Shown piece after piece: positions 1-64,000 of a stretch of 64,000 bases of DNA. The notes under the pieces are model-generated. The model saw only the letters and a list, made by a program, of their open reading frames with translations. It was not told where the DNA came from and did not search any database. This DNA is from Dyadobacter sp. Leaf189 (lineage in GTDB: Bacteria; Bacteroidota; Bacteroidia; Cytophagales; Spirosomataceae), in contig NZ_LMPS01000009.1 of assembly GCF_001424405.1 (NCBI RefSeq), positions 124,001 to 188,000 on the forward strand, written 5' to 3'. Position 1 is the first letter of the stretch. Every line of letters starts with the position of its first letter. Position numbers and translations under genes: made by a program.

Positions 1-654
1 GTGATTGTGGAGCCTGACGGCGCTGTGGCAACACAAAGTGTAGCGGCAGTAGGATTTTACGGGGACACTCTGTCCATTGGTTTTGGTTCAAGAGGCGGCT
101 GGGACAGTTTCGGACTGGACAGAGTAGTAACCAAATCGAAAGAAAACGTTTTGTTTGAGATCGATAACCAGCCTGCGCTGGATCTTTATAAATCATTTTT
201 GGGAGATAAAGCCAAAGAGCTCCCGGCCTCGGGCCTGCTTTTTCCATTGAGCATGCGCGACAGCGAAGACCGCGCCCCTGTGGTACGTACCATTCTTGGC
301 ATTAATGAGGACGAAAAAAGCCTCACTTTCGCCGGTGACATTCCGGAGGGTTCATTTGTAAGGTTAATGAAGGCAAACAACGACCGCCTGATCACAGGCG
401 CGGAAGAAGCAGCGCACGCGGCTGCCGAGGGCCTGAAAAATGATCCCGAGCTCGCAATCCTGGTGAGCTGCGTCGGAAGAAAGCTGGTATTAAAACAAAT
501 GGTGGAAGAAGAAGTGGAATGCGTTTCGGAAGTATTGTCGGCTCCGTTTATGGCTGGCTTTTACTCTTATGGCGAGCTGGCACCCTTTAACCGCAATGCT
601 TTGTGCGAGCTCCACAATCAAACCATGACCATTACCACTTTCAGGGAACTGTAA
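1..654 (+). CDS. FIST domain signal-sensing protein, C-terminal part
   Basis: The frame is open from the first base, so the true start lies outside the window and the GTG at base 1 should not be taken as the start. The last 80 residues carry the FIST_C signature, with the segment GFYSYGEL and a closing strand TMTITTFREL. FIST proteins are predicted cytoplasmic sensors of small ligands that work beside histidine kinases or chemotaxis proteins; the ligand is not known here. The stop codon overlaps the ATG of the following PAS histidine kinase by one base, so the two are very probably translationally coupled and the kinase is the likely partner. The family call is confident; the missing N-terminal half cannot be judged. 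Confidence 0.85.
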   Translation: MIVEPDGAVATQSVAAVGFYGDTLSIGFGSRGGWDSFGLDRVVTKSKENVLFEIDNQPALDLYKSFLGDKAKELPASGLLFPLSMRDSEDRAPVVRTILGINEDEKSLTFAGDIPEGSFVRLMKANNDRLITGAEEAAHAAAEGLKNDPELAILVSCVGRKLVLKQMVEEEVECVSEVLSAPFMAGFYSYGELAPFNRNALCELHNQTMTITTFREL

Positions 655-2006
655 TGTCTGCTATTGAAATAACGGAAACCAATTACCACCGGCTGCTTAA
701 ACGGCAGATCCGGAAATCATTGCCTTTGGAGCTGGCCGAACACCCTGGCTTACAGGATTTCCTTTTATCAGTCCATTTGGCTTATACCGAATACCAGGAC
801 GATCTTACGAGGGTTGAACATATTCTCGAACAAAGCTCAGGCGAGCTTTTCAAGGCGAACAGGGAACTGACCCGCGTTGCGCAGGAGAAGACCGAAGAAG
901 CTGCGCTGACCAGCAAAAGACTGGAACAGGTTGTCAGCAGCATTTCAGAGATACTCTTGCAACTTGATCGTGACGGTACCATCATCTATCTCAATAATGC
1001 ATGGGAAACTGTTACCGGCTATACTGTAGCCGAAACGCTCAACCGTAACTGGATGGATTTCTTCTCCGAATCGGCTGATCAGATCAATGAAGTTCTGAAT
1101 ACGGAGCAGAATGCGGTGGATGCGATTATCAAAATCCACACGGCCGGTAAAAAAGAGATATGGGTCGGCGGATCGATTACGAAACAATACGCCGGCGACG
1201 AGCTCGTAGGTTACATTGGCGCACTTTCGGATGTGACCGAAAAGGTTAATTCCGAAAGGAAACTGAAATCCTACATGCGCGATCTGGAAAGGATCAATGC
1301 AGAACTTGACCAGTTTGCATACGTGGTAAGCCACGACCTGAAAGCGCCGCTCCGCGCCATCAATAACTTGTCTGAATGGATTGAAGAAGACATTAACCAT
1401 TTGCTGGAAGGAGATACGCTCGACCAGTTTAAGCTGCTGCGCGGCCGCGTGCATAGAATGGAAAGTCTGATCAATGGGATCCTGTCGTATTCAAGGGCTG
1501 GCAGGATTAAAACTTCCAAGGAACGTTTTGCATTGAAAGCGCTGGTTGACGATCTGTCTGAAACTTTCAGCAGCAAAAAACCTGTACGCTTCAAACTGGA
1601 CGGTGACGCAAGTCTTGAACTAGAAACAGAGAAGATTACATTGACCCAGATTTTACAGAACCTGATTTCAAATGGCGTCAAATACAACGACAAGCCGGAG
1701 ATAGAGATCACGATCGGCTGGCGGGAGAAAGACACTCTGTACGAATTTTACGTAGGAGATAATGGTCCTGGCATCAGCCCCGAATTTCATGAAAGAATAT
1801 TTGTGATTTTCCAGACCTTACAGGCGCGTGACGAAGTTGAGAGCACCGGTGTGGGGCTCGCAATTGTGAAGAAAATACTGGATGAAAAAGGCGGCGTGAT
1901 CCGGATAGAATCTCAAATGGGTGAAGGGACCAAGTTCTTCTTTACCTGGCCGAAGAATGAATTGAAAAATACTGAAACCTCTCTCAAAAACAATCCATTT
2001 CAATAA
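654..2006 (+). CDS. PAS domain sensor histidine kinase
   Basis: A 450-residue kinase with no membrane segment, so probably cytoplasmic. In order: an N-terminal helical region with a coiled coil (about residues 50-95), a PAS domain (about 95-205), then a HisKA helix with the phospho-acceptor in VSHDLKAPLRAI (His227) and a HATPase domain with N-box LISNGVKYND, G1 box DNGPGIS and G2 box STGVGLAIVKKI. The frame extends upstream to a GTG at 603, but the ATG at 654 overlaps the stop of the FIST gene (TAATG) and is preferred. It lies between a FIST sensor and a stand-alone receiver, so a FIST to kinase to CheY-like relay is the natural reading. The kinase and G2-box type resemble the kinases that pair with Rcp1-like receivers. 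Confidence 0.93.
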   Translation: MSAIEITETNYHRLLKRQIRKSLPLELAEHPGLQDFLLSVHLAYTEYQDDLTRVEHILEQSSGELFKANRELTRVAQEKTEEAALTSKRLEQVVSSISEILLQLDRDGTIIYLNNAWETVTGYTVAETLNRNWMDFFSESADQINEVLNTEQNAVDAIIKIHTAGKKEIWVGGSITKQYAGDELVGYIGALSDVTEKVNSERKLKSYMRDLERINAELDQFAYVVSHDLKAPLRAINNLSEWIEEDINHLLEGDTLDQFKLLRGRVHRMESLINGILSYSRAGRIKTSKERFALKALVDDLSETFSSKKPVRFKLDGDASLELETEKITLTQILQNLISNGVKYNDKPEIEITIGWREKDTLYEFYVGDNGPGISPEFHERIFVIFQTLQARDEVESTGVGLAIVKKILDEKGGVIRIESQMGEGTKFFFTWPKNELKNTETSLKNNPFQ

Positions 2007-2019
2007 CAGCAATATTTAA

Positions 2020-2451
2020 ATGTCACTCTCCAATCCAGTTCCTATGACAATCCTTCTTGTAGAGGATGACGAAGTAGATGTTATGAATGTCAAACGGGCA
2101 TTCAAAAAAAACAATATTTCAAACCGTTTGGTCGTAGCTTCGAACGGAATAGATGCCCTCGCTATGCTACGCAATCCTGAAAATGAGTTTGCAAGGCCAA
2201 AGATTGTATTGCTGGACCTCAATATGCCGAGAATGGGCGGGATCGAATTTCTGAAAGAAATCCGTCAGGACCCGGACCTGAGTTCGCTTTCTGTATTTGT
2301 GATGACTACCTCTAATGAAGACAGCGACAAGATCGACGCTTTCAACCTGAATGTAGCCGGATATATCCTGAAACCATTATCGATGGACCGGTTTATTGCC
2401 GCTGTATCCACATTGAACAGCTACTGGACACTTTGCGAATTTCCCGAATAA
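2020..2451 (+). CDS. single-domain response regulator (Rcp1/CheY-like)
   Basis: A 143-residue stand-alone receiver with no output domain. The acidic pocket is in LLVEDDEVD (about residues 12-20), the phospho-acceptor is Asp66 in LLDLNMP, the conserved Thr lies in FVMTTSNED and the Lys in YILKPLS. The long insertion after helix 1 and the sequence KIVLLDLNMP are typical of the Rcp1 subfamily that receives phosphate from PAS or phytochrome-type kinases. It starts 13 bases after the preceding kinase, so that kinase is the probable donor. A second ATG at 2044 (MTILLVEDD) is also possible; the upstream ATG at 2020 adds eight residues. Confidence 0.93.
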   Translation: MSLSNPVPMTILLVEDDEVDVMNVKRAFKKNNISNRLVVASNGIDALAMLRNPENEFARPKIVLLDLNMPRMGGIEFLKEIRQDPDLSSLSVFVMTTSNEDSDKIDAFNLNVAGYILKPLSMDRFIAAVSTLNSYWTLCEFPE

Positions 2452-2478
2452 AAATCTCAGCGTTATCTCTTAAAAATC

Positions 2479-4470
2479 ATGATCAGTCCCGATATCTTGT
2501 TAGTAGAAGACGACGACATTGATGCGATGTACTTTATGCGTGCAATGCAGAAGTCTTTGCTGGATGTTGGCGAGGTCAGGATTTGTAAATATGCGGAAGA
2601 GGCGCTGCAGATGCTCGACGTATGGATTCCTTCCTGCATTTTTCTCGATTACCAGCTCCCAAAAACGAATGGACTGGAATTGCTGAAAAAGATTAAGCGC
2701 ATTGTTCCTAACCTGCCGGTTATTGTACTCACTTCGCAGGGCGATGAGCGTATTGCTGTCGAAATGATGAAGGCGGGCGCAATGGATTACTTTCCCAAGT
2801 CGGAAGTTACGCCGGAGAAGCTGACGAAGACGTTCCATACAATGGGGCAAATGCTCGAAGCCGGGAAAGGAAGAGAGCAGGCCAAGCAGGAACTGGCTGA
2901 AAAGGAGGAGTTTATCAACAAAATCGCATTACTCTCCCCTAATATCATTTATGTAATCGATATTGAAAAATGGACGAATATCTTCCAGAATAAGCAGATA
3001 TCGAAAATACTGGGCTACTCCGACGATGAGCTTCTGCCGGAAAGCAGCAATGCCCTTTCGCGGATTGTGAATGACCAGGACCAGCTTACATTCCGCCGGC
3101 ATTACCACTATATGCGGCACTGGGTGAAGGATTCGGATGTGGTGGAGAAAGAATTCAGGCTGCTGCACCGTGACGGATCGGAAGTTTGGATCATCACCAG
3201 GGAAGTACCTTTCAAGCGCAATGCAAACGGAACTGTGCAGGAAGTGCTGGGTACTGCTATTGATATTACCAGTCGCAAAAACGTTGAAAAGGAACTGATC
3301 AAGGCGAAACGCGACGCGGAAGAAGCGACGCGGATCAAATCTGATTTCCTCTCCACGATGAGCCACGAGATCCGTACGCCCATGAACGGGATTATCGGCT
3401 TCACCGACCTTTTAATGACGCGTGATTTTCCCGATGAAGACCGCGAGTATCTGCAGATGATCAAGTATTCGGCAGATAATTTAATGGTCATACTGAACGA
3501 CATACTCGATTTCTCTAAGATAGAAGCTGGCAAGTTTGGCCTGGAAAACTTCGATTTCGACCTGAGGGAGAAACTGAGCTACCTGATCAAAACCTTTGAA
3601 GTTAGAGCAAAAGAAAAGGCCATTGATCTGACTTATCAATTTGATGAAAACACGCCGACACTGCTCACAGGAGATGCTTACCGGTTGAATCAGATATTGG
3701 TCAACCTGGTGGGGAATGCGATCAAATTCACAGAAGAAGGCGGCTTTGTAAAAGTGATCGTATCGCTTCACAAAGATCTCGGAAGCAGCGTAGACCTGAA
3801 AATTGATGTAGTCGACTCGGGGATAGGTATCTCAGAAGACAAGCTGAGCGTCATTTTCGAAAGCTTTTCGCAGGCACATAAGAACAATGCGAAACACTAT
3901 TTCGGCGGTACCGGGCTTGGATTGAGCATCACGCGTAAGATTGCGGAGCTGATGAACGGAAGCATTACAGCCCAAAGCAAACTGGGCGAGGGCGCTACAT
4001 TCAGCGTGATACTTAATTTCGGCAAAGCAGAGAAAGACCTGAATGTAGTACAGGCTGATCCGGTTGAACATATCTCGCTCAAAGGTTACCGTATCCTCGC
4101 TGCCGAGGACATTATTGCCAATCAGATCCTGCTGAAACACCTTTTATCCAAGTGGGAAGCTGATTTTGTGATTTGCAACAATGGAAAAGAACTATTGGAA
4201 CACCTCGACCATGCAGAGTTTGACCTGATCCTGATGGACATTCAAATGCCGGTAATGGATGGTATAACAGCTATGAAAACAATCCAGGGATCGTATCCGC
4301 ACCTCATCAATGTCCCGGTGATTGCATTTACGGCAGATACTTTCGCTGAAAAGGAGCTGGAAGGTGTCAGGTTCAGCAGCTTTGTAACAAAACCGTTCAA
4401 AGCCGATGAACTGATCAGCGTGATCAGCCGCAGCCTGAAAGAACTACCCGCTCCCGTAGCCAGATACTAG
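2479..4470 (+). CDS. hybrid sensor kinase REC-PAS-HisKA-HATPase-REC
   Basis: A 663-residue soluble hybrid kinase. An N-terminal receiver (Asp57 in IFLDYQLP) is followed by a PAS/PAC segment (about 145-270), a HisKA helix with His296 in STMSHEIRTPMNG, a HATPase domain (N-box LVGNAIKFTE, G1 DSGIGIS, G2 GGTGLGLSITRKI) and a C-terminal receiver with Asp587 in ILMDIQMPVMDG. The double receiver layout suggests that it integrates an upstream phosphorelay signal, possibly from the kinase at 654-2006, with its own PAS input. It starts 27 bases after the receiver gene and is followed by a clear terminator, so it closes the signalling operon. No histidine phosphotransfer protein or DNA-binding output was seen in this window. 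Confidence 0.94.
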   Translation: MISPDILLVEDDDIDAMYFMRAMQKSLLDVGEVRICKYAEEALQMLDVWIPSCIFLDYQLPKTNGLELLKKIKRIVPNLPVIVLTSQGDERIAVEMMKAGAMDYFPKSEVTPEKLTKTFHTMGQMLEAGKGREQAKQELAEKEEFINKIALLSPNIIYVIDIEKWTNIFQNKQISKILGYSDDELLPESSNALSRIVNDQDQLTFRRHYHYMRHWVKDSDVVEKEFRLLHRDGSEVWIITREVPFKRNANGTVQEVLGTAIDITSRKNVEKELIKAKRDAEEATRIKSDFLSTMSHEIRTPMNGIIGFTDLLMTRDFPDEDREYLQMIKYSADNLMVILNDILDFSKIEAGKFGLENFDFDLREKLSYLIKTFEVRAKEKAIDLTYQFDENTPTLLTGDAYRLNQILVNLVGNAIKFTEEGGFVKVIVSLHKDLGSSVDLKIDVVDSGIGISEDKLSVIFESFSQAHKNNAKHYFGGTGLGLSITRKIAELMNGSITAQSKLGEGATFSVILNFGKAEKDLNVVQADPVEHISLKGYRILAAEDIIANQILLKHLLSKWEADFVICNNGKELLEHLDHAEFDLILMDIQMPVMDGITAMKTIQGSYPHLINVPVIAFTADTFAEKELEGVRFSSFVTKPFKADELISVISRSLKELPAPVARY

Positions 4471-4496
4471 TTGTTTGAACAATTTTGAAAGTATTA

Positions 4497-4524
4497 GCCT
4501 GCATTGAATGCGGGCTTTTTTTTT
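4497..4524 (+). terminator. Rho-independent terminator after the hybrid kinase
   Basis: A GC-rich hairpin (left arm GCCTGCATT, right arm AATGCGGGC with one G-T pair) is followed directly by a run of nine T. It lies 26 bases after the hybrid kinase stop and separates the signalling operon from the BlaI-M56 operon. Confidence 0.85.
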
Positions 4525-4539
4525 ACATAATTTCAAATA

Positions 4540-4573
4540 ACTAATAAAATAGTTTTGAAACTAAATGAATAGT
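4540..4573. promoter_or_regulatory. tandem BlaI/MecI-like operators
   Basis: Two 14-bp dyads of the form ACTA-N6-TAGT lie at 4540-4553 and 4560-4573, exactly 20 bp apart, about two helical turns. The half-sites match the outer bases of the staphylococcal mec/bla operator dyads (ACTA...TAGT). The first abuts the -33 box and the second fills the spacer between -33 and -7. A repressor bound here would block the promoter of the BlaI-type gene that starts at 4625, which fits autoregulation. The dyads are seen directly; the binding is inferred. Confidence 0.7.
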
Positions 4574-4583
4574 CTTAACTTTG
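4554..4583 (+). promoter_or_regulatory. Bacteroidota-type promoter of the BlaI-M56 operon
   Basis: A -33 box TTTG (4554-4557) and a -7 box TAACTTTG (4576-4583, matching TAnnTTTG) are separated by 18 bases. Transcription would start near 4590, about 35 bases before the ATG at 4625. It is embedded in the two operator-like dyads. Confidence 0.72.
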
Positions 4584-4624
4584 AGATAATACCAAGTTAA
4601 AATTTAATAATACAGCTCAAAATT

Positions 4625-4999
4625 ATGGAAGTACGCACATTGACACGCGCTGAGGAGGAGGTAATGAGGATTCTATGGCAACTTAAAAAGGCATTTGTAA
4701 AAGACATACTGGCCGAAATGCCTGAACCCAAACCTGCTTACAACACCGTTTCGACGATCATCCGGATCCTGGAAAAGAAAGAAGTTGTGGGCTACACAGC
4801 GTATGGAAAAACGCACGAATATTACCCGCTCATCAGCGAAGAGGAGTATAAGCGCCACGAGATGAAGCAATTGATGGTCAATTACTTTGATAACTCATTG
4901 CCTAACCTGGTTTCATTTTTCGTAAAGGACAATGATCTGAAAACGAAAGATCTGGACGAAATCATGAAGCTGATCAATCAGCACAAAAACGAACAATAA
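4625..4999 (+). CDS. BlaI/MecI/CopY family transcriptional repressor
   Basis: A 124-residue winged-helix repressor. The N-terminal third (LTRAEEEVMRILWQL, then PAYNTVSTIIRILEKK) is the BlaI/MecI DNA-binding domain with its recognition helix; the C-terminal helices mediate dimerisation. Family members bind TACA/ACTA-type dyads and are released when an M56-family membrane protease cleaves them. Two M56 proteases follow at 14 and 11 bases spacing, so this is the local repressor of a BlaI-BlaR1-like module. No beta-lactamase or penicillin-binding sensor domain is encoded here, so the signal is probably not a beta-lactam. Length is normal for the family. Confidence 0.95.
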   Translation: MEVRTLTRAEEEVMRILWQLKKAFVKDILAEMPEPKPAYNTVSTIIRILEKKEVVGYTAYGKTHEYYPLISEEEYKRHEMKQLMVNYFDNSLPNLVSFFVKDNDLKTKDLDEIMKLINQHKNEQ

Positions 5000-5013
5000 A
5001 AACCCTGTTAGCC

Positions 5014-6753
5014 ATGGAAATGCTATTGTATCTCGGCAAGGTGAACCTGTATTGGATCCTGCTTTTTGCCTGTTATCGTCTGATGCTCCGGCAGCACACT
5101 TTTTTTCAGCTGAACCGGTTTTATCTGCTTGGCTCCCTTGCCGTTGCATTTGCATTACCATTTGTAATCTACCCCGAAACCGCACCTGCGCTGCCGGTTA
5201 TTTACGAGGTGAATACAGCAGCAGTTTCCATTTCGGCTGTTCAGGAAGAGCAGCCGCTGATTACCTGGGTGCAGGTCGCGTGGATTTTGTATGCGATCGG
5301 GCTGCTCATTTCGGGTTATCTGCTTTTCAGGCATATACATCAGCTGCGGAGGTTTTTGATGGCAGGCGAAGTGATCGAGCTGGAAGATTGTACCGTCGTG
5401 ATGATCGACTCCAACCAGATCGGCTCATTTTCCTTTCTGAAATGGATCGTGATCAACAGAAACGATTATGAAAGCCATTTTGACGACATTCTTTGCCACG
5501 AAATGGTACACGCAAAGCAGTGGCACAGCGCCGATATACTCTTTGTGGAGATCATGAAAGTGTTCTTCTGGTTTAATCCCGTTCTCCTGCTTTACAAAAG
5601 AGATTTGCAGGAGGTACACGAATTCCTCGCCGACTCGAAAGCTTCAAACCGCGAAAATTACGCCCGCTTTCTGGTGAGTTATGCGTTGAATGCGCCCATT
5701 GCTTCATTGACAAACCATTTTTTCAAACCATCACAAATTAAATCCCGAATCCAGATGATCTACAAAAACCGGAGTCCGAAATGGCTGCTCAGCACTTACC
5801 TGTTTGCTGCCACAATGATAGGAGCCACTGCATTGCTGGTTGCTGGCTGCGAGAAGGAAGATTACAGCGAGCCTGAGGTAGCGAAAACAGAAGAGGAAAT
5901 ATTGCCTGCGAAGGTTTTTACGGTTGTTGAAACCCAGCCTGAATTCCCGGGAGGTACAGATGCAATGCATCGGTTTTTAGCGCAAAAGATCAAATATCCC
6001 ACTGCCGCTGTAAAGGCCAATGTACAGGGAAGGGTGTTCCTCTCATTTATAGTGACTGAAACAGGTAAGATACAGACCATTAATGTACTGAAAGGAATTG
6101 GTTACGGATGCGACGAGGAGGCAGTACGTGTTTTAAGGAGCTTTCCTGACTGGAAGCCCGGCGAGCAGAGCGGACAAAAGGTTAACGTTAAATATGTACT
6201 TCCCATTAATTTCCAGTTGGAAGAAGCAGATAACCAGGCTAAGCTGAACATACAAACTGGTGAAAAGGCGCCACTGTATGTTGTAGACGGCAAAGAACTT
6301 GAAAACGCTGATGATGCCAGAAAGCTGTCTCCAGACCAAATCGCCTCAGTGAATGTGCGGAAGGATTTCAAAACCACTTCCATTTATGGAAACAAAGGCA
6401 AGAATGGGGTCATTGAGATTACAACCAAACCAAATTCGACTGAAACGATCAAGACGGCCACTGTCACTGCATTCGTGCCGCTTGCCGGAGCTACCAACCA
6501 GCCTACTACAAAAGTGCAGCAATTAGACCCGGAGCCGCGTTCCGGAATACAGATCAGAGCCAATCCTAACCTGTCTGTTGCCAAGGTTCCTTTATACATT
6601 GTAGACGGTGTTAAGCTGGCAAATGGCGATGGCGTGAGCAAGATGGACCCGAATATGATAGAATCGATAAGTGTGCTCAAAGAGACGGGTGCCACTACGA
6701 TCTACGGAGAAGAAGGCAAAAATGGGGTAGTGCTGATCACAACAAAAAAATAG
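5014..6753 (+). CDS. M56 (BlaR1-type) membrane metallopeptidase with TonB C-terminal domain and two plug-like repeats
   Basis: A 579-residue inner-membrane protein. The N-terminal 120 residues contain three hydrophobic segments; the zinc site HEMVH is at 162-166, followed by the further conserved HEFLAD, as in BlaR1/MecR1 proteases; a last membrane segment lies near 260-275. Where BlaR1 carries a penicillin sensor, this protein has a periplasmic TonB_C domain (about 300-400, with PEFPGGTDAM and KYPTAAVKANVQG) and then two repeats resembling the TonB-receptor plug motif (LYVVDGKEL ... GKNGVIEITTK and LYIVDGVKL ... GKNGVVLITTK). Cleavage of the BlaI-type repressor encoded upstream is the expected output. 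The TonB and plug-like parts suggest that it senses or contacts outer-membrane transport complexes; that is inference. Confidence 0.9.
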   Translation: MEMLLYLGKVNLYWILLFACYRLMLRQHTFFQLNRFYLLGSLAVAFALPFVIYPETAPALPVIYEVNTAAVSISAVQEEQPLITWVQVAWILYAIGLLISGYLLFRHIHQLRRFLMAGEVIELEDCTVVMIDSNQIGSFSFLKWIVINRNDYESHFDDILCHEMVHAKQWHSADILFVEIMKVFFWFNPVLLLYKRDLQEVHEFLADSKASNRENYARFLVSYALNAPIASLTNHFFKPSQIKSRIQMIYKNRSPKWLLSTYLFAATMIGATALLVAGCEKEDYSEPEVAKTEEEILPAKVFTVVETQPEFPGGTDAMHRFLAQKIKYPTAAVKANVQGRVFLSFIVTETGKIQTINVLKGIGYGCDEEAVRVLRSFPDWKPGEQSGQKVNVKYVLPINFQLEEADNQAKLNIQTGEKAPLYVVDGKELENADDARKLSPDQIASVNVRKDFKTTSIYGNKGKNGVIEITTKPNSTETIKTATVTAFVPLAGATNQPTTKVQQLDPEPRSGIQIRANPNLSVAKVPLYIVDGVKLANGDGVSKMDPNMIESISVLKETGATTIYGEEGKNGVVLITTKK

Positions 6754-6763
6754 CTCCCACTAT

Positions 6764-8605
6764 ATGGAAATGCTCATTTATCTGGCCAAAGCCAACCTGT
6801 ACCTGATCCTTTTCTATTGCTGCTACTGGCTGTTTTTTCGCCAACATACATTTTTTCAATGGAACCGGATCTACTTGCTGGGTTCAATCGGAGCTTCGTT
6901 CCTTCTCCCACTTATCGTGTTTTACACACCTGTGGAGGTTGCGGAGCAAAGTACAGAAATGATGCAGCAGGTCGCAGCGAATGCGGTAACACCCGCGGCA
7001 CCGGAAGAGCAGGTTAGCTGGTCGCAAATCTTGTTTTGGGTGTATGTGTCGGGTTGCATGTTCATGCTGGCTAAGCTGTTACGGTCTTTTCAAAAGTTAT
7101 TTGTTTTGGTCAAAAATGGCGAGCGCATTCAGCTGGAAGCGTATACCCTTATTTTTCTAGACTACAAACAAGCTAAAAAGACGAACTCCGGTTCATTTTC
7201 ATTTTTCAAATGGCTGGTTGTCAACCAGGCCGATTATGAGAACAATCCTGACACCATTCTCCGGCACGAACATGTGCATATCCGCCAGTGGCATAGTCTG
7301 GATATCTTACTGATTGAAATTCTCAAAGTTCTATTCTGGGCCAATCCGGTGGTTTGGTTCTACAAAAGATCATTGCAGACTTTACATGAATACCTGGCAG
7401 ATATGGAAGCTGCCAATCGTGACACCTATGCGCATTTCCTTGTTTCCTACGCGTTGAATGTACCCGGACAGGTACTTACCAATCATTTCTCAAATGCTTC
7501 GTTACTTAAAAACCGCATCAAAATGATTTACAAAAACCGCACATCCAAATGGCTCCTGAGCAAGTATCTGCTGATCTTGCCTATTACAGTCACCGCTGTG
7601 TTCTTAACAGCAGCCCGCGAATATATCCCTCAGCCGCGAACCGCAAGTCCCGCGATACTGACCGATCATGCAATGATTAAGGGAAGAATTTCAGATAAAA
7701 ATGGCAAGCCGATACCAGGCGCAATTGTGATCGTTAAAAACAAAACACAGGGCGCCGCGACGGATAAGGATGGAAATTTTGAATTAGAAAATGTAGCAGC
7801 GGGCGCGTCGCTGGTCGTTAGCCACATTCAGTTCAAGTCGAAGGAAGTGGCTGTTACCAAAGGGAAATCTACATACGCCATTGTCATAGAACCAGACGAT
7901 ACCGTTTTAAAAGGTCCGACGATTACAGCTACCCCGAACAAACCAGAGCCTGCTGCTCCCAAAGCCGCTGCGCCGAATGGGAAACCTGCTAACAAAACTT
8001 TTACAGTAGCGGAGCAAAAACCGGAGTTCCCAGGCGGGCAGGCGGCCATGATCGAGTATCTGAAAAGCAATACCAAGTATCCTGCTCCTGCACTCAAAGC
8101 GAATGTAGAAGGCACCGTTATTGTTAGGTTTACAGTTGACAAAGAGGGCGGCCTGCAGAATGTGTTAATAGTGAAAGGTGTAGGCTTCGGATTGGATGGA
8201 GAGTCTGTTCGCCTGGTTAAAGGTATGCCTAAATGGAAACCCGGCATTCAGAATGGCGAGCCGCTGGAAATGACGCAGACCATTGAGATCAAGTTTGACC
8301 TGGCTGCTGCAAAAGGTGATAAACGGCAGGGATTTCAGTTGCCAAAAACGACTGGATTTACGAATGCTTTTCAGGTAGCCAAAGTAGAAGTTGAAGATCT
8401 GTTTAGCTCGTCACTTGCCTATTTTGAGCCAAAAACATTTAAACCCTCCGTAGATCCGCCGAAAGCACAGTACAGGTATCAAGCCGATTCAAGCAGCTAT
8501 CGGTTTATGAACTATCAGAGTTCCAATCATCCCGCTTTTGCAATGAGTCTTCAAACAACAGGAAAATACAAGTATCAAAAACAACAGTTGAAGAAAGACA
8601 ATTAA
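6764..8605 (+). CDS. M56 (BlaR1-type) membrane metallopeptidase with carboxypeptidase-like and TonB C-terminal domains
   Basis: A 613-residue paralogue of the preceding gene, 11 bases downstream; the first 50 residues are nearly parallel in the two proteins. The zinc motif HEHVH is at 168-172 with the conserved HEYLAD further on. A membrane segment near 265-285 leads into a periplasmic part made of a CarboxypepD_reg-like beta-sandwich (about 305-370, KGRISDKNGKPIPGA, DKDGNFEL) and a TonB_C domain (about 420-510, PEFPGGQAAM, KYPAPALKANVEG). The last 100 residues are Ser/Tyr/Gln-rich with no recognised domain. It lacks the two plug-like repeats of its neighbour. Two different sensor ends on similar proteases under one repressor suggest two inputs to the same regulon. 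Confidence 0.9.
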   Translation: MEMLIYLAKANLYLILFYCCYWLFFRQHTFFQWNRIYLLGSIGASFLLPLIVFYTPVEVAEQSTEMMQQVAANAVTPAAPEEQVSWSQILFWVYVSGCMFMLAKLLRSFQKLFVLVKNGERIQLEAYTLIFLDYKQAKKTNSGSFSFFKWLVVNQADYENNPDTILRHEHVHIRQWHSLDILLIEILKVLFWANPVVWFYKRSLQTLHEYLADMEAANRDTYAHFLVSYALNVPGQVLTNHFSNASLLKNRIKMIYKNRTSKWLLSKYLLILPITVTAVFLTAAREYIPQPRTASPAILTDHAMIKGRISDKNGKPIPGAIVIVKNKTQGAATDKDGNFELENVAAGASLVVSHIQFKSKEVAVTKGKSTYAIVIEPDDTVLKGPTITATPNKPEPAAPKAAAPNGKPANKTFTVAEQKPEFPGGQAAMIEYLKSNTKYPAPALKANVEGTVIVRFTVDKEGGLQNVLIVKGVGFGLDGESVRLVKGMPKWKPGIQNGEPLEMTQTIEIKFDLAAAKGDKRQGFQLPKTTGFTNAFQVAKVEVEDLFSSSLAYFEPKTFKPSVDPPKAQYRYQADSSSYRFMNYQSSNHPAFAMSLQTTGKYKYQKQQLKKDN

Positions 8606-8679
8606 TGCGATAGCTAGCCAGGCTGTTATTTCTGATAATGTTTCCATATTTTACGGCAAACATCATTGGAGATAACAGC

Positions 8680-9705
8680 ATGTCACTTCTTAAAGCCGCT
8701 ATTATCGGCGGCGGCCACATAGCCGACCAGAATCACATTCCCGCATTAAAGCGCTTATCGGACCGGGTTGAAGTTGTTTCAATTTGCAGCAGGGTTAAGG
8801 AAAAAGCCCGTGCGCTCGCCGACCAGCACCAGATTCCCTTTGCTTACGATAGTGCCGAAGAAATGTATGCAGGCGAAGGCCGGCCTGACTTTGTCGTGAT
8901 TTGTACTGCAAACAACCTGCATTATCCATTTGCCATGCAGGCACTTGAAAACGGCTGTCACGTATTTTGTGAAAAACCACCTGCATTAACCGCCGCGGAA
9001 GCTGCGCAAATGGCAGATCTTGCCCAAAGCAAAGGCAAGGTTCTCGCCTATAATCTGCAACTCCGGCAAACGCCTGAATTCGGCTTCATCCGACAAGCCA
9101 GACAGGAAGGAACATTAGGTCAGATTTACCATATCAATGCACGCTACCTGAGACGGCGCGGAATACCGGGCTGGGGCAATTTTACCAATAAATCTGTGCA
9201 GGGCGGCGGCGCTTTAATGGACCTGGGCGTACATATCCTTGATCTGGCGTTGGAGATGATGGATTATCAACTGCCAGACAGAGTGGTGGCTAACACTTAT
9301 GATTTTATCGGAAAAGCCGGCGGCAAAGGTTTGATGGGTGAATGGAATGCAGACAGCTTTGAAGTAGAAGATGCCTGTTTTGCACACTTATCATTTCCGA
9401 ACAATGCCAGCATTACTTTGTCAGCCTCATTTGCATTGAATATGGAGGCAGAAAAAGACGTGAACCTGGAAGTATTCGGCACAAAAGGAGGAGCAATGTA
9501 CAAGCCGCTTGGGCTCTTTACGGAAACGGGCGGAGAACTGGCAAACACCCACTTCCCGCACCTGGCAGAAACAGATATCCAGCTCAAAAACACGACTGCA
9601 TTCCTGGATGCCATTGACGGAAAGCCTAGCAATATCTGCAACGCCCAACAAGGAGCTATTTTACAGGAAATAGTTGGCAGGATTTATGAAAGTGCTGGGA
9701 ATTAA
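8680..9705 (+). CDS. Gfo/Idh/MocA family NAD(P)-dependent oxidoreductase
   Basis: A 341-residue two-domain dehydrogenase. The Rossmann fold starts at once (AAIIGGGHIADQNHIPAL), the family motif CEKPPALTAAEA follows near residue 100, and the C-terminal beta-sheet domain contains GGGALMDLGVHILDLALEMM with the catalytic-region His. Members oxidise or reduce sugars, inositols or glycosidic substrates; the substrate cannot be read from sequence. The frame reaches up to 8638, but the ATG at 8680 removes 14 residues that would precede the Rossmann fold and is preferred. It stands alone, 74 bases after the second M56 gene, and may be either read through or have its own promoter; no TAnnTTTG box was found in the gap. 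Confidence 0.9.
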   Translation: MSLLKAAIIGGGHIADQNHIPALKRLSDRVEVVSICSRVKEKARALADQHQIPFAYDSAEEMYAGEGRPDFVVICTANNLHYPFAMQALENGCHVFCEKPPALTAAEAAQMADLAQSKGKVLAYNLQLRQTPEFGFIRQARQEGTLGQIYHINARYLRRRGIPGWGNFTNKSVQGGGALMDLGVHILDLALEMMDYQLPDRVVANTYDFIGKAGGKGLMGEWNADSFEVEDACFAHLSFPNNASITLSASFALNMEAEKDVNLEVFGTKGGAMYKPLGLFTETGGELANTHFPHLAETDIQLKNTTAFLDAIDGKPSNICNAQQGAILQEIVGRIYESAGN

Positions 9706-9793
9706 AGGGAGGATGGAGGAAAGGGACGAAAGGGAGGAACGAAAAAGTAGATCGAAAGTAAAAAACAGAAGATGGAAGCTACAATCTTGTATT

Positions 9794-9852
9794 GTCAGTC
9801 TGAGCGGAGTCGAAGACAGCTGCAGAATGTCTTCGACTCCGCTCAGACTGAC
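9794..9852. repeat. large perfect inverted repeat (REP-like palindrome), copy 1
   Basis: Two perfectly complementary 24-base arms (9794-9817 and 9829-9852) flank an 11-base loop. The right arm contains CTTCGACTCCGCTCAG. A second, shortened copy is at 20099-20130. It sits between the convergent Gfo/Idh and exbD genes and could act as a two-way transcription stop, or be a dispersed REP-type element. Confidence 0.85.
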
Positions 9853-9879
9853 AAATCCTTTATCTATTCTCCATAATGG

Positions 9880-10272
9880 CTACTTCGCAGTAGCCATTAC
9901 CATTTTAATATCGTTCTTGGCGCCTAGTTCGAGTACGTCTACCAGGTCTTGTACTGCGAGGTTTTTGTCTACTCTTAAAACGACTGTGCGCTCTTCTACG
10001 TTGGCGAAAATGCTTTGCAATTCAGCTTCCAGCCGGTCGAATGGGATTGGTTCTTTGTCGATGAAATAGCCTTTATTTTCATCCACAGACAGTGTAATCT
10101 GCTTTTTGTACATCTGCTGCGTTGCCGATGCTTTTGGAAGCATTAGCTTGATCACGTTCGGATTTGACATCGTGGAGATGATCAAAAAGAACAGCAGCAG
10201 GAAAAACATAATATCGTTGAGCGAGTGTGTGAACACCTCGGGGGCAAACCGGCTCTTGCGACGTATTTTCAT
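9880..10272 (-). CDS. exbD: ExbD/TolR family biopolymer transport protein
   Basis: A 130-residue inner-membrane protein with a basic N-terminus (MKIRRKSRF), one transmembrane helix (about 17-35, DIMFFLLLFFLIISTM, containing the conserved membrane Asp) and a periplasmic domain with the typical strand pattern ending in VLRVDKNLAVQDLVDVLELG. With ExbB it forms the proton-driven motor that energises TonB. It follows the exbB gene by 15 bases on the same strand. No tonB is adjacent, as is common in this phylum, where several TonB proteins are scattered; the TonB_C domains at 5-8.6 kb are fused to proteases and are unlikely to be the partner. Confidence 0.93.
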   Translation of the reverse strand: MKIRRKSRFAPEVFTHSLNDIMFFLLLFFLIISTMSNPNVIKLMLPKASATQQMYKKQITLSVDENKGYFIDKEPIPFDRLEAELQSIFANVEERTVVLRVDKNLAVQDLVDVLELGAKNDIKMVMATAK

Positions 10273-10287
10273 AAATAAATTGTCTTT

Positions 10288-10968
10288 TTACTTCGCAGCC
10301 ACCGGCTTTTGTAATACATCCAGAAAATCAGAAGCCGCCATTTGCAAACGCAATGCAAACCCGTCGATTTTCATGTTCAGCAAGTGGTAACCCGCATAGG
10401 CGATCAAACCAATGATCAGACCTGAGCCGGACGTAATCATTTTTTCATACATACCCCCAGCGATTGTGCTGATATTGAAGTCGTTTGAAATGGATATATC
10501 GTAGAAAATCCGGATAATACCAGAGATCGTACCCACAAATCCAAGCATAGGCGCAATACCGGCAATTACACCGAGGTAAGGCAAATTCCCTTCCATGCGC
10601 TGGATTTCGATCTGACTTGCGTTTTCGATGGTGGTTTCAATATCCTTAATCGGATAACCAATGCGGCCAATCGCTCTTTCCAGAATGCGCCCGGCAGCAT
10701 TGCGCTGGTTACGGCAAAGTGACTCGGCAGATTTAAGGTTTCCCTGCTGAATAAAATCTTTTACATTATCAACAAACTGATGCTCGATCTTTCCGTTCGC
10801 ATTAATTCCTAAGAAGCGTTCGATAATCAAAAAAAGAGTTGCCAGGAAAAGCAATCCAAGCGGTAACATAACCCAACCCCCTTTTGCGAGAAGATCTATA
10901 ATGGAAAGTCCCTGGTCAGCAACAGGCGCGGCTACCGTAGAGTCAGTAAGTGCTTGCAGAAGCATCAT
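10288..10968 (-). CDS. exbB: MotA/TolQ/ExbB proton channel family protein
   Basis: A 226-residue protein with three transmembrane helices: one near the N-terminus (about 30-50, GGWVMLPLGLLFLATLFLII) and two in the C-terminal half (LPYLGVIAGIAPMLGFVGTISG and the segment around GSGLIIGLIAYAGYHLL). The pattern of a small N-terminal part, a large cytoplasmic loop and the GTISGII motif is that of ExbB. It is first of the exbB-exbD operon. The 5' region (10969-11080, read on the minus strand) contains a CAAATATA sequence at 11072-11079, the complement of a TAnnTTTG box, which could place the start near 11065; no good -33 partner was found. Confidence 0.93.
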   Translation of the reverse strand: MMLLQALTDSTVAAPVADQGLSIIDLLAKGGWVMLPLGLLFLATLFLIIERFLGINANGKIEHQFVDNVKDFIQQGNLKSAESLCRNQRNAAGRILERAIGRIGYPIKDIETTIENASQIEIQRMEGNLPYLGVIAGIAPMLGFVGTISGIIRIFYDISISNDFNISTIAGGMYEKMITSGSGLIIGLIAYAGYHLLNMKIDGFALRLQMAASDFLDVLQKPVAAK

Positions 10969-11239
10969 ATTAAATATAATAGTGAAAGTTTAAGCGAATG
11001 GAACAGAGGTCAATCCTGGAAAAATGACTTTGAACATAAACGGAGGCAGGCCTCCCATATTGTTTAAAGGGCAAATATAGAAAAATTACTCTATGGGAAC
11101 AGTAATGCACATTTTTAGGTAGATACATAAAAGATAAATGAGGCAATTGCACGAAAACAAAACCTCATTTCGCATAAATACCGCCTATTTTCTGTTATAT
11201 TCTTCAGGTAAATACCTTCGTTCTGTTTCCCGATAGTTT

Positions 11240-12052
11240 ATGAAAAAATACTCCTCAGTATCTGTCGCCATTACTTTCCTTGCACTGGCGCTTTTTCAAC
11301 TTTCCTGCTCTAACGATGATGAACCGACTGTCGAATCAGGCAGTATGCTCGTGCATTTCGACAATATGGTCGGCAATGAAGACCTGGTTTTAAACAGCGG
11401 CAATTACATCAATGTGGCCGGAGAAGACTTCACTGTGACGCGGCTAAATTATTATGTATCAAACATCAGGCTCACCAAAGCCGACGGCAGCAGCTTTACG
11501 GTACCGAAAGATTCGAGCTACTTTTTGATCCGTGAAGGAAATGTACCCTCGCAAACCGTCAGGATCAACGATATCCCGGTGGGCAATTACACCGGAATAG
11601 AATACGTAATTGGGGTAGACAGCCTAAAAAGTATCGACGAGCCTGAGAACAGAAAAGGGATTCTGGATATATATACCGGCCCGACCAATGAAGAAACAAT
11701 GTACTGGAACTGGAACCCGGGTTATATTTTCCTGAAATTCGAAGGGAAATCAGAGGTGTCGACCACAGCTAATGGAAAATACGAGTACCACATTGGTGGT
11801 TTCGGCGGCCGAACCGAGAAGACGCTTAATAATATCAAAACTGTTAAACTGAGTTTTGGAAATCAAACGGCAGCTGTGTCAACCACTACGTCGCCGCAGG
11901 TCTACATTAAAGCGGATATCCTCAAAATCTTTGGTGGACCGACGCAATTGAGCATTGCGAAAAACCCGGGTGTGATGTTCATGCCTTTCTCGGCAAATAT
12001 CGCGGCTAACTATGCAAATATGTTTAGTGTAAAGGAAGTGCAAGCCAACTGA
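11240..12052 (+). CDS. MbnP-family copper-binding lipoprotein
   Basis: A 270-residue lipoprotein; the signal peptide ends in a lipobox with Cys23 (LFQLSCSND). The body matches the MbnP family: beta-rich, with FTVTRLNYYVSNIRL near residue 75 and the hallmark Trp-rich segment MYWNWNPGYIFLKFEG in the middle. In methanotrophs MbnP binds copper after a Trp of this region is oxidised to kynurenine by the diheme enzyme MbnH. Here an MbnH-like diheme cytochrome follows after 20 bases, so the same post-translational oxidation is likely. No methanobactin genes are seen, so a general role in copper handling at the cell surface or periplasm is inferred. Confidence 0.85.
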   Translation: MKKYSSVSVAITFLALALFQLSCSNDDEPTVESGSMLVHFDNMVGNEDLVLNSGNYINVAGEDFTVTRLNYYVSNIRLTKADGSSFTVPKDSSYFLIREGNVPSQTVRINDIPVGNYTGIEYVIGVDSLKSIDEPENRKGILDIYTGPTNEETMYWNWNPGYIFLKFEGKSEVSTTANGKYEYHIGGFGGRTEKTLNNIKTVKLSFGNQTAAVSTTTSPQVYIKADILKIFGGPTQLSIAKNPGVMFMPFSANIAANYANMFSVKEVQAN

Positions 12053-12072
12053 TTACAAGTCAGTAGTCTGGT

Positions 12073-13194
12073 ATGAAAAACGTTTTCAAATTTTTGGTAA
12101 TGCTCGCCTGGCTTGCGCTGGTCGCATTTTCTTGTGGAAAGGAAACCGAAAATCCGAAGCCTGAGCCTGAGCCAACGGGTCCTAAATCCGTACAATTTAA
12201 AAAGCCCTCGTATTTTCCGGAGCCTGTTTACGATCTGTCGAAAAATCCATTGACAGAAGAAGGAATCGAGCTGGGCCGGTTTCTGTTTTACGACGGTATT
12301 TTGTCACGAACAGATAAAATCGGATGCGGAACCTGCCACCAGCAGCAGGCTGCCTTCACCCACCATGGCCATGATCTCAGCCACGGCGTCGACGATCTGA
12401 TCGGCACGCGGAATTCACCCTCGGTACAGAATATGGCCTGGAGTACCTCATTTTTCTGGGACGGCGGCGTGCATGCTATGGACGAAGTTCCCCCGGTACC
12501 TATTCAAAATGAAGTAGAAATGGGCGAACGTACCGGCAATGTGATTGACAAGCTTAAAAAAACGCCGGTAGCAGGTGCAGCCAAGCAGGTTGATTATCCC
12601 AAAATGTTTAAAGCAGCTTTTGGAACAGAAGAAATCACGGCGGATAAGATGATGAAAGCATTGTCGCAGTTTATGATGACGATGGTATCAGCTACCTCGC
12701 GCTACGACTATTATTTACAAGGCGACGCTTCTGCATTGAATGCACAGGAAAAGGAAGGATTGTCTGTTTTCAAACAAAAATGCAGTTCCTGTCACGCTAC
12801 GGAGCTTTTCACCGATCATAGTTTCAGAAACAACGGACTGCCACCCAACCGGATCAACGATCAGGGCAGGTACGCGATCACTTTAAATGAAAATGACAGG
12901 TTAAAATTCAAAGTACCCAGCCTGCGCAACATCGGGCTGACTGCCCCGTACATGCACGATGGTCGTTTTAATACATTGGAGGAGGTTTTAAACCATTATG
13001 CCAACGACAATGTAAAATCCAGCATCCACGAATCGGTTACCCTTGATCCGCTTCTGAAAACCGGCGCAAAGCCAGGCATACAACTTAATGCAGCTGAAAA
13101 GCAGTCCATCATCGCCTTTTTGCGGACATTAAATGACCAGCAGTTCATCAGTGACAAACGCTTTTCAGATCCGGGTGTCGGGACATCGTTTTAG
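12073..13194 (+). CDS. MbnH-like diheme cytochrome c peroxidase family protein
   Basis: A 373-residue lipoprotein (lipobox FSCGK at about residue 21). Two c-type heme motifs are present: CGTCH near residue 93 and CSSCH near 239, in the spacing of bacterial diheme cytochrome c peroxidases. The segment PSLRNIGLTAPYMHDGRF after the second heme is the family's conserved block. MauG and MbnH belong to this group and oxidise aromatic residues of partner proteins instead of acting as simple peroxidases. Its position directly behind an MbnP gene makes MbnH the better call. It is secreted and would need the cytochrome c maturation system, which is not encoded here. Confidence 0.88.
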   Translation: MKNVFKFLVMLAWLALVAFSCGKETENPKPEPEPTGPKSVQFKKPSYFPEPVYDLSKNPLTEEGIELGRFLFYDGILSRTDKIGCGTCHQQQAAFTHHGHDLSHGVDDLIGTRNSPSVQNMAWSTSFFWDGGVHAMDEVPPVPIQNEVEMGERTGNVIDKLKKTPVAGAAKQVDYPKMFKAAFGTEEITADKMMKALSQFMMTMVSATSRYDYYLQGDASALNAQEKEGLSVFKQKCSSCHATELFTDHSFRNNGLPPNRINDQGRYAITLNENDRLKFKVPSLRNIGLTAPYMHDGRFNTLEEVLNHYANDNVKSSIHESVTLDPLLKTGAKPGIQLNAAEKQSIIAFLRTLNDQQFISDKRFSDPGVGTSF

Positions 13195-13237
13195 GCTATC
13201 GGCTTTCGGCGATGAGCTTTCGGCGTTTAGCTTTGGT
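13194..13237. repeat. CGGCTTTCGGC-type short repeat
   Basis: A low-complexity stretch just after the diheme cytochrome stop repeats the unit GCTTTCGGC with small changes (GGCTATCGGC, GCTTTCGGCGATGA, GCTTTCGGCGTTTA). The same unit recurs at 52337-52431 and, inverted, at 52505-52535, so it is a dispersed element, not a local accident. Confidence 0.7.
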
Positions 13238-13377
13238 GCTTACTTTTTAACTTTTAATATTAAAAGTTATACTTTATCCACTGACTAAGGTCATGATTAA
13301 ACATTCATTAAAATCAAGGAAAATTGCGATGCGCATTGTTTCTTTGCAGAGAATTCAAAAAAGCAGGTAAGTAAAAT

Positions 13378-13713
13378 ATGCAAAGCGGAGAAAAAAATGC
13401 ACAGCCCTGGTTGGGCAAAATGCAGGAAAGATGGGGTTTGGAAACAACCAGGCAAGTTCTGATCGTACTGGCTGTTTTTAGCTTGGCTGGTTCTTCGGTG
13501 GTGTGGTTCAGAAAAGGACTTTTTTACCTCCTTGGCTACGACGACCTTACTCCGATGTGGCTTAAAACCATCACCTACATCATTTTTATATTCCCGATGT
13601 ACCAGACGCTGTTGCTGGCTTACGGGTTTCTGCTGGGTCAGTTTTCGTTTTTCTGGGAAAAAGAAAAGAAAATGTTCCGCTGGGTTGCAGCCAAGTTTAA
13701 AGGCAACAAATAA
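13378..13713 (+). CDS. small membrane protein, DUF6787-like
   Basis: A 111-residue protein with a soluble N-terminal 20 residues, two or three transmembrane helices (about 27-47, 62-80 and a third amphipathic one around LLLAYGFLLGQFSFF) and a basic C-terminus (KEKKMFRWVAAKFKGNK). The start WLGKMQERWGL followed by a hydrophobic helix and the GQFSFFWE...KK ending resemble the DUF6787 family of Bacteroidota; the assignment is from memory and moderate. The function is unknown. It forms its own unit: a repeat-bearing gap lies upstream and a strong hairpin downstream. Confidence 0.7.
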   Translation: MQSGEKNAQPWLGKMQERWGLETTRQVLIVLAVFSLAGSSVVWFRKGLFYLLGYDDLTPMWLKTITYIIFIFPMYQTLLLAYGFLLGQFSFFWEKEKKMFRWVAAKFKGNK

Positions 13714-13741
13714 ATCAAAGATATATCCCGCATTGATTTTC

Positions 13742-13774
13742 AAGGAGTACAGGATTCCCTTTCCTGTACTCCTT
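13742..13774 (+). terminator. hairpin terminator between the DUF6787-like gene and ffh
   Basis: Perfect 13-base arms (AAGGAGTACAGGA and TCCTGTACTCCTT) enclose a 7-base loop, and the hairpin is followed by a T-rich stretch TATTTTATTTAT. It ends the transcript of the small membrane protein. Confidence 0.8.
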
Positions 13775-13784
13775 ATTTTATTTA

Positions 13785-13792
13785 TACATTTG
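13785..13792 (+). promoter_or_regulatory. -7 box of the ffh promoter
   Basis: TACATTTG matches TAnnTTTG exactly and lies 41 bases before the ffh ATG, directly after the upstream terminator. A weak -33 partner (CCTG at 13763-13766) lies 18 bases upstream inside the hairpin. Confidence 0.55.
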
Positions 13793-13833
13793 TGATTATT
13801 TCAATTCAGATCCAGAATAATATTTTATAATCC

Positions 13834-15156
13834 ATGTTTGAGAACTTACAGGATAAGCTAAACAATGCCTTTCGCACACTAAAAGGAAAGGACAGGATAT
13901 CCGACATAAATGTTGCCGCAACTACCAAGGAAGTACGTAAAGCATTGGTCGACGCCGATGTAAACTTCAAGGTTGCAAAAGAAATTACAGACCGGATCCG
14001 CGACAAGGCGCTTGACAGGAAGATATTGATCTCTGTTGAGCCGGGACAAATGTTCGTCAAAATCGTGCAGGAAGAGCTGACCGAATTGATGGGCGGCCAG
14101 GCAGAGGCGATCAATATCAAAGGAGATCCTGCCGTGATCCTGATCGCAGGTTTGCAGGGTTCGGGTAAAACGACATTCTCTGGTAAGCTCGCTGCATTGT
14201 TGAAAAAACAGGGACGCCAGGTATTGTTAACCGCTTGCGACGTGTACCGTCCGGCTGCGATAGACCAGCTGAAAGTGCTCGGCGAGCAGGTTGGAGTCGA
14301 AGTGTATTCGGAGCCTGAGAACAAGAATGCAGTGAACATCGCGCAAAACGCCGTGGCTCACGCGAGAAAAATCGGAAAGAAAATCGTGATCGTGGATACT
14401 GCGGGCCGTTTGGCTGTAGATGAAGTGATGATGAAAGAGGTGGAAGATATCAAATCTGCGGTGCGCCCCTCCGAAATCCTTTTCGTTGTGGATTCCATGA
14501 CCGGACAGGATGCGGTAAATACAGCCAAAACATTTAATGAAAGACTTGATTTCGACGGGGTTGTTTTAACAAAACTCGACGGTGACGCACGTGGTGGAGC
14601 GGCGCTTTCTATCCGTCAGATTGTCGACAAGCCGATCAAATACATCAGTACCGGCGAAAAAATGGAAGCCCTCGACTCCTTCTATCCAGACAGGATGGCG
14701 AGCAGGATCCTGGGTATGGGTGACGTAATCTCCCTTGTTGAGCGCGCGCAGCAGGCTTTTGACGAAGACGAAGCGAAGCGTATCAATGCCAAAATGCGTC
14801 AGAATAAGTTTGACTTTGACGATTTCCTTGGCCAGTTACAGCAGATCAAGAAAATGGGTAATGTCAAAGACCTGATCGGCATGATCCCGGGAATGGGAAG
14901 CGCAATGAAAGATCTCGATATCAGCAATGAATCGTTCAAACCTATCGAGGCGATCATTCAATCAATGACCAAAAAGGAGCGGGAAAATCCGGATATGATC
15001 GACGGCAGCCGCAAAAAGAGAATTGCGGCGGGTAGCGGAACTACTATTTTGCAGGTCAACAACCTGATCAAGCAATTTGATGAAATGCGCAGAATGATGA
15101 AGAAAATGAACACGATGCAGGCAGCTGGAAAGCTGGGTAAAGCAATGCGCCGCTAG
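13834..15156 (+). CDS. ffh: signal recognition particle protein Ffh
   Basis: A 440-residue SRP54 GTPase. The N domain (1-90) is followed by the G domain with P-loop GLQGSGKTTFSGKL near 108, DVYRPAAIDQL, DTAGRL and TKLDGDARGG, and by the Met-rich M domain (about 300-440), which ends with MRRMMKKMNTMQAAGKLGK. With 4.5S RNA it binds signal sequences on the ribosome and hands the complex to FtsY. Length and all motifs are complete. The gene has its own promoter-like box and is followed after 2 bases by an unrelated secreted protein. Confidence 0.98.
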   Translation: MFENLQDKLNNAFRTLKGKDRISDINVAATTKEVRKALVDADVNFKVAKEITDRIRDKALDRKILISVEPGQMFVKIVQEELTELMGGQAEAINIKGDPAVILIAGLQGSGKTTFSGKLAALLKKQGRQVLLTACDVYRPAAIDQLKVLGEQVGVEVYSEPENKNAVNIAQNAVAHARKIGKKIVIVDTAGRLAVDEVMMKEVEDIKSAVRPSEILFVVDSMTGQDAVNTAKTFNERLDFDGVVLTKLDGDARGGAALSIRQIVDKPIKYISTGEKMEALDSFYPDRMASRILGMGDVISLVERAQQAFDEDEAKRINAKMRQNKFDFDDFLGQLQQIKKMGNVKDLIGMIPGMGSAMKDLDISNESFKPIEAIIQSMTKKERENPDMIDGSRKKRIAAGSGTTILQVNNLIKQFDEMRRMMKKMNTMQAAGKLGKAMRR

Positions 15157-15158
15157 TA

Positions 15159-15659
15159 ATGAAAAAACTGCTCTGCCTCTTCATTTTTATTTTTACATTA
15201 AGTACGGGAACGTTGCAAGCACAGGCTTCGGTGGGTTATTACCCGTGGAGCAGCCTGCTTTCCATCAGTACCAATTCACGGAAAGCCATTTGGCTCGATA
15301 CACGGTTTCAAACCAACTCACTATTTAGTAGTTTGAGCGTGGATCTGCTTCCGATGATCAACCTGAAAAGAGGCGAAGTGGTACAATGGTACATTGGCGG
15401 CGGACTTCGCCTGAATCCGCTTTACCGCATTGCAGACGCGGACGCAGATTTGATCACCATCGACGGATATTCGCTTAATGTAGGTGTACGGATTTCACCT
15501 TTACCTCAAAACCGGAACATTCAGCTCGCTCTCGAACTGAACCCGTATGTAAAAGATGAATTTGACAGCGGGGTATTGAAAAGCCACTTTGGGTTGGTTT
15601 ATGTTTTTGGTAAAAAGAAAAAGACAGAGACGGTACCTGAACAGCCCGTCAATCCCTGA
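15159..15659 (+). CDS. secreted hypothetical protein, probable small outer-membrane protein
   Basis: A 166-residue protein of unknown function. A classical signal peptide (MKKLLCLFIFIFTLSTGTLQ, cleavage after AQA) is followed by alternating polar and hydrophobic stretches with many aromatic residues (VGYYPWSSLL, WYIGGGLRLNPLY, HFGLVYVFG), which suggests a small beta-barrel. The C-terminus is charged (KKKKTETVPEQPVNP) and so lacks the terminal aromatic residue of typical barrels. It begins 2 bases after the ffh stop and is followed by a terminator, so it is co-transcribed with ffh; no functional link is evident. Confidence 0.75.
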   Translation: MKKLLCLFIFIFTLSTGTLQAQASVGYYPWSSLLSISTNSRKAIWLDTRFQTNSLFSSLSVDLLPMINLKRGEVVQWYIGGGLRLNPLYRIADADADLITIDGYSLNVGVRISPLPQNRNIQLALELNPYVKDEFDSGVLKSHFGLVYVFGKKKKTETVPEQPVNP

Positions 15660-15683
15660 CATTTAATAATTTCTTAGTACCTG

Positions 15684-15737
15684 AATGCTCTCAAATCCGG
15701 CAAAATCACCGTTAATTTGAGAGCATTTTTATTTTAT
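15684..15737 (+). terminator. terminator after the ffh operon
   Basis: Perfect 13-base arms (AATGCTCTCAAAT and ATTTGAGAGCATT) enclose an 18-base loop and are followed by TTTATTTTAT. The hairpin ends 6 bases before the next gene's start codon. Confidence 0.8.
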
Positions 15738-15742
15738 CACGA

Positions 15743-16984
15743 ATGAAATTCCTACGGTTAATCCTCCTGAGCTGCGTGCTGCTGACTTGTCAAAACGAAA
15801 GTATTCTCGCGCAAACAAAAATCAAAAAGACACTTTTTGTGATCGTTGACGGAATTTCAAGTGACAGTAAAGAGAAAATCCCCACACCTAACCTCGACGC
15901 AGTCGCAAAAACGGGCGGTTATACCCGCGCACACGTCGGCGGCGACAAAGGTACTTACTCAGAAACACCTACAATCTCTGCTGTGGGTTACAACAGCCTT
16001 CTGACCGGCACCTGGTTTAACAAGCACAATGTACCTGATAACGATATTAAAGATCCGAATTACCACTACTGGACTCTTTTCCGCTTTCTGGAAAGTCAGT
16101 ACCCTTACAAAAAGACCGCCATTTTCTCAACCTGGCTTGATAACCGCACCAAGCTGGTAGGTGAAGGTTTGGAGCAGACCAACAAATTACAGCTCGACTA
16201 TTCCTTCGATGGCTTCGAGCTGGATACCATCCATTTCCCGCACGACAAGCAGGCAGAGTACATTCACAAAATCGATGAGAAAGTAGTTGACGATGCTGCG
16301 GCTTACATTTACAACAACGGACCCGATATGTCGTGGGTATATCTTGAATATACTGATGATATGGGCCATCGTTTTGGCGACAGTGACCAGTTTCACAAGG
16401 CCATTCACATGATGGACGATCAAATGGGTCGGCTTTGGAAATCGATCCAGTATCGTGAAAAAACCTTTAATGAAGATTGGCTGCTCGTTGTTACCACCGA
16501 CCACGGGCGCGACGCCAAAACAGGTAAGGGACATGGTGGGCAGTCGGACAGGGAACGGGGAACCTGGATTGTGACCAATGCGAAAAATCTGAATGCAAAC
16601 TTCAAAAACAACCCTGGTATCGTGGATATCATGCCAACAGTAGCGCGCCACATGGATATAAATATTCCAAAAGACCAGGCATTTGAGGTAGACGGAACTG
16701 CATTCACGGGCAAATTGTCGGTAACAAGCCCCGTTGTGAAAAAGGAGGAAGGTAAGCTGCTGGTTTCCTGGCAGGCAATGGAGAAGGACGGAAATGTGAA
16801 AGTGTGGCTGACAACTACCAACAACTTTGCCAAAGGCTCGCGCGATCTTTACCACCTGGCGGCCGAGGTACCTGTTACAAATGGAAAAGCCGAAATAGAT
16901 ATCAGTAAATATCCATCCGGCTTTTTCAAAGTGGTGTTAGAAGCTAAATATAACAGCGTTAACCGCTGGGTTGTCGAAAAGTAG
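15743..16984 (+). CDS. secreted alkaline phosphatase/nucleotide pyrophosphatase superfamily protein
   Basis: A 413-residue exported hydrolase. The N-terminus has a signal sequence with a possible lipobox (VLLTCQN) or ordinary cleavage after ILAQ. The fold starts with LFVIVDGISSD (first metal Asp), PTPNLDAVAKTGG and the nucleophile region ETPTISAVGYNSLLTGTW, then DDMGHRFGD and TTDHGRDAKTGKGHGG, the metal-binding blocks of the type I phosphodiesterase/nucleotide pyrophosphatase branch. The last 80 residues form a beta-rich add-on domain. It probably removes phosphate or nucleotide groups from extracellular esters; substrate unknown. It lies between two terminator-like or convergent boundaries and is monocistronic. 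Confidence 0.85.
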   Translation: MKFLRLILLSCVLLTCQNESILAQTKIKKTLFVIVDGISSDSKEKIPTPNLDAVAKTGGYTRAHVGGDKGTYSETPTISAVGYNSLLTGTWFNKHNVPDNDIKDPNYHYWTLFRFLESQYPYKKTAIFSTWLDNRTKLVGEGLEQTNKLQLDYSFDGFELDTIHFPHDKQAEYIHKIDEKVVDDAAAYIYNNGPDMSWVYLEYTDDMGHRFGDSDQFHKAIHMMDDQMGRLWKSIQYREKTFNEDWLLVVTTDHGRDAKTGKGHGGQSDRERGTWIVTNAKNLNANFKNNPGIVDIMPTVARHMDINIPKDQAFEVDGTAFTGKLSVTSPVVKKEEGKLLVSWQAMEKDGNVKVWLTTTNNFAKGSRDLYHLAAEVPVTNGKAEIDISKYPSGFFKVVLEAKYNSVNRWVVEK

Positions 16985-16987
16985 CGA

Positions 16988-17650
16988 TCAGTTTCCGCCG
17001 CGCCCTGCTTTATAGGAATCGTATTCTTCCAGTAACTTCATCAGGTCGTCGTCGCCGGCAAAGTCCAGCTGCTGTTCCCGGATCACATATTGCATTTTAT
17101 TCTTCTCATCCGTAAGCAGTTTCAGGAAGCTGTTGCGATTTTTCAGATCTACCAGGTTCATTTTCCCGTCCTTCAAAATGTAAAGCTTTGCCGAGGGGTC
17201 CATTTGCATGGTAGCGCTCGCCTTTTCCACCTTGATCGGCTTCACGTATTTTTTCAAAAGCTTTGTATTTCCATCGTACATCAGGCGGTAAAAGCTTTTC
17301 TCGGATTGATCGGCAACAGCAGGGTAGCCACTTCTGAATGTATATAAGTCAGTACCAGTTGGAAGATTGAATTCTTTGATCCCTCCCGAAACCCGGTACA
17401 TACCAGAATCCGCTTTGTACTCCAGCTCGTCTTTATTCACATCGTACCGGATTTTGATCCCGTCATGCACGCGGTCGTCACTGGTGCGGACACTTCCGGT
17501 GTACCATTCTTTGAAAAGATAATGCGAGCCGTCGCTGCTTGCCGAAGCTTCATTATAGGGAGTACCTGCCAGGCCGGTGGAGTCCTGGGCAGTTGCAAGC
17601 TGGGCCAGAAGTATCGGTGTCAGGAGAAAAAATCTTCTAAGATATTTCAT
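16988..17650 (-). CDS. secreted hypothetical protein
   Basis: A 220-residue protein with a signal peptide (MKYLRRFFLLTPILLAQLAT, cleavage after TAQ). The mature part is beta-rich and polar, with repeated short charged strands (KIRYDVNKDELEYK, SFYRLMYDGNTKLLKKY) and an Asp/Glu-rich C-terminus (FAGDDDLMKLLEEYDSYK). No domain was recognised; the general shape is that of a conserved Bacteroidota hypothetical protein. Convergent with the phosphatase gene, which ends 3 bases away, and divergent from nuoN. Confidence 0.72.
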   Translation of the reverse strand: MKYLRRFFLLTPILLAQLATAQDSTGLAGTPYNEASASSDGSHYLFKEWYTGSVRTSDDRVHDGIKIRYDVNKDELEYKADSGMYRVSGGIKEFNLPTGTDLYTFRSGYPAVADQSEKSFYRLMYDGNTKLLKKYVKPIKVEKASATMQMDPSAKLYILKDGKMNLVDLKNRNSFLKLLTDEKNKMQYVIREQQLDFAGDDDLMKLLEEYDSYKAGRGGN

Positions 17651-17722
17651 GATTTAAGTTGGTTAATTTGATAAGTTCGAAGTCGGGTAGCCGCTCAGGC
17701 TGGTTTCCCTGCCATCTTTAAG

Positions 17723-17730
17723 TACTTTTG
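17723..17730 (+). promoter_or_regulatory. -7 box upstream of nuoN
   Basis: TACTTTTG matches TAnnTTTG and lies 23 bases before the proposed TTG start of nuoN. No convincing TTTG -33 box was found, so the leader would be short (about 17 bases) and the promoter call is tentative. Confidence 0.45.
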
Positions 17731-17753
17731 CCAAAAAAATTGTACCCGTTCCA

Positions 17754-19211
17754 TTGAATATAAGCGAGCAGCTCATACATATACGCCAAAGTTTAGCAGG
17801 CATCGTTCCGGAAATTTTCCTGGCTTTTCTTTTTTGTTTCATTCTGCTGGCTGAGCTGCTGTTTTTGAAGCGGGTTGATGCCAAAAAATCTGCCGCTTAC
17901 CTGAGTAGCATTGCGCTCGCCGGCAGCGTAATCGTCATTTTGCTTCTGCTTTTGCAATGGAATGCAGAACCTTCGTTCCGCTTCCATCCGTTGCTGTTTT
18001 TGGATCGCCAGGCGGTTTTTTTCAAACTACTGATCGCATTTGCGTGGCTGTTTACATTGCTGCATGTCCGGATACTCAAATATGATTTCCCTCCCGAGTT
18101 CAATGCATTGCTGATTGCGGCGGTTGCAGGAATGAACCTGTTGAGTATGTCAACACATTTCCTCTCCATTTACCTGTCGCTCGAACTGATCTCAATCAGC
18201 TCTTACGTGCTGGTAGCGCTGTCGCCTTACCGGAAAGCAGCCGAAGGCGGGATCAAATACCTGCTTTTTGGATCAGCCAGCTCAGCTGTCATGCTTTACG
18301 GGATTTCCCTGGTTTACGGAATTACGGGAACAATGGACATTACCAGTGAAATGATGACGATCGGGCTGACCAACAATCCGGATTTTGTGGTAACGGTAAC
18401 CATTGTACTGACACTCGCCGGGCTCCTGTTCAAGTTGTCGCTTGTTCCGTTTCACGTCTGGACACCCGATGTTTACGAAGCCGCACCTACCCCACTTGTT
18501 TCATTCCTCTCCGTAGCGCCAAAAGCTGCAGTGATATTGGTGTTAATGCGACTAGCGGGAATTCTGCCTGCACAATACTTTCCGATTTTGGGAGGTATCG
18601 CGCTGATCAGCATTACTGTCGGGAATGTGGCTGCACTCTGGCAAAGCAATATACGTAGGTTACTCGCTTATTCTTCCATTTCGCAAGCCGGTTACCTACT
18701 CGTGGGTATTGCAGCATACAGCAGATTTGGCTTTGAATCGGCAGTATTTTACACAGCAGCCTACCTGATTATCAACATGGCTGCATTCTTCCTGGTTGAT
18801 TTACTCCAGCCCAGGTCCGAGACCGCATTCACGGATTATGAGGGATTAGGTAAAAAATCGGTGTGGATTTCGGCGGCTTTAACGATTGTAATGGTCGCCC
18901 TGGCCGGACTGCCGCCTACCGGTGGATTTACTTCAAAGCTGCTGGTGTTTTCGGCACTTTGGGAAAGTTACCATCAGCAGGAATTCCCCTGGATGCTATG
19001 GTTACTGATCGGCGGTATTTTGAATGCGGCGGTTGCACTCGCTTATTATATGAAGCTTCCCTACCTGTTATTTTTCAAGAATGCGGGAAACAAACCTTAC
19101 ACCGGGAATAATGATTTTACGGGTAAGATTGTGGCTGGTTTGCTATTGGCCGCCGTGCTGTTGCTGTTCTTTACGCCCGAGCTGCTTACCACCTGGATTT
19201 CTTCTTTTTGA
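17754..19211 (+). CDS. nuoN: NADH-quinone oxidoreductase subunit N
   Basis: A 485-residue polytopic membrane protein of the proton-pumping antiporter-like family of complex I, with about 14 hydrophobic helices. Subunit N features are LLSMSTHFLSIYLSLELISISSYVL near residue 130, GGIKYLLFGSASSAVMLYG with the conserved Lys, LLFKLSLVPFHVWTPDVYE and RRLLAYSSISQAGYLLVG. The start is TTG at 17754; no ATG or GTG in frame lies between it and the first membrane helix, and the upstream frame has no better start. NuoN is usually the last gene of a long nuo operon, but here the upstream neighbour runs the other way and no other complex I gene is present, so it is either separated from the rest or part of a second locus. 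Confidence 0.95.
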   Translation: MNISEQLIHIRQSLAGIVPEIFLAFLFCFILLAELLFLKRVDAKKSAAYLSSIALAGSVIVILLLLLQWNAEPSFRFHPLLFLDRQAVFFKLLIAFAWLFTLLHVRILKYDFPPEFNALLIAAVAGMNLLSMSTHFLSIYLSLELISISSYVLVALSPYRKAAEGGIKYLLFGSASSAVMLYGISLVYGITGTMDITSEMMTIGLTNNPDFVVTVTIVLTLAGLLFKLSLVPFHVWTPDVYEAAPTPLVSFLSVAPKAAVILVLMRLAGILPAQYFPILGGIALISITVGNVAALWQSNIRRLLAYSSISQAGYLLVGIAAYSRFGFESAVFYTAAYLIINMAAFFLVDLLQPRSETAFTDYEGLGKKSVWISAALTIVMVALAGLPPTGGFTSKLLVFSALWESYHQQEFPWMLWLLIGGILNAAVALAYYMKLPYLLFFKNAGNKPYTGNNDFTGKIVAGLLLAAVLLLFFTPELLTTWISSF

Positions 19212-19218
19212 CCTGAGC

Positions 19219-20079
19219 TTAAAGAACAGGCCGGATTTTGTATCCCTGTTTCCGGAGCAATGCGATTACACCACGTTCGCCGCCCAGGTGGGCCGCTCCC
19301 ACTGCAATGAACGTCGGCTTTTCTGAAACGATCTTCTCAATGCGCGAGATCCATTTTTTATTTCTGTCAAACAGCATAATTTCCTCGTTTCCGTCGAGGC
19401 CAAACTCACTTTTTAACGTCAGTTTGTAAAGCTCGTTGATGTTCTGCGTTTTGTAGAGCGCAACAAGCTCTTTGAACTCATTCCGCGCTTTTGGCAGATT
19501 ATCGATCATCGCCAGGATCATTTTCACCTGGTCTTTGTAAGGTATTGAATCAAAAACGGCCATTTGCTCGTCCATCGATTCTATCCCTATCACTTCTGAT
19601 TGCTGTTTTTTGGCAAGTTCCACGAGGGACATTTCGTACGATTGCGGCTGACAATTCAGCACTGCATTAAACAGCGGCCCCATTAGTACAAAGGGTTTAG
19701 CCTTCGCAAACATTCCAATCCCAACTCCCACAGAATCTTTGTAAAACTGATCGAGCTTGTTGTATTCCGATTCGGAAACGAGTTTTTTCAACTCGTTTCC
19801 GTCCCGCATATTCATCGACTTCATCATATTCATCATCATGCCCGGATCGTCCATATCCATTTCCAGCGCCACCTGCTCTGTTTTTGATAGTGCAGATTTA
19901 ACCGAATCACTCAGCGCAAAATCAGCCGGGCAAATCAAATGAATGGTACCAAAGAGATAGGAAGGCTTGGGTTGCCCTGGTTTGGTGATCTCCCAAAGCA
20001 ATGCATTTTCAGTAGGTGCCTGGGCAAAGCCTGCACCTGCAGAAATCAAAAAAGCAAAAACCCAAACCAAAACCTTCAT
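19219..20079 (-). CDS. TraB/GumN family protein
   Basis: A 286-residue exported protein. After the signal peptide (MKVLVWVFAFLISAGAGFAQ) come the family motifs LWEITKPG, SYLFGTIHL near residue 40, VALEMDM near 75 and the C-terminal FIAVGAAHLGGERGVIALLR. TraB/GumN/Tiki proteins are putative metal-dependent proteases with two GxxH/His motifs; in eukaryotic Tiki the same residues cleave Wnt. The frame runs up to 20181, but that extension is translated from the repeat element at 20099-20130 and is not credible; the ATG at 20079 opens directly into the signal peptide. It is downstream of the M28 peptidase gene on the same strand and convergent with nuoN (7 bases apart). Confidence 0.88.
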   Translation of the reverse strand: MKVLVWVFAFLISAGAGFAQAPTENALLWEITKPGQPKPSYLFGTIHLICPADFALSDSVKSALSKTEQVALEMDMDDPGMMMNMMKSMNMRDGNELKKLVSESEYNKLDQFYKDSVGVGIGMFAKAKPFVLMGPLFNAVLNCQPQSYEMSLVELAKKQQSEVIGIESMDEQMAVFDSIPYKDQVKMILAMIDNLPKARNEFKELVALYKTQNINELYKLTLKSEFGLDGNEEIMLFDRNKKWISRIEKIVSEKPTFIAVGAAHLGGERGVIALLRKQGYKIRPVL

Positions 20080-20098
20080 ATAATAAGTGTTTATTCCT

Positions 20099-20130
20099 GT
20101 CAGTCTGTCTTCGACTGCGCTCAGACTGAC
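20099..20130. repeat. REP-like palindrome, shortened copy 2
   Basis: The sequence holds inverted arms GTCAGTCTG (20099-20107) and CAGACTGAC (20122-20130), and its right part (TCTTCGACTGCGCTCAGACT) matches the right arm of the 9794-9852 element with one change. The left arm has lost about 15 bases relative to copy 1. It lies in the gap between the M28 peptidase and TraB genes. Confidence 0.75.
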
Positions 20131-20186
20131 AAGTTTCATTCTCCTTCCTCCCTTTCCTCCCTCCTCCCTTTTCTCCATCAAAAAAA

Positions 20187-21779
20187 CTACTCCTTATTGC
20201 TATCCACCAAAATCCGCTCGTCCCGGTTAACTAGCTCCCAGGCTGTATGGAAAACCAGCTTCACGATCGATGATTGTTTGTCGAACAGGATTTTTTCCAC
20301 ATCGTCACCTGGTTTGTGATAATCTTCGTGCACGCCGGTAAAATAGAAAATGACCGGCACGCCAACTTTGGCAAAATTGTAATGGTCGGAGCGGTAGTAA
20401 AACCGGTTCGGATCTTTCGGATCGTTGAATGTGTAATCAAGCTTGAAGTTGACGTACTTCTTATTTGCTTCTTCACTGATCTCGTGCAGCTTCGAAGACA
20501 GCTTGTCTGAGCCGATCAGATATACATACTTGTGATCATTTTTGTGCGCTTCGTCAACCCGCCCGATCATATCAATATTCAGATCGGCGATCGTGTTTTT
20601 CAATGGATAAAGCGGATTTTCGGAATAATATTCAGATCCAAAAAGCCCTTTTTCTTCGCCGGTCACATTCAGGAACAGGATACTTCTTCTTGGTCCTTTT
20701 CCTTCGGCTTTGGCTTTACTGAAAGCCTCCGCGATTTCAAGCAGTGACACAGTCCCCGATCCGTCGTCGTCTGCTCCATTGTTGATCTCTCCATTCGGCG
20801 AGATACCGATATGGTCAAGGTGCGCGCTGATCACCAGTACTTCCTCCTTCTTGTCGCTACCTTCCATAAATGCAGCAACGTTTTCGGTGTCAATCGTCTC
20901 GCTGATCCGCTCCACTTTCATCGACACTGAGCCTGTCGGATTTTTGGTTAAAGCTTTACCCGACTTCTCAATTGACTCCCGGCTTTTAGCGAGTTTCGCA
21001 ACTGAAGTATTGAGGATTTTTGCGCCTAAATCCTGCGACACACCAAATGCCGCAATGTTATTCGGATTCTCCTGAACCGGTTTCAATGTGGGAGCACTGA
21101 ACCTGCGCGCCATTGCTGCACGCTGGCGGATCTCCTTATCAAGATCGTCCCCTGTTTTGTCAGTAATGATAAATACATATTTCGCTCCCTTTTCACGGGC
21201 CAGCTTCACTTTGTTCTGCCAGCCGACAGTCGCGCCCCATTTACTTTTTTCAGTAGTACCGCTGAGGAGGTATTTTCCGTCCGCACTTTTAGGCTCGCCT
21301 TCAAAAATGATCACCGACTTGTCTTTAACATCCAGGTTCTTATAATCAGAATAAGCCTGGTCCTCGATACCAAATCCCGCAAGTACGACATTGGCCGAGA
21401 TCTCTTCCGGCACTGTCAGCAGTCCATTGAGGTAAAAGTCCTTATTGAACTCAAACTTCTTACCGCCTGCTTTTACATACACATCGCCGTAGCTTCTTTT
21501 ATAGAGCGTGTACTTCTGAAGATAGCTTTTGGAACCATCGGCCGCAGTTGCAGCAGGCTGCAAACCGAATTGCTTATAGTATTTTGAAACATATTCAGCC
21601 GCTTTTTTCTGCCCCGGCGAACCAGTATCGCGACCTTCCAAACTGTCAGAAGCGATAATTACCAGGTGCTTTTTAAGATCTTCCGGGGTAATGCTGTTTG
21701 CATATTTGACAGCATCATCCTGCGCATTTGCAATCGTTGCAGCGGAAAGAAGTATCCCGGCCAGCAAGTTTTTGTTCAT
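20187..21779 (-). CDS. secreted M28 family metallopeptidase (aminopeptidase)
   Basis: A 530-residue exported protein with signal peptide MNKNLLAGILLSAATIANAQ. A PA (protease-associated) segment lies around residues 120-240, and the M28 catalytic domain follows with AHLDHIG (first zinc ligand), NGADDDGSG (bridging Asp), VTGEEKGLFGSEY (catalytic Glu pair) and DMIGRVDEAHKND; the last zinc ligand is in GVHEDYHKPGDD. It is expected to release N-terminal amino acids from peptides outside the inner membrane. The frame continues 70 codons upstream to 21989, but that part is low-complexity and has no signal peptide, so the ATG at 21779 is chosen. Divergent from the DUF4160 gene. Confidence 0.92.
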   Translation of the reverse strand: MNKNLLAGILLSAATIANAQDDAVKYANSITPEDLKKHLVIIASDSLEGRDTGSPGQKKAAEYVSKYYKQFGLQPAATAADGSKSYLQKYTLYKRSYGDVYVKAGGKKFEFNKDFYLNGLLTVPEEISANVVLAGFGIEDQAYSDYKNLDVKDKSVIIFEGEPKSADGKYLLSGTTEKSKWGATVGWQNKVKLAREKGAKYVFIITDKTGDDLDKEIRQRAAMARRFSAPTLKPVQENPNNIAAFGVSQDLGAKILNTSVAKLAKSRESIEKSGKALTKNPTGSVSMKVERISETIDTENVAAFMEGSDKKEEVLVISAHLDHIGISPNGEINNGADDDGSGTVSLLEIAEAFSKAKAEGKGPRRSILFLNVTGEEKGLFGSEYYSENPLYPLKNTIADLNIDMIGRVDEAHKNDHKYVYLIGSDKLSSKLHEISEEANKKYVNFKLDYTFNDPKDPNRFYYRSDHYNFAKVGVPVIFYFTGVHEDYHKPGDDVEKILFDKQSSIVKLVFHTAWELVNRDERILVDSNKE

Positions 21780-21849
21780 AGTAATGTTCATTGTTATGTC
21801 AATTGTTACAAAGTAACTAAACCCCGTGCCGAATGCAAAATGCCGGTGA

Positions 21850-21878
21850 TTTGCGAATGGATTATAGTTGTAAATTTG
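21850..21878 (+). promoter_or_regulatory. promoter of the DUF4160-DUF2442 pair
   Basis: A -33 TTTG (21850-21853) and a -7 TAAATTTG (21871-21878) are 17 bases apart. The start of transcription would be near 21885, giving a leader of about 18 bases to the ATG at 21903. Confidence 0.6.
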
Positions 21879-21902
21879 AACTTCACTTATACACACTGTT
21901 TT

Positions 21903-22166
21903 ATGCCCGAAATAAGCCGCTTTCTGGGAATTGTTATTCGCATGTTTTTTGACGACCACAACCCTCCGCATTTCCATGCCGAATTTCAAGATTTTAAAGC
22001 CGTCATCGGAATAAAGAATGCAGAGCTGCTTGAAGGATATCTTCCGTCAAAACAATTAAAATTAGTACAGGCCTGGGCAATTATTCACGAAGCAGAATTG
22101 TTAGTCAATTTTACCCGCCTGGGAGAAGATCATAAATCGTGGAATAAAATAGATCCGCTTCAATAA
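21903..22166 (+). CDS. DUF4160 domain protein
   Basis: An 87-residue protein with the DUF4160 core: MPEISRFLGIVIRMFFDDH at the start, then NPPHFHAEF with its two conserved His, and LVQAWAIIHEAELLVNF in the C-terminal helix. The longer frame from 21666 would overlap the promoter and the divergent M28 gene, so the ATG at 21903 is used. DUF4160 and DUF2442 genes occur as neighbours in many bacteria and have been proposed to be a toxin-antitoxin-like pair, but a function is not proven to my knowledge. One base separates it from the DUF2442 gene. Confidence 0.88.
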   Translation: MPEISRFLGIVIRMFFDDHNPPHFHAEFQDFKAVIGIKNAELLEGYLPSKQLKLVQAWAIIHEAELLVNFTRLGEDHKSWNKIDPLQ

Positions 22167-22167
22167 G

Positions 22168-22437
22168 ATGCTTTACTATATCAAAAAGATCATTTCAATT
22201 GAAGATTATACAGTGAAGTGCCTGTTTAATACCGGTGAAGTGCGTGCTATCAATCTTGAAAAGGTTATAGAAAGATATAAACTGATCAACGATGGACTAG
22301 TAAGCCGGCTGGCTGATCCTAACTATTTTAAATCAGTAAATCTGGATTCTTACGGAACATTAACCTGGGATAATGGTGTTGATTTTGACCCCGATAATCT
22401 CTATAAAATGTCAGAAGCCGAAATAGCTACATTCTGA
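22168..22437 (+). CDS. DUF2442 domain protein
   Basis: An 89-residue protein with the DUF2442 pattern: a beta-strand start (YIKKIISIEDYTVKCLF), NTGEVRAINLEKVI, a central region ending in DPNYFKSVNLDSYGTLTWDN and the closing GVDFDPDNLYKMS. It starts 1 base after the DUF4160 stop, so the two are made together. Proteins of this type are small, soluble and often linked to DUF4160 or to helix-turn-helix antitoxins. No DNA-binding domain is visible, so autoregulation of the usual type II kind is not supported. Confidence 0.88.
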   Translation: MLYYIKKIISIEDYTVKCLFNTGEVRAINLEKVIERYKLINDGLVSRLADPNYFKSVNLDSYGTLTWDNGVDFDPDNLYKMSEAEIATF

Positions 22438-22514
22438 TAATTTCTATTAGATATTGCACTTCTTCGAGTATAAAGCCCCATTTTCAGCCGGCAACAATTA
22501 TTTAATTGTAAAAT

Positions 22515-22546
22515 ACTGTTATTCAGCAGAAAATGTAGTACATTTG
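22515..22546 (+). promoter_or_regulatory. promoter of typA
   Basis: A -7 box TACATTTG (22539-22546) has a degenerate -33 box (ACTG, 22515-22518) 20 bases upstream. The expected start near 22553 gives a leader of about 96 bases, long enough for extra control, though no clear structure was recognised in it. Confidence 0.6.
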
Positions 22547-22648
22547 CACCTTATTTTGACACTACTTCAGTCAAAACAAGCATAGCGGGGCCTGGTAAAA
22601 CATCCAACTATCCAATTCAGGTTTCGTAAACAATTGATCTATAAAACA

Positions 22649-24463
22649 ATGCAAGCCATTCGTAACATCGCAATCATTGCGCACGTTGACCACGGTAAAA
22701 CCACATTGGTTGACAAAATCATCCACGCTTCAAAGCTCTTCAGGGACAATCAGGAGTTCGACGACCTGATTCTTGACAACAATGACCTGGAACGCGAACG
22801 TGGAATTACAATTGTTTCTAAGAACGTATCGGTGCGTTACAAAGATGTTAAAATCAATGTAATTGATACACCAGGTCACGCAGACTTTGGTGGTGAAGTG
22901 GAACGCGTACTTAAAATGGCGGATGGCGTATTGTTGCTGGTCGATGCATTCGAAGGCCCAATGCCGCAAACGCGCTTCGTATTAGGAAAAGCGATCGATC
23001 TGGGATTGAAGCCGATCGTGGTTGTGAATAAAGTAGATAAAGAAAACTGCCGCCCGGAAGAAGTTCAGGAAAATGTATTTGACCTGATGTTCAACCTTGG
23101 TGCAACAGAAGATCAGCTTGACTTTGTAACTGTTTACGGTTCGTCGAAACAAGGCTGGATGGGCCCGGATTGGCAGAAACCAACTGATAACATTACTTAC
23201 CTGCTGGATACGATCATCGAATCGATCCCTGAGCCGAAGATCGACGAAGGTACTTTGCAAATGCAGATCACTTCGCTTGACTACAATGCATTCGTAGGTC
23301 GTATCGCGATCGGACGTGTAAAACGCGGAACAATCAAAGAAGGATCTACATTGTCACTTTGCAAAGCGGACGGTGTGATCAAAAAAGTGAAAGTGAAAGA
23401 ATTGCAGACTTTTGAAGGTCTGGGAAGAGTGAAAGTATCAGAAGTTACAGCAGGAGATATTTGCGCAGTAACCGGGATTGAAGATTTCGAAATTGGTGAT
23501 ACCCTCGCTGATCTTGAGAATCCGGAGCCAATTGCACGTATCGCTGTGGATGAGCCAACTATGAACATGCTCTTCACGATCAACAACTCTCCATTCTTTG
23601 GTAAAGAAGGTAAGTTTGTGACATCACGCCACTTGCGTGACCGTTTGCTGAAAGAAACTGAGAAGAACCTCGCATTGCGCGTTGAGCCAACAGATACAGA
23701 AGATAAATTCCTTGTATTTGGTCGTGGTATCCTTCACTTGTCGGTATTGATCGAAACAATGCGTCGCGAAGGTTACGAATTGCAACTGGGCCAGCCTCAG
23801 GTTCTTTTCAAAGAAGACGAAAACGGCGAGCGCCTTGAACCAATCGAAACATTGGTTGTAGACGTTCCTGAAACAACAGCTGGTAAGGTAATCGAATTGG
23901 CAACGCAGCGTAAAGGCGAGCTTTTGATTATGGAGCCAAAAGGTGATTTGCAACACCTTGAATTCCTGATTCCTTCAAGAGGTTTGATCGGTCTTCGCTC
24001 AAACGTATTGACTGCAACGCAGGGTGAAGCTGTAATGACGCACCGTTTCAAAGAATTCGGTACATTCCGCGGACCAATCCCTGGACGTATCAGCGGATCT
24101 ATTATTTCTAAAAACACAGGACCAGCAACTGGTTACACCATTGATAAATTGCAGGATCGCGGCCGTTTCTTTGTAGAGCCGGGTGACGAGATCTACGGTG
24201 GACAGGTTATCGGCGAGCACAACCGCCCGAACGATATTGTAGTAAACTTGCAGGAAGCGAAAAAACTGACCAACATGCGTGCTTCTGGTACAGATGATGG
24301 TTTGAGAATCGCACCGAAAATCAATTTCTCTCTGGAAGAAGCAATGGAATATATTCAGAAAGACGAGTATCTTGAAGTTACGCCTCAAAGTATCAGAATG
24401 CGTAAAATATACCTGGAAGAAAACGACCGCAAGCGTTATGCTTCTAAATTGGAGATGGTTTAA
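22649..24463 (+). CDS. typA: translational GTPase TypA/BipA
   Basis: A 604-residue ribosome-associated GTPase. G motifs are complete: [36 protein letters not shown] and [13 protein letters not shown]-like domains III and V follow, and the C-terminal TypA-specific domain contains [18 protein letters not shown] and GHNRP-type motif [12 protein letters not shown]. TypA acts in ribosome assembly and stress, especially in the cold. The ATG at 22649 opens directly into [16 protein letters not shown] and is preferred over the in-frame ATG at 22634. It is flanked by its own promoter and a strong terminator and so is monocistronic. Confidence 0.98.
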
Positions 24464-24484
24464 GCCGGATCTTATTTGCTGTTA

Positions 24485-24520
24485 AAAAACGAGGAAGCGC
24501 TGGCGCTTCCTCGTTTTTCT
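24485..24520. terminator. bidirectional terminator between typA and a convergent gene
   Basis: Perfect 16-base arms (left AAAAACGAGGAAGCGC, right GCGCTTCCTCGTTTTT) with a tiny loop form a hairpin that carries a T tract in both directions. It serves typA on the plus strand and the membrane protein gene ending at 24556 on the minus strand. Confidence 0.9.
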
Positions 24521-24555
24521 TTTTCTGACCTATAACATTTCCGGCTGTTAGACAG

Positions 24556-24882
24556 CTATTCAGAATTTGAAGTTTTGATTATTTCGTTGAGCGCCTCAAC
24601 TTGCTTCTGATGCGTCTGTCTTGTGAGAAATATATAAATCAGTAGTCCAACTAACACAAAGCCCAGAATTTTCATCGGATTTGAACTCAGCCTTTCACCA
24701 GCTTGGTATTTTATAAGACCTAATAGTACCAGGAAGAGCAGAATTGATGCATCCAAAATCAAAGGCAAAGGTGATCTAAACATGAGTTCCCTATAAAGGA
24801 AGAATGAAAGTGCTACCCGGGTAATTACCAGCAAGATGATAATTCCGGATACTGGTCTTTTGAATGTTTTTATATTGCTCAT
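24556..24882 (-). CDS. small three-helix membrane protein, unknown function
   Basis: A 108-residue protein with three predicted transmembrane helices (about 12-30, 38-58 and 70-86) and a short polar C-terminal tail (RQTHQKQVEALNEIIKTSNSE). No family was recognised. It lies 28 bases after the lipoprotein gene at 24910-25599 on the same strand, so the two are probably one transcript. Both proteins are hard to place and could act together at the membrane; that is a guess from position alone. A bidirectional terminator follows. Confidence 0.65.
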   Translation of the reverse strand: MSNIKTFKRPVSGIIILLVITRVALSFFLYRELMFRSPLPLILDASILLFLVLLGLIKYQAGERLSSNPMKILGFVLVGLLIYIFLTRQTHQKQVEALNEIIKTSNSE

Positions 24883-24909
24883 AAGCTACATAATGGTTCA
24901 GATATGTAT

Positions 24910-25599
24910 TCAGCATCCGGCAGAGCAAGTACCAAGCGTATCAAAAGCGGTATTTTCACAATTAAAATAAAGTGAAACGGAGACAATCAGACCTGCCGCG
25001 CCGGCCATTCCTCCCGAAATTATTCCAGCTGCTAAACTTCCTCCAATTTCCAAAACAAGCTCGTTTTCGCAAGATGCCATATCAATATTGAACTGTTGGC
25101 TACACATACCCGGACAATTTGGGAATTTCATGTTTGCAAACCGCTTATTGAGAGATTTTATCGAGATTTGTTTAACAAGCATATGCGCGAAGCTATTGGT
25201 ATTTACCTTCTCTGTTTCAAGATACTGAGCTATCTTCTGAAATTCTCTAATAGCTTCGAAAACACGATCAGGGTCTCCTCCCGCTTGATTTACAAATTCC
25301 CGAAGATCTTGCTCCGACTTTGTTTTTTGAAGCTTTAAGATCTCTATACTAGAAAGATTACGCTTTTTGACGGGAGACACCAAGTTGGCATTGATGAATA
25401 GCAGAAGATCAGCTGCTGCTTCTGCTGCCGTTTCTTGAGAAAGATTGTTGGCATCGACTCTTAGCAGCTTCAACTCGCTACTTGCCTTTCCAATCTGGGC
25501 TTTGTCACGTGCAGGCAGCGCATCTCGCTCGTTATTGCACGATAAGGTTGAAATAATGACGAACAAACTGCAAACGAATACTTTGAATAGCTTTTTCAT
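24910..25599 (-). CDS. lipoprotein with Cys-rich, Gly-zipper-like C-terminus
   Basis: A 229-residue lipoprotein (start MKKLFKVFVCSLFVIISTLSC, lipobox Cys21). Residues 25-160 are helical and charged with no recognised domain. The C-terminal 70 residues are different: paired cysteines (CPGMCSQQF, ASCENEL, NCENTAF, GTCSAGC) flank a Gly/Ala-rich hydrophobic stretch (GGSLAAGIISGGMAGAAG) that resembles a glycine zipper able to enter a membrane. The frame could begin at an ATG 10 codons upstream, but the signal peptide fits the ATG at 25599. It is cotranscribed with the three-helix membrane protein downstream. Function unknown; an envelope-acting effector or an assembly protein are both possible. 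Confidence 0.72.
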   Translation of the reverse strand: MKKLFKVFVCSLFVIISTLSCNNERDALPARDKAQIGKASSELKLLRVDANNLSQETAAEAAADLLLFINANLVSPVKKRNLSSIEILKLQKTKSEQDLREFVNQAGGDPDRVFEAIREFQKIAQYLETEKVNTNSFAHMLVKQISIKSLNKRFANMKFPNCPGMCSQQFNIDMASCENELVLEIGGSLAAGIISGGMAGAAGLIVSVSLYFNCENTAFDTLGTCSAGC

Positions 25600-25735
25600 C
25601 TTACTGTTTTTTAGTTGTTGATTAATCACTGACTAACATTAGATCTCGATTGAGACCAGGACTAATCAACTCCCAAAAACCTCTTTTCTCCAATCCGTTT
25701 ATTTTTCGGCTGGCGCCAATGATCAAGGTAATTTT

Positions 25736-28180
25736 CTACAACCGTTCCTTCTCCTCGTCTGACGCATTATTGTTGTGCCTCCGCTTTCTTGCAAAGGTCT
25801 CCTTGCCGAAGCGATAGGTGAATGCAGCTCCGACCCGCCGGGTATCTGTTCTGTTCGTCTGGAAGTATTCCGACCGGATTAAGCTGATAGATCTGTTGTG
25901 GTAAACCCAGGAATGAAATATGTCTTCTACTGAAAGCCGGATACTCGCTTTTCCATTCCAGATCTTCTTCTGAACAGAAGCATTGGCGCGGTACATTCCG
26001 CTGGTGACAGTTTGGCCTGTAAAATCCCGGCTGGCGTAGTAGCCGCCCAGCTCGGCAGTCATTGTTTTGCTTAACGTGAAGTAATTATTGAGTTCAAAAC
26101 GGGCGATATTGCTTTTAAAATCAAGCTCTTCGGTAAGTACCTTCCCTTTCAGCCCTACTCTCGAAAGCCGCAAAGTCGTGTTAGTATACCACCATTTAGT
26201 AATCGATGCAGAAACTGTGGTGTTGAGCAGCGCCATAAAACCTCCGCCAATGTTGTCCGGCCGGTTTATAAAGATCGTATCGATCGTTTGGGTGGTCGGG
26301 AAAATGGTACTGCTGAACTTGTTATAGCTCAGGCCCATATTCAACCATTGCTTACGCTGGTATTTCAGCTCCGCACGGTTCTGGTACTGCGGGTTCAGAT
26401 CGGGATTCCCTGAGCTATAAGTATACTGATCGCGCTGAAAAAGGAATGGGTTCAGCAGCTGGTAATTTGGCCGGCTGATCCGCCGCACCAGCATTAGACC
26501 GAAGGTATTATCGCCTTTTTTGTCAGGTTTGAAGCTTACAAAAGCGCTTGGGAACAAGCCTGTGTATTGTTTCCTGAAAGTGGTGCCGGCAATTGCCTCA
26601 TTACCCAGTTGAACGCCCTCGACATTTGTGTTTTCAACCCGCAGCCCAAGTTGCACTCCCATTTTGCCCCAGTTCTTTTGTGCATTCAGATAAGCTGCAT
26701 TGATGTTTTCTTTGTACTTGAAATGATTGGATTGTGTGTTGTTGATGCTCTCACGACCATTTTCAAGATTGTAGTAGTTAAATACATTATCAGTATTGAT
26801 CAAACTCGACTTAAAACCCGCCTCGATTTTTCTCTTTTTCGCAAACGGATGCACATAATCCGCTTTGGCTGTATATATGTTGAAATCGGCCGGAATGCGG
26901 TAAATAAAATCCTCCCGCCTGATCATTTCACCCGAAGGCTCGAATGCGACGTTCCGTAAAAACTGGTTTCCATTATTTACGTAATGCAGGTAATTAGCAT
27001 CTACGGCCAGCTCGCGCCCTGCTGTATTAAACTTGTGCAACAAATTAAAATTCAATCCTGTATTGTTCCGCGTGTCGCCGCCGCTTGTTCCGCCGGAGCC
27101 GGTTACTGCCAGTTGATTAGATGCATCGTAATTCCTGCTGTCGTAATCGAAGTTCCCGTTTCTTTTGGTTCTGTTCAAATTCAGGATCAAGCCCAGCGTG
27201 GTTTTCGGCGTCGCTGCAAAGTCGATACCTACATTAGCATTGACACCATTGTTTCTATAAACCTGCTCATTCGTCAGGTCCACCCGCGAAGCCAGCCCGC
27301 CTGATTCAGTATAAAATCTTCTGTCAAATACATCTTCACTGTAATTTTTCTCAAAACCATATCCCAGATTGGCAAAGGCATTCCACTTTTTATAGTTATA
27401 GTTCAGGTTCAATGCATTGTTTGTTCTTGCATACTTACCCTGGCTCAATCCCGCAGAGAAGCTGCCTGTCAAACCGCCTATCCTGTTTTTCTTTAAGCGA
27501 ATATCGATCACTGCGTTCCCGCCCGCATCGTATTTCGCCGAAGGATTGTCTATCAATTCTATCTTGTCCAGCAAACCGCCCGGCAGCGATTTCAGGTAAG
27601 CAGCCAGATCTGCACCCGACATGTAAGTACTTTTCCCATCAATTAAAACCAGCACGCCACTTTTTCCATTCAAACTAATTTCCCCATTTGCATTTACCGA
27701 TATGCCAGGTGTTTTTTCCAAAACCTCCATCGTATTGCTCGTCGCACTGCTGATCATCGATTCCACATTCACAATCGTGCGGTCAATTTCCTGCTCAATA
27801 AGCGGCTTTTTAGCTTTTACGGTTACTTCTTTTAACTCGATGTTCTTAGCTGGAAGCAATACAATTACCGGCAGCACGATAGAGGAATGCGCACTGTCGA
27901 GTGTCATCGGCAGGCTTATGAATCGTTTTTGGCCAAGCGAGGATAAATCCAGCAAAAATGTCCCGCTTTCCAGTGCATTGATCTGAAACCTGCCGCTGGG
28001 ATCGGTTATCGCGCCTTTTACAAAAACAGAATCAGGCATTTGCAAAACGCGTACGGTCACTCCGGGCAAAACCTCATTTCCGGCATCTTTCACCGTACCC
28101 GAGATTGCATGCGGCGCTGTTTGGGCATATAGTCTGCCGACAAAAAGTAAAATGGTTAAAAAACTGCTTATCGTTTTCAT
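25736..28180 (-). CDS. TonB-type outer-membrane receptor family protein
   Basis: An 814-residue outer-membrane protein. A signal peptide (MKTISSFLTILLFVGRLYAQ) leads to a CarboxypepD_reg-like sandwich (about 25-105, SGTVKDAGNEVLPGVTVRV), a plug domain (about 110-220, IVNVESMISSATSNTMEVLEKTPGIS split by VLIDGKSTYMSG and IDNPSAKYDAGGNAVIDI) and a long beta-barrel of the OMP_b-brl_3 type. It lacks the SusD partner of polysaccharide systems and has no second receptor next to it. It is divergently transcribed from a LytS-type kinase and LytTR regulator, a layout in which the regulator usually controls the receptor. The ligand is unknown. Confidence 0.9.
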   Translation of the reverse strand: MKTISSFLTILLFVGRLYAQTAPHAISGTVKDAGNEVLPGVTVRVLQMPDSVFVKGAITDPSGRFQINALESGTFLLDLSSLGQKRFISLPMTLDSAHSSIVLPVIVLLPAKNIELKEVTVKAKKPLIEQEIDRTIVNVESMISSATSNTMEVLEKTPGISVNANGEISLNGKSGVLVLIDGKSTYMSGADLAAYLKSLPGGLLDKIELIDNPSAKYDAGGNAVIDIRLKKNRIGGLTGSFSAGLSQGKYARTNNALNLNYNYKKWNAFANLGYGFEKNYSEDVFDRRFYTESGGLASRVDLTNEQVYRNNGVNANVGIDFAATPKTTLGLILNLNRTKRNGNFDYDSRNYDASNQLAVTGSGGTSGGDTRNNTGLNFNLLHKFNTAGRELAVDANYLHYVNNGNQFLRNVAFEPSGEMIRREDFIYRIPADFNIYTAKADYVHPFAKKRKIEAGFKSSLINTDNVFNYYNLENGRESINNTQSNHFKYKENINAAYLNAQKNWGKMGVQLGLRVENTNVEGVQLGNEAIAGTTFRKQYTGLFPSAFVSFKPDKKGDNTFGLMLVRRISRPNYQLLNPFLFQRDQYTYSSGNPDLNPQYQNRAELKYQRKQWLNMGLSYNKFSSTIFPTTQTIDTIFINRPDNIGGGFMALLNTTVSASITKWWYTNTTLRLSRVGLKGKVLTEELDFKSNIARFELNNYFTLSKTMTAELGGYYASRDFTGQTVTSGMYRANASVQKKIWNGKASIRLSVEDIFHSWVYHNRSISLIRSEYFQTNRTDTRRVGAAFTYRFGKETFARKRRHNNNASDEEKERL

Positions 28181-28358
28181 GGCTTCATCAATTTGAAAAT
28201 GTTCTGATGAAGCAAATATTCACAGCAGCGCAGGCGACAGAAAATAATAGTGTCGTAACTTTCCAAATGGCTGACAGACGCTGCAAACAGCGGGTCGAAA
28301 TGATTGAAAGGGATATTTCTGCATTCTGTCAGGAATTGCGGTGCGTCCGGCAGATAGA

Positions 28359-28390
28359 TTTGAGATGTCAGATCGCGAAATGCACATTTG
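28359..28390 (+). promoter_or_regulatory. candidate promoter of the LytS/LytTR operon
   Basis: A -33 TTTG (28359-28362) and a -7 CACATTTG (28383-28390, one mismatch to TAnnTTTG) are 20 bases apart. The start near 28397 would be 19 bases before the kinase ATG. Confidence 0.42.
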
Positions 28391-28415
28391 TGATCTCATA
28401 AAATGACACGTCGAA

Positions 28416-29456
28416 ATGGAAACGAAAACGGATATCTGGACAAAGACCGGTTTTTCAACGCGGGATAAATACATTTTCCTCTCTGCCTGCGCCGCCGGGC
28501 CGATCTGGGTGGCGATGAATTTCTTCGCAAATACGCTGGGTATCAATGGTGACGAAGCAGTAGCGGCTGCCTTAACCGCATTTTTTCTGGGTGGCGTATT
28601 TACCGGAAGGTACCTTGCTGAGCTGGCAACAGTGAGGATTAAGAAGCCACAAAAATTATTGCTGGGTACACTTTTGGTCCTTGTGCTCAGCAATATAGGA
28701 CTGATGGCGCAGTTTGAATTTACCGATGATAGCTCACGCGCGTTCAATGTTCTGCTGGGTTGGATACTATTTATGACTATCAGTATTACACTGGGGATGG
28801 TCGTTAAACTTTTGCGCGCAATTGGCTCCAACGAATTACAGGAGGCACGGAGCCAGGCGGCGCATAGCAAGAGCGAGCTGCATTTGCTCCAATCGCAGTT
28901 AAGTCCGCATTTTTTGTTTAACACATTGAATAACCTGTACGGACTATCCATTACGCAGCACGAGAAAATTCCGCCTCTGTTGCTCAAACTGGCTGATTTG
29001 CTGCGCTATTCCGTTTACGACGCCAGCGAAATGTTCGTCCCGCTCAAAGATGAGCTGGCATATATTGAGAACTACATTGATTTCGAAAAAATCAGGATTG
29101 GCGAGCGGCTGCAACTGACTACGGATATTGAAAAAATAGCCGATACACAAATTCAGATCGCACCGATGCTGCTGATCGTATTTGTGGAAAATGCATTTAA
29201 ACACTCAAAGAACACAACCGACGAGAAGATTTACATCGATATCTCCATTAAAACCTGGAATGGACTGATCTTGTTTTCTGTCAAAAACTCGCGCGGACCG
29301 GCGAAAGAGGAAGTGAAGATCTTTGAAAAAAACAGCGGTTTCGGATTGCCGAATGTTAAAAAACGCCTCGAACTGCTTTATCCAAATGCACACGAGCTGA
29401 CGATCAAAGAGGAGGCGGATTCTTACCAGGTCATTTTGAGACTTAATGCGCATTAA
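28416..29456 (+). CDS. LytS/YehU-type sensor histidine kinase
   Basis: A 346-residue inner-membrane kinase. Four hydrophobic helices occupy the first 140 residues (including FLSACAAGPIWVAMNFFA and LLLGTLLVLVLSNIGLMA). The His_kinase domain follows with the phospho-acceptor in QLSPHFLFNTLNNLYGL (about residue 170) and LADLLRYSVYDAS, then a HATPase domain with VENAFKHS and GFGLPNVKKRLELLY. Such kinases pair with LytTR regulators, as here, where the regulator starts just after the kinase stop. The N-terminal part is a plain helix bundle, so the stimulus may be membrane-borne. Confidence 0.93.
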   Translation: METKTDIWTKTGFSTRDKYIFLSACAAGPIWVAMNFFANTLGINGDEAVAAALTAFFLGGVFTGRYLAELATVRIKKPQKLLLGTLLVLVLSNIGLMAQFEFTDDSSRAFNVLLGWILFMTISITLGMVVKLLRAIGSNELQEARSQAAHSKSELHLLQSQLSPHFLFNTLNNLYGLSITQHEKIPPLLLKLADLLRYSVYDASEMFVPLKDELAYIENYIDFEKIRIGERLQLTTDIEKIADTQIQIAPMLLIVFVENAFKHSKNTTDEKIYIDISIKTWNGLILFSVKNSRGPAKEEVKIFEKNSGFGLPNVKKRLELLYPNAHELTIKEEADSYQVILRLNAH

Positions 29457-29457
29457 A

Positions 29458-30174
29458 ATGCAGAAAATCAATTGCCTCATAGTCGACGACGAGCCCATCG
29501 CGCGGGATATCCTCAAAACTTACTGCGCGCATTTTCCCTATCTGAATGTGGCAGGTTCAGTTGGCAACGCATTGGAAATCAAACCAATTTTGTATGAGCA
29601 AAAAGTCGATATTCTTTTTCTGGATATCAATATGCCGGTTATGGACGGAGTTACCTTTTTGAAAACACTCAAAAATCCGCCGCAAGTCATTTTCACAACT
29701 GCTTACCGCGAATATGCGCTCGATGCATTCGAACTTTCAGCTTGTGATTACTTACTGAAACCGTTCTCGTTGGAACGCTTTGTTGTGGCAGTTGACAAAG
29801 CGGTCGAACGATTGCAGCCAGGTAACCCGCCGGCTTTCGAAACTGCTGCTCAAAAGCCCGATGATTTTATTTTTATAAAAACGGACGGCAAAATTTTCAA
29901 AGTACTGTTTAATGAACTGCTTTACGCGGAAGCCAGTGGTAACTACATTAAAATAGTACTTACAACCAGCACGCTGCTCCCGGCGATGACATTCTCGAAC
30001 TTCGAAGACATGCTGCCGAAAGCCACCTTTATCCGCATTCACCGCTCCTTTATCGTCAACAAATCAAAGATCAGCCACATCGAAGGCAACCGCATTTTCC
30101 TCAACCAAACCGAGCTACCGATCGGGACGAGCTATCGCGAGGGTTTATTGAAAGAGCTCGGGCTGAATTCATAA
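29458..30174 (+). CDS. LytTR family response regulator
   Basis: A 238-residue regulator (start MQKINCLIVDDEPIAR). The receiver has the acidic pair DDE, phospho-acceptor Asp in ILFLDINMPVMDG (about residue 56), Thr in IFTTAYREY and Lys in YLLKPFS. The LytTR DNA-binding domain (about 140-238) has DFIFIKTDGKIFKVLFNEL, YAEASGNYIKI and RIHRSFIVNKSKI. The frame also has an ATG at 29446 inside the kinase gene, adding MRIK; the ATG at 29458, 2 bases after the kinase stop, is preferred. The likely target is the divergent TonB-type receptor gene. Confidence 0.93.
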   Translation: MQKINCLIVDDEPIARDILKTYCAHFPYLNVAGSVGNALEIKPILYEQKVDILFLDINMPVMDGVTFLKTLKNPPQVIFTTAYREYALDAFELSACDYLLKPFSLERFVVAVDKAVERLQPGNPPAFETAAQKPDDFIFIKTDGKIFKVLFNELLYAEASGNYIKIVLTTSTLLPAMTFSNFEDMLPKATFIRIHRSFIVNKSKISHIEGNRIFLNQTELPIGTSYREGLLKELGLNS

Positions 30175-30303
30175 GTAACTTCTTACTAAGCCGCAAGTTG
30201 TTCTCATTATTTACCAGTCAATAAGTCATATCCGCCGACAGCACATCGGCAAAGAAGCCGTATACAGTACTTCATACATTGTTAACAGATCTGCCTGACT
30301 TCA

Positions 30304-32037
30304 ATGCGATCTATTATAACTCTTGTATCAGGTCTGCTATCAATGAATTGTTCCCGAATATTGCCACGTCTGATATGTACCTGCATTATCTTCTCCTACT
30401 TTTTCCTGATCATACTGCATGCTGTTAACATCCCAAGGGGTGACGACCTTTATTGTCTGCTGTTGTTTACCCAATCTTTCAGGGATGCCAAAAGCTGGAC
30501 ACAATGTTTTCAGTTGCTGTTTGAACAATGGGTCGAGCATCGCATCATCTACTCCCGACTCACTGCGCTGGCTTCCTACTGGCTGCATGGCACCCTGAAT
30601 TTCAAAACGATTATGATAATAGGCAATGCGTCGCTGCTTGGCATCACATTTCTTATTTACAGACTCCTGCAAAGAATTGGCTTATCGATTTCCTATCTGT
30701 TACCAGTGGTATTAACACTTTTCAGCCCGGTTATGTATGAAGGAAATCTCTGGGCAGGAGCAGCTACGGTTTACATGCCGGTATGTTTTACCGGCATGTT
30801 ATCTATTTACTTACTTACCGTTCCTTCGCGCATCGCTTTCGTATCGGCAGTGTTTGCTGCAATATTAGCTACCTATTCTTTTGGCAATGGGATGTTTACT
30901 TTTCTTGCTGGATGCGCCGTTTTACTGTATCTGAAAAAAACTCTGACAGCCTGCCTGTGGATGCTCGTTGGTCTGGCCGCTGCACTAATATATTTTGGTG
31001 GTTTCAAAACCCACAGTGCAACGAGCGCATTTGACTGGGCAGTTCATTTCCGATATCCCGCATACATTTTCTACAATTTTTCCGCGTTTGTAGGAGGAAT
31101 ATTCAACTACTATGAGAATGTCAATGGCCCAGTTGCCTTACAGAATACTCCCGCCATTTTGTGTGGTGTCGCAATATCTGTTTTTATAGCTTGGAGCCTG
31201 TTTAAAATTGCTACCACTCGGTCGCACGATGAGCGCGGAATGTTCGCTGTCAAAGCTACGTGGATAGGATTTGTTATTTTTATCGGCATTACTTCTGTGG
31301 TAATTGCCTATTCCAGAACCTCGGCACCACAAATGACGGTGGTTTCCAGCAGGTACAAGATCTACTCAATGACTGCCTTTCTGCTGGTTTACCTGTGGTG
31401 CCTTATCTCTTTTAAAAAGCAAAGGACTATCGGGATTATTTTTGCGACTACCAGTGCAATTCTGCTCGTATTTAATTACTTTGTTTACTATGAAAAGTTT
31501 GTTAACTATAAGTCGCACAGCTTAGCTGGCCTCTTTAATTATACAAACCGTGGCCAATGGATCATATACAACGGCTCATACTTTGAAGGTGCAAGCAAGC
31601 TGATTTGCGATAGTATCCGCAACAACCCTAAGCCGGTTTTTCATTTCCAGCCTGTTTTCCACGAGCTTAGTAGGGAAGCACTCAGCAAAGCACCTGCTTT
31701 GCTTGATGTGCGGGTTATTGAGAACAAACATTCTTCCAACCGATTTATAAGCAGTATTTCTGTTGGCACTAATGCATTTCCTACCACGCCCAATATGTCG
31801 CAGGGAGTGTATTTGGTTATGTACAATGAAGAAGATATCGTTCTTTTTGCTGCAAATCCATTGAAAAACGGGAGGTTTAATATGCTGCGGCAGCGGAATT
31901 ATTTCAAGCCTGGATTTTACCTGGAAGAAGACATCCATAGAGCGATGCGCAAGGGCAAGGTCTACAAACTTGCCGTGTTCTGTCCGACAGAAAAGGAGAA
32001 GCTCAGGCTGATTAATCACCAAATTACGGGTATATAA
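30304..32037 (+). CDS. polytopic membrane protein, possibly glycosyltransferase-like (unassigned)
   Basis: A 577-residue protein with about ten hydrophobic helices in its first 390 residues and a soluble C-terminal part of 190 residues. Near the N-terminus, after the first helix, it has RGDDLYCLLLF and, later, WVEHRIIYSRL: an acidic pair in the first outer loop followed by a His/Arg pair, like the pattern of GT-C glycosyltransferases and DUF6056-type proteins. I did not find a motif that proves either. The start is uncertain: an ATG at 30343 gives a 564-residue protein with the same helices. It lies alone between the LytTR regulator and the glutamate dehydrogenase gene, with 130- and 190-base gaps. 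Confidence 0.7.
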   Translation: MRSIITLVSGLLSMNCSRILPRLICTCIIFSYFFLIILHAVNIPRGDDLYCLLLFTQSFRDAKSWTQCFQLLFEQWVEHRIIYSRLTALASYWLHGTLNFKTIMIIGNASLLGITFLIYRLLQRIGLSISYLLPVVLTLFSPVMYEGNLWAGAATVYMPVCFTGMLSIYLLTVPSRIAFVSAVFAAILATYSFGNGMFTFLAGCAVLLYLKKTLTACLWMLVGLAAALIYFGGFKTHSATSAFDWAVHFRYPAYIFYNFSAFVGGIFNYYENVNGPVALQNTPAILCGVAISVFIAWSLFKIATTRSHDERGMFAVKATWIGFVIFIGITSVVIAYSRTSAPQMTVVSSRYKIYSMTAFLLVYLWCLISFKKQRTIGIIFATTSAILLVFNYFVYYEKFVNYKSHSLAGLFNYTNRGQWIIYNGSYFEGASKLICDSIRNNPKPVFHFQPVFHELSREALSKAPALLDVRVIENKHSSNRFISSISVGTNAFPTTPNMSQGVYLVMYNEEDIVLFAANPLKNGRFNMLRQRNYFKPGFYLEEDIHRAMRKGKVYKLAVFCPTEKEKLRLINHQITGI

Positions 32038-32220
32038 CCCCCGGAGATACTGAGCCAAACAGCCCCCGTCAACTCTTTTTTCGCATTTTAGTTTTGAGTA
32101 AAATGCATTCATCAAATTTGGAGTAATTGCGCTATACCAGCAATTTATTCTGACATTATGACTACCATAAAACAATCTATTTTCTAACACTTATTATACT
32201 ATTTCAAGAATTTTTAGTTT

Positions 32221-32253
32221 TTTGTTTTTATGTGAACAAATCCTGTATGTTTG
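32221..32253 (+). promoter_or_regulatory. promoter of the glutamate dehydrogenase gene
   Basis: TTTG at 32221-32224 and TATGTTTG at 32246-32253 are 21 bases apart and match the Bacteroidota -33/-7 pattern. Transcription from about 32260 excludes the in-frame ATG at 32232 and supports the start at 32307. Confidence 0.72.
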
Positions 32254-32306
32254 TGTTGTTAAATACACATTATTCATTAACATACTTTATTTCAATTAGT
32301 TATAAA

Positions 32307-33581
32307 ATGTCATATATAGAACCAGCTCCCATTAAGGACAAAGAAAATCCTTTGGAGTCAATGATGCAGCGTTTTGATAAAGCAGTGGACATTCTAGGAA
32401 TATCCGAAGAAATGTACCATATATTGAAAGTACCACGCAAGCAGGTAATTGTCGGTTTGCCAGTCACAATGGACTCAGGCGAGATCCGGACTTTTGAAGG
32501 TTACCGCGTGATCCACTCTACCATCCTGGGCCCGAGCAAAGGCGGTATCCGTTTTGATCCGGATGTAAATCTCGACGAAGTGCGCGCGCTTGCCGCGTGG
32601 ATGACGTGGAAATGCGCAGTAGTGGATATTCCTTACGGAGGCGCAAAAGGTGGCGTTGCTTGTAATCCAAGAGAAATGTCTGCCGGTGAGATCGAACGTT
32701 TGATGCGCGCTTACACCACTGCATTGCTCGATGTTTTCGGCCCCGACCAGGATATTCCTGCACCGGATATGGGAACCGGCCCGCGTGAAATGGCGTGGTT
32801 AATGGATGAATACTCCAAATCGAAAGGAATGACAGTACCCGCAGTGGTAACAGGGAAGCCGCTCGTCCTGGGTGGGTCACTGGGCCGAACGGAGGCAACG
32901 GGCCGCGGCGTAATGGTTTCGGCACTTGCCGGAATGGAGAAGCTGCGCATTAATCCTTACCGCGCTACTGCGGCTGTGCAGGGTTTTGGTAACGTAGGCT
33001 CACACGCGGCTATGCTGCTCCGCGACCGTGGCGTGGCTATTCACGCGATCAGTGATATTTCCGGTGCGTATTACAACGACAAGGGAATTGATATTGCTGC
33101 CGCAGTAGCTTACCGCGACGGCAATAAAGGTTCGCTCGAAGGCTTTGCCGGCGCAGAACTTATTCCAGGTGACGATCTGCTCACATTACCTGTCGACGTA
33201 CTGGTACCAGCCGCCAAAGAAGATGTAATTACCCGGAAAAACGTGTCGGGCATTCAGGCAAAAATGATCGTCGAAGGCGCAAATGGGCCTACTTCTTCCA
33301 AAGCCGACGATATTATCAATGAAAAAGGAATTATGGTTGTGCCGGATATTCTAGCCAATGCTGGCGGCGTGACTGTTTCTTATTTTGAATGGGTTCAAAA
33401 CAGGATCGGCTACAAATGGACGCTCGAACGGATCAATCGCCGTACCGACCGGATCATGAAAGATTCATTCGATAAAGTCTACGAAATTTCACAAAAACAC
33501 AAAGTATCACTCCGCATCGCTGCATATATTGTTGCGATCGACAAGGTTTCGAGTACCTACAAGTTTAGAGGCGGGTTTTAG
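32307..33581 (+). CDS. gdhA: Glu/Leu/Phe/Val family glutamate dehydrogenase
   Basis: A 424-residue dehydrogenase. The N-terminal domain has GPSKGGIRFDP, the catalytic Lys region WKCAVVDIPYGGAKGG and IPAPDMGTG; the Rossmann domain has VQGFGNVGSHAAMLL. The pattern and length fit the short hexameric glutamate dehydrogenases that interconvert glutamate with 2-oxoglutarate and ammonia, and point to NAD preference, which cannot be settled here. The track start at 32232 is rejected because it precedes the promoter start; MSYIEPAPIKDKENP from 32307 is the natural N-terminus. It sits in no operon; a large inverted repeat follows its stop. Confidence 0.93.
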   Translation: MSYIEPAPIKDKENPLESMMQRFDKAVDILGISEEMYHILKVPRKQVIVGLPVTMDSGEIRTFEGYRVIHSTILGPSKGGIRFDPDVNLDEVRALAAWMTWKCAVVDIPYGGAKGGVACNPREMSAGEIERLMRAYTTALLDVFGPDQDIPAPDMGTGPREMAWLMDEYSKSKGMTVPAVVTGKPLVLGGSLGRTEATGRGVMVSALAGMEKLRINPYRATAAVQGFGNVGSHAAMLLRDRGVAIHAISDISGAYYNDKGIDIAAAVAYRDGNKGSLEGFAGAELIPGDDLLTLPVDVLVPAAKEDVITRKNVSGIQAKMIVEGANGPTSSKADDIINEKGIMVVPDILANAGGVTVSYFEWVQNRIGYKWTLERINRRTDRIMKDSFDKVYEISQKHKVSLRIAAYIVAIDKVSSTYKFRGGF

Positions 33582-33587
33582 GAAGTC

Positions 33588-33716
33588 ATTGGTGGTCATT
33601 TATTGTCATTGAGGTCATTGAGGTTATTTATGTTGTAGTAGATGTTTAGGCAAACTAGCACACTTCCGACACTAACAACAATAATGACTATAAATGACTG
33701 TTAAATGACCACCAAT
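33588..33716. repeat. long imperfect inverted repeat rich in GGTCATT units
   Basis: Perfect 15-base arms (ATTGGTGGTCATTTA at 33588-33602 and its complement at 33702-33716) enclose 99 bases in which shorter GTCATTGAG units and their complements (AATGACTATAAATGACTG) lie in matching order, so the whole forms a long imperfect stem. It fills the gap after the glutamate dehydrogenase gene. It could be a transcription stop or a dispersed mobile hairpin. Confidence 0.75.
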
Positions 33717-33816
33717 AACCCCCTTTCCCTCAACATTACCCCTACATTAACAAACCCCGCCGCTGCATCTTCTTAAAGACAGAAATGTTAACTTTAAGGC
33801 AACAAAGCAGCTCAGT

Positions 33817-34908
33817 ATGTCATTAAGTCCGCGTTTTATCGCATTTATCCTCGCTTTCCTTATCTCGCTCATTACCACTACATTTCTTGCATTTGTAGAC
33901 GGTGTTTCAAAGGGTATGTTGTTCGTTGTGGCGATTGCCTCCTTTATCTCATCCTTCTTCCTGGTATTGTATGCCGTCGACATCCTGGTTTTCCGGGAGG
34001 TGAACAAAATGTACCGTACAATACACAAGCTGAAAATGCGCGATTTCAATATGGCGCCGCGCAAAAAGCTGATCCAGGAATCAAATCCCCTGAAAACGAT
34101 CAACGATGAAATTTTTGTTTATGTAACCAAAAAACAGAAAGAGATCGACGAGCTTAAAAAGCTGGAATTGTTCAGAAGAGAGTTCCTGGCCGACGTTTCG
34201 CACGAATTCAAAACACCTATTTTCGCAGCTCAGGGCTTTATTCACACATTGCTTGATGGCGCCATGGAGGACGAGAATGTACGTGAAAGGTTCCTTAGAA
34301 AGGCCGCCAATAACCTTGATAGTCTTGATGTACTGGTTAAAGACCTGCTGGTTTTATCCCAGATGGAAACCGGCGACATTAAGATGAACCTGCTGCCTAC
34401 GGACATCCGTCAAATGACAGTCAACATTTTCGGTCGGCTTGAAAATATCGCCAAATCCAAGAATGTAGTGCTGAAAGTGAAACCCGACGAGCTGCCGGAA
34501 GTCTGGGTAATGGCCGACGCCGACCGGATGGAGCAGGTAATGCTCAACCTGATCGAGAATGCGATCAAATACGGAAATGAAGGCGGAAAAGTAGTTGTAC
34601 AGTTTAGTGAAGGCAAAAAATACATGGAGGTGGCTGTGAGAGATACCGGCCCGGGTATCCCACATGAACATTTGAACCGTATATTTGAGCGTTTCTATCG
34701 GGTAGACAAAAGCCGGAGTAAGGAAATCGGCGGCACCGGTTTGGGATTGGCGATCGTAAAGCACATACTGAATGCGCATAATACCAAAATTGCAGTGATG
34801 TCAAAGCCCGAGAAAGGAACGACTTTCTCATTCAAACTTGAAAAAGCCTTTGGTACCACACACGCCGAGGCTGGGGAGGAAGAAATAACAGCCCAGTTGA
34901 ATTCTTAA
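33817..34908 (+). CDS. PhoR-like membrane sensor histidine kinase
   Basis: A 363-residue kinase with two N-terminal transmembrane helices (about 8-28 and 32-55) separated by only a few residues, so almost no outer domain. A short linker leads to the HisKA domain with FLADVSHEFKTPIFAAQGF (about residue 130) and a HATPase domain with N-box LIENAIKYG, G1 RDTGPGIP and G2 GGTGLGLAIVKHI. This type is common upstream or downstream of a phosphate-type response regulator, but no regulator is adjacent, so it is an orphan here. The signal may come from the membrane or a partner protein. Confidence 0.92.
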   Translation: MSLSPRFIAFILAFLISLITTTFLAFVDGVSKGMLFVVAIASFISSFFLVLYAVDILVFREVNKMYRTIHKLKMRDFNMAPRKKLIQESNPLKTINDEIFVYVTKKQKEIDELKKLELFRREFLADVSHEFKTPIFAAQGFIHTLLDGAMEDENVRERFLRKAANNLDSLDVLVKDLLVLSQMETGDIKMNLLPTDIRQMTVNIFGRLENIAKSKNVVLKVKPDELPEVWVMADADRMEQVMLNLIENAIKYGNEGGKVVVQFSEGKKYMEVAVRDTGPGIPHEHLNRIFERFYRVDKSRSKEIGGTGLGLAIVKHILNAHNTKIAVMSKPEKGTTFSFKLEKAFGTTHAEAGEEEITAQLNS

Positions 34909-34934
34909 CATTTCAAATCCATAAACCATTAAGC

Positions 34935-35234
34935 ATGTTTGTACATAACGTATTTTTCTGGCTCAAAGAAAAAGACAACGCTGCAGCGCGGGAGCAACTT
35001 CTGGCAGGTATCAAGTCCCTGGAAGCGATCGAATCCATTGAATCCGTTTACATCGGCACCCCAGCCGCAACCCGTCGCCCGGTTATTGACGCCACTTACG
35101 ACTTTGCCGAAATCCTGGTCTTCGCCGACGAGGCTGCACACGACGTGTACCAGGTTCACCCACTTCACAAAAAGTTCGTAGAAGAGAACTCGCACCTTTG
35201 GGAGCGTGTGCTGATCTACGACGTAGAGGCATAA
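34935..35234 (+). CDS. Dabb (stress-responsive A/B barrel) domain protein
   Basis: A 99-residue ferredoxin-like barrel. The family pattern is visible: MFVHNVFFWLK at the start with the conserved His and Trp, a central helix (AREQLLAGIKSLEAIESIES) and the C-terminal PLHKKFVEENSHLWERVLIYDVE with another conserved His. Such proteins bind small hydrophobic molecules or act as dimeric enzymes; the role is not known here. It starts 26 bases after the kinase stop and is probably co-transcribed with it. The palindromic DnaA-box region follows 12 bases after its stop. Confidence 0.9.
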   Translation: MFVHNVFFWLKEKDNAAAREQLLAGIKSLEAIESIESVYIGTPAATRRPVIDATYDFAEILVFADEAAHDVYQVHPLHKKFVEENSHLWERVLIYDVEA

Positions 35235-35246
35235 CCGAATGCAAAC

Positions 35247-35359
35247 ATTTGTTAACAGGTTATCCACAACCAGTATGTGGATAACCTGTTAACAAATCCA
35301 CATTAACCGCAAATACAGCGTGTTAACCTGCATTTACGAGTTATTTACACTGTGGATAA
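35247..35359. other. palindromic cluster of DnaA boxes (candidate DnaA-binding site or origin)
   Basis: A perfect 22-base inverted repeat (35247-35268 and 35276-35297, 7-base loop) carries one exact DnaA box TTATCCACA in each arm (35260-35268 and, inverted, 35276-35284). A third exact box (TGTGGATAA) is at 35351-35359, and a one-mismatch box TTATTTACA at 35341-35349 lies head-to-head with it, one base apart. So three perfect and one near-perfect box lie in 113 bases of non-coding DNA, and two pairs are inverted. A single 9-base box would be expected by chance only about once in 130 kb on both strands. It may be part of oriC or a DnaA-titration site; no AT-rich unwinding stretch of the usual kind is obvious. 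Confidence 0.75.
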
Positions 35360-35446
35360 CTTATTTGACAACACGTTTGCCAGCTGCCTGATGGCACTAT
35401 TCACGGAATGGGATCGTTTTATAGAAAGCACAAAACGAACGAAGCC

Positions 35447-35746
35447 ATGAGAACAAACAGAGTCATGTTGTCGGTGATCGTAACGATTATTACAGCAATA
35501 AGCATTTCATCCTGTACCTACCGGGCCTCCTACAATCCTGGCTATGATTATGGTTACAGGCACGGGCATCGGTATTATTACCGCGCACCAGCTCCACCGC
35601 CACGTGTAGTGGTCGTGAAGCCGCACCGCCGGGTAATACATGCGGATCACTACAGACCAAGCCGACAAAATGATAAAGTATACAGACGTCAGTATAACCG
35701 GGGCAACCGATATGGTCATGGAAACAGGACCAGGGGACCAAGATGA
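35447..35746 (+). CDS. small basic lipoprotein, Tyr/Arg/His-rich
   Basis: A 99-residue lipoprotein; the ATG at 35447 (MRTNRVML) opens into a signal peptide with lipobox ISISSCTYR (Cys23). The mature part is extremely basic and aromatic: GYDYGYRHGHRYYYRAP, then PPRVVVVKPHRRV and RNGRNRYGHGNRTRG-like endings. No domain was recognised; similar small basic lipoproteins are common in the phylum and have unknown roles. The upstream frame to 35408 would add 13 residues before the signal peptide and is rejected. It lies between the DnaA-box region and the fatty acyl-AMP ligase cluster and ends in a hairpin terminator. Confidence 0.72.
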   Translation: MRTNRVMLSVIVTIITAISISSCTYRASYNPGYDYGYRHGHRYYYRAPAPPPRVVVVKPHRRVIHADHYRPSRQNDKVYRRQYNRGNRYGHGNRTRGPR

Positions 35747-35773
35747 CGTAAACATTTTAAGCCTTAATTAAAC

Positions 35774-35820
35774 GGGCCGGAAGCCGGAGATAACTCTTCG
35801 CTTTCCGGCCTGTTCTTTTA
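35774..35820 (+). terminator. hairpin terminator or attenuator directly before the FAAL gene
   Basis: Arms GGCCGGAA and TTCCGGCC, extended by wobble pairs, enclose a 20-base loop and are followed by TGTTCTTTTATCT, which runs into the next start codon at 35824. It probably ends the lipoprotein transcript, but no promoter lies between it and the downstream gene, so it could also act as an attenuator of the whole cluster. Confidence 0.65.
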
Positions 35821-35823
35821 TCT

Positions 35824-37467
35824 ATGCATATACTCGATATACTGGAATCAAATGCTGAGTTGTATCCGGGCAAACTGGCTTACGGCTTTTTAGGCAAAGA
35901 CGGCGAATTGACCGAGCAGATACTTTACGCTGAGCTAAGTCAGCAGGTAAATGTCATTTCGGCCGGGCTCTCCGATCGATATCAGCCAGGCTCGCGCGTG
36001 CTGATTTTGCTGCCTGCGGAGGCAGCCTTTATCCGCTTCTTTCTTTCGTCTCTGAAAGCACAACTAGTTGCAGTACCTTGCCCGATTGGTTACTCCGAAT
36101 CGGGTATTCACCGGATCCTGAATATTATCCGCAATTGTGAAGCGGCAGCGATCATCACCAACAGAAAAACCTTTAAAATGCTTTTCCAAAGGCAAAATGA
36201 TGCCGTAAAATCGTTAAAGGATTGTTCTGTTGAGTGGCTGTTTACCGATGAAATGGCATTTGATACCGCGCCTGTCAGCAATGCGGTTCAGAAAATTGAT
36301 CCTCACCAAACGGCTTACCTGCAATATACCTCCGGCTCGACTAGCCTTCCTAAAGGAGTGATGATCAGTCACGCCAATCTGGTGGCTAACCTGAGTGCGA
36401 TCAACAACTGTTTTGGAAGAACTGCCGATGATGTTTCGTTGACCTGGCTGCCGCATTACCATGATATGGGCCTGGTAGACGGACTTTTATCTCCTTTGTA
36501 TACGGGCGGAACAGGGATTGTCATTTCTCCTCTTTTATTCATTACCAAACCGTTTTTGTTCCTTCAGGCTATCAGTAACTACCGTGCAGGATTTTGTGGA
36601 GGTCCCGGTTTCGGACTTGATCATTGTGTTGCCAGAATATCCGGCGAACAGCTCGAAACACTGGATCTGAGTTCTTTGCGCGTGCTATATGTAGGTGCGG
36701 AACCGATACGCATATCCAGCCTCGAAAGGTTTGCTGAAACCATGAAAGTCACCGGGTTCCGGCGCAACAGCCTGGTACCCGCCTATGGATTGGCCGAAGC
36801 TACACTGGCCGTGAGCTTACATTTGAATGGAACGCCGATGGTCTACCACAAAACAGCTGACCATTCCAAGGAGGTAGTCGCCTGCGGGCCGCCGGTGGAG
36901 TTTACCGAAGTTGCGATCGTTTCGCCAGAGACAAAGCAGGCATTACCACCGACCGAAACAGGTGAGATATGGGTCAAAAACGCTGGTGTGGCATTGGGAT
37001 ACTGGAAAAACCCGGAAGCTACGCAAGCTACTTTTCGGGCATATACCAGTGATGGCGACGGACCTTATCTGAGAACGGGGGATCTGGGCTTTATGGAAAA
37101 CGGGAAACTCTTTATTACCGGCCGCACCAAAGAGCTGATTATCATCCGCGGCGTGAATTACTATCCGCAGGATATTGAAGAGGTGGTCGCCGAAAGCCAC
37201 GTGGATGTTCAACCCAATGCAACTGCCGCCTTCTCAGTCAATACCGAAATTGGCGAATCGCTCGTGATTGTAGCAGAAGTAAGACGTATAGCACAGACAG
37301 ATGAAGATTTGGATCAGATCAGGAACAAGGTCGCGCACAGTGTCGGGCTTGCATTTGGATTGATTCCTCACAAAATTCTGCTGATCCCTCCGGGTAAGCT
37401 ACCGAAGACTTCCAGTGGGAAAATTCAGAGGCTGCATGCCAGGGAATTATTTGGTAGTTTTGACTAA
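35824..37467 (+). CDS. fatty acyl-AMP ligase (FAAL)-like adenylate-forming enzyme
   Basis: A 547-residue adenylating enzyme. The P-loop-like motif YTSGSTSLPKGV is at about 168-179, WLPHYHDMGLVDG follows, and the C-terminal half has YLRTGDLGFMENGKLFITGR with the FAAL-type IIRGVNYYPQDIE and a C-terminal Lys block PKTSSGKIQRLHA. FAALs activate free fatty acids as acyl-AMP and load them on a carrier protein without CoA. An acyl carrier protein is encoded 17 bases downstream, so it is the probable acceptor. It is the first gene of the FAAL-ACP-P450-MBOAT-SGNH cluster. No additional domain is fused. What acid it activates is unknown. Confidence 0.87.
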   Translation: MHILDILESNAELYPGKLAYGFLGKDGELTEQILYAELSQQVNVISAGLSDRYQPGSRVLILLPAEAAFIRFFLSSLKAQLVAVPCPIGYSESGIHRILNIIRNCEAAAIITNRKTFKMLFQRQNDAVKSLKDCSVEWLFTDEMAFDTAPVSNAVQKIDPHQTAYLQYTSGSTSLPKGVMISHANLVANLSAINNCFGRTADDVSLTWLPHYHDMGLVDGLLSPLYTGGTGIVISPLLFITKPFLFLQAISNYRAGFCGGPGFGLDHCVARISGEQLETLDLSSLRVLYVGAEPIRISSLERFAETMKVTGFRRNSLVPAYGLAEATLAVSLHLNGTPMVYHKTADHSKEVVACGPPVEFTEVAIVSPETKQALPPTETGEIWVKNAGVALGYWKNPEATQATFRAYTSDGDGPYLRTGDLGFMENGKLFITGRTKELIIIRGVNYYPQDIEEVVAESHVDVQPNATAAFSVNTEIGESLVIVAEVRRIAQTDEDLDQIRNKVAHSVGLAFGLIPHKILLIPPGKLPKTSSGKIQRLHARELFGSFD

Positions 37468-37484
37468 AACAATGAATTACTATA

Positions 37485-37733
37485 ATGAATAAAACATTTA
37501 CAGAAATCTCTGGTTGGATCGTTGAGAGCATTGCGCGCCATGCAGAAATGGATCCTACGCAGGTGCAGGTAGACGCGGACATCGTCAATTTCCGGCTGGA
37601 CTCCCTTATTTTGGTCAACATCACAGCCGACCTGGAAGAGTGGCTCGGCATGGAGCTAAGTCCATCCATATTCTGGGAAATGGGCACGATCGCAGCTACA
37701 ACCCACTGGATATTAGAGAATCAAGAAGTTTAG
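37485..37733 (+). CDS. acyl carrier protein
   Basis: An 82-residue carrier protein of the helix-bundle type. The phosphopantetheine serine is Ser40 in FRLDSLILVNI, in the usual middle position, and the acidic helix 2 (LDSLILVNITADLEEWL) is present. The flanks are typical: ISGWIVESIARHA and SPSIFWEMGTIAATTHWIL. It is not the acpP of fatty-acid synthesis, whose DSL motif is followed by a different helix, but a dedicated carrier for the ligase encoded 17 bases upstream. The P450 gene follows after 50 bases. Confidence 0.92.
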   Translation: MNKTFTEISGWIVESIARHAEMDPTQVQVDADIVNFRLDSLILVNITADLEEWLGMELSPSIFWEMGTIAATTHWILENQEV

Positions 37734-37783
37734 TCTATATTGCTGCCTCTTATCTACTTACAATCGTTCATAATCAGTAACCT

Positions 37784-38977
37784 ATGTCTGCAACGACTAT
37801 CTGGTCGTCACAAAACGAGATTAGCCAAAACTATTCTGAGCTGATCGGAAATATGCGACAATCCAATCCGGTTCATTTCAATATGTTCGGGGACCTGGTC
37901 GTCATGGATTACAAGAATGTCAAGCGGGTATTCTCAGACTCTGAAAATTTCAGGAATTTCGACTTTACCGAGCGATTCAAGATCGTGTCGGCTATTGCGA
38001 ACAATGATCCCGCCCTGCTGGAATTCGGAGAAAGCCTTCGATACTGGCTTTTGTTTATGAACGGCGACCGGCATGCTGAACACCGCCGTTTCGTAAATAA
38101 GAAGTTTTACGAGGCCGATTATGAGAAAATAACACACGACGCTATTCACGATGTACTGACCACGTACCGGGACAGGGAAGAAGCTGATCTGGTTGAAGTT
38201 GCACGAAAATTCAGCTTTCTGATTATCAGCAAGATCATCAATCTTGAAAGTTCTGATTACGATTTTATTCAGAAATTCTCCTATGTCATCACACTGATAT
38301 TTGAAAAAACGCTTTCTGTGAAAGATTTACTGGAATGTGCCAGTATGTCGAGACAGTTCAGCAGCTATCTCTCCCAAACACTCAGCCGCCAGGAAAAAGA
38401 CCTAACCCGCAGCCTTCTGGTGGAAATGAATGAGATAATGGGTACTTCCCGCATCCATGAACTGATTGGTACCTGGGAATTTCTGGTGAATGCAGCCACT
38501 GAAACCACCACCCTCCTGCTGACCAGAAGCATTGCCACATTAATCGACAACAAAGACAGGCCAATTAACTGGAATTCACACACCGAATGTGCAATAGCAG
38601 TAGAAGAACTGATCCGTTATGTAAGCCCTGTCAACTGGATTCCCAGGCAAATTCACCAATCCATGGAGTTTGAAGGTCTTGCATTGAAAAAGGGAAAAAC
38701 GGTGCTCGTCGGAATTGCCTCTGCCAATCGTGACCCTGCTGTTTTTCAGGATCCGGATACATTTATACCTGCCCGCAAACCCAATCCTCATATCGGCTTT
38801 GGCTTTGGCATACACCATTGCGTCGGCGCCAGACTCTCCCGATTTGAGATGCAAAAATTCCTTCCTGCATTTATGTCGGCCTTTCCGAATATCCGGCTAC
38901 ACCCTGAGAAACCCTGTGAATGGGATTCCAAAGTATTTTTCCGGGGGTACAAAAGTTTGCCGGTATTGTTAAGATAG
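37784..38977 (+). CDS. cytochrome P450
   Basis: A 397-residue soluble bacterial P450. The heme thiolate is Cys346 in FGFGIHHCVGARLSRFE, the I-helix has the oxygen-activating AATETTT, and the K-helix has the EELIRY (ExxR) motif. No membrane anchor is present. It lies directly behind an acyl carrier protein gene, an arrangement known from P450s that oxidise carrier-bound acyl chains (for example P450 BioI). I infer that it hydroxylates or cleaves the fatty acyl group while it is held on the carrier encoded upstream; whether it works on free acid cannot be excluded. Ferredoxin and reductase partners are not in the cluster. Confidence 0.95.
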   Translation: MSATTIWSSQNEISQNYSELIGNMRQSNPVHFNMFGDLVVMDYKNVKRVFSDSENFRNFDFTERFKIVSAIANNDPALLEFGESLRYWLLFMNGDRHAEHRRFVNKKFYEADYEKITHDAIHDVLTTYRDREEADLVEVARKFSFLIISKIINLESSDYDFIQKFSYVITLIFEKTLSVKDLLECASMSRQFSSYLSQTLSRQEKDLTRSLLVEMNEIMGTSRIHELIGTWEFLVNAATETTTLLLTRSIATLIDNKDRPINWNSHTECAIAVEELIRYVSPVNWIPRQIHQSMEFEGLALKKGKTVLVGIASANRDPAVFQDPDTFIPARKPNPHIGFGFGIHHCVGARLSRFEMQKFLPAFMSAFPNIRLHPEKPCEWDSKVFFRGYKSLPVLLR

Positions 38978-38984
38978 TGGCATA

Positions 38985-40394
38985 ATGATCAAGTTTACAG
39001 ACTTCTCATACTTCCTATTCCTGCTGCTGATCGTCCCTGCATATTACTGGACGCCCAACACCCGCAAATGGATCCTGCTGCTTGCATTGAGTATCCTTTT
39101 CAATATCAGCTGGAGTGGCTGGTATGTACTTGTCTGGATTGTACTTGTTACGATTTGCTACTTTTCGGGAAAATACCTGGCAAACCAGGCGCATTCCAAA
39201 CAGCGCCGAAAAACGGTTTTAACCTTTTCCGTGATCGTTTGCCTCTCGCCTTTGCTATTTTTCAAATACCTGATTCCCGTTAGTAATTCTTATTCTGCGG
39301 TTGCCCTCAACTGGCTTGCGCCTATTGGCATCTCCTACTACACTTTTCTGATCATCGGTTATTTGACTGATATTCAGAGGAGATACATCAAACCGGAGCA
39401 ACACTGGGGTTACCTCGCATTGTATCTGGGCTTTTTTCCGACGATACTGGCCGGCCCCCTGGAACGTGCGCGGCAATTGCTGCCGCAACTCCGAAATCCG
39501 GTCAGCTACCAGCCCGACAATATCAAAGCAGGTATTTACTTTATTGTCTGGGGTTTATTCAAGAAAATCGTACTGGCTGCGAGACTAGCTGAACTGACTG
39601 ATCCCGTTTTCGCGAAGCCTGAAAATTTCACCGGCTTCTCAGTAATGCTCGCCATTCTGTTGTTTTCAGTGCAGCTATACTGCGATTTTTCCGGCTATTG
39701 CGACATAGCAATGGGCTCTGCCAGGATGCTCGGGATTCGGCTAAGCAAGAATTTCGCCAATCGCTATTACTTCACCCCTTCCCGCACCGAATCCTGGAAT
39801 CTCTGGAACATCTCTGTGACATCCTGGTTTCGCGATTATGTCTTTTTTAATATCAGCAAAGGCGTTACTAACCCGGCAAGACTGGAATTAAACCGCCTGT
39901 TAACCTTTATTATCACCGGTTTGTGGCACGGGCCGAGCTGGTCATTTGTGATATGGGGTGCGCTGCAATGGGCTTACATTAACTTCGAGATGCGGACGAA
40001 ACATTTCTGGCAGAAGTTTTATTCAAAGCTTGGATTTCAGCTCGGCTCTTCGTCGCACAATGTCTGGCGCATCATTGTCAGGCTATTAACCGGCACGTTG
40101 ATCATGGGCTGGTTCCGCGCTGCGGAGCTAAGTGCCGGGTTGCGTTTGTACGGAAGCATGTTCGGGTTTTCTTCCGGTACCATGTCGCTGATAAGTCCTG
40201 CTTTCCTGCTTACCCTCAGTTTATTTCTGATTATGGATTATTTCAATTATCAGATGGGCGAGAAAGAAGACATCGCGTCGTACTTAATGAAAAGAACCAC
40301 TGCAAGACGAAGGGTTTCTCTGCTTTTACTTACCCAAATCATCCTAATATTTGGAAGACCCTACGTAGCCAATTTTTACTATATTCAATTCTGA
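38985..40394 (+). CDS. membrane-bound O-acyltransferase (MBOAT, AlgI/DltB type)
   Basis: A 469-residue polytopic protein with about ten transmembrane helices. The MBOAT catalytic His is His315 in ITGLWHGPSWSFVIWG, and the conserved acceptor Asp/Asn region is YCDFSGYCDIAMGSARMLG. Proteins of the AlgI/DltB branch carry an acyl group from an inner carrier across the membrane to an outer acceptor. The gene starts 7 bases after the P450 stop. With the carrier protein and ligase upstream and an SGNH protein downstream it reproduces the layout of the Dlt system, where DltB takes the acyl group from DltC. The acceptor is not known. Confidence 0.93.
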   Translation: MIKFTDFSYFLFLLLIVPAYYWTPNTRKWILLLALSILFNISWSGWYVLVWIVLVTICYFSGKYLANQAHSKQRRKTVLTFSVIVCLSPLLFFKYLIPVSNSYSAVALNWLAPIGISYYTFLIIGYLTDIQRRYIKPEQHWGYLALYLGFFPTILAGPLERARQLLPQLRNPVSYQPDNIKAGIYFIVWGLFKKIVLAARLAELTDPVFAKPENFTGFSVMLAILLFSVQLYCDFSGYCDIAMGSARMLGIRLSKNFANRYYFTPSRTESWNLWNISVTSWFRDYVFFNISKGVTNPARLELNRLLTFIITGLWHGPSWSFVIWGALQWAYINFEMRTKHFWQKFYSKLGFQLGSSSHNVWRIIVRLLTGTLIMGWFRAAELSAGLRLYGSMFGFSSGTMSLISPAFLLTLSLFLIMDYFNYQMGEKEDIASYLMKRTTARRRVSLLLLTQIILIFGRPYVANFYYIQF

Positions 40395-40431
40395 TTCGCA
40401 GTGCAAAACGTGATCAAAATATCGGGGCAAA

Positions 40432-41415
40432 ATGGTTAGTACAATTATCAAATGGCTGCTGGTAATTATTGGAATCAAACTCATTGTGGTTTTAATCACT
40501 ATTCCATTCACCCCCGATCCGAGAAGGGATCTCGCTGTCAGAGAAGAAATGTACCGCAAGTTCAATCCCAATGCCGTTTTCATTGGTACCAGCCGGACTC
40601 TGTATGCATTGGATTCCCGGTTATTTGACTCCCTGAACCGAAATGAAACGCGAACCTACAACATGGGTCTTTTCAACCTGCCTGCTTCCCAGGCGTTCAA
40701 TATCGCTGAGCGGATCATTGAAAGAGATACCGCTGTAAGAAACATCTTTATAGAGTTAAGTGCCCTGGATTACAACACCATACTTTTAAGTCCAACCCGT
40801 GTTCTCCCCGATTTTGTATTCAGGACAAAGGTTATGGCCGGCTGTTCCACTATCGAAGTTTCGGATAAAATAGAAAGCTTCCTGGCCGGGCTAAATACAT
40901 CGTTGTATCAAATGCTTTCGATTGCGCCCCAGATTGTTTTGGCAAAAAAAGCAATGCGTACCTCGTCAGATCCGATCGAAGGCACTCCATGGTTGCGGCC
41001 CGACGGTCACCAGCCCGTCAACCTGGGAGGTACTAACCAGACTGCATATATCCACAGAAGCAAAAAATCGACTGCGCAAATGATGGCGGCGAGGCAAACC
41101 AAAGAAGCCAATCAGTATTACATTGACCAGATTAACGGCCTCATTCTGAGCGCAAGCAAACGTAAAAAGAAGATCACGTTTTGCTTTCCTAATAACCTTT
41201 TGCATACCGAATTCCTCATTCTTTCGCAGGTAGCTCCCTATATTCCCGAGCATAACCTGATCCGTTTGCCCGCTGATTCGCGGTTTGAAGCACTTTTTGA
41301 TCCAGGTAATTCCTTTGACGCACATCATCTAAACCAGCAGGGAGCGAAAATATACACGCGATTTCTGCAAGAGGAATTTTCAAAGAGATCACACCCTTTG
41401 ACCGATAATATCTGA
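40432..41415 (+). CDS. membrane-anchored SGNH/DltD-like hydrolase-fold protein
   Basis: A 327-residue protein with one N-terminal transmembrane helix (about 5-25) and an outer domain. The nucleophile block is AVFIGTSRTLYALD (Ser54), and the C-terminal block is SFDAHHLNQQGAKIYTRFL with Asp296 and His299, so the Ser-Asp-His set of SGNH enzymes is kept. The relation to DltD and AlgX-type proteins is by placement and fold, and sequence identity should be low. It starts 37 bases after the MBOAT gene and overlaps the next gene by one base. It probably receives or transfers the acyl group on the periplasmic side. Confidence 0.82.
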   Translation: MVSTIIKWLLVIIGIKLIVVLITIPFTPDPRRDLAVREEMYRKFNPNAVFIGTSRTLYALDSRLFDSLNRNETRTYNMGLFNLPASQAFNIAERIIERDTAVRNIFIELSALDYNTILLSPTRVLPDFVFRTKVMAGCSTIEVSDKIESFLAGLNTSLYQMLSIAPQIVLAKKAMRTSSDPIEGTPWLRPDGHQPVNLGGTNQTAYIHRSKKSTAQMMAARQTKEANQYYIDQINGLILSASKRKKKITFCFPNNLLHTEFLILSQVAPYIPEHNLIRLPADSRFEALFDPGNSFDAHHLNQQGAKIYTRFLQEEFSKRSHPLTDNI

Positions 41416-42809
41416 TGCTTGTTTTCGCCATTCTTGCCTATCTGCTCGCGAACCTCGGCATTGGCCTCTGGGCTTCGCGGCGCATTTCTACCACGCAGGA
41501 CTTTGTACTGGCAGGCAGGCGGCTCCCGCTGGTCCTGGCGGCTTCCGCTACTTTTGCCACCTGGTTTGGCTCCGAAACAATCATGGGCGCGCCAAATGAA
41601 TTTGTGAAACACGGTTTGCTCGGCGTGATAGAAGACCCCTTTGGCGCAGCACTTTGCCTGTTGCTGGTCGGACTGTTCTTTGCCCGCAAATTCTATGAAA
41701 TGAACATTATCACGTTCTGTGATTTTTTTAAAATCCGCTACGGCCGGAAAGCTGAACTGTTGTCTGCTGTTTTGATCATTCCTTCCTATTTCAGCTGGAT
41801 TGCCGCGCAGTTGCTCGCAATGGGATTTGTGCTGAATGTAGTGCTGGGCTGGCCTCTCACCACCTGCATTATCGGCAGCTCTTTCGTCGTGATCGTTTAT
41901 ACGATCTGGGGCGGAATGTGGTCCGTGTCCATCACAGATTTCTTCCAAACGATCATGATCATATTCGGTCTGATCGCAGTCGCAGTGGTGCTTTATCAGG
42001 AAGTAGGCGGCTTTCGACCGCTGATCAATGCAGTTCCTGAGGACTTTTTCCGGTTTTATCCCCAGTTTACTTTCAAAGGTTACGTCGAGTACTTCGCTGC
42101 CTGGATCACGATCGGCCTGGGTTCTATTCCTCAGCAAGATGTATTTCAGAGGGTTATGTCCGCAAAAACAGCAAAAATTTCGGTGCAGGCTACATTGCTT
42201 TCCTCGTTTATGTACATCACAGTCGCATTAATCCCCCTGTTTATCGGCTTATGCGGCAACTATCTTTATCCCGGAGGCGATATAAATGATCAGCTGGTAA
42301 TCCCCAAAATGGTCATGAAACACATGGGACTTCCTTTGCAGATCGTGTTTTTTGGCGCATTGGTCTCAGCTATCCTGAGTACGACCAGCAGCGCGATCAT
42401 GGCGCCGGCAGTGGTGTTGGGAGAAAATATTTTCAAGTTTTTCAGACCGGAACTTACGGACAAGAAGCTCCTGAGGATTATCCGCGTGGGTATTGTCGTG
42501 ATCACTTCCATTTGCATTGTACTGGCAGTTACCCGCGAAAGTATCTTCGAGCTTGTGGCTGAATCTTCTGCTTTTAGCCTGGTTTGCCTGTTTGTTCCGC
42601 TGGCTGCGGGCGTATACTGGAAAGCCACCAACGAAATAGGTTGTCTGCTGGCAATGGTGGCAGGATTGATCGTCTGGATCGCCTGTGAGTTTGCGGGCAC
42701 CGAATATCCCGCGTTGATATACGGGTTGCTCGCCAGTTTGCTGGGAATGATCCTGGGTATAATCCTGGAAAGACTATACCCGGATCAGCTTCGCCTGCGT
42801 ACTAAATAA
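41415..42809 (+). CDS. sodium:solute symporter family protein
   Basis: A 464-residue transporter with about 13 transmembrane helices and the SSS family pattern: LGIGLWASRRISTTQDFVLAGR at the start, ATFATWFGSETIMGAPN in the second helix and WITIGLGSIPQQDVFQRVMSAK in the middle. It should carry a small organic solute with sodium; the solute is not evident. The ATG overlaps the stop of the SGNH gene (TGATG), so it is translationally coupled to the lipid cluster, which suggests that it has a role there, perhaps uptake of a precursor or choline-like acceptor. Convergent with the SDR gene, with 8 bases of overlap at the 3' ends. Confidence 0.92.
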   Translation: MLVFAILAYLLANLGIGLWASRRISTTQDFVLAGRRLPLVLAASATFATWFGSETIMGAPNEFVKHGLLGVIEDPFGAALCLLLVGLFFARKFYEMNIITFCDFFKIRYGRKAELLSAVLIIPSYFSWIAAQLLAMGFVLNVVLGWPLTTCIIGSSFVVIVYTIWGGMWSVSITDFFQTIMIIFGLIAVAVVLYQEVGGFRPLINAVPEDFFRFYPQFTFKGYVEYFAAWITIGLGSIPQQDVFQRVMSAKTAKISVQATLLSSFMYITVALIPLFIGLCGNYLYPGGDINDQLVIPKMVMKHMGLPLQIVFFGALVSAILSTTSSAIMAPAVVLGENIFKFFRPELTDKKLLRIIRVGIVVITSICIVLAVTRESIFELVAESSAFSLVCLFVPLAAGVYWKATNEIGCLLAMVAGLIVWIACEFAGTEYPALIYGLLASLLGMILGIILERLYPDQLRLRTK

Positions 42810-43596
42810 TGAACTTGGCCACGCCGCCGTCTACTTTCAGCGCGGACCCGTTGGTGCCGGACGAAAGCGGGCTCGCTACATAGGTAACGAGATTGGCAAT
42901 CTCCTCAACGGACGCAAACCTTTGCAGCAAAGAAGTAGGTCGGGCTGTTTTAAAGAAATCTTTCTCCGCCTCCTCAAATGACTGATTATTAGCTGCGCCA
43001 AGCTGCTTTACAAAATCGGCTACACCTTCGGATTTCGTTGGTCCTGGCATGACGGTGTTTACAGTCACGTCCGTGCCTTTTGTCAGCTCAGCGAGCCCGC
43101 GGCTTACACCCAGCTGCGCCGTTTTTGTGGTTCCGTAATGGATCATTTCTTCCGGGATATTCACCGCCGATTCGCTCGAAATAAAAATGATACGGCCCCA
43201 GTTTTTGGCCAGCATTTTAGGCAGGAAATAGCGCGAGAGTCTTACGCCGCTCATTACATTGACTTCAAAAAACTTGAACCATTCTTCATCCGTGATATCG
43301 GTAAATGGTTTTGGTTCAAAAATCCCTGCATTATTCACGAGGATGTCAATTTCAGGTAGTTTTTCCAGCAAACCTTTTACTTCTTCTGCTTTGGAAAAAT
43401 CAGCGGCAATGCCGGAGATAGCCGCGCCGGGAATTGCCTGCTGCAACTTTGCAACAGCTTCATTTACTTTACCTTCCGATCTTCCATTAAGAATCACACT
43501 GGCGCCTTCCTGCGCCAGACTGCGGGCAATCGCCAATCCTATTCCCTGCGTTGAACCACTTACAAACGCCGTTTTCCCATTAAGTTGTAAATCCAT
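42802..43596 (-). CDS. SDR family oxidoreductase
   Basis: A 264-residue short-chain dehydrogenase. The cofactor motif is SGSTQGIGLAIARSLA near residue 13, NNAGIF follows, and the catalytic set is SSES (Ser near 142) and YGTTK (Tyr and Lys near 155-159). The glycine-rich motif and the Arg in NGRSEGK suggest NADP(H), though this is not certain. The ending GTNGSALKVDGGVAKFI is normal for classical SDRs. It is convergent with the symporter gene, overlapping it by 8 bases at the 3' end, and has no obvious operon partner. Confidence 0.92.
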   Translation of the reverse strand: MDLQLNGKTAFVSGSTQGIGLAIARSLAQEGASVILNGRSEGKVNEAVAKLQQAIPGAAISGIAADFSKAEEVKGLLEKLPEIDILVNNAGIFEPKPFTDITDEEWFKFFEVNVMSGVRLSRYFLPKMLAKNWGRIIFISSESAVNIPEEMIHYGTTKTAQLGVSRGLAELTKGTDVTVNTVMPGPTKSEGVADFVKQLGAANNQSFEEAEKDFFKTARPTSLLQRFASVEEIANLVTYVASPLSSGTNGSALKVDGGVAKFII

Positions 43597-43708
43597 AATT
43601 TTTTGATATTATTCAAAGAAAATTCACTCCTGACCAGCGCCTTTTTGACTTGGCTGCTCATATAAGGAGTCGATTGGATAACAAGCTATACCCTAAAAAC
43701 ATCCACGC

Positions 43709-44587
43709 ATGAGAACACTTTATCTCTTTGCATTTTTGCTCTGCCAAACCGTTTCCTTCGCGCAGGGACCCAGGATTTTGATCGTTACCGCCCACCCCGA
43801 CGATGAAACAATGTTTCCGGTAACTGTTTTCAAAACCACCCGCGAGCTGAAAGGTTCTGCTGATCTTGCATTGATTACCGACGCTTCCGGCGGCTATAAC
43901 GGACTTGTGGCTTCGAGTTATTACGGATTAAATATGGTTGATTCGACAACAGGGAGAAAACATCTGCCTTTGATACGAAAAAAGGAAATCATGGCTTCGG
44001 GAGAGATCCTGGGAATTGGCAATTTCTTCTTCTTTGACCAGCGAGATGATTACTACAACCTGAATGAAAAACCTTATCTGGAAGGTAAAAACTGGGATAT
44101 CAGGTACATTGAAAAGAAGCTCGACCAGATTCTGGCTCAGGGTAACTACGATTTTGTTTTCTGTCTGGTCCCGCACGAAGGGCAGCACGCGCACCACAAA
44201 ACAGCATCCATCAGTGCCATTCGTGCAGTTCAGCGATTTAAAGGTGCAAAAAAGCCTGTTGTGCTGGGCGGACAAGCGCAGAACAAAGGATACACTTTCA
44301 AGTTTTCAGGACTGGCCGGTTATCCCGAGACTAATATTGCTTCCGATGCGCCTGTGTTTGAATTTGATAGGTCGGCAGGTTTTGGAGAGGATAACAAACA
44401 CAGCTACATGATAGTGGCTGACTGGGTGAAAGCGGCGCACAAATCTCAGAGCGGCGATATGAACCAGGCAATGCACCGCGGCGACCTGGAAACATTCTGG
44501 TATTTCTCGCTGAATGGAGAAGCAGGCATTTCAAAAACAAAAGCCTTTTTTGAAGCAATCAACAATGCAGGATATTCCAAAAAGTAG
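43709..44587 (+). CDS. secreted PIG-L/LmbE family deacetylase
   Basis: A 292-residue exported hydrolase. The signal peptide (MRTLYLFAFLLCQTVSFAQ) is followed by the zinc motif VTAHPDDETMFP at about residues 27-36, and the other zinc ligand lies in VPHEGQHAHHKTAS around residue 155. PIG-L proteins remove acetyl groups from N-acetylglucosaminyl or related amides. A signal peptide is unusual for the family's best-known members, and implies a periplasmic or surface substrate. It is monocistronic, convergent with the methyltransferase gene (2 bases apart) and divergent from the SDR gene. Confidence 0.9.
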   Translation: MRTLYLFAFLLCQTVSFAQGPRILIVTAHPDDETMFPVTVFKTTRELKGSADLALITDASGGYNGLVASSYYGLNMVDSTTGRKHLPLIRKKEIMASGEILGIGNFFFFDQRDDYYNLNEKPYLEGKNWDIRYIEKKLDQILAQGNYDFVFCLVPHEGQHAHHKTASISAIRAVQRFKGAKKPVVLGGQAQNKGYTFKFSGLAGYPETNIASDAPVFEFDRSAGFGEDNKHSYMIVADWVKAAHKSQSGDMNQAMHRGDLETFWYFSLNGEAGISKTKAFFEAINNAGYSKK

Positions 44588-44589
44588 CG

Positions 44590-45357
44590 TTATCTGCTCT
44601 GCATTACCATAAATAAGGAACTGCCAAATGGAGCCTTCTGCAGCAATGCAGATTCGGTTTTAGTAACTGTTCTGAGGACGGAATTAATGAAGTTACCGGG
44701 GTATTTCACGTCGGAATCAACTTCATCAACATTGATTGCCTTCGATTTGATCTGGTACTTCTGCCACTGGCGGACTGCCAGAATGGGAAGCGACAGCAGG
44801 AAAGGCCAGTAGGTATTATGTGCAATTTTCAATCCCGCTGCTTTGCTGTATTTGTCAAAATCAGCAATCGTAAATCTGCGCTGGCTTCCTACTGCGAGAT
44901 CGTGAATGCCCGAGAAAGCCTCAAATGCGTGGATATTGATTAATAAAAGTCCATTAGCACGCAGCCGTGAGTTGAAATGCTGTAATGCATTGACAATCTC
45001 TTCATCCGTAAGAAAGTAAAGCGCATCGTTGCAGCATATCACATCGAATATTTCGCCTGGCTGAAACAAATGCACATTGCGCAAATCGCCGAAAGTGACG
45101 TTCAGCTTTCGCTCGCCTGCAAAGTCGATCGCGTGTTGCGAGTAGTCAAAGCCGGTTAGGTTATGATAGCCATTTTCCTGCAAAAAGGACAGCAGTCCGC
45201 CGGTACCACAAGCCGCATCAAGTATTTGAACTGATTTATTATTTTGCCCGAAATGCTTCTGAACCTGACTTAAAACACGCCCATGCAAGCTCTGATACCA
45301 CCATAGCTGCCTTTCCACTTCATACATGCGCTGATATTCCAGGCGGTTGTCGATCAT
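44590..45357 (-). CDS. class I SAM-dependent methyltransferase
   Basis: A 255-residue methyltransferase. SAM-binding motif I is ILDAACGTGGLL near residue 44, followed by GFDYSQHAIDFA, FDVICCNDALYFL (motif II/post I) and GLLLINIHAFEAFSG. It overlaps the preceding glycosyltransferase gene by 4 bases (ATGA) and is the last of a four-gene operon with a sugar 3,4-isomerase and a sugar 3-aminotransferase. In the mycaminose pathway the equivalent enzyme (TylM1) methylates the 3-amino group of the sugar; by context this gene might do so, or might methylate the finished glycan. Sequence alone does not decide. Confidence 0.88.
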   Translation of the reverse strand: MIDNRLEYQRMYEVERQLWWYQSLHGRVLSQVQKHFGQNNKSVQILDAACGTGGLLSFLQENGYHNLTGFDYSQHAIDFAGERKLNVTFGDLRNVHLFQPGEIFDVICCNDALYFLTDEEIVNALQHFNSRLRANGLLLINIHAFEAFSGIHDLAVGSQRRFTIADFDKYSKAAGLKIAHNTYWPFLLSLPILAVRQWQKYQIKSKAINVDEVDSDVKYPGNFINSVLRTVTKTESALLQKAPFGSSLFMVMQSR

Positions 45358-46274
45358 ACGGGCTCCTCGCTGTTATACTTGATCACATACTGCGGCTGGC
45401 CACTTTGTGCCATAAAACTTTTACCAATATATTCACCCAAAACACTCAGCAGCGTGCATTGTATCCCGCCAATGAAGATGAAAGTAGCGGTTACTACCTG
45501 CCAGCCTTTCGGGTCCGGCCCGATCAGCCATTGAATGGTCAGAAATAACAAAAGGAAGAACCCTAATGCAAATAACCCGACTCCGATCGGCATAAAGAGG
45601 CGGATGGGCAGGGAAGAATAGCAGAAAAGGATATTCAGAAAAAGCGAAATCAGCTTCTGCCAATTGTAATTGGAAACTCCTTCCTCCCGCTTCAAATGCG
45701 CTACTTGTACCGTACCAATGTTTCTGGTGATCCTGAAAATCAGCCCGTCAATGTAAGGATAGGGTCCCTGGTATTTGATGATTTCCCGCACCACTTCTCT
45801 CCGGATCAGCTTGAAGCTTGACAGGTAGAGATCCTTGGGTTTGTTGAGCAGGTAGCTTGTCAGCCAGTTCACAAACCTGCTTCCCAGGTTTCGGCTTACG
45901 GAGTGTTGTTTTTTGGAATAATAGGTATAAACGACATCGTGCCGTCCGTTTTCCGCTACCTCTATCAATCTCAGGATTTCTTCCGGCGGGTTCTGAAAGT
46001 CGTCGTCGATCATGACGCAATATTCACCGTAAGCCCAGTTGAGACCGCACATTACTGCATTGAATTCACCGTAATTACGACGAAGCGAAATGAAACGCAC
46101 ATTGGTAAATGCATCAGCAATTTGCAAACAGACCGCCTCTGAATTGTCGCGGCTGCAATCATTTACCAAAACAATTTCAAAAGTGATATCAGATAGTGCC
46201 TGTTGTAATTTTTCCACCAGCGGTCTCAGGGTCTTCTCGCTGTTGTACACTGGAATAATAACAGACAATTTCAT
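45354..46274 (-). CDS. family 2 glycosyltransferase, polyprenyl-phosphate (GtrB/DPM1-like) type
   Basis: A 306-residue glycosyltransferase. The GT-A part has [20 protein letters not shown] at the start, [35 protein letters not shown] with the DDD nucleotide-sugar and metal motif near residue 95, and a segment ending in [14 protein letters not shown]. The last 80 residues hold two transmembrane helices, as in GtrB-type enzymes that move a sugar to undecaprenyl phosphate. It overlaps the aminotransferase gene by 4 bases and the methyltransferase gene by 4 bases. By context its donor is a dTDP-amino-dideoxyhexose. Confidence 0.9.
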
Positions 46275-47368
46275 GAATGAAAAGTGAATTGATTGACGGT
46301 TTCGATGATGTAAGTGACCTCGTCCTCTTTCAGAACGGGATTAAGCGGCAGACTGACTACCTCGCGATGAATTTGCTCGGTAATGGGAAAACTAAGGTCG
46401 TTCAAAGATGCATAAGCCTGCTGCTTGTGGATCGGTAAAGGATAATGAACGTTGGTCTGTATATTTTTTGAGTCCAGATATGAAATCAACTCCTCGCGCT
46501 GCGGATGCCGCACGACAAACAAATGCCAGGAATCTTCCTGAATGCGGTCGGCTGGTGGCAGGGTAAGTGCTTCCAGATTGATCTCTTCGAGGTACCTTTT
46601 GGCAATCTGGCGCCTTGTTGTGTTTTCTGCATCGAGATAAGGCAGTTTCACATTGAGGATCGCAGCCTGTATTTCGTCCAGCCTGCTGTTGACACCCTGG
46701 TAATCATTTTTATAGCGCTGCAAAGAGCCGTAATTGCGCAAGTACCTGATCTTTTCAGCAAGTTCCGCGTCCGATGTGACCACCGCGCCTGCGTCGCCCA
46801 ATGCACCCAGATTCTTGGTCGGATAAAAGCTGAATGCAGTTGCATGCGCTATTCCGCCCGTTTTTTTATGCTGATAATAAGTGCCGTGCGCCTGGGCGGC
46901 ATCGGTGATCACTTTCAGATTATGTTTCGCGGCCAGCTGCATAATCTGGTCCATTTCACAGCTTCTTCCGTATAGATCAACTGTGATGATCGCCCTGGTT
47001 TCCGAGGTAATTGCCGCTTCTATCAAAGCAGGATCGAGCAACATCGTATTCCGGTCGGGCTCTACGAAAACGGGTTTCAGGTGAAGATAACTGAGTGGCA
47101 GTACCGACGCGATGTAAGTATTGGCAGGCACGATCACCTCACTTCCAGGTGGAAAATCCAAGGCTTTTAAAATCAGGGTAATTGCATCCAGCCCATTCGC
47201 CACGCCCACACAATGCTGTGCTTCACAATAGCCGGCGAAAGCTTCTTCAAATGCTTTGAGTTCGTTACCCAGGATATACCAGCCAGACCTGATCACGCGC
47301 AAGGAAGCTTCTTCAATTGTCTTCAAATACGGCGCATTGACCAGGTTTAAGTCCAGGAAAGGGATCAT
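46271..47368 (-). CDS. DegT/DnrJ/EryC1/StrS sugar aminotransferase
   Basis: A 365-residue PLP-dependent nucleotide-sugar aminotransferase. The start [20 protein letters not shown], the PLP Lys in [17 protein letters not shown] (about residue 184) and [17 protein letters not shown] are typical of the 3-amino branch (FdtB, QdtB, TylB). The preceding gene encodes a sugar 3,4-ketoisomerase, so the ketosugar to be aminated is a dTDP-3-keto-6-deoxyhexose. The 4-base overlap on each side shows tight coupling. The exact sugar (Fuc3N, Qui3N or another) cannot be told. Confidence 0.92.
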
Positions 47369-47751
47369 TGCGTGAGCAGCTGTTTCAGAACGTAAGGTTC
47401 GTCGATATAATCCGCCTTGTCGTAATACTCATTGGAAAGTACCAGCAGAATCGCATCAGCAGAAAAGGTGTCCATGGTATGCCAGTCGCGGGGTTCCAGG
47501 ATCAGGCAGGATGCAGGATTATCCAGTGTGAAATATTCCTCCGTTTCGCCGTTATTGGAATACACCCGGCAGCTTCCGTGAATGCAGATCAATGCATTCC
47601 AGGTTTTATGGTGCCGGTGCCCGCCACGCGACGAGTCCCCTGTACCATAGATATAGAACACGCGCTTTATTGTTCCGGGAATAATCTTCTCGAACACGGT
47701 CAGATTACCCGAATCGGTATTGAAAGTATCTAAAGTAATTAATAGCGGCAT
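47365..47751 (-). CDS. FdtA/QdtA-family dTDP-4-oxo-6-deoxyglucose 3,4-ketoisomerase
   Basis: A 128-residue cupin. The pattern [32 protein letters not shown] and [21 protein letters not shown] is diagnostic, with the His cluster GHRHHKTW near residue 43 and the catalytic Tyr of VFYIYG. The enzyme moves the keto group of dTDP-4-keto-6-deoxyglucose from C4 to C3, ahead of amination. It is the first gene of the four-gene operon and precedes the aminotransferase by a 4-base overlap. Whether the galacto (FdtA) or gluco (QdtA) product is made is not decidable here. RmlA and RmlB must come from elsewhere in the genome. Confidence 0.9.
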
Positions 47752-47987
47752 ATATAATACCCTGTTAGGAAGCGGCTTGCGCCATTTGAGTTGTATAGCT
47801 GAAACCAGGACCGAAGCTCATGCTCCCTTGAAAATACACAAATATTCCCGACATAAAAAAGACGGTGAGCGAGCGGCCTTTATGGATTATTTTATAACTA
47901 TTTGGTTTCAAGTTACAAATAGTGAAAGATCGGACACTCTTAACAAATTATTAATCAAACATTTACAAAAATAAAATAGACGAAAGG

Positions 47988-49187
47988 TTACCTGAAAAAA
48001 TTCCAGCCGAACACATGATCTAAGTACATTAAAACTTTAACAGGAAGTGGTTCCAGCCAAAGAATCCTGTTGTAACCCATGTAAAACACCTGAGGATGAG
48101 TGACACAGACAACTGCCGCAAAGAACAAAATCACCCGCAGCGAGCGTACAGAAGCTGTCTGATGCAGGATGAAAAAGGACAGCAGCACGAATGGAAATCC
48201 GTAAGCCAATGCCCTGTCCAGATCGTGTACGTAAATGCCGGTAGCCACAAGCACTGCAATGCCGATCGTCAATGCGGCGATCAGCCAGTAGCGCCGCGTC
48301 AGCCACAATGCAAGCAATGCAGCCAGCATAATCAGCCAGGTACCTTCGAAAGTAGCCCAAATACTACTGCCCAGTCCATTCCTGTGTGCATTGGCAAACA
48401 GCACGGGCGTGCCGATCGTGGAGTAGCTGTGATTAGGGAAATATTCGGCCTGCACATAAAACCGGATCGCAAAATACACAGCCCACGAAACCCACATAAC
48501 CAGACTCTGTCCTGTAAATACGCGTCGTAAAAGACCGGAGAAGCTGAAATCATTCAATTGATACGCCTGGATTACCATCCAGAAGAGCAGCAGGTACCCG
48601 CCTGCCACCACTGCGCGCTCGTCGGTAAAGAATGCCGCCTGAAGACTCATGAAAATGACAAGAGGATTCCGGCTCAGCAATGCAGCAAGGAGGAAGAAAT
48701 AGGCAAGTCCGTCGCCGTAACCGTGTACATCGGCAAATGCCCAGACACTCACGAACGTGTTTGCGATGGCGAGAATGGAAAGTGCGGTAAGTGCCTTGTC
48801 TGCACAAACCGAGTAGATATAGTCTCCGATCCTTTTCAGGAACAAAACCCCGAGTACCGCCTGAATGACCAGTATGATGAGGATATTACCGTTTGTCAGA
48901 AACGACAGCAGTGGCAGAGTCCAGCGGAAAATCATGTTTTCGCGCCTCACATCGTAGTCCATATCCTTCGGGTGCAGCAGGTCCTGCGCCTGGTTGTGGA
49001 TAAAAACCCAGGCGTCGAGCTTGGTCCCGCCGTCACGAAAATGATCAATCAGGAGTGTATAAGGCGGAAATGCCAGGAACAGCGCCAATGCGACAGAGGC
49101 AAATGTGACTTTCCACAACCAGCTACTACCCGATAGCCGTAATTCAATCGACGCAAAAAACGACTTGTAGAAGTTCTCTAAAAGCAT
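47988..49187 (-). CDS. polytopic membrane protein near the amino-sugar operon
   Basis: A 399-residue protein with about ten hydrophobic helices and almost no soluble domain. An acidic and aromatic first loop (DHFRDGGTKLDAWVFIHNQAQDLLHP) lies after the first helix, then ENMIFRWTLPLLSFL; later loops include FADVHGYGDG and FFTDERAVVAGGY. The early Asp/His-rich outer loop is compatible with a GT-C or GtrC-like polyprenyl-phosphate-dependent transferase, but no motif proves it. It is upstream of the sugar operon on the same strand with a 236-base gap. If it is the transferase, it would use the lipid-linked sugar made by the downstream GtrB-like enzyme. Confidence 0.72.
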   Translation of the reverse strand: MLLENFYKSFFASIELRLSGSSWLWKVTFASVALALFLAFPPYTLLIDHFRDGGTKLDAWVFIHNQAQDLLHPKDMDYDVRRENMIFRWTLPLLSFLTNGNILIILVIQAVLGVLFLKRIGDYIYSVCADKALTALSILAIANTFVSVWAFADVHGYGDGLAYFFLLAALLSRNPLVIFMSLQAAFFTDERAVVAGGYLLLFWMVIQAYQLNDFSFSGLLRRVFTGQSLVMWVSWAVYFAIRFYVQAEYFPNHSYSTIGTPVLFANAHRNGLGSSIWATFEGTWLIMLAALLALWLTRRYWLIAALTIGIAVLVATGIYVHDLDRALAYGFPFVLLSFFILHQTASVRSLRVILFFAAVVCVTHPQVFYMGYNRILWLEPLPVKVLMYLDHVFGWNFFR

Positions 49188-49231
49188 TGAGGCTAAATGT
49201 ATACCGGCTCAAAGATACGTTGATTGAAATC

Positions 49232-52200
49232 TCACTTCCAACTAGCCTCGATCCGGCTGCCCTCCTCACTTTCAATGATCCTCAGATAAGTCTGGATTTC
49301 CTGCTGCAAATCCTCCACGTGGCTGATGATGCCGACAATGCGGTTTTCCTTGCGAAGCGACTTTAAGGTCTCAAAAACGGTTTGCAATGCATTCTTGTCG
49401 AGTGAGCCGAAACCTTCGTCCAGAAAGAAAAAGTTGTGCGTTGATTCATTCCGGATATGAATATGGTCGGCCAGTGCGAGCGCAAGTGAGAGTGCAGCCT
49501 GAAATTTCTGTCCGCCGGAAAGCGTTTTCAGCAGCCGCAAATGTCCGCCATTCAATAAATCCCTGATCCAGAAGCTGTTTCCTTCACCGAGTTCCAAATG
49601 CAGCTGCTGGTGCGTCATCTGGTGAAAGCGCGTATTGGCAGCTTGTATCAGATTTTTCAGGTAAATACTGGAAGCATAGTCCACAAATCCGCTGGAACGA
49701 AAGAGCTTTGCAAGATCATCCAAATGTTCTTTTCTAAGCTTCAATCGTGCCTTTTCCTTTTCCAGCACCTGCTTTCTGGCCAGATCTTCTTCCATTTTCC
49801 TGACCAACCTGTCGAGACCGCCTTCTTCCTTTTGATGCGCATTCAGGTTGGCGGTTAATGTTTGTTTAGCAAGAACCGCGGCTTCGTGCTGTTCTTTATT
49901 GTATTGCTGACCGGTATTTTCCTGCAAAAGCTGCTGCAAATCGCGGCTGGTGCTTTCCAGGGCAAACCTGAAAGTTTCGATCGCCTTTCGCTCAGCATCA
50001 ATGTGGAGCGGGTTCTTCAATATGGTTTCAACCTGCAACTCCGAATCAAATTCATAGCGGGCCAGCTGTAAATCAATGTTTTGCTGAGTCTCTCTGAGAT
50101 CATTTCGATAGCTATCCAATGCAGATTGTAAAGTCGCCTGACTGCCGGCAAGTACATTGTTCTCGGTTTCAAGTGCGTCCAGCTGCTTTTCGGTTTGTTC
50201 AAATAGCGTGGTAACTTCCTTGTAACCCGACTTTAATGCATTTATCTTTTCAACTATTGCTGATTCAGGCTGCGTCTTAAAATCTGCCAGCTTCACCTTT
50301 TCAAGCTGCTCGGATAATGTCAAAATCGTGTTTTCCAGCCTGATAATCTCGTCTCGCAAGGCTTGAAGCGGCTTTTCTACTTTCTCGCTTTTCTCCTGAA
50401 TTTCTGTTTCAAGCTGCAATGCGAGCTTTTTAATAGCTGCTTCTGCTTCACGGATAACTTGCTGGCTTTGGGTTACGGTTTCAAAATGCTTTTCGAAGCT
50501 CTCCCGATCATTCTTATCAAATTTTACCCAAACAAAAAGCGCGTCGTGTTCCTCTGTCTTTTTCTTCGCCAGCAGCCAGCGTTCACGAATGGATAACTTT
50601 TGCTTTTCAAGCTGGTCTATCTGATTAAACAGCCTTTCGACTGTTAACTGCACCTTCCGGATCGCACGGTCATTTGCTTCCAGCTGCCTGGTACTTTTGT
50701 CCACCGCTTCAATGTCTGCATGGAGCGACTGATCGGCATGCAGTACCATGGGGTGGTGCGCCGAGCCGCAAAGGGGGCAAGGTTCTCCATCCTCCAAAGC
50801 GCCTGCATACTGCTGCAATGCAAGCTGGGTATTAATTTTCAGCAGCTTGACAGAAAGTACTTTCCTGCTTTCTTCGTTATTGTTCGAATATTCCTGAACT
50901 GCATTCCGGAACACATCTATATTTGTCTCAATCGGCAAGCCCGGGATGAATGCGGTTCTTACATGCTCCATTTGCGCTTTCAGGGTAGCCTGCTGCGCTT
51001 CAATTTCCGTCTTCAGATCGTCGGCCTCTTTCTTGATAGCCTGTCTGTTTTCTGCCAGATTTTGCGCAGACACAAACCAGGACTTCACCTGACTTAACTC
51101 CTGAATATCTGCAATCTGTACCTTCCGCACCTCGTTCTCGCGCTCGCTTTGCGCAATCTTATCCCTGAGCTGCTCAATGGATTTCTCCCTGCTTTTCAGC
51201 TGGTCTTCTCCCCGCGTAAGTGCCTCCTTCCGTTTCTCGACTGCTGCTTCGTTTTCCAGAATGCGGATTACTTTTTCAAGCTCTTCGGCGGTATCGAGCA
51301 GTTCCTCCCGCGTTTCGTAGCGCGGTTTCAGCTCACTAAGTGTCTGCTTCTGTTTTTTTATCAGTACAGCAAGTGCTTCGCTTCTCAGCTGGTTGTTCAG
51401 AAACTGCTTTTCGTCGCGCTCAGTATCTGCTGTCAGCTTTCTTTTTTGGTCAAAAAGCGATTTGAAATGGAGGGAGCAGATTTCGTAAATGCGCATTGCT
51501 TCTTCCCGGAGCTGCATTCCCGGAGCTTGCAATTCGAGTTCTGCTTTCTGTTTCTGAAGTAAATCAATCTTTTCAGCTGACGCTTTCAACCTTTGAAAAA
51601 GACTTTCCAATTCGGTTTGAAGCAATAATTCCGCGCTTACCCTCCTGATTTCCTCCCGCACCAGCTCACGCTTTTTTTGCTCTTCTGTGATCATTTCCTG
51701 AGTTACTTCCCCCAGCCCGGTAAGCTGCCCGTCCAGGTTCGACAATGCGATATCATTCTGCTTGCTCAGCGAACCCACGTTCCGGCTCAGGTCATACTTT
51801 TCGAGTTGAAAGAGCTCCTTCATCATCCGCGTGCGCTCCGCGTCCCGCAGTTCGATAAACTCCTGAAAACGCCCCTGCGGAATGATGATCGTGCGCCGGA
51901 AGTTGTCGTAACTCAGACCTATTATATCCTCAGCGGACTCATTTTCGGGCAATGGTACCCAGTTTTCATCCGACCAGATATAGGCCCTTCTTTCAAAAGT
52001 CTTTACTTCCTTAAAGTTTTTCGTATTTCTTTTTCCACGGACTGTGAATCTGTAACGATCGCCTTTCTTCCCTGCAATGCATTCAAAATCAATCAGCAGC
52101 TCGTCCGAACGCAGGTTCATCATATTGTAAGTCCGGTCGTCCCCCGACTTGTTGAGCCGCTCGGTATCTCCGTACAATGCATAAGTTATAGCTTCCAGGA

Positions 52201-52330
52201 TGGAAGATTTACCGCTACCAACCGCACCAAAAATGCCGAACAAGGAAGAATCGGTCAAAGGATCGAAATCAATCTCCTGCTCGCTCTGGTAAGAATAAAG
52301 TCCTTTGAGTTTAAGGTATTTGGGGATCAT
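49232..52330 (-). CDS. sbcC: SbcC-type SMC-like nuclease subunit ATPase
   Basis: A 1032-residue ATPase. The N-terminal Walker A is GAVGSGKSSILEAITYALYG near residue 35, two long coiled coils follow, and a zinc hook with CPLCGSAHHPM sits near residue 525. The C-terminal part has the signature LSGGQKFQAALSLALAL, Walker B FFFLDEGFGSLD and a closing SHVEDLQ. With SbcD it degrades hairpins and double-strand ends. sbcD usually lies directly upstream, but here the next gene up is a GH3 protein beyond a 204-base repeat-rich gap, so sbcD must be elsewhere. The frame has no signs of damage. Confidence 0.95.
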   Translation of the reverse strand: MIPKYLKLKGLYSYQSEQEIDFDPLTDSSLFGIFGAVGSGKSSILEAITYALYGDTERLNKSGDDRTYNMMNLRSDELLIDFECIAGKKGDRYRFTVRGKRNTKNFKEVKTFERRAYIWSDENWVPLPENESAEDIIGLSYDNFRRTIIIPQGRFQEFIELRDAERTRMMKELFQLEKYDLSRNVGSLSKQNDIALSNLDGQLTGLGEVTQEMITEEQKKRELVREEIRRVSAELLLQTELESLFQRLKASAEKIDLLQKQKAELELQAPGMQLREEAMRIYEICSLHFKSLFDQKRKLTADTERDEKQFLNNQLRSEALAVLIKKQKQTLSELKPRYETREELLDTAEELEKVIRILENEAAVEKRKEALTRGEDQLKSREKSIEQLRDKIAQSERENEVRKVQIADIQELSQVKSWFVSAQNLAENRQAIKKEADDLKTEIEAQQATLKAQMEHVRTAFIPGLPIETNIDVFRNAVQEYSNNNEESRKVLSVKLLKINTQLALQQYAGALEDGEPCPLCGSAHHPMVLHADQSLHADIEAVDKSTRQLEANDRAIRKVQLTVERLFNQIDQLEKQKLSIRERWLLAKKKTEEHDALFVWVKFDKNDRESFEKHFETVTQSQQVIREAEAAIKKLALQLETEIQEKSEKVEKPLQALRDEIIRLENTILTLSEQLEKVKLADFKTQPESAIVEKINALKSGYKEVTTLFEQTEKQLDALETENNVLAGSQATLQSALDSYRNDLRETQQNIDLQLARYEFDSELQVETILKNPLHIDAERKAIETFRFALESTSRDLQQLLQENTGQQYNKEQHEAAVLAKQTLTANLNAHQKEEGGLDRLVRKMEEDLARKQVLEKEKARLKLRKEHLDDLAKLFRSSGFVDYASSIYLKNLIQAANTRFHQMTHQQLHLELGEGNSFWIRDLLNGGHLRLLKTLSGGQKFQAALSLALALADHIHIRNESTHNFFFLDEGFGSLDKNALQTVFETLKSLRKENRIVGIISHVEDLQQEIQTYLRIIESEEGSRIEASWK

Positions 52331-52336
52331 TTTCGG

Positions 52337-52535
52337 GGCTTTCGGCCATCAGCTGTCGGCCGTCGGCTTTTTTTATTAAAATATAAATGTTTGTTAATGA
52401 AAACTTCGGCTTTCGGCAGTCAGCTTTCGGCTTTTTTATTTGAAGCGGGGCAGTCAACAAAATACATTTGCATTCAGACATCGGATGTCAAAAACAACTC
52501 AATAGCCGAGTGCCGATAGCCGACAGCCGACAGCC
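52337..52535. repeat. cluster of CGGCTTTCGGC-type repeats in both orientations
   Basis: The gap between the GH3 and sbcC genes contains the unit GGCTTTCGGCCATCAG near 52337-52368, CGGCTTTCGGCAGTCAGC near 52406-52431, and the reverse-complement form (GCCGACAGCCGACAGCC) near 52519-52535. They are the same family as the unit at 13194-13237. The inverted copies can form hairpins. Confidence 0.68.
52439..52470 (+). promoter_or_regulatory. consensus promoter with no gene behind it
   Basis: TTTG at 52439-52442 and TACATTTG at 52463-52470 are 20 bases apart and fit the Bacteroidota consensus well. It points on the plus strand into the end of the GH3 gene, which runs the other way. A small RNA, an antisense RNA or a chance match are all possible. 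Confidence 0.4.
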
Positions 52536-54052
52536 TAGCCAATCCCTTCCAGCAAGTCATCCAAATACTCCCTCGTGTTACTTAATCTCGGCACTTTGTT
52601 CTGGCCGCCGAGTTTCTGGCGCTTGCCCATCCAGGCGTAGAAGGTACCTGCGGGTACGAAGTGGATCAGAGGCGGCAGCAGCGCCATATCCTTGTATCTT
52701 TTAGCATCATAATCGGAGTTGACTTCGCGCAATGCATTGTCCAGTGCCTCACTGAAAAGTTGTTCATCTTCCGGCGCTTTGGTGAATTCGATCACCCACT
52801 CGTGGCTACCGCGCGAACCGTCGCCCATATACACCGGGCCGGCGGTATAGTTCGCCACCAGGCAATCCGACTTCTGAGCCGCTACTTTGATCGCATGATC
52901 TGCATTTTCAACAATCACTTCTTCTCCAAATGCATTGATAAAATGCTTGGTACGCCCGCTTACTTTTAGCCGGAACGGATAAACGGAAGTAAATTTGACG
53001 GTATCTCCAATCAAATAGCGCCACAATCCTGCATTGGTCGAGATCACCATTGCATAATTCTTTCCTACTTCCACTTCGTCGAGCAATAGTGCTCTCGGAT
53101 GCTTTTTACCAACTTCCTCAACTGGTACGAATTCGTAGAAAATACCGTAATCAAGCATCAGCAGCATTTCTCCTACCCTATTCACATCATCCTGGATAGC
53201 GAAAAAACCTTCCGATGCACTGTAAGTTTCAAGATATAAAACCTGGTCCGACGGGAAGTATTTAGTCATAAAAAGCTCGCGATAAGGCTCGAACGAGACT
53301 GCGCCGTGTACAAAAACTTCAAAATCGGGCCACACTTCGAGCATATTCTTCTTGCCGGTCAGTTCAAGGATCTGATCCAGCAGCACGATGGTCCAGGTAG
53401 GTACGCCAAGAATGCTCGTCACATTTTCCTGCGAGCAAATGGAAGCCATTTTTTCGAGTTTGTTTTCCCAATGATCCATCAATGCCACTTCCAGCGGCGG
53501 AGTACGCATAAATTCTGCCCATGAAGGCAGATTTTGCATAATCACCGCCGAAACGTCGCCGACCTGGGTATAGTCATCGAATGGATTGGCGTGCAGCGTA
53601 CCGCCGATCGATAAACCTTTACCGTCGAAAACACGCGTATCCGGGCGGTTGTTGATGAGCAGTGTCATCATATCTTTCCCTCCCTCATAATGGCATTCTT
53701 CCAGCGCTTCCGGTGATACCGGGAGGTATTTGCTTCTCGCATTGGTGGTACCAGACGATTTTGAAAACCATTCGATCTGTGAAGGCCACATGACATTCGG
53801 CTCGCCTTTGAGTACGCGCTCGATATAGGGATAAAGGTCCTCGTAAGTAGATACCGGCACCTGTTCCTGAAATTCCCTGACTGTTTTGATCTGACTGTAA
53901 TTGAACCTGCTTCCCCACTCCGTATATCGCGCGGTTTCAATCAACTCCGAAAAGATGCGTTGCTGAGTCTCAATGGGATATTTCCTAAACTGCTCTATTC
54001 TCTCAAAGCGGCGCTTTAAGAACCAGACAGTCATATCGTTAACCAGCTTCAT
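52535..54052 (-). CDS. GH3-family acyl-amido synthetase-like protein
   Basis: A 505-residue GH3 protein of the adenylate-forming superfamily. Bacterial and plant GH3 motifs are present: WFSKSSGTTNARSKYLPVS (ATP loop), YSASEGFFAIQDD, LWRYLIGDTVKFTS and FGEEVIVENAD. Plant relatives conjugate acyl acids such as jasmonate or auxin to amino acids. The bacterial substrates are mostly unknown, and none can be inferred here. A terminator-like hairpin lies upstream (between it and glsB), so it has its own transcript; downstream is the repeat-rich gap before sbcC. Confidence 0.93.
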   Translation of the reverse strand: MKLVNDMTVWFLKRRFERIEQFRKYPIETQQRIFSELIETARYTEWGSRFNYSQIKTVREFQEQVPVSTYEDLYPYIERVLKGEPNVMWPSQIEWFSKSSGTTNARSKYLPVSPEALEECHYEGGKDMMTLLINNRPDTRVFDGKGLSIGGTLHANPFDDYTQVGDVSAVIMQNLPSWAEFMRTPPLEVALMDHWENKLEKMASICSQENVTSILGVPTWTIVLLDQILELTGKKNMLEVWPDFEVFVHGAVSFEPYRELFMTKYFPSDQVLYLETYSASEGFFAIQDDVNRVGEMLLMLDYGIFYEFVPVEEVGKKHPRALLLDEVEVGKNYAMVISTNAGLWRYLIGDTVKFTSVYPFRLKVSGRTKHFINAFGEEVIVENADHAIKVAAQKSDCLVANYTAGPVYMGDGSRGSHEWVIEFTKAPEDEQLFSEALDNALREVNSDYDAKRYKDMALLPPLIHFVPAGTFYAWMGKRQKLGGQNKVPRLSNTREYLDDLLEGIG

Positions 54053-54093
54053 TGTATTTACTCAGTTTGAAGTGCCAGATGCAAGACCGTAAA

Positions 54094-54146
54094 AATAACA
54101 ATAAAAAATGGTGGGAGAACAGTTTTTGAAGCTGTTTCCCACCATT
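54094..54146 (-). terminator. terminator of the GlsB-type gene (minus strand)
   Basis: The arms AATGGTGGG and CCCACCATT, extended by AACAG/CTGTT with one bulge, form a stable hairpin. On the minus strand it is followed by TTTTTTATTGTTATTTTT. It lies 15 bases beyond the GlsB stop. Confidence 0.82.
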
Positions 54147-54161
54147 CTGTTCCGAAGAATT

Positions 54162-54416
54162 TTATGATCTGGAGCTAAATTTCCGGTAGATAAAAAGAAG
54201 CAGAATTGCACCTAAGATGGCAATGAAAAGGCTTCCAAAATTAAATCCGTCAACAGTCCCGTAACCCAGCATAGATGAAATCCAGCCCCCGATCACGGCA
54301 CCTGCGATACCAATCAATATGGTAACAATAAAACCGCCCGGATCTTTTCCCGGGTGAAGTGCCTTTGCAATAGCACCGGCAACCAGTCCGACGATAATCC
54401 ACGTTAAAACTCCCAT
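54162..54416 (-). CDS. GlsB/YeaQ/YmgE family stress-response membrane protein
   Basis: An 84-residue protein with three hydrophobic helices and the family pattern: MGVLTWIIVGLVAGAIAKAL, then HPGKDPGGFIVTILIGIAGAVIGGWI and a final IAILGAILLLFIYRKF. Small GlsB/YeaQ proteins appear under stress in many bacteria, and their exact function is unknown. The gene is monocistronic, with a strong terminator behind it. It follows the S41 protease gene with a 66-base gap. Confidence 0.93.
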   Translation of the reverse strand: MGVLTWIIVGLVAGAIAKALHPGKDPGGFIVTILIGIAGAVIGGWISSMLGYGTVDGFNFGSLFIAILGAILLLFIYRKFSSRS

Positions 54417-54482
54417 AATGCTTAGTTTAGATTAGATGAATGTGATTACATCCCTATTCTCAAAAACTATGCCCTACCAGAA

Positions 54483-55874
54483 TCATTTATCATAAAACAT
54501 ATTGCTGCCGCCCGCTTTCTTTGCAACCGAGGAAGTAATTTCCTGACTTTCTTCTTCCTGTAAAGTATGAACGCCACGTCCCTGACGTACTACCCGGCTT
54601 CCTGTGATTTTGAACAAAGCTTCCCCAAGCAAAGGGTCACGCGGATCTCCGTAGCGATAGAGGATATTGCCCTCGCTGGCGGGGATATCAGGAACGAAGC
54701 CTGTGTGGTAATCCGATTTTTTATCTCTGTTCAGCGATTTGGAAACAATCGGCTGTAAGCCCCATTTAATACCTTTATCCTCTCCCGTCAATGTCACCGA
54801 GCCTACGTTTTTACCGACTGTTCGGGTACCAACAAGGGTAACATCCATGTAAGGCTTTAACCCGTTGATCAGCAACTCACTGGCGGAAGCAGAACGCGAT
54901 GAAACCAGGAATACGAGATTGTTCAGGTTGCCGCCGATGTTTTGTGTTTTGGTAATAAACTTATCGTAAAAATAGCTGTCGCCAAACTTCTTACGGTTGG
55001 TCTCCGTCACCTCATCGTTGTATTCTTTATAGTAAAAAATGTCATTCGAACTACCTTTCACGATCAAACTGGCCAGGTTGGTTGCAGAACTGACATAACC
55101 ACCCGGATTATACCTCAGATCGACTACCAATGCATTTACATTATTCCGCTGAAAGGTTGTGAAGATATTATCCAGCTTTTTATCGTACTGTCCGTTGCTT
55201 GTCTTGTAAGGCTGCGGGATAAACTGATGGTAAACTACATACCCTATTTTGTTGGGCCCGTACGTGAATATTGTATCAAAAAAGACGGGATCTTCCTGCA
55301 AAACAATCGGTGCAAGCTCCCTGCTGGTCGTTGTTTCTTCCAGTGCAGTACCATTAATTTTTGCCAGTTTGAATGTCTTTTTATCCTCGGTATTCAGTAG
55401 CTGACTGTAATTGCTCCCGGTCAGTTTCTGATCATTTACACTATTGAAAATATCCCCCCGCACGAATCCGGCTTTGTCGGCCGGTGAATCGGGGATTACG
55501 TACAATACAATCCCGATTACATTGGTGGAGCCACTTGGAAAATACACCAGCTTGTACTCCATTCCGGTCGTTTTGGATTCTCCTGCCAGCGAAGCCTGCA
55601 ATTCATCTGCACTTTCCTGTATCCACGAAAAACGATCCCCGTCAGGCCGCGCATTTGCATCAAACCTGTACAATAAGGATTCGAAAAAATCGTCCGGCTT
55701 TTTTGTATAATCCGGTGAAGCGGTAATGTGGTCGTTCCAGTAATACCAGTACTTCATATTGGCGTAAATCCATTCGTTAGTCTGCGTTTCCGTAGCAGGA
55801 TCAACGTTTTTTTCACGACAACCATTAAAAAGTGCACCTGTGAGCAGGAGGATCAGGAGGTATTTAGTTTTCAT
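54483..55874 (-). CDS. S41 family peptidase lipoprotein (C-terminal processing type)
   Basis: A 463-residue lipoprotein (lipobox LFNGCREK, about Cys19). After an N-terminal helical part ([12 protein letters not shown]) there is a PDZ-like segment (about 110-200, [14 protein letters not shown]), and the catalytic domain has [14 protein letters not shown] and the nucleophile Ser in [15 protein letters not shown], with the Lys some 25 residues on. The fold class is that of tail-specific proteases. It is likely attached to the inner leaflet of the outer membrane or exposed. The ATG overlaps the rocD stop by 4 bases (ATGA), so it is co-transcribed with it. Confidence 0.92.
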
Positions 55875-57136
55875 AATGCGTTGTTAAATGCGAGGAAAAC
55901 TTCTTTGATAATGTCACAAGCCTGGTTCATTTGTTCTTCATTGATCACCAGCGGAGGTGCAAAACGAATTTTGTTGCCGTGGGTAGGTTTGCAGAGCAGT
56001 CCTTTCTCCATCATTTTATAACAAAGTTCCATTCCGGTAGTACCTTCTTCGCTGTCGCGGATTACGATCGCATTCAAAAGCCCCTTTCCTCTAACGCTTT
56101 CAATCAGAGAACATTGTTGTTGTAAATCCTGCATTCTTCTTCTGAAAAGAGAACCCATTCTGTCCGCATTTTCAGCCAGGTTTTCATTTTCTACCACTTC
56201 CATGGCAGCGATGGTCACAGCACAAGCCAGCGGGTTACCGCCGTAAGTAGAGCCGTGCTCGCCTGGCGCGATCGTGAGCATAATTTCATCGTCGGCAAAT
56301 GCAGCTGAAACCGGCATTACACCACCTGAAAGCGCTTTTCCCAGAACCAGTATATCCGGTTTTACACCTTCCCAGTCACAGGCAAGTCGCTTCCCTGTTC
56401 GCCCGATGCCGGTTTGCACTTCGTCAGCTATGAAAAGCACATTGTATTGGGTACACAAATCACGCACTCCTTTCAGATAACCTGCTTTTGGTACTACCAC
56501 GCCGGCTTCTCCCTGGATCGGCTCAACCATAAAACCGGCTACATTAGGATCGCTTTTGAAAATAGATTCCAATGCATCCAGATCATCGTAAGGAATGATT
56601 TCATAACCCGGCAAAAACGGCCCGTAATCATCGGTGCTGGAAGGATCGGTTGAAGATGAAATAGCGGCCAGTGTCCTCCCCCAGAAGTTACCCGAAGCAT
56701 AAACTGTTTTGGCTTTTCCAGGCTCGATTCCTTTTACTTTATATGCCCATTTCCGGGTAAGTTTCAATGCGGTTTCGCCGCCTTCCACGCCCGAATTCAT
56801 CATTAAAACCTTATCATACCCAAAGTACTCGCACAGGTACTTTTCACATTCTCCCAGACGGTCGTTGTAAAATGCACGCGAAGTAAGGGTCAGTTTCTGT
56901 GCCTGCGAGATCAATGCATTGATGATATGCGAATGGCAATGCCCCTGGCTGACGGCACTATACGCAGAGAGAAAATCGAGGTACTGTCTGCCTTCCACAT
57001 CCCAGACATGCACGCCTGATCCTCTTTCCAGCACGACAGGCATTGGTTTGTAGTTATGAGCGCCATAGCGGTATTCGAGCTCTATTGCCTGCTGTGAGCT
57101 GCTGATCGTGTCTGTATAGTCTGAGATTTTTTCCAT
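55871..57136 (-). CDS. rocD: ornithine aminotransferase
   Basis: A 421-residue class III aminotransferase. [18 protein letters not shown] (cofactor phosphate region), [19 protein letters not shown] and the PLP Lys in [16 protein letters not shown] are all present. The N-terminal [19 protein letters not shown] and the length are typical of ornithine-oxo-acid transaminase, which makes glutamate-5-semialdehyde from ornithine. It is one end of the arginine and proline link; arginine decarboxylase at 62280-63779 is another arginine-using enzyme in the window, but they are not in one operon. It is followed by an S41 peptidase gene with a 4-base overlap. Confidence 0.93.
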
Positions 57137-57214
57137 CGTTATATTGTCTTTTCTATCTTACGTAAAAATAGAGAAAAGCATTGAGGGAATCAGTGATTTT
57201 ACAGTAAGCCTTAT

Positions 57215-57235
57215 AATCTTATATTTGTAAAAGAT
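57215..57235 (+). promoter_or_regulatory. -7 box and small dyad upstream of the toxin-antitoxin pair
   Basis: TATATTTG (57220-57227) matches TAnnTTTG. It lies within the short dyad ATCTT-N9-AAGAT around 57216-57234, a candidate self-operator. The start of transcription near 57234 would leave an 18-base leader to the antitoxin ATG. Confidence 0.5.
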
Positions 57236-57251
57236 AACAAAATCAAAGATC

Positions 57252-57485
57252 ATGAAAGCGCACTATAATCCAGATTATCAAAACATCCTGACTTGCATAT
57301 TTATTCCCGTACAGGAATGGAACTCCCTCAAGTCCGAACCTTCTGACATTGAAAGTGCAGGAGCATATCAAATTCCTGACTGGCAAAAAAAGATCGTCCT
57401 GAATAGAATGGAAGCATTTGATGCCGGACTGGAAGATTCGCTGGATTTGGAAGAAGCCATGAGAGAGATTGAAAAGGATCTTTAA
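57252..57485 (+). CDS. addiction-module antitoxin component
   Basis: A 77-residue protein with the C-terminal pattern IPDWQKKIVLNRMEAF...EDSLDLEEAMREIEKDL, which is that of the small addiction-module antitoxins of Bacteroidota (PF09720-like). The N-terminus (MKAHYNPDYQNILTCIFIP) has no clear DNA-binding domain. Its stop overlaps the start of the ParE/RelE-like toxin gene by one base, so the two are translationally coupled. The family call is good; neutralisation of the toxin is inferred from this arrangement. Confidence 0.82.
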   Translation: MKAHYNPDYQNILTCIFIPVQEWNSLKSEPSDIESAGAYQIPDWQKKIVLNRMEAFDAGLEDSLDLEEAMREIEKDL

Positions 57486-57766
57486 TGTACAGAATTCAGA
57501 TTCCACGCTCTGCCCGGCGTGATATCAGGGAAGCTGCACAATGGTATGATAAACAGCAACCCGGCTTGGGCAGGCGATTCACACACTTGGTCAAAAGAAA
57601 ACTCGAATTTATAGGTAGCAATCCCTACTTATATGAAATTCGATATAAAAATGCCCGTGTGGCTCGGATACCAATCTTTCCCTTTAACATACATTTTAGG
57701 ATTGACGAAGTAAAAAAAAAGCGTCGTCGCTTTCGCTATTTTTCATACAAGTCTGAATCTCGATAG
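57485..57766 (+). CDS. ParE/RelE-family toxin, probably frameshifted at an A9 tract
   Basis: The 93-residue frame starts as a typical ParE/RelE fold: YRIQIPRSARRDIREAAQWYDKQQPGLGRRF, then NPYLYEIRYKNARVARIPIFPFNIHFRIDEV. After a run of nine A (57712-57720) the frame ends in a basic, untypical tail (KKKRRRFRYFSYKSESR). If the run had eight A, the same DNA would read VKKSVVAFAIFHTSLN up to a stop at 57788, the normal ending of this family. The toxin is therefore either broken, phase-variable at the tract, made by slippage, or a sequencing error is present. The upstream antitoxin is intact. Confidence 0.85.
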   Translation: MYRIQIPRSARRDIREAAQWYDKQQPGLGRRFTHLVKRKLEFIGSNPYLYEIRYKNARVARIPIFPFNIHFRIDEVKKKRRRFRYFSYKSESR

Positions 57767-57799
57767 ACTGGAATCCAGAAAAGAATAGCACTGTTTTCG

Positions 57800-57830
57800 C
57801 TTGAAACGTCAACTTCACTCAGTACTTTTG
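57800..57830 (+). promoter_or_regulatory. promoter in front of the thiamine riboswitch
   Basis: CTTG at 57800-57803 and TACTTTTG at 57823-57830 are 19 bases apart. Transcription would start near 57837, a few bases before the first stem of the riboswitch. Confidence 0.65.
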
Positions 57831-57840
57831 CAACCATAAT

Positions 57841-57917
57841 CTCAAAGGGGTGCCCTACCTGACGGGCTGAGATCATACCCATAAACCTGATCCGGGTAAT
57901 GCCGGCGTAGGAAGAGA
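57841..57917 (+). ncRNA. TPP (THI-box) riboswitch
   Basis: The conserved THI-element blocks appear in order: GGGGTGCCC (57847-57855), ACGGGCTGAGATCATACCC (near 57872-57890), AAACCTGATCCGGGTAATGC (near 57893-57912 including the pyrophosphate pocket) and GCGTAGGAAGAG. Stems P2/P4 can form between the first and last blocks. It precedes a TonB-dependent receptor at 58007. No terminator hairpin is evident behind it, so control may be of translation; the GGCCCCT at 57975-57981 could pair with the GGGG of the first block when thiamine is absent. Confidence 0.93.
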
Positions 57918-58006
57918 AAGCTGGAATAATCCATTGCTTCTAAGTTTCATTTATTGTTTTAAACCAAGATAGGTGGCCCCTGCCTGTTGTAACTATTTAT
58001 CTCGCA

Positions 58007-60457
58007 ATGCGAAACGTTACTACCTATCTGCTTATGCTGATTTTCAGCGTGGCTTTTTGTGCCAATATCTTTGCACAACGCACTATTACCGGTCGCGTTA
58101 CCGACGCCGAAGACGGCAAGCCGCTCCCCGGAGCGACCATCGTCGCTTCCGATATAAGAGGTACCAACTCCGACCAGAACGGAAACTTCTCCCTCCGCAA
58201 CATCTCGGAGAACGTCGGCCAGATCGAAGTCTCTTACATTGGCTACCAAAGTATTCAAATCCAGTTAACGGGACAAAATCAGCTGGAAGTCAAGCTGGTC
58301 CGCAGCACTTACCAGGCCGATGAGGTAGTGATCAATGCAACCCGCGTGAATGAAAAAAGCGCCATGGCATTTACGAATGTGAGCGCCGCGGCTATCGATA
58401 AGCAAAATCTTGGACAAGACTTGCCGGTATTGCTCAACTTCACTCCTTCGCTGGTAAGTACAAGCGACGCGGGCGCAGGTGTGGGTTACACCGGAATCAG
58501 GATCCGCGGCTCTGATGCAACGCGCATTAATGTGACCGTCAACGGAATACCTTATAATGATGCCGAAAGCCAGGGCGTTTTTTGGGTGAATATGCCCGAC
58601 TTTGCCTCGTCGGTAAGCAGCATTCAGATCCAGCGTGGCGTAGGTACCTCTACTAATGGAGCCGCTTCTTTTGGTGCAACCGTCAATATCAACACCAATG
58701 CGTTGCGTAAAGAAGCTTATGCCGAGCTGAACAACGCTTACGGATCTTTCAATACTTTCAAAAACACATTGAAAGTGGGTACCGGCTTGATCAAAGATAA
58801 ATTCACATTTGACGCGCGGCTTTCCCGTGTTTCGTCGGACGGTTTTGTGGATCGCGCTGCTTCAGAGCTGCATTCCTATTATTTGTCAGGTGGTTATTTT
58901 GGCAAGAAAAGTTTTGTACGCGTGAATGTATTTTCGGGAAAAGAGCGGACTTACCAGTCGTGGAACGGGGTACCGGAAGCTAAGTTGCGCGGAGATCGCG
59001 AGGGAATCTTAGGCTATATCGAAAGAAACGGGTTGGACGAAGCAGATGCGCAAAACCTCCTTAATTCCGACAACCGTACCTACAATTCTTATACTTACAA
59101 AAACGAAGTAGATAACTACCGCCAGGACCATTATCAGATCGTTTCCTCGCATAACCTGAGCGACAAATGGAACTTCAACCTGAATGCATTTCTGGTAAGA
59201 GGTTTGGGATATTACGAACAGTACCGGAAAGGCGATGATTACGCGAACTATAACTTGCCCAATGTAGTAATCGGCCCGGACACGCTGGAAAGCACCGATC
59301 TGATCCGCAGACGCTGGCTTGACAATTACTTTTACGGAACTACCTTTTCACTGGATTATAACAGTTTCAAAAAGCTGACTGCCAGCATCGGCGGTGGCTG
59401 GAATAAATACGATGGTGACCATTACGGACAGATTATCTGGGCGAGAAATGCGGGAAATATCGAAAATGAACATCGGTATTATTACAGTCAGGGAATCAAA
59501 AAAGATTTTAATGTTTATGGAAAACTGTACTACCAGTTTACCGACAAGCTCAATGCATTTGCAGATCTGCAATTCAGAACTGTAAGTCACGCCATTCATG
59601 GAACAGACAATGACCAGGTTCAATTAGCAGTTGATCAATCGTATTCTTTCTTCAACCCAAAAGCAGGACTTACTTACCAGATTGCAGACCAGAGCAGTGT
59701 TTATGCCTCTTACAGTATTGGTAACCGCGAGCCAAACCGGGACGATCTTACCAACACAACCGCCGTTTTATTTCCGAAAAATGAAAGTCTGCAGAATGTA
59801 GAAGCGGGTTTCCGGACACAGCAGGGAAAATGGGCTTTTGCGGCGAATTATTATTTAATGCATTACAAAAATCAGCTGGTACTCACCGGGCAGATCAATG
59901 ACGTTGGCAATTCAATCCGCGTGAATGTTCCCAAAAGTTATCGTACAGGAATAGAGCTGGAAGGCGCAGTGGCTTTCAACCGCTTTTTGAAATGGAATGT
60001 AAATGCAACTTTCAGCCGGAACAAAATCGATAATTTCACCGAGTATGTGGTTGATTATGATAATGGAGGCTACCAAACCGTAAATCATGGAAAGTCTGAC
60101 ATTTCTTTCTCACCCAATGTAATTGCCGGAAGTCAGTTGACTTATTCAATCTACAAAAACGTGGAGCTTGCATTACTGACGAAGTATGTAGGGAAGCAAT
60201 ATCTCGACAATACCTCCACAGAAAGCCGGAGACTGGATGCCTATTTTACGAATGATGTGCGTTTGTCTTGGACGATCAAACCGAAATGGGCGAATGAAAT
60301 TGCGTTCAACCTACTGGTCAACAACATCCTGGCTGAACAATATGAATCCAATGGATATACTTACGGCTACATCGCCGGAGGCGCATTAACACAAGAAAAT
60401 TTCTACTTCCCGCAAGCCGGCAGAAACTTTCTGATAGGGGTCAATTTTAGGTTTTGA
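58007..60457 (+). CDS. TonB-dependent receptor, thiamine/TPP-regulated (probable thiamine importer)
   Basis: An 816-residue outer-membrane receptor. The signal peptide ends at IFAQ. A CarboxypepD_reg-like sandwich comes first (about 24-100, TGRVTDAEDGKPLPGATIV), then a plug with VNATRVNEKSAMAF and IRIRGSDATRINVTVNGIPYND, and a 22-strand barrel ending with the terminal Phe of NFLIGVNFRF. The THI-box riboswitch in its leader shows control by thiamine pyrophosphate, so the ligand is likely thiamine or a precursor such as pyrimidine or thiazole moieties. Similar riboswitch-controlled receptors are known in Bacteroides. It is monocistronic as far as can be seen; hemE follows after 27 bases with its own promoter-like box. 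Confidence 0.93.
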   Translation: MRNVTTYLLMLIFSVAFCANIFAQRTITGRVTDAEDGKPLPGATIVASDIRGTNSDQNGNFSLRNISENVGQIEVSYIGYQSIQIQLTGQNQLEVKLVRSTYQADEVVINATRVNEKSAMAFTNVSAAAIDKQNLGQDLPVLLNFTPSLVSTSDAGAGVGYTGIRIRGSDATRINVTVNGIPYNDAESQGVFWVNMPDFASSVSSIQIQRGVGTSTNGAASFGATVNINTNALRKEAYAELNNAYGSFNTFKNTLKVGTGLIKDKFTFDARLSRVSSDGFVDRAASELHSYYLSGGYFGKKSFVRVNVFSGKERTYQSWNGVPEAKLRGDREGILGYIERNGLDEADAQNLLNSDNRTYNSYTYKNEVDNYRQDHYQIVSSHNLSDKWNFNLNAFLVRGLGYYEQYRKGDDYANYNLPNVVIGPDTLESTDLIRRRWLDNYFYGTTFSLDYNSFKKLTASIGGGWNKYDGDHYGQIIWARNAGNIENEHRYYYSQGIKKDFNVYGKLYYQFTDKLNAFADLQFRTVSHAIHGTDNDQVQLAVDQSYSFFNPKAGLTYQIADQSSVYASYSIGNREPNRDDLTNTTAVLFPKNESLQNVEAGFRTQQGKWAFAANYYLMHYKNQLVLTGQINDVGNSIRVNVPKSYRTGIELEGAVAFNRFLKWNVNATFSRNKIDNFTEYVVDYDNGGYQTVNHGKSDISFSPNVIAGSQLTYSIYKNVELALLTKYVGKQYLDNTSTESRRLDAYFTNDVRLSWTIKPKWANEIAFNLLVNNILAEQYESNGYTYGYIAGGALTQENFYFPQAGRNFLIGVNFRF

Positions 60458-60472
60458 TTTCGACTTTCTGGC

Positions 60473-60480
60473 TACCTTTG
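60473..60480 (+). promoter_or_regulatory. -7 box directly upstream of hemE
   Basis: TACCTTTG lies only 4 bases before the hemE ATG. A TTTG at 60453-60456 is 16 bases upstream. If real, transcription would start at or near the first codon, giving a leaderless mRNA. Confidence 0.4.
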
Positions 60481-60484
60481 CCGC

Positions 60485-61513
60485 ATGGAACTCAAAAATG
60501 ACCTTTTAATCCGTGCGGCGCGGGGCGAGAAAACGGAGCGGACGCCGGTTTGGATGATGCGCCAGGCTGGCCGGATTTTGGCTGAATACAGGGCGGTTAG
60601 AGAAAAAGCCGGCAGCTTCATCAAGCTTGCTACTACACCCGAACTGGCAGCCGAAGTAACATTGCAACCTGTTGATTTACTCGGCGTCGATGCGGCTATT
60701 ATATTTTCAGATATTCTCGTAATCCCCGAAGCAATGGGGCTGCCTTATGAAATGGCCGAGCAGCGCGGACCGGTTTTCCCGGCAACCGTGCATTCCATGC
60801 AGGATCTTGCAAAGCTGCATATCGCCGAGCCTGAAACAGATCTGAAATATGTGTTGGATGCTATCAAAATCACCAAGCAGGGACTGGAAAATCGGGTTCC
60901 GTTGATAGGTTTCGCAGGAGCACCATTTACGATTTTCTGTTATATGACAGAAGGAAAAGGCTCCAAAACGTTTTCTGTCGCCAAAAAGCATTTATACGCA
61001 GATCCTGAATTCTCTCACGCTTTACTGCAAAAAATAACAGACAGCACCATTGCTTACCTGAAAGCGCAGGTTGCAGCAGGTGCCAATCTCGTGCAGCTAT
61101 TTGATTCCTGGGCGGGCATTCTTTCGCCCGAGCAGTACCGCATTTTCTCACTTCCCTATATCAAGCAGATTTGCGACGCGATTAACGAAGTACCAGTTAC
61201 TGTTTTTGCCAAAGGTGCATTCTTTGCAAGAAAAGAGATCAGCGAACTGAGCTGCGATGTGGTGGGGCTCGACTGGAATATGGATATCCGTGAATCGCGT
61301 GAACTGATCCCGAACAAAACGCTGCAAGGAAATCTGGATCCCTGCGTATTATATGCTTCGTACGATCAGATCAGGATTGAGGTGAAGAAAATGCTGGAAC
61401 AGTTTGGCACACAGAGATACATTGCCAACCTAGGCCACGGCGTTTATCCCGATACTGATCCTGATAAGGTAAGATGCTTCATTGAATCCGTTAAAGAATA
61501 CTCAAGCCTGTAA
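60485..61513 (+). CDS. hemE: uroporphyrinogen decarboxylase
   Basis: A 342-residue enzyme that removes the four acetate carboxyls of uroporphyrinogen III to give coproporphyrinogen III. The substrate-binding motif is [15 protein letters not shown] near residue 21, with the conserved Asp in [14 protein letters not shown] and the Tyr in [12 protein letters not shown]. Length and ends match the family. Only the last codon overlaps the next gene, gmhB, by 1 base. No other heme gene is in the window. Confidence 0.97.
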
Positions 61514-62043
61514 TGACAGTACCAAAAACCAAATGCGTTTTCCTTGACCGAGACGGCGTGCTCAATGAAGATTGTCCGGACTATATGTACAATCTCGACA
61601 AGCTGGTGATTCCGGAAGGTGTACCGGAAGCTTTGAACCTGCTGAAAAATGCGGGTTATCTGCTGATTGTTGTGACAAACCAGGCCGGAATCGCAAAAGG
61701 GCTGTACGGACCTGAACATGTATATGCGATTCACGAAGCGATGCAGCAGGCTTCCGGAAATGTACTGGACGATCTGTACTTTTCTCCCTATCACCCACAA
61801 TATTCCGGCGCTTCACTATCGAGAAAGCCGGGCTCGCTGATGCTGGAAAAGGCAATTGGTAAGTACAACATTGACCCTGAACAATCCTGGATGATCGGTG
61901 ACCGTGACAGGGATATGCAGGCTGGAAAAAATGCGGGAGTGAGAACAATTCACATTGTTCCTGAAAATGAAAGATCGGAGGGTGATTATGCGGCTGTTAA
62001 TTTATTAGAAGCAGCCAAAATCATATTGAAAGCCGGAAACTAG
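61513..62043 (+). CDS. gmhB: HAD-IIIA phosphatase, GmhB/HisB-N-like
   Basis: A 176-residue HAD enzyme with CVFLDRDGVLNED (nucleophile Asp near residue 11), VVTNQAGIAKG, the Lys in SRKPGSLML and GDRDRDMQAGKNAGV. The family dephosphorylates heptose bisphosphates for LPS or histidinol phosphate. In standard GmhB a zinc loop with three Cys and one His lies before the Lys; here it reads YFSPYHPQYSGASLSRK, with a His but none of the Cys, so the zinc is probably not bound. A gmhB role is therefore likely but not certain. It overlaps hemE by one base and so is translated with it. Confidence 0.85.
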   Translation: MTVPKTKCVFLDRDGVLNEDCPDYMYNLDKLVIPEGVPEALNLLKNAGYLLIVVTNQAGIAKGLYGPEHVYAIHEAMQQASGNVLDDLYFSPYHPQYSGASLSRKPGSLMLEKAIGKYNIDPEQSWMIGDRDRDMQAGKNAGVRTIHIVPENERSEGDYAAVNLLEAAKIILKAGN

Positions 62044-62168
62044 GCTTTTACTATCGGAGCAGCTTGCGGCGCTTTCTGGATTGAGCCGTAAGCCGGGCAA
62101 GCATGCTTGGTGCAGGCAGAAGCTGCCAATGTTCCGCAAATAGCGAAAAGTACCAGTATCTTCTTCAT
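62040..62168 (-). CDS. 42-residue lipoprotein with CPAYG motif
   Basis: This short frame begins MKKILVLFAICGTLAASACT (lipobox with Cys19) and continues KHACPAYGSIQKAPQAAPIVKA. The signal peptide is clear and the CPAY motif recurs in very small lipoproteins of this phylum as far as I recall. The start, ATG at 62168, and the stop at 62040 (overlapping the gmhB stop on the other strand by 4 bases) are unambiguous. Function is unknown. Without a promoter motif being seen it could be read from the speA side or its own start. Confidence 0.7.
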   Translation of the reverse strand: MKKILVLFAICGTLAASACTKHACPAYGSIQKAPQAAPIVKA

Positions 62169-62202
62169 TTTTCTGTTCGTATAAGATTTTGTCACCGTAA
62201 AA

Positions 62203-62270
62203 ATATAAAAAAAGTTCTTTGAACGAGCGTTACTATCTGACTAATAACGAAACCATCCAAAGAACTTTAT
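62203..62270 (-). terminator. terminator of the arginine decarboxylase gene (minus strand)
   Basis: The arms AAAGTTCTTTG (62211-62221) and CAAAGAACTTT (62258-62268) can pair across a 36-base loop. On the minus strand the hairpin is followed by a T-rich stretch (TTTTTTTATATTTTT). It lies directly beyond the speA stop. Confidence 0.7.
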
Positions 62271-62279
62271 ATTAAGCGG

Positions 62280-63779
62280 TTAAATTTTTGTTTCAACCAA
62301 TTCTTCCTCTACTACTTCGGCCAGCGCTGCCGGTGCATCTTCCTTGCCATCATTATTATTGATCTGGCTCGTAAAAGGCTCTTCTTTAAAGCCCAGAATC
62401 CGAAGCATTGAATCGCTGTTTTGTTCTTCTGCGAAAACACGCGTTGTAATCTTGCCGTCTTCATCCTTATCCACCAAAACGTGTTTTGGCGCCGGGATCA
62501 GGCAGTGCTGGATTCCGCCGTAGCCTCCCAGAGATTCCTGGTAAGCGCCGGTATGGAAAAATCCGATGTATTGTTTTTCGGTTTCTTCTTCAAAAATCGG
62601 CATGTACAGATCGGCGCTGTGCATTTCACTGTTGTAGAAATCCTGCGAGTCACAAGTCAGTCCGCCGAGGTTCACCTTCTGGTACGGACTGTCCCAGTTG
62701 TTGATCGGGAGCATGATATACTTCTGGTTCATACCCCACGAATCTGGTAGCTGAGTGATGAATGATCCATTGATCATGTACCAAAGCTCTTTATCGTTTT
62801 GCAGCTTTTTGTCGATGATTTCATAAATCACCGCGCCACTCTCGCCTACTGTATAGCTTCCGAATTCCGTAAATATATGCGGAACGGGAACGTTGTTCTT
62901 GTTGCAGATCCACTGGATGTTTTCAATGATCTCGTCGATCATCTGCTGATAATCGTAGTTGGATTGCAGGGAAGTCTGAATAGGTAACCCGCCGCCGATA
63001 TCGATAGAATCAAGCTCAGGGCAGATTTTCTGCATTTCGCAGTATTTGAACATAAACCGGGTAAGCTCACTCCAGTAGTATGCACTATCCTTGATACCTG
63101 TGTTGATAAAGAAGTGCAGCATTTTGAGCTTAAACCGTGGGTTTGGCTCGATCTTCTCTTTATATAGCTGCTGCACATCGTGGTAACGGATACCCAGACG
63201 CGAAGTATAGAATGCAAAATTTGGCTCTTCATCCGTAGCAATGCGCATTCCGAAATTCACAACATCCGCAGTAACCTGCTGCTCATAAGATTCGATTTCT
63301 TTGAGGTTATCCAGAATAGGGATCACATTGAAGCCTTCATTGATAAGCTCGCTCAGATACTGCGTGTAGCGCGGTAGCTTGTAACCGTTAGCGAGAATAT
63401 AGGTACTTTTAGTAACCTTTCCGCGGCGGTACAATTCCCGGATAATGGGAATATCAAAAGCGGATGAAGTTTCTATGTGAATGTTGTGTTTCAAAGCCTC
63501 TTCCAGTACAAAACTGAAATGTGAAGACTTGGTACAATAGCAGTAGGTGTAAGTTCCTTTGTAATTGTGCCGCTTGAAAGCATTCCGGAAAAACATATTC
63601 GCATTTTCGATATGCTCCCCGATTTTAGGTAAATAATTTATTTTAAGAGGCGTACCGTGCTCCCTGATGATATCCATCAGAGGTACATTGTTGAACAGCA
63701 ATTCGTTATTATCAACGTTGAACTCCATGGTCGGAAACTCGAACGTCTGCTCAATAAGATCAATGTAGCTGCTTTTCAT
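62280..63779 (-). CDS. speA: arginine decarboxylase, biosynthetic type
   Basis: A 499-residue fold-type III PLP decarboxylase. The N-terminal part has the PLP Lys84 in YCYCTKSSHFSFVL, SIDIGGGLPIQTS in the barrel and EFGSYTVGESGAVIYEI near residue 320. The second domain carries LGGLTCDSQDF, a Cys-containing block normal for this family, and YIGFFHTGAYQESLGGYGG. The product is agmatine, the first step of putrescine and spermidine synthesis in bacteria without ornithine decarboxylase. Length and start fit the Bacteroidota branch of the family. No other polyamine gene is adjacent in the window. Confidence 0.92.
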   Translation of the reverse strand: MKSSYIDLIEQTFEFPTMEFNVDNNELLFNNVPLMDIIREHGTPLKINYLPKIGEHIENANMFFRNAFKRHNYKGTYTYCYCTKSSHFSFVLEEALKHNIHIETSSAFDIPIIRELYRRGKVTKSTYILANGYKLPRYTQYLSELINEGFNVIPILDNLKEIESYEQQVTADVVNFGMRIATDEEPNFAFYTSRLGIRYHDVQQLYKEKIEPNPRFKLKMLHFFINTGIKDSAYYWSELTRFMFKYCEMQKICPELDSIDIGGGLPIQTSLQSNYDYQQMIDEIIENIQWICNKNNVPVPHIFTEFGSYTVGESGAVIYEIIDKKLQNDKELWYMINGSFITQLPDSWGMNQKYIMLPINNWDSPYQKVNLGGLTCDSQDFYNSEMHSADLYMPIFEEETEKQYIGFFHTGAYQESLGGYGGIQHCLIPAPKHVLVDKDEDGKITTRVFAEEQNSDSMLRILGFKEEPFTSQINNNDGKEDAPAALAEVVEEELVETKI

Positions 63780-63864
63780 TATTTGCTTTGTCGCGGTTGT
63801 AATGAATGAATTGTAAGTAAAAAAGGAACAAAAAGACCCGAAATTTGGCCAGAATATATCTCAT

Positions 63865-64000
63865 ATGCAAACATTGAACGGGCTGAAATCATTCATTTCT
63901 TCACCTATTTATCGGTCGATTCAATCGGTTCATCCTTCAAATACCCCGCTTGATTATTTTTCAATTGATCCTGCTGCATTGCTGTGCCTATTTTTAGTCT
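63865..64000 (+). CDS. start of an unidentified gene cut by the window end
   Basis: An ATG at 63865 opens a frame that runs uninterrupted to the last base, giving 45 residues (MQTLNGLKSFISSPIYRSIQ, then polar residues to LDYFSIDPAALLCLFLV). The first part is amphipathic and the last residues hydrophobic, as if a membrane helix begins. It is divergent from speA with an 85-base gap. No family could be recognised, and coding is supported only by the open frame and divergent placement. Confidence 0.5.
   Translation, partial: MQTLNGLKSFISSPIYRSIQSVHPSNTPLDYFSIDPAALLCLFLV

Follow-up and report, generated by a model that had tools for sequence, protein, structure and literature searches.

A conserved FAAL-ACP-P450-MBOAT-SGNH cassette of Dyadobacter with the probable function of carrier-fed acyl export

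Five closely spaced genes of Dyadobacter sp. Leaf189, which encode a fatty acyl-AMP ligase of FAAL type, an acyl carrier protein (ACP), a cytochrome P450, an MBOAT acyltransferase and an SGNH protein, form a real cassette. Their order is more than chance, because it recurs in Dyadobacter loci and the last four genes also recur in 13 genomes outside the genus. Judging from sequence comparisons and structural models, we consider it probable that this cassette constitutes an acyl-export system, which is fed by a carrier, tailored by the P450, equipped with a self-shuttling MBOAT and directed to an envelope acceptor. We determined the parts of this system, their catalytic residues, their folds (as models), the conserved gene order and the co-occurrence of the genes, and we infer the following reaction steps. 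The FAAL would convert a fatty acid to an acyl-AMP and load the holo-ACP, and the P450 would oxidize the acyl chain while it is bound to the ACP. The carrier would then give up its acyl group to the MBOAT, which would accept it at His315 and transfer it to Tyr466 on its own C-terminal FXYXXF tail. From there, the group would move to Ser54 of the SGNH protein, which is anchored in the membrane and would deliver it to an acceptor outside the cytoplasm. The feeding of the MBOAT by the carrier, the substrate of the P450 and the envelope acceptor are predicted elements of this scheme.

The window (the whole stretch of DNA that was analysed) comprises 64,000 nucleotides of contig NZ_LMPS01000009.1 (124,001 to 188,000), and all coordinates refer to positions in this stretch (Table 1). 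When we read the sequence between 35824 and 42809, we found six open reading frames, each with an ATG start, a stop at its end and no internal stop. The five cassette genes are separated by 7-50 bases. At the positions named in the preliminary description, we found the corresponding residues (ACP Ser40, P450 Cys346, MBOAT His315, SGNH Ser54, Asp296 and His299), so that its picture of five closely spaced genes with these motifs was borne out.

Table 1. Cassette genes and the adjoining symporter gene in the window
Feature	Length (aa)	Position	Strand	Pfam match (E-value)
FAAL-type acyl-AMP ligase	547	35824..37467	+	AMP-binding (2.2e-69)
Acyl carrier protein (ACP)	82	37485..37733	+	PP-binding (1.3e-10)
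Cytochrome P450	397	37784..38977	+	p450 (2.9e-23)
MBOAT acyltransferase	469	38985..40394	+	MBOAT (2.7e-22)
SGNH/DltD-like protein, one N-terminal helix	327	40432..41415	+	
Sodium:solute symporter (neighbour outside the cassette)		41415..42809	+	SSF

The MBOAT involves the catalytic His315, which was invariant in a 13-row alignment, two C-terminal helices and a terminal FYYIQF with Tyr466. Its structural model combines a DltB-like fold with two additional helices. The FXYXXF shuttle motif was present at the C-terminus in all 24 Dyadobacter rows (22 genomes). In the 10 non-Dyadobacter rows of this comparison, the first phenylalanine was replaced by Asn or Ala in 8. Across a further set of 13 diverse rows the tyrosine and the last phenylalanine were invariant. 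Two further MBOATs of the same genome also carry the motif, and no ACP, FAAL or P450 match was found within the 8.5-9 kb surrounding them. Against the DltB equivalog model TIGR04091 the MBOAT scored 135.7 bits, which is below the cut-off of 375. When we inspected the gaps between the five genes, no gene for a DltX-like microprotein was found, because gaps of 7-50 bases are too short for it.

For the SGNH protein, alignments of 10 and 25 rows indicated that Ser54 and His299 are invariant and that Asp296 is kept in at least 90% of the rows. The protein is fast-evolving. A Pfam search yielded no match, and comparison of its profile with PDB sequences gave no significant hit (best E 0.17, PatB 0.32). 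Structure comparison of the model revealed likeness to PatB and also to esterases, and DltD was not among the 50 matches listed. Taken together, the MBOAT histidine, the C-terminal FXYXXF on two extra helices and the Ser/Asp/His partner are the features of a PatA-PatB-type pair, and this anatomy, as read from sequences and models, supports a putative acyl-export pair. The preliminary description had assigned Dlt roles to the FAAL, the ACP, the MBOAT and the SGNH protein. The four identities and the acyl-export anatomy were upheld, but the plain Dlt analogy fails, because the MBOAT extends the DltB fold by two helices and has a tyrosine shuttle motif at its own C-terminus.

The phosphopantetheine site of the ACP (Ser40 within RLDSL) was invariant in a 12-row alignment of relatives, and a profile search matched 4hkg, 2n98, 2afd and the ACP of Pks13. 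In an 11-row alignment of the P450, the heme ligand Cys346, E275-R278 (ExxR) and E240-T241 of helix I were invariant. With its Cys ligand, ExxR and acid-Thr pair, the enzyme has the sequence features of a presumably competent monooxygenase. Its best PDB matches were PksS (4yzr), 4rm4 and BioI (3ejb), the latter of which acts on acyl-ACP. This likeness is modest (120 bits for PksS, 109 for BioI), with many further P450s scoring close behind, and the close relatives include Aquimarina and Mucilaginibacter names (best 120 of 299 matches).

The ACP and P450 genes form the tightest pair of the cassette. They are adjacent in every core found, the ACP gene lies directly upstream, also in clusters without a FAAL, and the adjacency persists when the MBOAT is lacking (FAAL-ACP-P450 in G082 and G058, ACP-P450 in G448 and G434). 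In a phylogenetic tree, ACP-linked P450s were separated from unlinked ones with weak support (71/55). This weak separation and the modest likeness to BioI and PksS would also suit a scenario, in which the export path is the same but the P450 has another target, either the fatty acid in its free form or the acceptor, ahead of the transfer or following it. We consider this scenario unlikely, and the adjacency of ACP and P450 in every core and its persistence in the MBOAT-less loci argue against it. When we scanned for the ACP type of the window at E≤1e-7, matches were obtained in 37 of 380 genomes. At E≤1e-17, all stand-alone ACP matches lay in known clusters except that of G229, which by eye adjoins acyl-CoA-dehydrogenase-like and NRPS-like ORFs. 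Many of the weaker matches were located inside large ORFs.

The preliminary description had called the ligase FAAL-like. In the PDB search, 7r7f was the top match (358 bits) and FAAL entries spanned 162-358 bits, whereas the first clear CoA ligase, a 4-coumarate--CoA ligase, scored 108 bits. Some of these matches were deposited as acyl-CoA synthase, but we take them to be FAALs. The NCBIfam picture was less clean, since FAAL models scored 246-364 bits (best 364, 358 and 306), one NRPS/PKS model 414 bits, PRK07768 (named a CoA ligase) 292 bits and PRK06187 183 bits, all below their cut-offs. By its scores against solved structures and family models the enzyme can be classified as a putative FAAL, and activation of a fatty acid and loading of the carrier would be its predicted role. 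An excerpt of PMC8460268 names a FAAL-specific insertion and a CoA-rejecting helix as hallmarks of FAALs. A stretch of 13-15 residues found in the related FAALs L045, L049 and L050 is absent from the window FAAL and from a CoA ligase, and the candidate region of the CoA-rejecting helix aligned without gaps to 7r7f. The absent stretch may be the FAAL-specific insertion, but the positions given here for both elements on the window FAAL are our own tentative assignment.

The P450 was present in 22 of 48 Dyadobacter genomes and absent in 26, and all 22 P450-bearing genomes also carried the FAAL. Among 13 named Dyadobacter loci, 8 had the six-gene order (symporter included), and in the remaining 5 ACP-P450-MBOAT-SGNH lies elsewhere with its order unchanged. 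The 13 genomes with ACP-P450-MBOAT-SGNH outside Dyadobacter belong to 7 genera and 4 families, and in 10 of these clusters the four genes lie together without an adjoining FAAL. Thus, the neighbourhood search in Bacteroidota that had been proposed for FAAL-ACP-P450-MBOAT-SGNH indicated a conserved order in Dyadobacter and a four-gene order beyond the genus. At E≤1e-45, a phylum scan of 395 genomes gave matches in 14, and no core was found at the six places read in five of these genomes.

In 8 of the 22 P450-bearing Dyadobacter genomes, FAAL and P450 are split. Here, ACP-P450-MBOAT-SGNH forms one block, which was found at six places, and a second ACP adjoins the FAAL. G175 and G181 have retained FAAL-ACP and lack the core, and the cassette of G160 is complete except for an interruption of the FAAL frame. 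On the rpoB tree, FAAL and core went in the same direction in 5.7 of 6 well-supported independent contrasts (mean) and never in opposite ones (sign test, median p 0.031, range 0.031-0.0625). No FAAL homologue was detected at E≤1e-30 in five Aquirufa-type genomes (g13), G062 and both g70 genomes (n = 8), and therefore the ACP would be loaded by another route there. These eight genomes rule out the FAAL as an obligatory member.

The distribution of the cassette is patchy and site-hopping. Such a pattern might be expected if the product were a secreted small acyl natural product, acylated by MBOAT-SGNH, and not an envelope polymer, and the PKS carriers among the solved relatives of the ACP and the fast evolution of the SGNH protein point in the same direction. 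However, no extra gene was conserved beside the core when the clusters were compared by eye, and the SGNH model is like PatB as well as esterases, so that we regard a secreted product as quite improbable. Alternatively, MBOAT-SGNH might be an ordinary CoA-fed pair next to a separate FAAL-ACP-P450 pathway. The MBOAT tail is that of CoA-fed MBOATs (excerpts of PMC12148441) and FAAL-ACP-P450 occurs without an MBOAT in G082 and G058, but the intact four-gene clusters without an adjoining FAAL (10 of 13 outside Dyadobacter) and the undivided core of the eight split genomes make such a side-by-side arrangement very unlikely. That the P450 is BioI, cleaving acyl-ACP to pimeloyl-ACP for biotin, as BioI among its best solved relatives might suggest, was rejected as extremely improbable, since the P450 is missing from 26 of the 48 Dyadobacter genomes and the MBOAT and SGNH protein would be left without a role.

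The symporter had been described as coupled to the cassette, and a one-base overlap of the SGNH stop and the symporter start (TGATG) is indeed present. However, of the 24 genomes without the cassette in the genus scan we read 13, and 11 of these still have the symporter near the site, which rules it out as a cassette member. Nor is the overlap general: the ends of the SGNH and symporter matches were 13-37 bases apart in 8 linked loci, and in G163 (L060) the two matches overlap by 10.

According to excerpts of PMC12148441, MBOAT-SGNH systems are either carrier-fed, as Dlt with its shuttle motif on DltX, or carrier-free and CoA-fed, with FXYXXF on the MBOAT tail. Compared with Dlt (DltA-DltC-DltX-DltB-DltD, teichoic acid D-alanylation), the cassette has a fatty-acid-type ligase instead of DltA, adds a P450, bears the shuttle tyrosine on the tail of the MBOAT itself and can dispense with the ligase (FAAL) in sister clusters. 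With the PatA-PatB, alginate and cellulose pairs it shares an MBOAT with two extra C-terminal helices, FXYXXF and an SGNH partner, but these pairs are carrier-free and use acyl-CoA (excerpts of PMC12148441), whereas ACP and P450 are fixed neighbours in the cassette. From BioI and PksS the cassette P450 differs by its conserved partner genes, which are MBOAT and SGNH. FadD32-Pks13 is a FAAL-ACP loading pair, and the cassette likewise combines a FAAL-like ligase with a Pks13-like ACP, but it lacks a polyketide or peptide synthetase and its product would pass to MBOAT-SGNH. Thus, the cassette looks like a hybrid, carrier-fed as Dlt, self-shuttling as PatA and complemented by P450 tailoring. Among the matches listed for openly licensed PMC papers, we found no description of the FAAL-ACP-P450-MBOAT-SGNH combination. 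One algal genome paper mentioned each of the four terms sought once, which, going by its listing, does not amount to such a description.

The chances appear evenly balanced that this hybrid represents a third feeding mode, in which a dedicated carrier gives a P450-oxidised acyl group to a Tyr-shuttle MBOAT, with a FAAL-fed FXYXXF and a FAAL-free [N/A]YYXXF subtype. Since it joins a Dlt-type carrier, a tail of the CoA-fed type and an oxidising enzyme, the cassette would lend itself to testing directly which feature determines the donor. If the carrier presents a P450-oxidised acyl chain to the MBOAT, a cell-surface molecule would receive an oxygenated fatty acyl group, and the cassette would then name the genes with which Dyadobacter and further Bacteroidota carry out an oxygenated acyl modification.

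Six ORFs are located on the plus strand between positions 35824 and 42809 of the window, and every residue named in the preliminary description was found in the sequence. A P450 search of named genomes retrieved 13 loci (75-92% P450 identity), and since all 13 belonged to Dyadobacter, the window is, judged from its sequence, from this genus or a very close relative.

Open reading frames of the cassette and of the adjoining symporter in the window
Feature	Length	Coordinates	Strand	Remark
Acyl-AMP ligase	547 aa		+	first ORF
Carrier protein	82 aa		+	second ORF
P450	397 aa		+	third ORF
MBOAT	469 aa		+	fourth ORF
SGNH	327 aa	40432-41415	+	fifth ORF, without Pfam match
Symporter	464 aa	start 41415	+	sixth ORF

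The preliminary description called the ligase similar to fatty acyl-AMP ligases (FAALs). Comparison with the PDB agreed with this (7r7f, 358 bits; 3kxw, deposited as Saframycin Mx1 synthetase B, 308 bits; FadD23 8hd4, 248 bits), the first clear CoA ligase scoring 108 bits. Two observations spoke against a clean separation. Among the NCBIfam models, all under cut-off, FAAL models gave 364, 358 and 306 bits and PRK07768, which is named a CoA ligase, gave 292 bits. Moreover, three related cluster FAALs share a segment of 13-15 residues that, in the alignment, both the window ligase and a CoA ligase of locus L130 lack. This segment may be the FAAL-specific insertion. The window ligase is likely, not proven, to be a FAAL, since one study reports that CoA use recovers more after loss of the FAAL-specific helix than after loss of the insertion (PMC8460268). 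Profile searches matched the carrier (ACP) with 4hkg, 2n98, 2afd and the Pks13 ACP. The best solved relatives of the P450 were PksS (4yzr, 120 bits), 4rm4 (109 bits) and BioI (3ejb, 109 bits), and its Cys346, E275-R278 and E240-T241 were invariant in 11 diverse alignment rows.

We scanned 48 Dyadobacter genomes (FAAL at E<=1e-60, P450 at E<=1e-100, orthologous MBOAT at 72% identity or more). FAAL was present in 24 and P450 in 22 of them; the same 22 genomes carried the orthologous MBOAT, and all 22 contained FAAL. FAAL adjoins the core (ACP-P450-MBOAT-SGNH) in 14 of these genomes, and the remaining eight are split: FAAL-ACP stayed where the cassette normally lies, and P450-MBOAT-SGNH is found elsewhere together with another ACP. 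Genomes G175 and G181 carry FAAL-ACP without the core. In G160 (locus L057) the FAAL is in two frames, broken near residue 385 by decay or an assembly error, and the rest of the cassette is complete. Mapped onto an rpoB tree of all 48 genomes, the core and FAAL each required 10 changes. On average, both went in the same direction in 5.7 of 6 well-supported independent contrasts and never in opposite directions (median p 0.031, range 0.031-0.0625). Of the 13 genomes in the clade that holds the split loci, eight have both, four have neither, one has FAAL alone and none has the core alone. The co-occurrence counts as moderate evidence, since the tree rests on one gene, good support was reached by 23 of its 45 inner branches, and ten rows have an unusual base composition. 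G210, a member of the split-loci clade without FAAL and core, contains an ACP remnant (residues 56-82; L233, 9846-9926) before the symporter.

The displaced cores occupy six different places, one of which is common to G202, G207 and G172. For the other five, comparison of the flanks out to 6 kb gave no common DNA at E<=1e-20; G202 and G207 each entered this comparison twice. The ACPs beside FAAL in split and FAAL-only genomes formed their own clade (9 of 10 rows, support 100/99; G181 apart), and the displaced-core ACPs formed another (93/92), near the linked ACPs of G163, G169 and G096. Among the split genomes (28 non-independent pairs) FAAL distances tracked those of rpoB (r 0.63) and the core hardly did so (P450 r 0.09), suggesting transfer of cores from one lineage to another; across all 22 genomes P450 distances do track rpoB (0.82). 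Comparison of the window with loci L229 and L003 indicated an ancestry switch in the left flank at about 35.3 kb, upstream of a small ORF (35408-35746), the sequence being closer to G157 before and to G032 after it; from the symporter start (41415 onward) it is again closer to G157. The window cassette appears to reflect recombination from a G032-like lineage or loss in the near relative G157.

The preliminary description had coupled the symporter to the five genes by a one-base overlap. As a cassette member the symporter had to be abandoned; it belongs to the surroundings of the insertion site. Cassette-free sites were read in 13 of the 24 Dyadobacter genomes without FAAL and core; FAAL, P450, MBOAT and SGNH were absent from all 13, and the symporter was present at 11 (missing in G211 and G104). 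It lies some kilobases from the site in G125 and G145, and ACP is followed by the symporter in 9 of 10 split and FAAL-only loci.

Beyond the genus, overlapping genome samples were scanned with the P450 or P450 alignments as query. The family scan (200 genomes) gave any P450 match in 84 genomes; in 19, every one of them a Dyadobacter, the match was full-length and reached at least 72%. Matches numbered 51 in the order (390 genomes, E<=1e-20), 14 in the phylum (395 genomes, E<=1e-45) and 7 in the class (395 genomes, E<=1e-60). Reading the neighbourhoods of 24 of the 37 order matches outside the genus, 5 phylum matches and all 6 class matches besides the window's genome (G000), we found the core in 13 genomes of seven genera and four families: same family, G054, G016, G062, G012, G041, G070, G090 and G081; same order, G308 and G257; same class, G1012, G1064 and G1081. 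The window P450 shares 24-28% identity with the P450s of the four core rows compared. In the Aquirufa-type genomes, the SGNH gene was recognised from its place in the cluster and from the Ser and His that align. Gene order is kept in relatives: 12 clusters have the window's order and strand, and in G1081 the SGNH gene is beside the MBOAT gene, convergent to it. FAAL adjoins the core in 3 of the 13 clusters (G054, G016, G1081). Of the ten others, eight genomes were searched and gave no FAAL homologue at E<=1e-30; in G1012 and G1064 the contig stops 0.8-0.9 kb before the ACP gene. In the P450 tree, which has several long branches, core-without-FAAL P450s fell into one clade with Aquimarina and Mucilaginibacter proteins, FAAL-with-core P450s did not form one clade, and ACP-linked and unlinked P450s were split with weak support (71/55).

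FAAL-ACP-P450 without MBOAT or SGNH occurs in two Larkinella-like genomes (G082, G058; L049, L051). These genes adjoin an ABC exporter in L049, which gave HlyB/MsbA-type matches, and L051 has a like ORF. Two genomes of another family (G448, G434; L132, L133) carry a bare ACP-P450 pair. No core accompanied the P450s read in L134 (contig end 0.5 kb after the P450), L138-L149 (in L145 an MBOAT is 3.5 kb away), L223-L228, L280, L281, L052 and L053. L280 (G1084) encodes a 700 aa FAAL-ACP fusion (4361-6460) and a P450 nearby on the opposite strand (7220-8416); it gave no MBOAT or SGNH match and is another biosynthetic locus.

Two other MBOATs of G000 end in FIYFQF, a tail of the FXYXXF kind like that of the cassette MBOAT (FYYIQF). 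One is followed by a 373-aa ORF, which could be its partner, and the stretch read around either contained no ACP, FAAL or P450 matches. Since these MBOATs share the tail without such neighbours, it is a class feature, and the carrier and the P450 are what sets this cassette apart. In the most likely sequence of reactions, FAAL would load the ACP, the P450 would oxidise the acyl-ACP, MBOAT would move the chain onto its own Tyr466, and Ser54 of SGNH would take it before an ester is formed on an extracytoplasmic acceptor. Clusters without FAAL must load their ACP differently; the CoA ligase encoded after the core in L130 (a like ORF is present in L131) or fatty acid synthesis may serve this purpose. 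SGNH is the fastest evolving part of the cassette: across 40432-41415 of the window and L003-L015, L054-L060 and L099, median identity over 231 genome pairs was 52% for SGNH, 69% for FAAL, 75.5% for MBOAT and 77% for P450. Between the window and L003, SGNH is 49% identical and the other cassette proteins 83-92%. A varying surface acceptor would fit this rapid divergence. The cassette, of which we found no description in the literature searched, is real and conserved, and is probably a carrier-fed, P450-bearing variant of MBOAT-SGNH acyl export.
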